A DNA stretch of 32,498 nucleotides, taken from positions 1 to 32,498 of the forward strand of contig JAMCSP010000028.1 of the NCBI GenBank assembly GCA_023378865.1. Direction: 5' to 3'. The notes under the pieces were generated by a model. That model was not told where the DNA came from, searched no databases, and saw only the letters and a list, made by a program, of their open reading frames with translations. The stretch is from Candidatus Parvarchaeota archaeon (lineage in GTDB: Archaea > Nanobdellota > Nanobdellia > Parvarchaeales > Parvarchaeaceae). Shown piece by piece: positions 1 through 32,498 of the stretch (within the stretch, counting starts at the first letter, position 1; the number at the start of each line of letters is the position of its first letter). The position numbers were made by a program, and so were the translations under genes.

Positions 1-1216
1 GAATAATGCGCCTTATACCGTTGAAACACATCAGGGCGCCGCCGTTTACTCCTGCAGTGGTTATGTCTGTTTTTGAAGGCTCGCCTATCTTTGTTTTACC
101 GACTTCTATTCCAAAAGAACTTGCTATGTTCTTTATCGCGTCTATGCTTCCTATTGAATCCGCGCATACAACTAAACCCTTACTTTCATCATTATTATGT
201 CCAACGTTTTCTGCGTTTATGTCTTCTATTATTTTCTTCTTTTCTTCTTCGGAGGAAAAAACTATTATAGAGGTTCCTATCATTGCATTCGGCTCTCTTA
301 GTGTAAGCCTTATAGGAGCGGTTGCTTCAATTGATGAAAGGCTTTCGTACTTGCCAAAATTCTCCCTGCTTTCTTCCAACGGTATAAGGCGCATTATTCC
401 TTTTATCTTGTTTTCAGCAATTCCATCCGGGGTTTGCACTATTACCGAATCGCCTACCGATATCTTTCCGGAATAAACAATTGCATCATATACTTTTCCC
501 AGCCCTTTTACATTCTTTTCCTCAAGTATTGCTGCGCTGTTTAATTCTTGTTTTTCAAGTTCCAGATACCTTTGACTTAATCCTATTATCATAACGATTA
601 AATCCTTTATTCCAATACCATTTACAGATGACAGGGGTATAACTGCAATCTGCTTTGTAAAATCCTTTACCCTGTCATATCTTTCTGCCTCGAAACTATA
701 ATTTGAAAAATCAGAAATGATGTTGTAAATCTTTTCATCCAATTTCAGTGCATAATCCTGATTCTGCTTCGCTATAAAATCCAAAAAGGAGCTGTTCTCT
801 AATTTATAAAATCCTCTTATAGTATCTATCTTAGTAAGGGCTATTAAAAACGGAGTTTTATACGATTTAAGGATTTCAATGGATTCTATTGTTTGATTTT
901 GTATGCCTTCCGTTATGTCTACCGTTAATATCGCTATATCTGCAATTGATGCTCCCCTTTTTCTTAAAGTAACGAATGCTTCATGTCCGGGAGAATCAAT
1001 AAAGATTATGCTTGGGACCTTTATATTTATGTTAAACTTGGAAAGCAAATCGTTTGCTATCTCCTTTATTCTATCGGTCGGCACTTCTGTTGAGCCTATA
1101 TTTTGGGTAAGGCCACCGGTTTCTTTGTACGCGTTCATCGTGTCTCTTATGGCATCCATTATACTGGTTTTGCCTGCATCTACATGTCCTAAAAAAGCGC
1201 ATATTGGTGATCTCAT
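1..1216 (-). CDS. infB: Translation initiation factor aIF5B/IF-2-type GTPase (partial; C-terminus runs off the window)
   Basis: Read by hand on the minus strand; absent from the ORF track because it has no stop inside the window. Starts MRSPICAFLGHVDAGKTSIMDAIRDTMNAYKETGGLTQNIGSTEVP, followed by DSPGHEAF and LTKID motifs, as in aIF5B. Confidence 0.9.
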   Translation of the reverse strand, partial: MRSPICAFLGHVDAGKTSIMDAIRDTMNAYKETGGLTQNIGSTEVPTDRIKEIANDLLSKFNINIKVPSIIFIDSPGHEAFVTLRKRGASIADIAILTVDITEGIQNQTIESIEILKSYKTPFLIALTKIDTIRGFYKLENSSFLDFIAKQNQDYALKLDEKIYNIISDFSNYSFEAERYDRVKDFTKQIAVIPLSSVNGIGIKDLIVMIIGLSQRYLELEKQELNSAAILEEKNVKGLGKVYDAIVYSGKISVGDSVIVQTPDGIAENKIKGIMRLIPLEESRENFGKYESLSSIEATAPIRLTLREPNAMIGTSIIVFSSEEEKKKIIEDINAENVGHNNDESKGLVVCADSIGSIDAIKNIASSFGIEVGKTKIGEPSKTDITTAGVNGGALMCFNGIRRII

Positions 1217-1348
1217 ATTTCAAACCTCTAGATAATTGTATTAAATATGTTATTATCACTAATAAAGTTAACTAATTTTTAAGATCCTAAAATCTTCGCG
1301 GTATTGAAAACCTATAAGATATTTATATTATAGCAAGCTAATAAAAAA

Positions 1349-1462
1349 ATGGAAGAAATGTTAATATTGCTTAAACCTGATGGAATGATAAGAAGATATT
1401 CAGGTGCAAGAGCATTGAAAAGCATACTGGATCTTGGAATAAATATAAACTTTTTTTATTGA
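1349..1462 (+). pseudogene. Truncated ndk 5' copy (37-aa ORF, MEEMLILLKPDGMIRRYSGARALKSILDLGININFFY*)
   Basis: Upstream copy of the duplication. It retains the promoter and 36 codons of ndk, then runs into the second copy and stops at TGA. Confidence 0.85.
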
Positions 1463-1475
1463 AAACCTATAAGAT

Positions 1476-1485
1476 ATTTATATTA
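1476..1485 (+). promoter_or_regulatory. Putative TATA box for ndk (a duplicate copy lies at 1321-1330)
   Basis: atttatatta 19-28 nt upstream of the ATG, consistent with a leaderless archaeal promoter. Confidence 0.5.
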
Positions 1486-1503
1486 TAGCAAGCTAATAAA
1501 AAA

Positions 1504-2154
1504 ATGGAAGAAATGTTAATATTGCTTAAACCTGATGGAATAATAAGAAGATATTCAGGTGCAAGAGCATTGAAAAGCATACTGGATCTTGGAATAAATA
1601 TAAACTTTTTTGAAGTGCTAAAACCAAAAAAGGAATTTCTTGCAGACAGGCATTACGCAGAACACAAAGGGAAGTTCTTTTATGATAATTTAGTAAATTT
1701 CATGTCTGCAACCGAACTTGCAGTGTTAATTGCAAGCGGTGATAATGTGGTTGAAAAGGTAAGGACACTGCTTGGAAAGACAATGTGCGAAAAAGCCGAT
1801 CCTTTGTCTATAAGAGGCAGGTATGGTACTACAAAAGGAATCAATTTGGTGCATGCTTCGGACAGCAATGAAACTGCTGAAAAAGAAGTCAAACTATGGA
1901 AGGAGATTATAAACATTGAAAAAGAGAAAGATTACAAAAAAGAAATGACTGCTTATATAAAAACCTATGAAAACTTTCCTATGATAGATTCCGTAAGATA
2001 CAGAGAAATCAGCAAGGATTTAAGCGAAGGAAAAATTTCAAGAGAAGAAGCTGAAAAGATAATAAACGAACTTCTCACCAAAGAAACCGATTTTGAAGAG
2101 GAAATTGTAAACAAATTGCCTGCTTTGATAACCGAAAACATACTCTTGGGTTAA
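1504..2154 (+). CDS. ndk: Nucleoside diphosphate kinase with C-terminal extension
   Basis: KPDG, HYAEHKGKFFYDNLVNFM, SIRGRYG, and NLVHASDS active-site motif. 216 aa, about 70-80 aa longer than a typical NDK. Confidence 0.93.
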   Translation: MEEMLILLKPDGIIRRYSGARALKSILDLGININFFEVLKPKKEFLADRHYAEHKGKFFYDNLVNFMSATELAVLIASGDNVVEKVRTLLGKTMCEKADPLSIRGRYGTTKGINLVHASDSNETAEKEVKLWKEIINIEKEKDYKKEMTAYIKTYENFPMIDSVRYREISKDLSEGKISREEAEKIINELLTKETDFEEEIVNKLPALITENILLG

Positions 2155-2216
2155 TTAGCTGCAGAATAGCAAAAAGAAAGTATTAATATGAGTTTATTTC
2201 ATCTAGCTATTATATT

Positions 2217-3161
2217 ATGGCGGATGAAAAAGTCGGCAAAGCCGTAATTCTAGCTGCTGGAAACGGCAGTCATCTTCTCCCAATCACCAACTTCATACCT
2301 AAAACGATGGTTCTTTACAAAGACAAGCCGCTAATGTACTACCATATAAAAAATCTTTTATACGCAGGTATAAAAGACATAATTGTAGTAACTAGAAAAG
2401 ATGAAGACAATAACTACGCATTTAAAATACAAAATGATTACATAAGAACGCTTGAAAAGGAACTTAATAATTATGATAAAGATATAAAAATAAATTTAGT
2501 GTACCAGGCAAATGATGAAAAAATCAAAAAACCAAAAGGGCCTGCAGCAGCTGTCGCTGCCGCAGCAGATATGCTCACAGGCAGCAATTACATTGTAGTG
2601 ATGGGAGATAACCTGGTTGTAGACAAAAAGAGCGGAGAAAGCTTTATACCTTACCTGTTAAGCAAATTTGATGGAAACGTGGTTGTTTCAACGGAAACGG
2701 TGGACGGGAACAGGGCACAAAGTTGCGGTGTCGTAAAAACCAGAAAACTGGAAGATCTCCTTGAAATATACGAAGCTAAGGAAAAACCTTCAAAAGAATG
2801 CCTTGTTGATAAATTCGGAGAAAAAGAAAGATATGATGCTATGGGAGGGGGTTTATACATATTAAACTCAAGAAGCACAGAATATATGAAAAATGTTTTA
2901 GATGGCGCGAATCAGGAAAAACACATTACAGATGCAATAAATGACCAGATAATAAAAGAAGGTAAAACTGCCCACGGAATAGAGATAGACAAGACTAAAT
3001 ATGAATTCTTAGACTTTGGAAGAATGAACAATTGGCTTGAAATAAATCTAAGGCCGGAAAACATGCCTGAATTTGAAAGTGCAATTAACAATTATGATGC
3101 AAATTTGAAGGAGATAATAAATCAGGAGATATTTAAATTGAAAGGTTTCAAATTAAAATAG
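2217..3161 (+). CDS. Nucleotidyltransferase, RmlA/GalU-like (sugar-1-phosphate nucleotidylyltransferase family)
   Basis: KAVILAAGNGSHLLPITNFIPKTMVLYKDKPLMYYHIKNLLYAGIKDIIVVT; VVMGDN; GGGLYIL. Confidence 0.85.
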   Translation: MADEKVGKAVILAAGNGSHLLPITNFIPKTMVLYKDKPLMYYHIKNLLYAGIKDIIVVTRKDEDNNYAFKIQNDYIRTLEKELNNYDKDIKINLVYQANDEKIKKPKGPAAAVAAAADMLTGSNYIVVMGDNLVVDKKSGESFIPYLLSKFDGNVVVSTETVDGNRAQSCGVVKTRKLEDLLEIYEAKEKPSKECLVDKFGEKERYDAMGGGLYILNSRSTEYMKNVLDGANQEKHITDAINDQIIKEGKTAHGIEIDKTKYEFLDFGRMNNWLEINLRPENMPEFESAINNYDANLKEIINQEIFKLKGFKLK

Positions 3162-3165
3162 ATAT

Positions 3166-4152
3166 TTAACCTGAATTACTTTTCTCCAAAAACATTTTGA
3201 CATAGCTCTCTGGAAATATCTGATTTGTATTAAAACCTGCAAATTCTACCGAAGCGAACGTTATTATTCTTGGGTATATCTCAACGTGAAAATGAAACTG
3301 GTCATCTGACTTGAGTTCGTGAAACAGCAGATTATATGAAAGTTTCCCGAATATTTGATCATTAATTTTTATAACTTTAGAAAGTATGTCAACGAAATCT
3401 GACTTTTCCTCCTCGGATAAAAGTCCTACATAGTTGATGTGTCTTTTCGGCATAATAACCGATTCTGCACTCATTCTTGAACCAAAAGGTGCGAAGGCTA
3501 TGAATGTTTTGTTTTCAGCCAGAATTCTTTCTTTTTCCTGTTTAATGGCATATTCATACAGACATGCCTTTTCCTTATCAAAAAATTCCCCTATTTTTGC
3601 CTGTTCTTCCTTTATTGTTTTTGAAACATCTTCAAAAGCCATTATCTGACTATGAGCATGCGAAAGGCTGGCCCCGCTTCTTGGGCCTTCATTTTTAAAG
3701 GTATATACATATTTTATCCGTTCTCTGGAGTACAACACATTTTCCCTTTCTATTATTGCATCCAGCCAGCGCAGATAATCTTCTTTTTTTAATTGGGAAA
3801 ACCTTACGTTATGCAGTGGAGTTTCAAATATAACTTCACAGTAACCAAAGGAAGGTTCCTCCTTTAAGAATCTGTTTTCAGGCACAAAATCAAATTTTGG
3901 GGCAAGCAGCGGAAACTTGTTCTCTATTACCTTCAACTTCCAGGAATGCTCATCTCCTCCAACAAGTTTTATCGTCTTGTTTAGGCTTTCCTTTCCATAT
4001 TCAAATGGGCACTTTGAAGGATCTGATTCCCACTTATCTTCGGATAACTCAGAAAAATCTGTAGGTTTATTGTTCCTTGAGCTGGAAAAGAGAATTTTTA
4101 CTCCTGTTCTATAATCTACCCTTATCTCTTCTCCTTTAAAGGTATCTGGCAT
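3166..4152 (-). CDS. galT: Galactose-1-phosphate uridylyltransferase-like (HIT superfamily)
   Basis: GASLSHAHSQI (HxH site), SVIMPKRH, QFHFHVEIYPR, N-terminal DYRTG. Confidence 0.85.
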   Translation of the reverse strand: MPDTFKGEEIRVDYRTGVKILFSSSRNNKPTDFSELSEDKWESDPSKCPFEYGKESLNKTIKLVGGDEHSWKLKVIENKFPLLAPKFDFVPENRFLKEEPSFGYCEVIFETPLHNVRFSQLKKEDYLRWLDAIIERENVLYSRERIKYVYTFKNEGPRSGASLSHAHSQIMAFEDVSKTIKEEQAKIGEFFDKEKACLYEYAIKQEKERILAENKTFIAFAPFGSRMSAESVIMPKRHINYVGLLSEEEKSDFVDILSKVIKINDQIFGKLSYNLLFHELKSDDQFHFHVEIYPRIITFASVEFAGFNTNQIFPESYVKMFLEKSNSG

Positions 4153-4184
4153 AGAATAGATAGTTATTCTTATATTATAAAAAT

Positions 4185-5213
4185 TTAAACTATAGAAGTT
4201 TTTCCCACTACCCGCAGGAATCTTATAGGCAGGTCTTTATTTATTAGCATTAGTCTGTCATTTTCATCGAAGCAGAAATTCTTATCCCCAACAAAATGCG
4301 CAGTTACCCTGTTGTTCTCACGTTTGACGTTGCTTAAGGTAACAACTATATTCTGCCAGTTCAATATTAAATTAAGCTTTATGTCATCCTTAATTTCCTG
4401 CTTATACAAAGGACTTACATCAACTGTCAATTCCCCCTCCTTTATGTCCTTAAAACTGCCGCTTTTCCTTATTTCAACGCCTCTTGGCAGATCCCATGGC
4501 CATATACCTTTTATTGCAACGCCTACTCTGTCCCCAGCCTCTGCAGACTGCACGTCTTCCTGATTAATTTGAATTGAGTTTATCGAAATTTCCTTTGTAA
4601 ATGGTGCAGGTGCAATCACTCCTTCGGAATGTATCCCTATCTTTCCAGTCGGCATTGTTCCAACTGCAATTGACATGCCTTTTGATTCAAAAGCATGATC
4701 TATCAGTATTTTGAACGGCTTTTGTATATTTTCTGGCTCATAAGAAAAACTTGAAACCTTGGCCCTTATATCTGCCATGCTCTGATCATTGTTTATGTCA
4801 ACAACCATTATTTCGAAGTTTTCCATCGAGGTTCCCTTTATTATCGCAGACAATTGCTTTTCTAGTTTTTCTATGTCCGCAGCGGTCGATATGTCTGCCT
4901 TTGTTATGCATATTAAACCCTGTTTTATGCCGATTGAACTGGCCATTATTATCTGCTCACCCACTTGCAGATTCACGCCATTTTCCGGAGAAACACAGAA
5001 TATTATAGCGTCAGAGAGAGTAAGAACTGAAGCTAAAGTTGTCGGGTTGTCCATATCCCCTGGTGTATCTATCAAAGTGACATTTTTTCCGCCGTATTTG
5101 AAGAAAAAGAAAGAAACATCTTCTTCTGCGCCCTTTCTTTGCTGCAGTTTATTTACAAGAGTTGACTTTCCAGACCTATACGGGCCTATAACACTTACTG
5201 TTAACGAATTCAT
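4185..5213 (-). CDS. SelB-like / EF-Tu-like translational GTPase homologue
   Basis: P-loop GPYRSGKST, DTPGD, TKAD, followed by EF-Tu domain II/III-like beta-rich sequence (GVIAPAPFTKEISINSIQINQEDVQSAEAGDRVGVAIKGI). Confidence 0.75.
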   Translation of the reverse strand: MNSLTVSVIGPYRSGKSTLVNKLQQRKGAEEDVSFFFFKYGGKNVTLIDTPGDMDNPTTLASVLTLSDAIIFCVSPENGVNLQVGEQIIMASSIGIKQGLICITKADISTAADIEKLEKQLSAIIKGTSMENFEIMVVDINNDQSMADIRAKVSSFSYEPENIQKPFKILIDHAFESKGMSIAVGTMPTGKIGIHSEGVIAPAPFTKEISINSIQINQEDVQSAEAGDRVGVAIKGIWPWDLPRGVEIRKSGSFKDIKEGELTVDVSPLYKQEIKDDIKLNLILNWQNIVVTLSNVKRENNRVTAHFVGDKNFCFDENDRLMLINKDLPIRFLRVVGKTSIV

Positions 5214-5275
5214 ATCCTTTTTATAAAGAGGGATAAATTTAAATAAGTTTCTATTATGATTATTTAAAACAGGGC

Positions 5276-6190
5276 TTATAGTGAAAATTTGTCAAAGTCA
5301 TCCGGAAAAGAGTACCTGAAGCTGCATTTCATTTTCGAGTAGATGGCTGCAGCACTTTTAGCCAGCGAGTCGTCGTTTTCATACCTTTGGCTTGTATGGA
5401 CAAAGAATACTTCCCTGGCACCGGAACTCTTTGCAAGCAACATTGCTTCTTTTATATTGAGATGAAAAAATTCATAGGATTTCTGGAATTCTTCTCCAAA
5501 TGTGCTTTCTATTGCCAGTGCGTCTACCCCTTTTATAAAAGGGATTATTTTGCGGTTATACCTTAAATCAGTAACATATGCGAATGACTTTCCCTTCTTT
5601 AAGTACGTGAGCTCTTTGTATTTTAGTTTTATGCCGTTATAAATGACATCATTCCCATCCTTAAGCCTGCTTAAAAATCTACCGGGCTTTATTCCCTTTT
5701 CAGCCAGCTTTTCAACAGAAATATTGCGTACATCTTTCTCCTTTATTTTATAAGCAAGACATTTAACCGAATGTTCTACATTTATAGCTGAAATACTATA
5801 GTTATCCCTTTCAAGTACCTTCTTTTCTTCCGGCGCATTTATTGACTTTGATTTTATATCCAGCTGATTATAAAACTTGTATGTCATCAATATGTTTTTT
5901 ATACTCTGTTCTGTGCCGCTTGGCCCGAATACCTGCAGTCTTTTGCTGCTTTTCATCATGTTGAGGCTTTGTATTATACCGCCTAATCCAAGGGAATGAT
6001 CTCCATGCCAATGTGTTATAAAGACATAATCTACAGAGGGGCTTAATCCTGCTTTTCTTATTTGTCTCTGAGTACCTTCCCCGCAGTCAAATAGTATTCT
6101 TTCTCCGTTTATCATTACGTAAACTGCAGGATGGTTTCTCTTTGCAGTAGGAAACGCTGAGCTTGTACCAAGAAATGTGCCTTCAATCAT
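5276..6190 (-). CDS. rnz: Ribonuclease Z
   Basis: MIEGTFLGTSSAFPTAKRNHPAVYV, DCGEGTQRQIRKAGL, FITHWHGDHSLGL, FFVHTSQRY. Confidence 0.95.
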   Translation of the reverse strand: MIEGTFLGTSSAFPTAKRNHPAVYVMINGERILFDCGEGTQRQIRKAGLSPSVDYVFITHWHGDHSLGLGGIIQSLNMMKSSKRLQVFGPSGTEQSIKNILMTYKFYNQLDIKSKSINAPEEKKVLERDNYSISAINVEHSVKCLAYKIKEKDVRNISVEKLAEKGIKPGRFLSRLKDGNDVIYNGIKLKYKELTYLKKGKSFAYVTDLRYNRKIIPFIKGVDALAIESTFGEEFQKSYEFFHLNIKEAMLLAKSSGAREVFFVHTSQRYENDDSLAKSAAAIYSKMKCSFRYSFPDDFDKFSL

Positions 6191-6950
6191 AAAATAACCT
6201 GCGAAAGTTTTTGTAAACTATGGATTTTATTTGCTCTGCTTCCATCTTTTTTATACTAGATATGTAATTTAATAGTTTAGGTATATTTAATGGAGTGTTT
6301 ATATTGTCATCAGGGCTTAATGCCGGCGAATCGGTTTCCGTAAACAGTTTGTCCATGTTCACATTCTTTATTATATTTTCCTTCTTGAATTTCATAAATC
6401 CTGTTGAAATACTTATATTTATCCCCAGTTCCTGTGCTCTGTCAAGATTTCTAAGATTGCCCTCGAAATTATGGATTATTGCTTTTATATTAAAACTTGA
6501 AACAGCATCAAAAACATCATCCATCGCTTTCCTACTGTGAATTATGCAAACTTTATTATTTTTCTCTGCTTGTTCTAATATTTTATAAAAGAATTCCTTT
6601 TCCTGCTCCATCTGGTATATGTCCTTGCTTTTATAATCTAAGCCTATTTCCGAAACAGCAAAGAATTTACTTATATTATTTGAAAAGAAATCAAACTCTT
6701 CTTGTATAATTTTGTAGGGTTTATAGGCTATTTCATTTGGATGCAGGCCTATACAGGGAAGTAGAAACAGGTATCTTTCGCTGTCTTTCAGGATCCTTTC
6801 ACTGTCATCTTTATTTTCTCCTGCATTTAATATTAAATAAGAATTGGAAATGCCGTCTAGAAATGTACTCCTTATTTTTTCCAGTGACCTGTCGCTTATA
6901 TGTGCATGCACATCTACGAATTTATCTTCCATATAAAAATTAAGGAACAA
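6183..6950 (-). CDS. TatD-family metal-dependent hydrolase
   Basis: FVDVHAHISD, CIGLHPNEI, SEIGLDYK, CIIHSRKA, TETDSPAL. Start may be the internal MEDKFVD. Overlaps rnz by 8 bp. Confidence 0.9.
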   Translation of the reverse strand: MFLNFYMEDKFVDVHAHISDRSLEKIRSTFLDGISNSYLILNAGENKDDSERILKDSERYLFLLPCIGLHPNEIAYKPYKIIQEEFDFFSNNISKFFAVSEIGLDYKSKDIYQMEQEKEFFYKILEQAEKNNKVCIIHSRKAMDDVFDAVSSFNIKAIIHNFEGNLRNLDRAQELGINISISTGFMKFKKENIIKNVNMDKLFTETDSPALSPDDNINTPLNIPKLLNYISSIKKMEAEQIKSIVYKNFRRLFYD

Positions 6951-6989
6951 AAGGATTAATTCTTTAGCTTACTGAGATAAAGACAATAA

Positions 6990-7619
6990 TTATTGTTTAG
7001 TTTCCCGTATTTCCTTCAATGCCTTTTCATCCTTTGAATAGAAATAAGGCGCAAGATCTAAATCTGAGGGGGTTTTTTCTGCTTTGGACATGTAAACATC
7101 ATGCAGATTTTTATTGACTTCTTTGCAGTAATCGTCCCAGTTTACACCCAAAGATTCTACGTATTCTCTTTCAATTTTAGTTGCAATTTCGTGTGCATAT
7201 GCGTATTCATATGCATCGTCTATAAGCCATTTCTCTGTAACTTCGTGATGCCTGTCGATACTTTCTACAGTATCAATTGTCTTATCATCCACAGTTATGT
7301 TCTTTGGAAAATGCTCATCCAGGTATACCTTTTTGCCATCTACTGAGTACCCGCCGGTATACTTTATATCATATCTTGTGTCTATCTTTATGTCACTTGC
7401 TTTTTTTATTTCCTTTACCTGCCCTATCTTTTTCTGGTTTAAAAACACATCATTGTTTTCTACATTCACCTTGTCTCCTACTTTAAAGTCAACCTCACTT
7501 TCAAACTTTATATATGTCGGTTCTTTGTAATTTATTGCAACTATTAAAAAATTATTGTCTGCAATTTTTGAACCAGATTTAAGGTGTTCTATAACTTCAT
7601 ATTCTTCCATGGTTAACAT
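6990..7619 (-). CDS. Hypothetical protein with HExxE-type motif (possible metal site)
   Basis: 209-aa ORF with GGYSVDGKKVYLDEHFPK, RHHEVTEKWLIDDAYEYAYAHEIATKIE. No confident family assignment. Confidence 0.75.
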   Translation of the reverse strand: MLTMEEYEVIEHLKSGSKIADNNFLIVAINYKEPTYIKFESEVDFKVGDKVNVENNDVFLNQKKIGQVKEIKKASDIKIDTRYDIKYTGGYSVDGKKVYLDEHFPKNITVDDKTIDTVESIDRHHEVTEKWLIDDAYEYAYAHEIATKIEREYVESLGVNWDDYCKEVNKNLHDVYMSKAEKTPSDLDLAPYFYSKDEKALKEIRETKQ

Positions 7620-7687
7620 AGATTAAACGTTAAACATAAAATATATAAGTTTACTTTAATGTAATAGACTATCAATACTCGTATTGA

Positions 7688-7759
7688 GCCTCCGTAGCTC
7701 AGCGGTAGAGCGTCTGCCTTGTAAGCAGAAGGTCGCGGGGCCAGCACCCGTCGGAGGCT
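7688..7759 (+). tRNA. tRNA-Thr (anticodon TGT), no intron, non-canonical T-loop
   Basis: Cloverleaf folded by hand: acceptor gcctccg/cggaggc; D-arm gctc-agcggta-gagc; anticodon arm tctgc-cttgtaa-gcaga; variable aggtc; T-arm gcggg-gccagca-cccgt; discriminator t. Confidence 0.9.
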
Positions 7760-7770
7760 TATTTGGTAAT

Positions 7771-8496
7771 ATGAAAATAAAAGGAGTAATATTCGATTTT
7801 GACAACACGTTAATTAACTCTTCAAAAACAGTAGACGACGCTAATAAATTGGTTTTAAACAAAATACAGGAAGATTTTGAGACAATGGACCTGAAAACAT
7901 TTGACAGTATACTAGAAAAAACCCAGGAAAAGTTTGATAGAATTAATCCTCTTAAAAGATACAAAAGACTTTTCTATGAGCTATTCGCGGAAGAAAGCGG
8001 TCTTAACATTGATACAAAGAAGATAGACACTTACTCAGAAATTTTCGAGAGCCACCTTATCAACAGAATGGAATTTACGGAGGGGGTAGAAGAAGTATTA
8101 GAAGGGCTTAAAAAAATGAATTTAAGGATCGGTATACTAACCGGAGAAGGGTTATATCCCGGCCTTAAAAGAAGAACTCTGGATAAATTTGATTACAATG
8201 GAAAGTTCGATGTAAAGATAATTGCAATGGATAATATTCCTGAAAGCAAACATGATCCGGATGCATTTAAAAAGGCAGCTGCAATGCTCGAACTTAAAAC
8301 AGATGAGGTGCTATTTATTGGGGATACCCCTGAGATAGACATAGATAATGCAAAGGCAGCAGGTATGAAGACCGTGCTTTTTGACAAATACAACGAAGAA
8401 AAGCAGAAAAACTCTAAAAATAAGCCTGATTTTATAATAGAGGACTTACGTGGTATCTACAGAATATTAGACAGTTTAAATCAAGGATTAGCCTGA
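7771..8496 (+). CDS. HAD-superfamily hydrolase
   Basis: MKIKGVIFDFDNTLINS, ILTGE, KHDPDAFKKA, EVLFIGDTPEIDIDNAKAAGMKTV. The ORF-track start at 7684 lies upstream of the tRNA and is not credible; the ATG at 7771 is 11 nt after the tRNA. Confidence 0.92.
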   Translation: MKIKGVIFDFDNTLINSSKTVDDANKLVLNKIQEDFETMDLKTFDSILEKTQEKFDRINPLKRYKRLFYELFAEESGLNIDTKKIDTYSEIFESHLINRMEFTEGVEEVLEGLKKMNLRIGILTGEGLYPGLKRRTLDKFDYNGKFDVKIIAMDNIPESKHDPDAFKKAAAMLELKTDEVLFIGDTPEIDIDNAKAAGMKTVLFDKYNEEKQKNSKNKPDFIIEDLRGIYRILDSLNQGLA

Positions 8497-9413
8497 GATA
8501 TTTTCTCCTTTATCTTGTCTATAACGTTCTGAACATTTTCCTGCCCGCCAAGAGATGCAAGTGCAGTTGTAGAAAGACCGGCCATTCCGCCAAGCATGCT
8601 TCCCGCATTTTGCATAAACTGCATCGGAAGAACTATCTTGGAAGAGCTTGATTCGCCTATCTGTTTAAGGGCCTGAAGGTACAGATACACAATTGAACGG
8701 TCATCAAGTGATTTACTGCCTTCTCCTATTGCTTCCATAACTATCTTCTGTGCCTCCGCTTTAAACCTCTGCGCCTGCAGTAGATTGGCTGCTATTTCCG
8801 GCTGCTGCATAGCCTGTATAACTTCATTTGATGGTGAAACCGACCTCAACTGAACTGAAGGAACATCTATGCCCCATTTCCAGGTCATGTGCCTTATTGC
8901 ATCTGCAAGTATATCATTTAACCTGTCAAGGCTTCCAAAAACCTGCCTCATAGTTAAGGAGGCTATTGCATTTCTTACTGCAGACTGGACTAAATTGGAT
9001 AAACCCTGGCCATAGTTGTCTATCTGCAACGTTGCCTTCTCAGGGTCTACAATCTGATAATATATAGTACCTTCCAATGAAATTTTAAGGTCATCAGCTG
9101 TAAATATGTCAGAAGAGGTTATGTCTATCATCTTCACCCTGACATCGACTTTCTTGTATTCTTCTTCAAAAAAAGGCACTACTATAGCCCAACCTGGACC
9201 GGCTATGCGGTTAAACTTGCCAAGCCTAAATATAATCCCTCTTTCAAACTGGCTATATTTCTTTACAAACGTTATAAAGAATATCACTGCAAGCAATGCA
9301 ATGAATATTATAACAAAAGCATAAAACAGACTGGGTATAAAGATACTCAGAAGGAAAAGAGCTACTAATGCAAGTATACCTACTACAAAAAACCAAAATT
9401 CTCCTGGACTCAT
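8481..9413 (-). CDS. SPFH/Band 7 (stomatin/prohibitin-like) membrane protein
   Basis: N-terminal hydrophobic segments, then FERGIIFRLGKFNRIAGPGWAIVVPFFEEEYKKVDVRVKMIDI...; SLTMRQVFGSLDRLNDILADAI. Overlaps the HAD gene tail-to-tail by 16 bp. Confidence 0.92.
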   Translation of the reverse strand: MSPGEFWFFVVGILALVALFLLSIFIPSLFYAFVIIFIALLAVIFFITFVKKYSQFERGIIFRLGKFNRIAGPGWAIVVPFFEEEYKKVDVRVKMIDITSSDIFTADDLKISLEGTIYYQIVDPEKATLQIDNYGQGLSNLVQSAVRNAIASLTMRQVFGSLDRLNDILADAIRHMTWKWGIDVPSVQLRSVSPSNEVIQAMQQPEIAANLLQAQRFKAEAQKIVMEAIGEGSKSLDDRSIVYLYLQALKQIGESSSSKIVLPMQFMQNAGSMLGGMAGLSTTALASLGGQENVQNVIDKIKEKISQANP

Positions 9414-9453
9414 AGTATTTATAAGAAGATTTTTAATTTATAACCATTCTTTT

Positions 9454-10149
9454 TTAGAAAACTACAAGATCCAAGGTCATCTTGCCCTCTATTTCAGCGT
9501 ATTTCATTATCCCTCTTTTGCTTATTTCGGTTGAACTTCCTATGTAGGGATTGAATTTTGGCACTATTATGGCCTTTTTCAATTTTGAGTCCGGATATTT
9601 TTCCTTTGGGAGCTTTACTTTAAGCATAAAGAAGCAGTCTTCTTTATAAGAAACTCCGTTTGAATCCCTGAAGGTAAAGGAGGGGTGTATATGGCTGATA
9701 CAGAGGGTTTCAACTTCTCTTGACATCTCCAAGGAAGGGAAGGCATGGCCATGCATAAACCCTATCTTATTGTATATGAATTCATTTTTAACTGAAATAT
9801 TGCTGAATCTGCCAGTTATCTTTTCTATTCCCCCGTCATGATTTCCTTTTGTAAGCACTATCTCATCAAAATTGTCTGCCAGCCTTGAAAAAAACTTTAT
9901 CAGTGCACCTCCCTCCTTAGGCTTTATCTCTTCGTATTCCTTTCTTATATCACCAAGCAAAATAAGTTTTCTAGTGCCTAATTTTATTATCCGATCCGTA
10001 ATTTCATCGGTTTTTTCCCATATGTTGTAGCCGTTGCTGTTTATGTCATCCTCAAAACCAAGATGTATATCGCCAACAACTGCATACTCGCCTGCAAAAA
10101 CGGCCCTTGAGCCCTTTCTGAACCTTACATTAAAATCTTCTATGTCCAT
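9454..10149 (-). CDS. Metallophosphoesterase
   Basis: VVGDIHLGFED, LLGDIRKEY, LTKGNHDGG, GFMHGHAFPS, ISHIHPSF. Confidence 0.88.
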   Translation of the reverse strand: MDIEDFNVRFRKGSRAVFAGEYAVVGDIHLGFEDDINSNGYNIWEKTDEITDRIIKLGTRKLILLGDIRKEYEEIKPKEGGALIKFFSRLADNFDEIVLTKGNHDGGIEKITGRFSNISVKNEFIYNKIGFMHGHAFPSLEMSREVETLCISHIHPSFTFRDSNGVSYKEDCFFMLKVKLPKEKYPDSKLKKAIIVPKFNPYIGSSTEISKRGIMKYAEIEGKMTLDLVVF

Positions 10150-10255
10150 TAAAACCTTAAACTATTATTGTTGCTCCGGCCTTTAATATAAAATAAGCCT
10201 TTAAGAATATTTAATATATACTGAAGTTATTGCTGCCGGTCATTTAAGCAGGCAC

Positions 10256-11608
10256 TTATGCAAAGATTACACCAATGAATAAAGATAGTGTAAGTATTAT
10301 CAATATTGTTTCTTTTACTCTCTGCTCTCTTTTAACAGGCACTTGTTTTTTACTTTTTATTATCCTGTCAACGACATGCATTTCAGACAGTATGTTGAAG
10401 TAATAGAATGTAGAAACCAAAAGCGCGAAAAATGCAAGTATCACAAGCGCGAAGTATCCGCTGCTGAATAATGCATAAAAGATAAGCAATTTTCCGAAGA
10501 AACCTATTGTAGGCGGAAAACCTGCAAGAGACAGTATGCCTATAAAGAAGGCCACTGCCCCTATTCTTGAGACCTGTGTCATTGAACTGCTTTCCTTTTT
10601 GTAGATTATCTTTTTATTCTCAAACATGTCATATGCAAGAAACACTATTGCATCTGCTACTGCAAATGCAAATATATAGAACACGGCGGCGTTTATGCCT
10701 CTTGTAGTAAGAACTGCTATGCTTATGAATGCAAAGCCGGCCTGTGAAATACTTGAATAAGCCAGTATTCTCTTTACCCTGTCCTGCACAGAAGCAAGAA
10801 ATGAACTTAGGAATATGGTTATAAGAGCAATAGAAAGGAAAAGCGCGGTAACAAAAAGGGAAGAAACGGGCAGTGCGAAAAAGAATATCCTTATCATCGC
10901 AATTAGTCCCGCCGCCTTGGATACCGAAGAGATAAATGCAGTTACTGAACTTTTCGAAGCCTCATATGTATCGGGAGCCCACATATGAAATGGAACAAGG
11001 GTTGATTTAAAACCGAGCCCAGCTATTACTATAGCAACGCCTGCGATGAATGGCAGGTAAGAAATTACGTGCAAAGAAGAAAATGAAAGAGTGCCTGCAC
11101 CCGCATAAATAAGAGATATCCCAAAGATCAAAATCACCATTGAAATTACTCCCGTAGAAAGATATTTTACAGCTCCTTCAAGCGCATTTCCTGATTTGTA
11201 CATGTAGACAAGAGCATACGTAGATATGGATAGTATTTCAATGGAAATAAACAGGGAGATAAGATTGCTTGATAAAACCACAAGAGTCGAACCAAGAACC
11301 GCAGAAAGATATGAAATGTCCATTGCAACACTGTGCTCATTTTTATCCGATATTATAAAGAGGTATATAAAGAAGGAGAGAAACAGCATAAAACCTGTTA
11401 CAAACTGGGAATACTGCACTTCGGAAAACAGGCTTATGTCCATGTTTCCGTATATAACATCAAAAACAAGCGCCAGACCGAGAAAAACAGCCGTTAAATA
11501 GTGCAAAACGGCCTTTTTATTACTATTCAAGCCATGCCTTAAGAAATCTACAAGTATAAGAAGCAGTATGCCTGCAAACAAAATGTACTGCGGATTTAGG
11601 TATTCCAT
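10256..11608 (-). CDS. nuoN: NADH-quinone oxidoreductase (complex I-type) subunit N
   Basis: Polytopic antiporter-like subunit: FKSTLVPFHMWAPDTYEASKSSVTAFISSVSKAAGLIA; AYSSISQAGF; GFPPTIGFFGKLLIF. Confidence 0.93.
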   Translation of the reverse strand: MEYLNPQYILFAGILLLILVDFLRHGLNSNKKAVLHYLTAVFLGLALVFDVIYGNMDISLFSEVQYSQFVTGFMLFLSFFIYLFIISDKNEHSVAMDISYLSAVLGSTLVVLSSNLISLFISIEILSISTYALVYMYKSGNALEGAVKYLSTGVISMVILIFGISLIYAGAGTLSFSSLHVISYLPFIAGVAIVIAGLGFKSTLVPFHMWAPDTYEASKSSVTAFISSVSKAAGLIAMIRIFFFALPVSSLFVTALFLSIALITIFLSSFLASVQDRVKRILAYSSISQAGFAFISIAVLTTRGINAAVFYIFAFAVADAIVFLAYDMFENKKIIYKKESSSMTQVSRIGAVAFFIGILSLAGFPPTIGFFGKLLIFYALFSSGYFALVILAFFALLVSTFYYFNILSEMHVVDRIIKSKKQVPVKREQRVKETILIILTLSLFIGVIFA

Positions 11609-11609
11609 T

Positions 11610-13022
11610 TTATAGCCCTCCGAGCGTGTTTAAAATTAATGAAGGAAACAGCCCAAATAGAAGAATAAAGAAAGAAAGGAATGACATAAAAAGCAGTTCA
11701 TTTTTTGAAAGGTCGGTTAAACCTGCAAAGGTCTTTTTCAACTGACCGAATAAGGACTGCTTGATTACCCTTAGGTAATAATTCGTAGAAAGCATTATGC
11801 CGAAGATAGCAATAAGAGATATGCCTGCAACTGCGTATGAGCCTACAAAGATCAGTAATTCTCCCGGAAAGTTTGATAATCCTGGAACTCCAAGACTTGC
11901 AAATATCCCAAAGATAAGGAAGAACGAAAGCAACGGCATCCTTGACATAAGCCCTCCCATTCTTTCAGTTTCATTTGTACCAGTCTTTTGCATGAGTATG
12001 TAGGATATCCCAAACAGCATTGTAATTATGAAGCCGTGACTTATCATTAAAAGAACCGATCCTGCAACTGCCAGATTAATGCCTGATGAAATACCAATAA
12101 ACACCAAAGACATGTAAAACATGCTTGAATAAGAAAGAAGCTTTTTAAGATCCTTTTGGCCAGAAGCGGTAAACGCGATGTAAATAGCGGTGAATACCCC
12201 TAAAGCTATCAGGGGTAATCTGAAATCTAAAAGAACGTTTCTGAAAAGTCCGAAGCCAAATAGAATAAATGCAAATCCTCCAAGCTTCGAAAGCACACTG
12301 GATAAAAGCATAGTTCCTGAAGAAGGTGAATAATAATAAGAGTCAAGAAGCCAGCCATGCAATGGAAAGATTGGCATTTTTATCATGACTGTTATTAAAA
12401 GCAGGAAAAAGGAAAGGTATTCTATGTACGAAGGCAAAAGCGACATTTTAGATGCAATAACAGAAAAGTTGAAGCTGCCTGTGTAAAGGAAAAGAAGAAT
12501 AAAAACTGCAAGAAGAGTAAGACTTCCGAATTGGGTAAATACAAGAAATTTCATAGCTGCCTTTTTACCTTTTTCAGGGTTACCCCACAGCCCTGTAATG
12601 AAAAACAGGGAAAGGACTGCAGCTTCCCAGAAAATAAAGAATACTATAAGATTTGATGAAACGAAAACAGAGATAACAGAAACGTATACTAAAAGGTAGA
12701 ATAGATAAAAAATACTTTTGCTTTGTTTTATTTCCTTAGCTGCAAAAAGAAATATTGCAATAGGAACTGTTACTGCCAGAAGAAGAAACGGAAAGGTTAT
12801 GAAATTTTCCTGCAATGAAAAAGAAAAGCTTATACTTGGATTTATACTTACATTAAAGCCTGAAAAGCCGAAGATAATGCCGAGAGCAAATAAAATAGCA
12901 TTTACTATCATTACCGAAAGTGTAATTATCTCCGTGGAAGGCAGCTTGTCATAGAATCTTTTTAGTATTAAAAAAAGCATCCCAATTGCAGGAACTACAA
13001 GAAGAAGAATTAAGCTTATCAT
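11610..13022 (-). CDS. nuoM: NADH-quinone oxidoreductase (complex I-type) subunit M
   Basis: FFIFWEAAVLSLFFITGLWG, KMPIFPLHGWLLDSYYYSPSSGTMLLSSVLSKLGGFA, LGVPGLSNFPGELLIF. Confidence 0.93.
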   Translation of the reverse strand: MISLILLLVVPAIGMLFLILKRFYDKLPSTEIITLSVMIVNAILFALGIIFGFSGFNVSINPSISFSFSLQENFITFPFLLLAVTVPIAIFLFAAKEIKQSKSIFYLFYLLVYVSVISVFVSSNLIVFFIFWEAAVLSLFFITGLWGNPEKGKKAAMKFLVFTQFGSLTLLAVFILLFLYTGSFNFSVIASKMSLLPSYIEYLSFFLLLITVMIKMPIFPLHGWLLDSYYYSPSSGTMLLSSVLSKLGGFAFILFGFGLFRNVLLDFRLPLIALGVFTAIYIAFTASGQKDLKKLLSYSSMFYMSLVFIGISSGINLAVAGSVLLMISHGFIITMLFGISYILMQKTGTNETERMGGLMSRMPLLSFFLIFGIFASLGVPGLSNFPGELLIFVGSYAVAGISLIAIFGIMLSTNYYLRVIKQSLFGQLKKTFAGLTDLSKNELLFMSFLSFFILLFGLFPSLILNTLGGL

Positions 13023-14767
13023 ATGAAAATCACCGCGATAAGGATTACTGCAACTAATCCTATTATAACTGCAGTTATGTACCTGAATGCATCTCCGTTT
13101 TCAATCTCCCTTGTTTTTGAAGAAAGAATAAAGGTAGATTCCGCCACTCTAGACATTGCATTTGAAAACATGAAGTCAAAACTTCCAACGTAAAAACCAA
13201 AGGTTGAGATAGCATTCCCGATTGCTATTATAAATTTCTCATATCCATAACCTGCAATTTTTTCTGCTATACCCTTAATTTTCTCAGTTAATTGCTGTGT
13301 TTTCCCAAGGTAAAAGAATTCATAGGAGATGAATAGCCCCAGCAAAGAAGCTGCAAGCGCTATAAATGAAAAAGCATCAAAGGAGTATGCAATGCTTATT
13401 ATGCCATTAAAGAAGTAAAGGAAAACTCCGCCGATTGTAGAAATTATTGAAAGAAGCACTATCGGAAAGAAAAGGTTAAATTCCTTTTTAAGAGGTTTTT
13501 TCGCCTTGCTCCTAAATATGACGAAGAAGGCTCTAAAAGAGAAAAGAGCAGTTAAAAAGGCAACAAAAACAAATGCTATGTTTTCAAATATATTGAAGTT
13601 ATGTGTAAGCGCCGAATGGGCAAAAAAGCTCATAAAAGGAGGTATTGCTGAAATCGAAGCAAAGCCTATTAACGCAGGGATTGTAAACCATGCCCCTTTT
13701 AACTTCTTACTACCTAATTCATAAACGTCATAAGTACCGAATGCAATTGCAAGTCCGCCGCTTATGAAGAAAAGCATGGATTTAAAAACAGCATGTGTAA
13801 ACAGGTAAAAAATCGCTCCACCCGCATTTAAGGTTCCTATAGCTAAGAACATGAAAGCAAGACTTTCTATTGTTGAGTATGCGAGTATCTTCTTGAAGTG
13901 CCTTTCCTTTAAGCCAAGCAACGCTCCTATGAAAGCTGTGATAAACCCTATGACAACTATCAAGTTAAGAAGGCCTGCGGCAGAGATGAGGGGAAGAAGC
14001 CTTACTAAAAGGTATGCACCTGCTGCAACCATTGTAGCAGAGTGAAGAAGAGAACTTACCGGGGTAGGGCCTTCCATTGCATCTATCAACCAGGTATAAA
14101 ACGGAAACTGTGCCGCCTTTGAAAGTCCTGCAACTGTAAAAAGAGACCCTGCGATTATCAATGCAGTCAAGGGCATGGAGGAAAGGGAGTTCAAAATAGA
14201 TGATATCGAAAAAGTCTTAAGCGTGGAGAAAACTACTACTAAAGCTGCAAGAAAGGCAAGATCTCCGATTCTTGTTATTATAAGGGCCTTCTTGCTGGAA
14301 ACTGCAGGGCCTTCCCTGTCATACCAAAAGCCTATCAAAAGATATGATGTTATACCGACAAATTCCCAGAATATAAAAAACAGAAGCAGACTATTTGACA
14401 TCACCAAACCAAGCATGGAGAATATGAAAAAAGACATCTCTGCATAAAATCTTGCATGCTTTTCTTTTCTCATGTAAACGCCAGCAAACATCAAAACCAT
14501 GACAGATATAAATGAAACAAGCAACGCCATGAAAAGCGTCAGGTTGTTTCCTATGAAGGAAAGAGAAAATGAGAAATTACTAAAGGAAAACCAGGTATAA
14601 CTTTCTATGATATTCTTATTGAAATACAGAATAAAAAAGAGAATAGAAAGGAGAAATGATATTACTGCAGCCGACAACGAAATCAACCAGCTTACATTTT
14701 TCCTTTCTCCCAATAAAGGAATCAAAATCGCAGAAATTAACAGCGGAAGAAGGATTAGATACAGCAT
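13019..14767 (-). CDS. nuoL: NADH-quinone oxidoreductase (complex I-type) subunit L
   Basis: FFIFWEFVGITSYLLIGFWYDREGPAVSSKKALIITRIGDLAFL, KAAQFPFYTWLIDAMEGPTPVSSLLHSATMVAAGAYL. Confidence 0.94.
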   Translation of the reverse strand: MLYLILLPLLISAILIPLLGERKNVSWLISLSAAVISFLLSILFFILYFNKNIIESYTWFSFSNFSFSLSFIGNNLTLFMALLVSFISVMVLMFAGVYMRKEKHARFYAEMSFFIFSMLGLVMSNSLLLFFIFWEFVGITSYLLIGFWYDREGPAVSSKKALIITRIGDLAFLAALVVVFSTLKTFSISSILNSLSSMPLTALIIAGSLFTVAGLSKAAQFPFYTWLIDAMEGPTPVSSLLHSATMVAAGAYLLVRLLPLISAAGLLNLIVVIGFITAFIGALLGLKERHFKKILAYSTIESLAFMFLAIGTLNAGGAIFYLFTHAVFKSMLFFISGGLAIAFGTYDVYELGSKKLKGAWFTIPALIGFASISAIPPFMSFFAHSALTHNFNIFENIAFVFVAFLTALFSFRAFFVIFRSKAKKPLKKEFNLFFPIVLLSIISTIGGVFLYFFNGIISIAYSFDAFSFIALAASLLGLFISYEFFYLGKTQQLTEKIKGIAEKIAGYGYEKFIIAIGNAISTFGFYVGSFDFMFSNAMSRVAESTFILSSKTREIENGDAFRYITAVIIGLVAVILIAVIFI

Positions 14768-14768
14768 A

Positions 14769-15071
14769 TCATCCTTTATACCTCCCTAGCTTTGATATTG
14801 AAAGCGAACCGGTCTTTCTTGAAAAAACAACCATTAAGGCAATAAAAACAACGGTTTCAAATACTATCATTATAAGCGTTATAAGAGCATAGCTTATTCC
14901 ATTCAAAGCCGAATAAAAATTAGCAGCTGATACGAAATTTATGATGGCCGCATTGACTATTATTTCAGAAGATATAATTATGGATATCCCCTCCCTCCTT
15001 GAAATTATGCCGTATATGCCTATCACAAACAGTATACTGGTAAGCAGCAGAAAATAAGATTCTTGTATCAT
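14769..15071 (-). CDS. nuoK: NADH-quinone oxidoreductase (complex I-type) subunit K
   Basis: 100-aa three-helix protein with FVIGIYGIISRREGISIIISSEIIVNAAIINFV, located between nuoJ and nuoL. Confidence 0.9.
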   Translation of the reverse strand: MIQESYFLLLTSILFVIGIYGIISRREGISIIISSEIIVNAAIINFVSAANFYSALNGISYALITLIMIVFETVVFIALMVVFSRKTGSLSISKLGRYKG

Positions 15072-15544
15072 ATCTTTTCGCCCCTGCTTAGTATATATAT
15101 GGTTGAGAATATGCTTGCTATCGCAGTAAATGCCAGGACAAGAAGGAGACCTGCATAATTTTGGAAGAAGTATGCCCCAAAATCGGCATAATTTAAAACT
15201 GCAGAAGATTGATTGGAAGGCATTTTAAGCAGCAGAAATGAAGTTACTGCCAGTATTATTATTGGGAGAGAAATAGAAAGCTTTGAGTTTATCCTTTTAA
15301 CTGTCCCTTCAGGCATCGAACTTATTCCTATTGCGAGCAGAAGCACTATTCCGCCATTGTATATTATAAGCTCTGCTACTCCCAAAAAAACAGCATTTAA
15401 GTAGAGTATCATTGCAGTTACTGATATAACAAACATGAACATGTAAAGAAGAGAATGTATGAGATTCTTAGTAATGACCATTAAAATAGCGGTAGATACG
15501 AGTAAACCGGAGATTATCAAAAATCCAATGCTCCCTAAATCCAT
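15068..15544 (-). CDS. nuoJ: NADH-quinone oxidoreductase (complex I-type) subunit J
   Basis: NLIHSLLYMFMFVISVTAMILYLNAVFLGVAELIIYNGGIVLLLAIGI, typical NuoJ; upstream of nuoK with 4-bp overlap. Confidence 0.9.
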   Translation of the reverse strand: MDLGSIGFLIISGLLVSTAILMVITKNLIHSLLYMFMFVISVTAMILYLNAVFLGVAELIIYNGGIVLLLAIGISSMPEGTVKRINSKLSISLPIIILAVTSFLLLKMPSNQSSAVLNYADFGAYFFQNYAGLLLVLAFTAIASIFSTIYILSRGEKI

Positions 15545-15565
15545 TATAGTAGATAAGAATTTTAT

Positions 15566-15635
15566 AAATAAATAAGTGGTTTTTCACTGTCAACAATAAA
15601 ATCCATTATAAACTGTAAATAATACTTATTTATTT
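15566..15635. promoter_or_regulatory. Divergent promoter region with 12-bp inverted repeat (15566-15577 / 15624-15635)
   Basis: aaataaataagt and acttatttattt, each about 20 nt from the start codon of its gene (nuoJ at 15544, SHOCT-like ORF at 15656). Confidence 0.5.
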
Positions 15636-15655
15636 AAAAGAAATCATATAATTTT

Positions 15656-16522
15656 ATGATCGGATTTAGTATAAAGAACTACGAAAAGGAGTTTGATACC
15701 CAAGAATTAGAAAAAAAGCATGTATTCTATGATCTTTACATAAAAAGCGATGACCCTCAGGTATTAAGGAACCAGGTATCAGAGTACATGACTGACATGG
15801 ACTACAGGATACTGCTTAATGAACTTGCAAAATTCGAGGATACTGAACTGGAGGAAACTTTCAGGGGCGGAAATGTAAAGCCGATAAGAGCCCTGATAAA
15901 GAGCGCTAAGGACAACAAGAAAGGATCAAAGTACCCTATAGCATGGAAGACCTGTCTTATTCTGGGAATAGTTTTGTTAGCACTTCTTCTTGTTTCTTAT
16001 AGAGCAAATATATACACAAATATAACTCATTTTAGTTATTCTGCATCTGCACTTGTACTTTATGGGATGATAGCCTTTTTTGTGCTGTCATTGATATTCT
16101 TCGAAATAAAGAAGATAGTTCCAATATTTTTATGGGCAAAAATAATAGGAGTTTATGACCCTACAGAGGAATCTGCAAATGTAAGAGTTGTTCTGGCAGG
16201 GGATTGCAAGTTCAAGGACAAAGATTCATATTCTAAACTTGAAGGGGACATGACTGAAATGTACAGCGAGCTTTCAAGAAAATACGGAAACAAGTTGGAT
16301 AAAAGACAGCTGGCTAACAGCGTGTCGAATAGCCTTTCAATGGGGCCACAAGGCTCAATGAAGCTTAACAACAAATTAAGGGATGTAGAGAAAGAATCTG
16401 CAGACTTAGAAAGGAATTTTGTTGCCGGTAAAATAAGTCAAGATGAATACAATAAAATGAAGGCACAGATTGAAGCAAAAAGGGCACAATTAGATACTTT
16501 ATTTGATTTAATAAACGGTTAA
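15656..16522 (+). CDS. Membrane protein with two TM segments and a C-terminal SHOCT-like segment, function unknown
   Basis: Hydrophobic stretches ILGIVLLALLLVSY and LVLYGMIAFFVLSLIFF; C-terminus DLERNFVAGKISQDEYNKMKAQIEAKRAQLDTLFDLI. Confidence 0.8.
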   Translation: MIGFSIKNYEKEFDTQELEKKHVFYDLYIKSDDPQVLRNQVSEYMTDMDYRILLNELAKFEDTELEETFRGGNVKPIRALIKSAKDNKKGSKYPIAWKTCLILGIVLLALLLVSYRANIYTNITHFSYSASALVLYGMIAFFVLSLIFFEIKKIVPIFLWAKIIGVYDPTEESANVRVVLAGDCKFKDKDSYSKLEGDMTEMYSELSRKYGNKLDKRQLANSVSNSLSMGPQGSMKLNNKLRDVEKESADLERNFVAGKISQDEYNKMKAQIEAKRAQLDTLFDLING

Positions 16523-16574
16523 GTAAAAATAATTAAATAATATTAACAGAACTTAAAGGCATTCTCTATAGAAC

Positions 16575-16748
16575 TTAAGACTTCGAAGATTTTGTCGACA
16601 GCTCCTTCTTTCTAAGCTCATTCTTCAGCTGAGCGACTTTCTTCTTCAAATGCCTGTACTTGCCAGCATCAGCTGGCTGGAGCCCCTGCGTCTTCTTTAT
16701 GTTCATTTTCAGAAGTTCCATTTCCAAGTCCTTCAGATTCTCTTCCAT
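16575..16748 (-). CDS. Ribosomal protein uL29
   Basis: Too short for the ORF track; translated by hand: MEENLKDLEMELLKMNIKKTQGLQPADAGKYRHLKKKVAQLKNELRKKELSTKSSKS*. L29-like and in the expected position after S3. Confidence 0.8.
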   Translation of the reverse strand: MEENLKDLEMELLKMNIKKTQGLQPADAGKYRHLKKKVAQLKNELRKKELSTKSSKS

Positions 16749-17340
16749 CATTTATTTTCACTCCTCCCATGTTTTCAGTCGGCACGACTATAGTCACTTT
16801 TATGCCTATCGATCCTCTTTTGAGCACTAACTGTTTTTTTGCGCTTCTTACTCCAAAAAATTCCACTTGGCCGGTCTTTGGCATAACGCTGCCAGTTGGT
16901 CTAAATTTAAAGTGTGCAGCTCTTTCTTTTATAACTCCCCCTATCTCTATTTCTACTCCCTTTGCGCCTGCGGCCATTATACTGTCCATTGCCTTGTGAG
17001 CAACTACTTTATATTTCATCGGCCCATACTTGGCTATCTTAAAGGCTATCGAGTCTGCTACTATGGCAGGGTCTAAATTAGGATTCTGTGAACCTTCAAC
17101 CTCTATTCTGGGAGATTCCTGGTTGAAATATTCTCCAAGTTCTTTTGAGCTTTCCCTGAGTATCTGATTTGCTCTTGTTATTATTGCTCCTGGCTTGGGC
17201 GTTTTAATTACTACCTTCATTCCCAAAGGTGTTTTCTCTATTCTTATGTCGCTTATACCAAACCTGCTAAATTTCTTGAACAAGTATTCCCTTGCAGTTT
17301 CATCGTTCACTTTATTTGCGATTATTTTTTTGGGTAACAT
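16669..17340 (-). CDS. Ribosomal protein uS3
   Basis: KKIIANKVNDETAREYLFKKFSRFGISDIRIEKTPLGMKVVIKTPKPGAII (KH domain), AHFKFRPTGSVMPKTGQVEFFG, GSIGIKVTIV. Confidence 0.93.
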   Translation of the reverse strand: MLPKKIIANKVNDETAREYLFKKFSRFGISDIRIEKTPLGMKVVIKTPKPGAIITRANQILRESSKELGEYFNQESPRIEVEGSQNPNLDPAIVADSIAFKIAKYGPMKYKVVAHKAMDSIMAAGAKGVEIEIGGVIKERAAHFKFRPTGSVMPKTGQVEFFGVRSAKKQLVLKRGSIGIKVTIVVPTENMGGVKINDGRESEGLGNGTSENEHKEDAGAPAS

Positions 17341-17341
17341 G

Positions 17342-17929
17342 TCATTTCTCCGCCTTTAACTCTTCGCTTTCCACGCTTTTATTACTTTCCTGCTCAACTG
17401 TTTCTTCTTTTCTTTTTTCTTCATCAGGTTTTTTGTCCTCTGCCTTTGCTTCTTCTTTTACGCTTTCTTTAGCAGCGGAGCTTTCAGCTGCTTTATCTGG
17501 ATTAGCTGGCTTCTTTTCAGGCATCTTTCTTTCCTGATCAACTAATGAATAAATCGTCAAATTTGTACGCTTTCCATGCCTGTAAACAGTTCCGCTTGAA
17601 AACCTGGGATAACCTCCCCTGCCAAGAGAATAACTGCTTACAACTATCTTTGACTCATCAAAACCCATATTCTTGGCATTTGCCTTCAACTCTTCCAGCA
17701 TGGAAATTACCTGTTTAGTTGCTTTCTGCGGGTAACCTGCGGGTACGCCCTGCTTGTGGCCTTTGCTCGGATATTTTCTAAATGGTATATAAGCCTGCTT
17801 TGCAAGTACTCTTTTAAGCAGGGCATTTGCCTTTGAGATCTGCTTACCTTTAACCGCTTCCATTATCTCATGAGTATGCTTAAGCGATATCGGCATTCCC
17901 TCTCTTTTCACCTGTATTGTAGTTACCAT
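17342..17929 (-). CDS. Ribosomal protein uL22 with charged C-terminal extension
   Basis: KHTHEIMEAVKGKQISKANALLKRVLAKQAYIPFRKYPSKGHKQGVPAGYPQKATKQVISMLEELKANAKNMG, RHGKRTNLTIYSLVD; K/E-rich tail. Confidence 0.93.
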   Translation of the reverse strand: MVTTIQVKREGMPISLKHTHEIMEAVKGKQISKANALLKRVLAKQAYIPFRKYPSKGHKQGVPAGYPQKATKQVISMLEELKANAKNMGFDESKIVVSSYSLGRGGYPRFSSGTVYRHGKRTNLTIYSLVDQERKMPEKKPANPDKAAESSAAKESVKEEAKAEDKKPDEEKRKEETVEQESNKSVESEELKAEK

Positions 17930-17931
17930 AT

Positions 17932-18318
17932 CTACTTAATAGGAACAAACCCGCTTGAACGTGTCGCTTTCATACCTGGAGAACCGTGCTTTACCTGTTT
18001 CGTTGTAAGTGCAAACTCCCCTAAGCGATGAAAAACCATTGAAGGTTTTATTTCTAACGGTATAAATTCCTTCCCATTGTGTACATGTATTGTAAGGCCG
18101 ACGAAATCCGGCATTATAAACATCTCCCTCATGTGTGTTTTGATGTTTTTTGATTTTGCTGCTTTTTTCTTCATGTTGACAAGAAATGCCTTTTCTTCCG
18201 GAGAAAATCCTCTTTTTATGGCCCTTCTGAAATCAGCATTGGCTATCTTCGCAAGCTCCTCATTTGACATCTTTTTAAGCTCGTCTATGCTTTTTCCTCT
18301 GAATTTATACTCTTCCAT
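17932..18318 (-). CDS. Ribosomal protein uS19
   Basis: IKTHMREMFIMPDFVGLTIHVHNGKEFIPLEIKPSMVFHRLGEFALTTKQVKHGSPGMKATRSS. Confidence 0.95.
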   Translation of the reverse strand: MEEYKFRGKSIDELKKMSNEELAKIANADFRRAIKRGFSPEEKAFLVNMKKKAAKSKNIKTHMREMFIMPDFVGLTIHVHNGKEFIPLEIKPSMVFHRLGEFALTTKQVKHGSPGMKATRSSGFVPIK

Positions 18319-19019
18319 TATCTAACACCGGTCCTCTTAGGGGCGATCGCTCCTACCTTTGCACCTGGAGGAGAGTTCCTAGCGGAACTTTTAGACTTGT
18401 GCTGTGTACTTCTTCTTTTCCCTCCGAATTTGTGCTCGTAAGCGTTCATTGCAACAGCAGCATTCATAGGCCAGTACCTGCTTCTGGCTTTTATAAGATG
18501 ATATTTGTTTCCTGCCTTATAAAATGGTTTTTCTTTTCTTCCTGCATTGGCTATTTTACCTATAATCGCCCTGCAGTCCTGCTTCAACCTAAGGATCTTG
18601 CCGCTTGAAAGTGAGATAGCAACTTCATTTCCAGTGTTCTCCATTATCCTTGCACTGTTTCCGCCTGCTCTTATAAGCTTTCCGCCGTCTCCTGCTTTCA
18701 ATTCAACATTGTAAACGTTTGTTCCTGTTGGAATATCTCCAAGCCTTAGAACTGAACCATCCTTTATGCTGTCTGTTTTCATATATGGTATTATAAGGCC
18801 TTCATATGCTCCAACGAATGCAGGCAAAAATGATTTTGAACCATTCTCAAATTTTATCTCCATTAATGGAGCAGTTCTGTAAGGATCATGAATAAGCTTT
18901 ATTACTCTGGCGTTCATAGGCTCTAGCGAATTTGGAAGCTTTACCTTTCCGATTGCCTTGAAATCGTTGACTCTGAAAACCCTGCTCTTTCCTCTTCTTC
19001 TTGACCTTGGTACTTTCAT
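18318..19019 (-). CDS. Ribosomal protein uL2
   Basis: DPYRTAPLMEIKFENGSKSFLPAFVGAYEGLIIPY, GDIPTGTNVYNVELKAGDGGKLIRAGGNSARIM, MNAAVAMNAYEHKFGGKRR. Confidence 0.95.
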   Translation of the reverse strand: MKVPRSRRRGKSRVFRVNDFKAIGKVKLPNSLEPMNARVIKLIHDPYRTAPLMEIKFENGSKSFLPAFVGAYEGLIIPYMKTDSIKDGSVLRLGDIPTGTNVYNVELKAGDGGKLIRAGGNSARIMENTGNEVAISLSSGKILRLKQDCRAIIGKIANAGRKEKPFYKAGNKYHLIKARSRYWPMNAAVAMNAYEHKFGGKRRSTQHKSKSSARNSPPGAKVGAIAPKRTGVR

Positions 19020-19122
19020 ATTATCGAAATTATACTCTACTTATGTTTTTTACCTTTATATATATTTTTACCTTCAATAAAAACAAAATATAATAAAGAT
19101 TAGGGCATTTTATTCTTTAATA

Positions 19123-19776
19123 ATGAAAAATAATGCATTAAAGCTTTTCGGAAGTGAAATAATCAGGGAATCTGAAGGATTCGCCAGACTGTGCAGAACC
19201 GGCAGGAGATGGGAAGGAAAAGCGATTCTTATCGTATTAGATGCCTGCCTTGACAGCACAGGATTAAACTACTTTACTGTTGTTGTGCCCAGAGTTAATT
19301 ATTTCCGGGAAAGGTATGTAAAAACCGGAACGATATCAAAATGCAGCGATTTCAAAAAACTAGGAGAAAAGGAATTGCTTTCTATGTTCAAAAACAGAAG
19401 GGTATGGGCTGCAATGAAAGAGATATGCGAGTTTATAACAGAAAGAGACAATGAAGAAGATGAAATAAAAACGCTTAAAAAATGGGCAGAAAATGCGGAT
19501 CCATTTAATTTCAAAAAAGATGAGCTGGGAGGGATAAAGGGGATAGGAATAAACACTTTTCAGTACTTAAGAATACAGAGCGGGATAGACACAATAATGC
19601 CGGATAAAATAATAATGAAATGGATAAGTAGGAATTTTAAAAATGTCAAAACACCCTATGAATGCATAGCTGAAGGAGATAAAATAAGCAAAACCTTAGG
19701 CATTAGCAAAACGGAGCTATGTTGGGCCATATGGATAAAGGAAAGCGGTGAATTAAATCGCATAAAGATAGAATAA
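19123..19776 (+). CDS. HhH-motif protein, possible DNA glycosylase (HhH-GPD-like)
   Basis: GGIKGIGINTFQYLRIQSGIDTIMPDKIIMKWI resembles HhH followed by the GPD/Asp region. Confidence 0.5.
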   Translation: MKNNALKLFGSEIIRESEGFARLCRTGRRWEGKAILIVLDACLDSTGLNYFTVVVPRVNYFRERYVKTGTISKCSDFKKLGEKELLSMFKNRRVWAAMKEICEFITERDNEEDEIKTLKKWAENADPFNFKKDELGGIKGIGINTFQYLRIQSGIDTIMPDKIIMKWISRNFKNVKTPYECIAEGDKISKTLGISKTELCWAIWIKESGELNRIKIE

Positions 19777-19810
19777 AAACATATATAAAACAGAAAAAAC
19801 TTTTTCTTTT

Positions 19811-20083
19811 ATGGATATAAATAAAGTAAATTTTATAAAAAAATCTTTCATAAACTTTGAAGACAAAACCGAAAAGCTTCTGATATACAGAGAGACCGGC
19901 GAGAATGAGTTTCATTTTGTATTTAAATGTCCGAAATGCGGAAAAGAAAATGATTTCCAATCAGAATTAAAAACTGAAAAAGTCAAAGAAGGCGGAAAAG
20001 CTAAGGAAAAATACATTTTTAATTGCAGCAATTGCGGACAAGTTTATTCAGTAGAAAGATTAAAACCTCCGCGTGCTCATTAA
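19811..20083 (+). CDS. Small zinc-ribbon protein, unknown function
   Basis: Two CxxC knuckles (CPKCGKEN... CSNCGQVY); 6 bp upstream of ksgA. Confidence 0.75.
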   Translation: MDINKVNFIKKSFINFEDKTEKLLIYRETGENEFHFVFKCPKCGKENDFQSELKTEKVKEGGKAKEKYIFNCSNCGQVYSVERLKPPRAH

Positions 20084-20089
20084 AATAGT

Positions 20090-20881
20090 ATGAGCCAATT
20101 AAAGGACACAATAATTAAACTTGTTAACGACTATAAGATAAAAAGCAGCAACGAGAACGGACAAAATTTTCTTATAGACGAAGAAGTGTTAAAAGAAGAA
20201 ATAGAAAAATGCGAATTAAAGCCTTCTGACATAGTTTTGGATATAGGCGCAGGATTTGGAAGCATAGAAACACTGGCAAGAAAACAATGCAAAGTCATAG
20301 CAATAGAAAAGGAGATAAAGTGTTACTCTTATTTAATTGACAAATATGAGATAGATCCAAATGTACAAATCATAAACGCAGATGCGCTGGAAATAATATA
20401 CCCCAAGTTTAACAAGATAATATCCAATCCACCATACAACATTGCAGACAGAATAATTGACAAGCTCTCATTCTATGATTTTGAATTCGGCGTAATGATA
20501 CTTCCTAATACTATATCCAAACAGCTTTTGTCAAAGGAAAGCATTACTAAATTCTCTGCCATCCAAAGAATATTCTTCGAATTCGAAGAAATACATGAAG
20601 TAAATAAAGAGGCATTTTATCCCATCCCAAGAATTACAAGCAGGATGATAAAGATCACAAAAAAACAAAATGATATTTTACAGGAGATATTCAGAAGAAG
20701 AGAGATGCTGCTGAAAAACGCCTTTATAAATGGAAAGATTGCACTTGACTATAAAACAAAAAGAGAGAGCAGGCAGGCATTTCAAGAACTGCCGGATAAT
20801 ATCAAATCAATAGGCAGCAAGCAGGTAAATGAATTGACTTTAAAGGAGATAGATGAAGTGGTAAAATACCTGGATCACTGA
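20090..20881 (+). CDS. ksgA: rRNA adenine dimethyltransferase KsgA/Dim1
   Basis: GQNFLIDEEV, VLDIGAGFGSIETLA, VIAIEKE, NADALEI, IISNPPYNIADRII. Confidence 0.93.
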   Translation: MSQLKDTIIKLVNDYKIKSSNENGQNFLIDEEVLKEEIEKCELKPSDIVLDIGAGFGSIETLARKQCKVIAIEKEIKCYSYLIDKYEIDPNVQIINADALEIIYPKFNKIISNPPYNIADRIIDKLSFYDFEFGVMILPNTISKQLLSKESITKFSAIQRIFFEFEEIHEVNKEAFYPIPRITSRMIKITKKQNDILQEIFRRREMLLKNAFINGKIALDYKTKRESRQAFQELPDNIKSIGSKQVNELTLKEIDEVVKYLDH

Positions 20882-23800
20882 GCCTTCTGTTCAGGCATCT
20901 TTACGCTAACAACCCTGCTTATACCCTCATCATTCATAGTAACGCCGTAGATTACATCTGCGTTTATAAGAGTAGTTTCATTGTGCGATATTATTATGAA
21001 CTGGGAGGATACTGAGTAAGCTTTAACGAGTGCTGAGAAATTACCGGCGTTGATTGCGTCCAAAGCTGCGTCCACTTCATCTAATACATAGAAAACTGCA
21101 TCCGTGTATTTTGACAGGGCCATTATCAATGAAATAGCCAGAACTGAAAGCTCGCCACCGCTTAATCCTCTTATATTTCTAACTCTTTTATTTGGAAGCT
21201 CCACAGCGATATCTAATCCTGACGAAAACACATCATTGGGATCTTCCGGCACCAGCTCAGCCTTTCCTTTTGTTATTGAATTGAAAACCTTTGTGAAAAT
21301 AGCATTTATATCAGACAGCGTCTTCATGAATGACTCAAGTTTCTTCTGTTCTATCTCTGATATTACAGATAATATTCTGTTTCTTTCATCATTCAATTTT
21401 TCGAGTTTAACCTTAAATTCCTCATACTGCTGCTGTGTTTCCATGAAAGTCTTAAGTGCAAGTTCATTTATCGGGCCGAACGAATTTATCTTAGAGTTAA
21501 GAGAATTAATTTCCTTGGTTAGCTTCTCCAGAGTCTCTCCTTCTTCTACATTCACACCTTCTATCTTGTATTTTTTATATTCTTCCTCGGCTGTTTCAAA
21601 TTTTACTCTGAACCCAGCTTCCTTAACCTTCAAGGCGTTTATTTCTTCTGCAGCCTTCTGGGAATTTGCGTATATTTCCTCCCTTTGCTTCTGCAGCACA
21701 TTAAGCTCATTCAAAAGCTCGCTTCTTCTTTTTCTCAGCATGTTCAGGTTATTTGACTTGTTTGAAAGCTCTTTTCTGGCTTTATCATAATTTTCCTGTG
21801 TGTCCTTTATTGCATTCTCCACATCCTCTATCTCTTTTTCAAATCTTTCTCTTTCCTTGTTAAGCTGCGAAAATCTTCTTTCCAGATTACTTATCTCTGA
21901 CATAAGAACTGCCGAAAGCTTATTTCCGGAAGTGGCAACTTTAACCTGCAAGTCACTGACTTCCCTCTCGAGAACATCTATCTCTTTTTTGTGGTCTACT
22001 ATATCCGGTTTATCCTTTTCCAGCTCTTCTAATTTTGATTTTAAATTCAGGTTTTCATTCTCAAGTAATCTTATGCTTTCTGATATCTCCGATTCTGTGC
22101 CAGTGAATTTTGATTTTTCCTGCAGAAGCTTTGATATTTTGCCCTTTGTTTCATCAAGGGCCTTCTGCCTTACCTTTATCTCAGTCATAAGCGAGTTCAA
22201 CGTGGATTCCTTCTCTATTATCTCCTCATCATACTTTTCCTTAAGTTTTGAGTGTTCGCTTATTTCAGTGTTTATTTCGGCTATCTTTTTGTTAACATTC
22301 AGAATATTTGGCATGTCAAAATGACCGCCTGAAACCGTCCCAGTTTTTTCAAATACCGTGCCATCCGGTAAAACCATCCTGTACTGGTGTATAAGCTCTT
22401 TTGCAGAGTCAAAGTTTTTTACCAAAACCGTGTCACCAAAAACAAATTTCATCGCAGGCGCAAGATTTTCGGTAAAATTAACAAGATTTATTATATAATC
22501 GACTATACGCGGATCATTCAACTTTTCAAAACTATAACCGCTTTTAACGGTTGTTAGAGGTATAAAAGTGTAAAAACCAAGCTTTTCATTTTTAAGTTTA
22601 TCTATGCACTGCCTTGCTGTTTCCTCATTTTCAACGATTATGAAATCACCCCTCCTTCCTATTGATCTCAGAACGGGAGTTGAATACTCCTCATTTTTCA
22701 GCGAAAAAAGCTCGGATACTAACCCATATATCCCTTTTATATCCTTTTTTAGCTTATTGACTACTTCTACTGCCCTATTCTGTGATGATAAGGAATTTCT
22801 CTGGTTAAGCAGGTTCTCCCTCAATAGATATACTGAGTCAGCTTCTCTTTTAGCCTGGATTTTCAGCTTGTCAATTTCCGGTTTTAATGAAGAAAAAGAC
22901 AGTGTCATCTCCTTTATTGTTTTTTCAAGATCGTTCTTGCTGGAATCTAAGGCAGTAAGCTCTTCCTGAAGTTCTGCAATTTTAGGGTAGTTTGCAAGAG
23001 CAACCTTCTGCTCGTATATCTTTTTGTCTATGTCGTATATCTTTTTTTCAAGTGATTCCTTTGTTTTAAGGTAATTCTGTGTCTTAGATTCACTTTCCAC
23101 CAAAGAAAGTTTTTTAGAGTTCAAAACAGTTATTCTTTCTTCAAGCTTCTTTTTCTCTTCCTCTTCATCCTTTATCTGCCTTTTTATTTCTTCCTGTGAT
23201 TTTGAAAGCTCCTCTATTGATAAAATAATATTATTGAGCTGTTCATTGTCATTCTTAAGCACGGCATTCAGCCTTGCAAGCTCAGAATCAAATTCCTTTG
23301 CTTTGTTTTCTGCGTCCAGTATTTCCTTTTCGCCTTCCGCTTCTGCTTTTGTGTTTATAGCTTCTACTTCCTCATTTATCTTTTTTACTTTTTCATTCAA
23401 TTTTGATATCTCTGCAGAAAGCTCCTCATTCCCCTTCTCCGCTTCCTTAAGCTTTTCTAGTATTGCCCTTAGCTCCGAATCTGCTGCATCTCTTTTAATC
23501 GTTGATTGTTTTGAAAGGAGGGAAGAATACTTATTTTTAAGCTCTTGAAATTCCACTGCCCGTGTCTTTTCTTTTTCAAGTTGCGACATCAATTTCTGCT
23601 TTTCGTTAAGAACAGTTTCTATTTTTGCTATATTATCTTCTACTTTTTTCATCTCGTTCATTGCCTTACTTTTTTTGTCTTCAAACACGCTTATTCCCGA
23701 GATGTCATTTATCAGACTAAGCCGATCTTCATTAGATGCGCCAACAACTTCAAGTATCCTTCCCTGCGGGATTATATTGAATCCATCCTGCCTGAATTTT

Positions 23801-24204
23801 ACCAGTGAAAGGACATTTAAGACCTCTTCTCTTGTAGATGCCTTTCCATTTATCCGGTAAACGCTCTTTCCGTTCTTATCTACTTTTCTGCTTATTGAAA
23901 CTTCATTTTCCTCTATTCCATGGAACTCTTTCTTTGAATTGTCAAGAATGACATTGACTTTTGCATGCTCTGCCTGTCTTCCGCTCTTACCCCCATTAAA
24001 TATTAAGTCAGTAAGCAGATCAGAACGCATCTCTTTCTTTGATGAACCTCCAAAAACAAAAAGAAGCGCATCAATTATGTTGCTTTTTCCTGAACCGTTA
24101 GCACCTGCTATGGCATTAAAACCATTTACAAAATCGAACTTGACATGCCCGGCAAAGGATTTGAAATTATCAAGTTCTACTTGCTTTATATAAGTCATAT
24201 TCAA
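20875..24204 (-). CDS. smc: SMC chromosome segregation ATPase
   Basis: LDNFKSFAGHVKFDFVNGFNAIAGANGSGKSNIIDALLFVFG, coiled coils with hinge, LSGGELSVLAISLIMAL, FYVLDEVDAALDAIN. Confidence 0.97.
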   Translation of the reverse strand: MNMTYIKQVELDNFKSFAGHVKFDFVNGFNAIAGANGSGKSNIIDALLFVFGGSSKKEMRSDLLTDLIFNGGKSGRQAEHAKVNVILDNSKKEFHGIEENEVSISRKVDKNGKSVYRINGKASTREEVLNVLSLVKFRQDGFNIIPQGRILEVVGASNEDRLSLINDISGISVFEDKKSKAMNEMKKVEDNIAKIETVLNEKQKLMSQLEKEKTRAVEFQELKNKYSSLLSKQSTIKRDAADSELRAILEKLKEAEKGNEELSAEISKLNEKVKKINEEVEAINTKAEAEGEKEILDAENKAKEFDSELARLNAVLKNDNEQLNNIILSIEELSKSQEEIKRQIKDEEEEKKKLEERITVLNSKKLSLVESESKTQNYLKTKESLEKKIYDIDKKIYEQKVALANYPKIAELQEELTALDSSKNDLEKTIKEMTLSFSSLKPEIDKLKIQAKREADSVYLLRENLLNQRNSLSSQNRAVEVVNKLKKDIKGIYGLVSELFSLKNEEYSTPVLRSIGRRGDFIIVENEETARQCIDKLKNEKLGFYTFIPLTTVKSGYSFEKLNDPRIVDYIINLVNFTENLAPAMKFVFGDTVLVKNFDSAKELIHQYRMVLPDGTVFEKTGTVSGGHFDMPNILNVNKKIAEINTEISEHSKLKEKYDEEIIEKESTLNSLMTEIKVRQKALDETKGKISKLLQEKSKFTGTESEISESIRLLENENLNLKSKLEELEKDKPDIVDHKKEIDVLEREVSDLQVKVATSGNKLSAVLMSEISNLERRFSQLNKERERFEKEIEDVENAIKDTQENYDKARKELSNKSNNLNMLRKRRSELLNELNVLQKQREEIYANSQKAAEEINALKVKEAGFRVKFETAEEEYKKYKIEGVNVEEGETLEKLTKEINSLNSKINSFGPINELALKTFMETQQQYEEFKVKLEKLNDERNRILSVISEIEQKKLESFMKTLSDINAIFTKVFNSITKGKAELVPEDPNDVFSSGLDIAVELPNKRVRNIRGLSGGELSVLAISLIMALSKYTDAVFYVLDEVDAALDAINAGNFSALVKAYSVSSQFIIISHNETTLINADVIYGVTMNDEGISRVVSVKMPEQKAQ

Positions 24205-24259
24205 CTATCTAAAAAAATTTTTAATATTAAATGCTAACTATTTCTCTGTGTGTGCAGAA

Positions 24260-25057
24260 TCAGCCCACGACATGCGAAGATACCAGTTTTTTGATCTTTT
24301 CCGGCAGGTATTTTCCCTTTATGTGAAGTACTACTTCATTGCTAGGGTGAGTCTCATTCTCATTTTCTGTGAATATGAAAATCTCATTTCCATCCACTAT
24401 CACAAATCTACCTATATCCAGATCTGTTTTGTTAAGCTTTCCAAACTGCTTTATTTCGTTCATTAATGCCTCGTTAACGTCTTTTACCGGTGCATAAATA
24501 TGAACAGTTACGTTGTTGGCTTTGGCTTTTTTAAGTGCCCTTCCGAGAGCGCTTATTTTCTTTTCCAATGACTGCTCAGTGGTAATTAGTACTATCTCTC
24601 CCTTGGCCGAACCTATGCTTTTCTTTATCCTGAAGTATATATTGTCTAATCCCTGGTATGAGTTAGCAACCTTCCCTTCATCTATGTATTTTATGCCCTT
24701 ATTATAAAGATTTTGAAGGTCGTTCAGCATAGCACTGTCCTTTAATTTGCTTAGTTTCTCCAGCTTCTGGTCCAGTGATTCCTTTGCTTTTTCTTCCAGC
24801 TTTTCTATCAGCTCCTGCGGAGGAATCGCCCTGTAACTTATCGGTTTGCTTAAATCCCTTACTATAAAACCGCCGTTTTCCAGCGAAACAAGTATATCAT
24901 AAGCTCTTGATTTCGGTATGTTAGCTATCTCACTAAGTTTACCGGATGTTGACTTACCCTGGGAAAGCAGGGCAAGCCATATCTTTGCCTCATATAAGTT
25001 CAATCCGAACATCCTTCTTATCTTAGCTATATAATCTTCACTAAATGACAATGCCAT
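24260..25057 (-). CDS. TrmB-like transcriptional regulator
   Basis: FGLNLYEAKIWLALLSQGKSTSGKLSEIANIPKSRAYDILVSLENGGFIVR wHTH; C-terminal PLD-like fold region (FVIVDGNEIFIFTENE). Confidence 0.85.
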   Translation of the reverse strand: MALSFSEDYIAKIRRMFGLNLYEAKIWLALLSQGKSTSGKLSEIANIPKSRAYDILVSLENGGFIVRDLSKPISYRAIPPQELIEKLEEKAKESLDQKLEKLSKLKDSAMLNDLQNLYNKGIKYIDEGKVANSYQGLDNIYFRIKKSIGSAKGEIVLITTEQSLEKKISALGRALKKAKANNVTVHIYAPVKDVNEALMNEIKQFGKLNKTDLDIGRFVIVDGNEIFIFTENENETHPSNEVVLHIKGKYLPEKIKKLVSSHVVG

Positions 25058-25152
25058 AGTTAATCACCTACACAATACTTAGCAATAAACAACTATATAA
25101 ATCTTTCTTTTTCACCGAAAATAAAAGTAAAAAATAAAAAATAAAGTGATCC

Positions 25153-25413
25153 TTATACCTTTGCCTTGAATACCCACATTGCAAAGGAGAATACTATTAT
25201 TCCAAGTATAACCTCGAATAATGGGTATATATAAGCCGATGGAGATGTTGTAACGGTCTTGTAGAAGTATCCACTAAGAACCGCTGAAGAAATGATAGAT
25301 GTTAATCCCAGAACTATAAGGACCAATCCAAATCCGAACAGAATCAATCCCATAGCTGCATCTACCGCTCTTTTCTCCTCGTCGACAAACTTTAAACTGT
25401 CTTTCGCTTTCAT
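25153..25413 (-). CDS. Small two-TM membrane protein, unknown function
   Basis: 86-aa ORF with LILFGFGLVLIVLGLTSIISSAVLSGY and PLFEVILGIIVFSFAMWVF. Confidence 0.6.
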   Translation of the reverse strand: MKAKDSLKFVDEEKRAVDAAMGLILFGFGLVLIVLGLTSIISSAVLSGYFYKTVTTSPSAYIYPLFEVILGIIVFSFAMWVFKAKV

Positions 25414-25506
25414 AACACCTTTAAGTTTTTGTTATTTAAAAGCTTTTTTTATTAAAAAAAGGGAAATGTTACTTAACAATAAATACTTGAAAAGCTTAGT
25501 AAAGGC

Positions 25507-26049
25507 ATGGAAGAGGAAAAATGCATATTCTGCATGATTGCAAGCAAAAAAGTACCCGCCAAAGAAGTTTATGAAGACCAGATGCTGATAGGAGTTTTAG
25601 ATATTAACCCTGCTTCAAAGGGCCATGTAATCATGATCCCAAAAAAGCACTACAATAACATATATGAGATACCCCAGGAGGAATTTTTGCAGTACATGAG
25701 CGTAGCGAGGGCCGTTGGTTATGCGATATTGTTATCACTTGCCCCCAACAACGTAGAAATGCTTTATACAAAGGAACTAACAAAAGGCAATGTAACACCG
25801 CATGCGCTTATACACCTGATACCGAGATACAACGATGATACTATAAACCATGTCTGGCAACCGCAGAAAATGGAAGAAAGCGACTTTACCGCTGTGGAAA
25901 ACGCTATAAAATCGGCAATAGAAAAAGTAAAGTCAACAGACGTTCAAAAACCTGCTAAACCGGCAGATGAAGAACAGAAAAAACCTGAAAACGCAGTAAA
26001 AGAGAACAAGCCGCAGATAAATATAACCAGAAAAGTAGTCGTATTCTAG
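25507..26049 (+). CDS. HIT-family protein with substituted central histidine
   Basis: CIFCMIASKKVPAKEVYEDQMLIGVLDINPASKGHVIMIPKKHYNNI; motif TPHALIHLIPR in place of HxHxHxx. Confidence 0.88.
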   Translation: MEEEKCIFCMIASKKVPAKEVYEDQMLIGVLDINPASKGHVIMIPKKHYNNIYEIPQEEFLQYMSVARAVGYAILLSLAPNNVEMLYTKELTKGNVTPHALIHLIPRYNDDTINHVWQPQKMEESDFTAVENAIKSAIEKVKSTDVQKPAKPADEEQKKPENAVKENKPQINITRKVVVF

Positions 26050-26579
26050 TTTCCTTTGTATTCTACGGTTTTATCGTCTTCCTTCTTTATTTCTTCCTGT
26101 ATTGTTTCCTTTATTTCCTTGAATTCTTTTTTATCAACGTCAAAGTAATCATAAAATGACGGGGTAATTTTTATTACCTTTTTACCGTCTTCCACTGCGG
26201 TTGAGACCAGCCCTCTGGACTGCAGTTCCTTGACGTGCTGATATGAAATGCTGCCCCGCTTTTTAATTAAATCCGCCTGCTTTATTTTTCCATTTAGGAC
26301 TATCAAGCTAAGTGTCATTAAAACTCCCCTGCTCATGTCTGTCCTGAGGTTATCCTGAACCAGGTAAAGAAGATCACTCCTCAGCCTCATTCTGTATAAA
26401 TTGCCTTCTGTCAAGATGTAAAACGCGCTCTTTCTTTCAGAATACCCTTTATTAAGATCATTGACGGCCTTTTTTACCATTATCGGATCTGATTTTGTCC
26501 TCTTTACTATCTCCTCCAGGCTTATGCCATCACCAAAGGAAAATATAAGCGCTTCAACATACTCGTTTATCTTTACCAT
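26046..26579 (-). CDS. scpB: Segregation and condensation protein B
   Basis: EYVEALIFSFGDGISLEEIVKRT (wHTH), RSDLLYLVQDNL, LSLIVLNGKIKQADLIKKRGSISYQHVKELQSRGLV; adjacent to scpA. Confidence 0.85.
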   Translation of the reverse strand: MVKINEYVEALIFSFGDGISLEEIVKRTKSDPIMVKKAVNDLNKGYSERKSAFYILTEGNLYRMRLRSDLLYLVQDNLRTDMSRGVLMTLSLIVLNGKIKQADLIKKRGSISYQHVKELQSRGLVSTAVEDGKKVIKITPSFYDYFDVDKKEFKEIKETIQEEIKKEDDKTVEYKGN

Positions 26580-26628
26580 ATTACCGATATAAGGATATAG
26601 TCACATTTATTGATTTTAAAAGTTCACA

Positions 26629-27291
26629 TCACTTTACCCTGCTTTTTACGTAAATTTCCTCGAAAGGTTCATTCTGTGAAATCTCCACTTTATTCATATT
26701 TGATATGAACAAAAGCGGCAGTAAAGTATAGATTATTTCCTTCCTGTCGTTCTTTTTTGTTACCAGCTCAGAAAAAAGAACGATTTCTTTAATGCCGAAG
26801 AGTTTACCTAATTTTTCTAGTAGCAGTCTTATTCTATCCTCTATTTTAACTTCCTTCAACTTTAATTCGAAGTTTATTTTCTGCTTTGTATTATACCGCA
26901 TAGCTTCTCTTATTGTATTTATAAGCTCGGTAAGAGTTATCTTTCTGCTCCTGAAAATCGGAAGTTTCGATGTAACTGCTATGTCAAACGGCACAGCCTT
27001 TATATACCTCTGCTGGCTTTCTCTCTCCTTTTTTACGTTAAGCTCAAGCATTTCCTCTACAACGGTATCGGATTTCATCTTAAGAAGTATGGCAGCAGTG
27101 TAAACAAACTTCCCACCAAATCTAAAGTCTATCTGGTTTATTTTAGAGATCAGCGCAGCGAACCTGTCTGCTATTTTAATAAGGTCTATGTCCATTGGAT
27201 CCATGCCTTCATCCCTTATTATTGTGGTTATAAGATGCTCCCACCCAAGCTCGTCGTTCAGTATAAGCTTGTATATTTCTTCGTGATCCAT
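26629..27291 (-). CDS. scpA: Segregation and condensation protein A
   Basis: MDPMDIDLIKIADRFAALISKINQIDFRFGGKFVYTAAILLKMKSDTV; C-terminal VLFSELVTKKNDRKEIIYTLLPLLFISN. Confidence 0.88.
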   Translation of the reverse strand: MDHEEIYKLILNDELGWEHLITTIIRDEGMDPMDIDLIKIADRFAALISKINQIDFRFGGKFVYTAAILLKMKSDTVVEEMLELNVKKERESQQRYIKAVPFDIAVTSKLPIFRSRKITLTELINTIREAMRYNTKQKINFELKLKEVKIEDRIRLLLEKLGKLFGIKEIVLFSELVTKKNDRKEIIYTLLPLLFISNMNKVEISQNEPFEEIYVKSRVK

Positions 27292-27292
27292 T

Positions 27293-29578
27293 TCAACCGA
27301 AGTAATTAAGCTCCTTCGCCTTTTCTTTTTTACTGTAAAGTTTCTTTGCCATCTCTTCGTACTTCTTTGCGTCTTCCGGAGTCAAGCTTGGCCTTACAAG
27401 ATCAAGGGCCTTCTCAAAGTCTTCCCTGGTTACCTTGCTTGCAGAAATGTTACTTCTAAGAGCATTCATCCCTGCTTCCTTTGCAAGTCTTTCTATGTCC
27501 GAACCAACGTAGCCTTCTGTTTTTTTGACAAGGAATTCAATCAGTTCTTCCTTATCGCCTTCTATCGGCATTTTATTTAAGTATACTTTAAGTATTTCCC
27601 TTCTCCCATTCTCATCCGGAGGGGGGACAAATACTATGTTGTCAAACCTGCCTGTCCTCAGTATTGCCGGATCGACCTTGTCAACCCTGTTTGTAGCGCC
27701 TATAACGATTACGTTCTTAAGAGGCTCTATTCCGTCTAATTCTGTAAGCAGCTGATTCACAACCTGTTCTGTTGCATTGTTTCCTTCATAGTTAGATCTT
27801 GACGAAGCTATACTGTCAAGTTCATCTATAAAGATTATGGATGGAGAAACCTGTCTTGCTTTGTCAAATATCTCCCTTATCCTTTTCTCGCTCTCCCCTA
27901 CATACTTGTTGTATATCTCAGGCCCTTTAATCGCAATGAAGTTTGACTCTGTTTCATGTGCCACGGCCCTTGCAAGCAGTGTTTTTCCTGTGCCAGGTGG
28001 ACCATAAAGCAGTATTCCCTTTGGAGGTGTTATACCTATCTTTCTAAATGAATCGGGGTGTTTTAAAGGCCATTCTATCGCTTCTTTAAGTTGGGCTTTT
28101 ACCTGATCTAATCCTCCGACGTCCTCCCAGCCGACACTTGGCCTTTCAACTAAAACTTCACGCATTGCACTTGGCCTTACAAACCTCAATGCCTCCCTAA
28201 AATCGTCCATTGTAACTATAAGCTTTTCAAGAACGGTTTTCGGAATATTTTCTCCCTCTTTAACATTCAGTTCGTTTATGTTCCTCCTTATAACATTCAT
28301 AGCAGCTTCCTTTATCAGCGATTCTATATCTGCACCAACGAAACCATGAGTTATCTTTGATATATAGCCAAGATCAACGGATTTATCCAAAGGCATGTTC
28401 CTTGTGTGTATGTTCAAAATTTCTAGCCTTCCTTTTTCATTTGGCACACCAAACATTATCTCCCTGTCAAACCTTCCAGGTCTACGCAATGCAGGGTCTA
28501 TTGCATTTGGCCTGTTAGTAGCGGCTATGACTATAACCTTGCCCCTGCTTTTCAGACCGTCCATCAATGTAAGAAGCTGTGAAACAACCCTGTGCTCCAC
28601 TTCTCCTATGCTTTCTTCCCTTTTTGTAGCTATTGCATCTATTTCATCTATGAAAATTATTGAAGGAGCATTCTTTTCCGCTTCATCGAATATTTCTCTT
28701 AATTTCTTTTCTGCATCGCCTACCCACTTGCTCATAACCTCTGGTCCGTTTATTGTTATGAAATGAGCATCGCTTTCATCTGCCACGGCCCTTGCAAGCA
28801 GTGTTTTTCCTGTGCCAGGTGGACCATAAAGCAAAACGCCTCTTGGAGGAGTTATACCAAGCCTCATGAATATCTCGGGATGCTTTAAAGGCATCTCTAC
28901 CATCTCTCTTATCTTTGAAACCTCGTCTGACAGTCCGCCGACATCCTCGTAGCTTACATGCTTTACTCTGGATTCTTCGGAAAGCTTGACCGGTTCAGGA
29001 GATATGTTTATATCTGTGTTTTCTGTTATGACCACAAATCCTTTCGGAGAAGTTGAAGTAACTAAAAAGCGAAGCTCTGAAAAACCGAACTGAAAAGACG
29101 GAAAAGCAGTGTTCTCGAATATACTCATGATATCATCTCCAAAAAACGAAGCAAACGAGCTTCTTCCTCCGCTCCCAAGAGTTATTATGTCTCCCTTTGA
29201 TATTGCTCTGTCTAAAAGTAATCGCCCTATCACATTTTCTGCGCCGCGTATAGATATTGTAGACAATGGAGAAAGGTTGACTACATCAGCTTCGTAGACC
29301 TCTGCTTTCCTAACTATTACATTTTCCCCTATTGCCGCTTTTGCATTCTTTCTGGTAGTACCGTCCATCCTTATTATATTTAAACCTAAATCACCGGGGT
29401 GAGCTCTATCGACCTTTGCAACGGTTTTTCTATTGCCCTCTATTTCAACGAAATCTCCGGGCCTTACCCCTATCTGTTTCATCCAAGGAGTTCCTATCCT
29501 TACCGAATTCTGCCCTATATCATCCTGCTGTGCTTCTGCAACCTTTAGACTTATTTCTATTTTGTCATTATCTTCCAT
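27293..29578 (-). CDS. CDC48/VAT-type AAA+ ATPase (two AAA domains)
   Basis: N-domain followed by two [15 protein letters not shown] Walker A motifs, [11 protein letters not shown] and [11 protein letters not shown] Walker B, and two arginine-finger regions ([18 protein letters not shown]). Confidence 0.97.
27959..28011. repeat. 53-bp exact direct repeat within the CDC48 gene (second copy 28781-28833)
   Basis: tgccacggcccttgcaagcagtgtttttcctgtgccaggtggaccataaagca occurs identically at both sites, 822 bp apart. Confidence 0.97.
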
Positions 29579-29582
29579 TTTA

Positions 29583-30086
29583 TTAACCTCCCAATATGAA
29601 TACCTTCTTTTTCAAGTATTCAACCTTCCATTTTTTTATGAAATTCTCTGCGTCCTTCTCATGTATAGAAGGCACAAAAATAGCACTCTTAGTTAGTCTT
29701 CCTCCTCCTAAGGTCTGTAATAACCCTTCTTTTCCCCTTCTTCCCAGCAATGCATAATTAAACAGCATCTTTTTGCTCTGATCTAATCTCGTAAGATCAT
29801 AAAATATTTCAGTTATCTCATTGAACCCCAGTTTATTAAAAAATGGCTCGTTGTCAAAAATACTTACTGCATCCATAAACTGTGAAAACATCTTCCTTTG
29901 CAGCATATCCACCATATCCAAAAATTCTATGTTTTTTCCGAAGACCTTTTCTATCCTTTCCTCATTGTCTCTGCTATCCTCTTTTAAGATAACATAAAGT
30001 TTATCATCCTTCTTTATCGCATCAAAAAGGCATTCAATTATATCATCAGGAATAGAGTCTATTTCCATATGTTTACGATAAACCAT
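29583..30086 (-). CDS. Hypothetical protein upstream of CDC48
   Basis: 167-aa ORF separated from the CDC48 start by about 4 bp, same strand; no family recognised. Start may be internal (MEIDSIPDD). Confidence 0.7.
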   Translation of the reverse strand: MVYRKHMEIDSIPDDIIECLFDAIKKDDKLYVILKEDSRDNEERIEKVFGKNIEFLDMVDMLQRKMFSQFMDAVSIFDNEPFFNKLGFNEITEIFYDLTRLDQSKKMLFNYALLGRRGKEGLLQTLGGGRLTKSAIFVPSIHEKDAENFIKKWKVEYLKKKVFILGG

Positions 30087-30093
30087 ATGAATG

Positions 30094-30127
30094 AACTAAT
30101 ATAAATAACTTTCGCTTTCGTTTCGCT
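30094..30127 (-). promoter_or_regulatory. Putative archaeal promoter (TATA plus repeated CGAAA elements) of the hypothetical-CDC48 operon
   Basis: Minus strand reads AAGCGAAACGAAAGCGAAAGTTATTTATATTAGTTCATTCATATG; TATA-like TTTATATTA about 10-20 nt before the start with purine-rich repeats in the BRE position. Confidence 0.5.
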
Positions 30128-30218
30128 TTAAAAAGCTTTCTCTTCTCATAATTTTATAAAAATATAAAATTAGCATTAAAACAGTAAAGCTTAAAAATAG
30201 AAAAAAACGTAAAATGCT

Positions 30219-30452
30219 ATGGTAGTTGCAACAGACGCAGGGGCTCTATATGCGATAGCCGCAGCAATAGCAATAGCAGGTGGTTTAATAGGTACCGGAA
30301 TGGCACAGCAGGGAATTGGTGCAGCCGGTATGGGAATAATCGCTGAAAAACCTGAGAAATTTGGACAGGTACTTTTCTTCTTTGTAATCCCTGAAACACT
30401 ATGGATAATAGGTTTCGTGCTGGGGTTAATATTGCTTTTACAGATATTGTGA
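30219..30452 (+). CDS. atpK: A-type ATP synthase subunit K (proteolipid, one hairpin)
   Basis: LYAIAAAIAIAGGLIGTGMAQQGIGAAGMGIIAEKPEKFGQVLFFFVIPETLWIIGFVLGLILLL, with conserved Glu in helix 2. Confidence 0.93.
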   Translation: MVVATDAGALYAIAAAIAIAGGLIGTGMAQQGIGAAGMGIIAEKPEKFGQVLFFFVIPETLWIIGFVLGLILLLQIL

Positions 30453-30468
30453 GGCATAGCGTTATTAT

Positions 30469-31029
30469 ATGAGCCTGGAGAAAATAGCAGAACACATAGA
30501 GAAAGAGACAGATACTAAAGTCAAAAAAATGATTATAGAAGCGCAGATAAAGGCAAATCAATCAGCTAATGAGGCAGATAAAAAAGCCGAAGAGATACTG
30601 AAAGAAGCAAAAGACAAAACAAAAGTCCTTGTATCCGAAAAAGAAGAGATTGAAAAAGCCAAGATAAACGTTGAAAAGAACCAGATAATAAAAAAGGCCA
30701 TGAGCAGTGCTTTCAAGGAAAGCATGAACAACCTTTATTCTTCGGAATCTAAATTCAGCAAAACTGCACAGTATGAAAAATTGATGAATATGCTTATAAA
30801 GGAGGCTAAAAAAAGAATCGGGGAAGATTCAATTCTTTTTATGAATAAGGATGATCTGCAGACTTTCGGAAAGAAGGAAAAGAACGCCAAGCTAATGAAA
30901 AAAAGTATGTTTGGAATTTATGCTGAAAGCCAAGACGGAAAATTCTCGATTGATTTATCCCTGGATAAAGTGATACAGTCTCTAGAAGAAAAAATTGCAA
31001 AAAGAGTAATTGAAAACCTGGAGAAATAA
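30469..31029 (+). CDS. atpE: A-type ATP synthase subunit E
   Basis: Long charged N-terminal helix and E-subunit-like C-terminus; operon position K-E-C-F-A. Confidence 0.85.
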   Translation: MSLEKIAEHIEKETDTKVKKMIIEAQIKANQSANEADKKAEEILKEAKDKTKVLVSEKEEIEKAKINVEKNQIIKKAMSSAFKESMNNLYSSESKFSKTAQYEKLMNMLIKEAKKRIGEDSILFMNKDDLQTFGKKEKNAKLMKKSMFGIYAESQDGKFSIDLSLDKVIQSLEEKIAKRVIENLEK

Positions 31030-31030
31030 A

Positions 31031-32071
31031 ATGGATTCTACATATGCTGGTGCGTACGGACATGTTAAGGCACTTTACCTTAATCTTTTAAGAAAGGACG
31101 AGATAGACAGAATAAAGGAAACCAAGAAAGAAGAATTCATGAATGTACTTTCTTCTACATCTTACAAAAATGAAATTGATCAGTTCTATAACCGTTTCAA
31201 GGAACCGGATATAATGGATGTTGTCGTAAACACTCATTTTTTAAATAACTGCAATTCCGCCATAGGAGTACTTCCAAGCATCGGAAAGCCGCTGATAAGG
31301 AGCTACCTTTCCAAGATAGACATACAAAACATAAAACTTATCCTTGCCGCAAAACTAATAGGAAAGAACGTGGAAATGACAGAGAACCTTTTGACTATAG
31401 GGAGGAGCTTCCCATTAGGATTATCAAGTCCCCTGATAAGCAAAGAAGAATACAGAAATATAATAGAGCAAAAAGACACTGTTGAAGTCATAAATTATCT
31501 TACAAGATATCCTTACGGAAGAGTACTGCTTCCTTTTTCAGTTTCTGCTGAATTAAGCAGAGACGTTTCTGGAATGGCATTGGCACTGGACATAGAATAT
31601 TACAATGACCTGCTGAGGAACTTCAAATTCTACAATGGGAATGAGGGTCCTGTCCTGAGATTCATACAGGGACTAATAGATTTGAGAAATGTAATAACAG
31701 TAATCAAGGAGATAGAGCTGAAAAAACCCGCAAAGGAGCTTTTGATAAAAGGCGGATCTATCAGCATAGACAAACTAAATGACATGACAAAGATGAATAT
31801 AGAAGAGTTCATAAAGGACTTGCCATATGATTTGAATGAAGCTCTGGAACTTTACAAACAGGACGGACTTATAGCAAATTTTGAAGTAGAGTTAAAGAGA
31901 ATCGTGCATGATAAGTACTTACCGATATTCAGGGCAAATTCTTTATCAGTAGCAGCTACGCTTTCATTCATAATAAGCGCGGAAATAGAAAGGGACATTA
32001 TAAGGCTTAACTGGTTTAAAAAATATTATAACATAGAAAAAAAGGTAGTCGATATAGGATATGGAATTTAA
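31031..32071 (+). CDS. atpC: A-type ATP synthase subunit C
   Basis: MDSTYAGAYGHVKALYLNLLRKDEIDRI...; LRFIQGLIDLRNVITVIKEI; operon position. The ATG at 31031 is preferred over the ORF-track start 31010, which lies inside atpE. Confidence 0.88.
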   Translation: MDSTYAGAYGHVKALYLNLLRKDEIDRIKETKKEEFMNVLSSTSYKNEIDQFYNRFKEPDIMDVVVNTHFLNNCNSAIGVLPSIGKPLIRSYLSKIDIQNIKLILAAKLIGKNVEMTENLLTIGRSFPLGLSSPLISKEEYRNIIEQKDTVEVINYLTRYPYGRVLLPFSVSAELSRDVSGMALALDIEYYNDLLRNFKFYNGNEGPVLRFIQGLIDLRNVITVIKEIELKKPAKELLIKGGSISIDKLNDMTKMNIEEFIKDLPYDLNEALELYKQDGLIANFEVELKRIVHDKYLPIFRANSLSVAATLSFIISAEIERDIIRLNWFKKYYNIEKKVVDIGYGI

Positions 32072-32384
32072 AAAAATAGTTTTTATCGGGGACAGAAGGG
32101 ATAGCCTGGGATTGAAGCTTGCAGGTATAGACAATTCAATGGATTTAACAGGAAAAGAAGCGCTTAATGAAGTAATTAAATTAATAAAAAGCAAAGAATA
32201 TAACCTTATAATAGCCGAAGAAAGTATAAAGGAATATGCGGACCAGAACGAGCTTAGCGCAATAAATTTAAGCGTTGATCCGCTAGTATTGCTTATACCT
32301 TCACAGGAAGTAGAAGAAAGCAAAGAATCGCTGGAAAGTCTGGCAAAAAGAATACTGGGGGTGGATATAACCAAATTAAAATAA
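32061..32384 (+). CDS. atpF: A-type ATP synthase subunit F
   Basis: KKIVFIGDRRDSLGLKLAGID...; LIIAEESIKEY; LIPSQ; position between C and A. Confidence 0.87.
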   Translation: MEFKKIVFIGDRRDSLGLKLAGIDNSMDLTGKEALNEVIKLIKSKEYNLIIAEESIKEYADQNELSAINLSVDPLVLLIPSQEVEESKESLESLAKRILGVDITKLK

Positions 32385-32385
32385 G

Positions 32386-32498
32386 ATGGAAGGAAAGGTA
32401 ATAGGAATTTCTGGTTCTGTAGTAACTGTTTCTGGTCTTGAAGATCCGAAAATGAACAATATTGTTTTCATAGGGGAAAATGAACTTGTTGGTGAGAT
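32386..32498 (+). CDS. atpA: A-type ATP synthase subunit A (partial, N-terminus only)
   Basis: MEGKVIGISGSVVTVSGLEDPKMNNIVFIGENELVGE, start of catalytic subunit A; runs off the window. Confidence 0.88.
   Translation, partial: MEGKVIGISGSVVTVSGLEDPKMNNIVFIGENELVGE

Follow-up and report, generated by a model that had tools for sequence, protein, structure and literature searches.

In the standard T-loop of tRNAs, the pair between positions 54 and 58 stacks on G53–C61 and extrudes Y60 and N59 from the loop (PMC7912444), and positions 54, 58 and 60 therefore define the fold. One survey of archaeal tRNAs states that U54 and A58 are able to pair in every case (PMC7668247); pairs of two purines at 54/58 have reportedly not been seen in bacterial or archaeal tRNAs (PMC7566577). 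Here, we describe a tRNA-Thr(UGU) gene with the T-loop GCCAGCA from a Candidatus Parvarchaeota archaeon (assembly GCA_023378865.1), a member of a group of tiny acidophiles; no description of a similar T-loop in archaea was found in the part of the literature that was searched. The window is the whole analysed stretch of 32,498 nt of contig JAMCSP010000028.1.

A complete cloverleaf without the canonical T54–A58 pair

The Rfam tRNA model (RF00005) matches the gene over its full length (58.6 bits, E 2e-10; gathering score 29), and the minimum free energy structure predicted by RNAfold for 7688–7759 is a cloverleaf (−31.3 kcal/mol). ARAGORN did not report a tRNA at these positions. The acceptor stem (GCCUCCG/CGGAGGC) is followed by U73 at 7759, and the stretch AGGUC lies between the anticodon arm and the T-stem (Table 1). 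The anticodon UGU, G1–C72 and U73 are as in related Thr tRNAs, the elbow bases G18, G19, C56 and R57 (A57) are present, and G53–C61 as well as G15 with C48 are retained. The trans Watson-Crick/Hoogsteen T54–A58 pair of the canonical T-loop is absent (G54/G58); by all features other than this pair, the gene is still a tRNA. The first-pass annotation of this DNA, made from the sequence alone, was right about the coordinates, the bases and a cloverleaf with GCCAGCA at 7740–7746, as the sequence, Rfam and RNAfold confirm. It held that only C56 of the conserved loop bases is kept, which overlooks A57. An intron hidden in the T-arm was ruled out, as the loop is exactly 7 nt with no extra sequence and the acceptor stem closes.

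Table 1. Coordinates of the tRNA-Thr(UGU) gene, its parts and its neighbours in the window
Feature	Position	Strand	Evidence
Archaeal promoter-like element AAACATAAAATATATAAG (TATA-box type), 39–56 nt upstream of the tRNA	7632..7649	+	Upstream conservation
tRNA-Thr(UGU) gene; full cloverleaf, CCA end not encoded	7688..7759	+	Rfam RF00005, RNAfold, near-identical orthologues
D-loop AGCGGUA in D-arm GCUC-AGCGGUA-GAGC; G18 and G19 are elbow partners of 55/56	7701..7707	+	
Anticodon UGU (reads ACA) within arm UCUGC-CUUGUAA-GCAGA	7720..7722	+	Sole Thr(UGU) among 43 tRNAs found
T-stem 5′ strand GCGGG (49–53)	7735..7739	+	
Non-canonical T-loop G54 C55 C56 A57 G58 C59 A60 (GCCAGCA, versus TTCRANY)	7740..7746	+	
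T-stem 3′ strand CCCGU (61–65)	7747..7751	+	
HAD-family hydrolase gene, directly downstream; ATG start near 7771	7768..8496	+	NCBIfam HAD matches

We compared 118 tRNAs from three genomes of the genus, 43 of them from the window's genome. All 118 have C56, and all but the two variant Thr(UGU) genes have A58; apart from these two genes, T54 is missing only from one tRNA-Ala(UGC) each of the genomes G010 and G016, which has C54. Within the window's genome, tRNA-Thr(UGU) is the only tRNA without T54 and likewise the only one without A58. Position 55 is T in 34, C in 7 and G in 2 of these 43 tRNAs; it is not near-invariant, and C55 is consequently not a radical change. The earlier count of at least four altered near-invariant positions thus stands for 54 and 58 and falls for 55, and position 60 departs as well. 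Similarly, little weight attaches to the loss of the target for pseudouridine at 55 as something unique to this tRNA, as 9 of the 43 tRNAs lack U55. A further 55 Thr(UGU) tRNAs, sampled from the genus and its class, all have T54, A58 and Y60. Read from the sequences, the real departures are positions 54, 58 and 60 changed together: T54 to a purine, A58 to G or U, and Y60 to A.

Smaller deviations occur elsewhere in the genus. C54 replaces T54 (CTCAAAT, CTCAACT) in the tRNA-Ala(UGC) of G010 (L263) and G016 (L245) and in the tRNA-Thr(CGU) of G012 (L096), which is another, milder departure at this position. G55 replaces U55 (TGCAAAT, TGCGANT) in tRNA-Phe of G000 (L021, L022) and in the Thr(UGU) tRNAs of G003, G016 and G019, and C55 is also found in several tRNAs.

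Distribution and origin in one Parvarchaeota genus

Counting the window's own genome, 11 Parvarchaeota metagenome-assembled genomes (MAGs) of the genus have the GCCAGCA loop. The 72-nt gene is identical in 10 of them and differs at one position in G020 (71/72; U20 to C20). A second version, ATCATCA, is found in the genomes of two sister species (G010 and G017), where changes in the T-stem are compensated (GCGAG/CTCGC), and G18 and G19 of the D-loop are kept in all variant genomes. In another collection, a pattern scan found T-arms that match the two versions on 13 contigs; these come from separately named MAGs that bear Parvarchaeota or Nanoarchaeota in their titles. The first-pass annotation had argued that a single sequencing error could not account for the loop; ten other genomes have the gene, identical in nine and 71/72 in the tenth, and T-arms of the two versions lie on the 13 contigs of the other collection, so that sequencing error is excluded.

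The remaining genomes in which a Thr(UGU) gene was detected have T54 and A58 (TTCAACT, TTCAATC, TTCAATT, TGCGACT, TGCGATT or TGCGAAT). These include the nearest relatives outside the variant clade, G016 (TGCGAAT) and G005 (TTCAATT). The Thr(UGU) gene of G021 appears to carry a short intron in its anticodon loop. In a CDC48 tree, the genomes with the GCC version form one clade (support 100/99), which includes G002, a genome in which a Thr(UGU) gene was not found. The genomes with the AUC version group together (100/100) and join the GCC group at 95/92, and G016 is the next branch outside both. Most simply, a single rebuilding of the T-loop took place in the common ancestor of this subclade of the Parvarchaeota genus.

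The tRNA and CDC48 genes lie about 20–26 kb apart on the same contig in the window's genome and in G025, G009, G026, G013, G008 and G020. We found no evidence that a mobile element replaced the 3′ half of the tRNA, the two genes sharing a contig in several relatives. G001 has two copies of the variant tRNA, on contigs C4 and C33, the flanks of the first matching G026 and those of the second G007; two species may be mixed in this MAG.

Purifying selection on the variant gene

The HAD-family hydrolase gene downstream served as a fast-evolving yardstick of divergence among ten species with the GCC version. Amino-acid identity to the window's copy falls as low as 0.47, and the tree built from third codon positions is 8.9 changes per site long, a rough value because these positions are near saturation. 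Over the same ten species, the 7-nt T-loop shows no change and the whole 72-nt gene shows one. Rough as the value is, this divergence is far too great for a neutrally evolving loop to have stayed unchanged, and strong purifying selection on the variant tRNA since its origin is supported. The promoter-like element upstream is kept with few changes in all GCC-type genomes.

These data bear on whether the gene is a decayed copy, as the first-pass annotation had proposed among other readings. Its non-canonical loop and its omission by ARAGORN would suit a pseudogene, but the relaxed constraint expected of one is absent (no loop change and 1 of 72 overall, against 8.9 per neighbouring third position), the tRNA and its promoter-like element are both conserved, and no other Thr(UGU) gene was found. 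We consider decay exceedingly improbable.

Other features around the gene were also noted. The start codon of the hydrolase lies about 10 nt past the 3′ end of the tRNA (7759–7771), a junction kept in the GCC clade and not in G010 or G017. Immediately 5′ of the tRNA, at 7672–7687, an inverted repeat (TCAATAC-TC-GTATTGA) is present in a few close relatives and is unconserved in the clade; it scored no better than shuffled sequences. Further along the window (11610–14767, minus strand), two adjacent genes for NADH-quinone oxidoreductase-like subunits (M and L) are part of a longer run of minus-strand genes.

Decoding of ACA

The 43 tRNAs found in the window's genome include a tRNA-Thr set of GGU, CGU and a single UGU. 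Of the 376 Thr codons in the window's reading frames, 150 are ACA, more than any other; with one UGU gene found to read it, the variant tRNA should be indispensable. A second, canonical Thr(UGU) gene, which together with no expression of this copy the first-pass annotation had named as a sign of a pseudogene, was looked for and found neither in this genome nor in the variant relatives; G010 and G009 each gave a further Thr match, which is the CGU isoacceptor and was rejected as an extra copy. The assembly of the window's genome is 91% complete, and an unseen Thr(UGU) gene could lie in a gap or carry an unrecognised intron; it would then have to be hidden in all variant genomes.

Some bacterial tRNA-Gly serve in cell wall synthesis, and such tRNAs may be recognisable by features of ordinary tRNAs that they have lost. 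The first-pass annotation had offered a specialised tRNA as one reading. A task outside translation is very unlikely for the variant, as it is the sole gene found that could read a common codon, with no second Thr(UGU) gene found to take over decoding, and its orthologue in relatives is a canonical Thr(UGU) tRNA. Alternatively, the RNA could be edited or specially modified, resulting in a mature loop close to canonical. C-to-U editing of tRNAs exists in some archaea, but here the GCC group would require G-to-U and G-to-A, and the AUC group A-to-U and U-to-A, changes for which we know of no enzymes. The DNA data lend this suggestion no support, and we hardly credit it.

What stood of the earlier readings is that this archaeon tolerates an altered elbow: the variant occurs in 13 genomes, which span at least 13 species, apparently with a single origin and under purifying selection, as the sole Thr(UGU) gene found. 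Very probably, the gene encodes a functional and likely essential elongator tRNA-Thr(UGU) that decodes ACA with an altered elbow, a judgement that does not extend to the exact geometry. From the gene we infer that the tRNA is transcribed, threonylated and used by the ribosome; a threonyl-tRNA synthetase (ThrRS) gene is present in the genome.

Modification enzymes and ThrRS

Pus10 makes the pseudouridines at positions 54 and 55 in archaea. None of the 28 genomes had a Pus10 match above the cut-off, and the weak matches that were checked were Cbf5, which is present. This absence is genus-wide and can only be a background factor; tolerance of bases other than U at 55, together with the failure to find Pus10, plausibly points to a permissive background. 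TrmI, the m1A57/58 methyltransferase, is present (PF08704 over the cut-off in 24 of 28 genomes), and in the PDB the G016 protein is best matched by methyltransferases of the TrmI type. A58 was thus lost in spite of the enzyme, and loss of TrmI was rejected as the cause of the variant loop. A57 is retained in both loop versions, with C at position 59; in tRNAs that lack A59, A57 is reportedly the sole target of archaeal TrmI (PMC7912444).

The archaeal editing domain PF08915 was found in the ThrRS of 0 of 28 genomes; the enzyme has a tRNA_SAD domain (L292 and its orthologues; L278 in G016), and the G016 protein (L278) has a TGS-like N-terminus. These features suggest a bacterial-type ThrRS across the genus. 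A change of ThrRS was rejected as the cause, because a thrS gene without PF08915 is common to the whole genus and does not track the variant. The genus-wide facts on Pus10 and TrmI leave unexplained why one clade and one isoacceptor changed.

Possible geometry of the elbow

Across the two versions, position 54 is G or A, position 60 is always A and position 58 is G or U. Tentatively, we propose that a sheared R54·A60 pair would stack on G53–C61 with G19–C56 retained, leaving position 58 free. Because the sheared forms of A/A and G/A are isosteric (PMC7566577), this pair would fit both versions. Docking of the D- and T-loops through G19–C56 is plausible, since G18, G19, C56, A57, G53–C61, G15 and C48 are all kept. 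The R54·A60 model draws on little covariation, as there are three distinct variant sequences, and other folds could be accommodated.

One such fold would keep the standard T-loop and swap only the 54–58 pair, for a trans Watson-Crick/Hoogsteen G54·G58 in the GCC group and an A54·U58 in the AUC group. The G54·G58 pair would be analogous to the purine–purine A54·A58 with purine 60 of eukaryotic tRNAs. The A54·U58 of G010 and G017 is an inverted pair, however, not expected to be isosteric with G·G, and position 58 in the variants is not limited to one base class; as an account of the geometry, we think it rather unlikely. The loops could also kiss by short antiparallel pairing (G18–C56, G19–Y55 and Y20–R54) in place of an interleaved elbow. 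Such pairing can be written for all three variant sequences (GGU/GCC, GGC/GCC in G020 and GGU/AUC in G010 and G017), and with T54, Y20 would be unable to pair. Yet U20 pairs with any purine at 54, so that chance agreement comes easily, and Y20 is freely variable in tRNAs; this second geometry is improbable. Returning to the sheared R54·A60 pair, we consider it an evenly balanced proposition that, in one archaeal clade, a single isoacceptor that serves a cellular organism as an essential cytosolic elongator has no 54–58 pair and instead has an R54·A60 elbow maintained by selection.

Comparison with known tRNAs

A conserved, apparently indispensable elongator without the U54/A58 pair is a natural test of what the elbow is needed for in charging, passage through the ribosome and modification by TrmI. 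It also means that tRNA finders that assume the T-loop motif can miss an essential tRNA.

Among known tRNAs, the nearest parallels are two eukaryotic ones with A54·A58, the initiator tRNA-Met and tRNA-Ala(AGC). The eukaryotic initiator tRNA-Met has A60, and its A54-U55-C56 together with A60 match the AUCAUCA version. The variant differs in being an elongator Thr tRNA without A58, and the loop of the putative initiator of the window's genome (L061, with A1–U72) is canonical (TTCAAAT). The eukaryotic tRNA-Ala(AGC), an elongator with an A54·A58 pair, resembles the variant as a cytosolic elongator with purines at 54 and 60 (PMC7566577). It keeps a methylated A58 and has changed 15/48 to R15/A48, whereas the variant has G58 or U58, the ordinary G15–C48 and a short D-loop; the variant is not of the type with adenine at both 54 and 58, its bases there being G/G and A/U. 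Animal mitochondrial tRNAs with degenerate D- and T-loops are likewise working tRNAs without conserved T-loop bases (PMC4394434), but their loops drift and often lose G18, G19, U55 and C56, while the variant loop is frozen, keeps G18, G19 and C56, and belongs to a cellular archaeon. The canonical archaeal tRNA-Thr(UGU), the orthologue in relatives, shares the anticodon, acceptor type, U73 and D-arm; T54, A58 and Y60, present in all 55 sampled, are all three missing from the variant. What is new is the concerted change at positions 54, 58 and 60 in an otherwise known kind of molecule.
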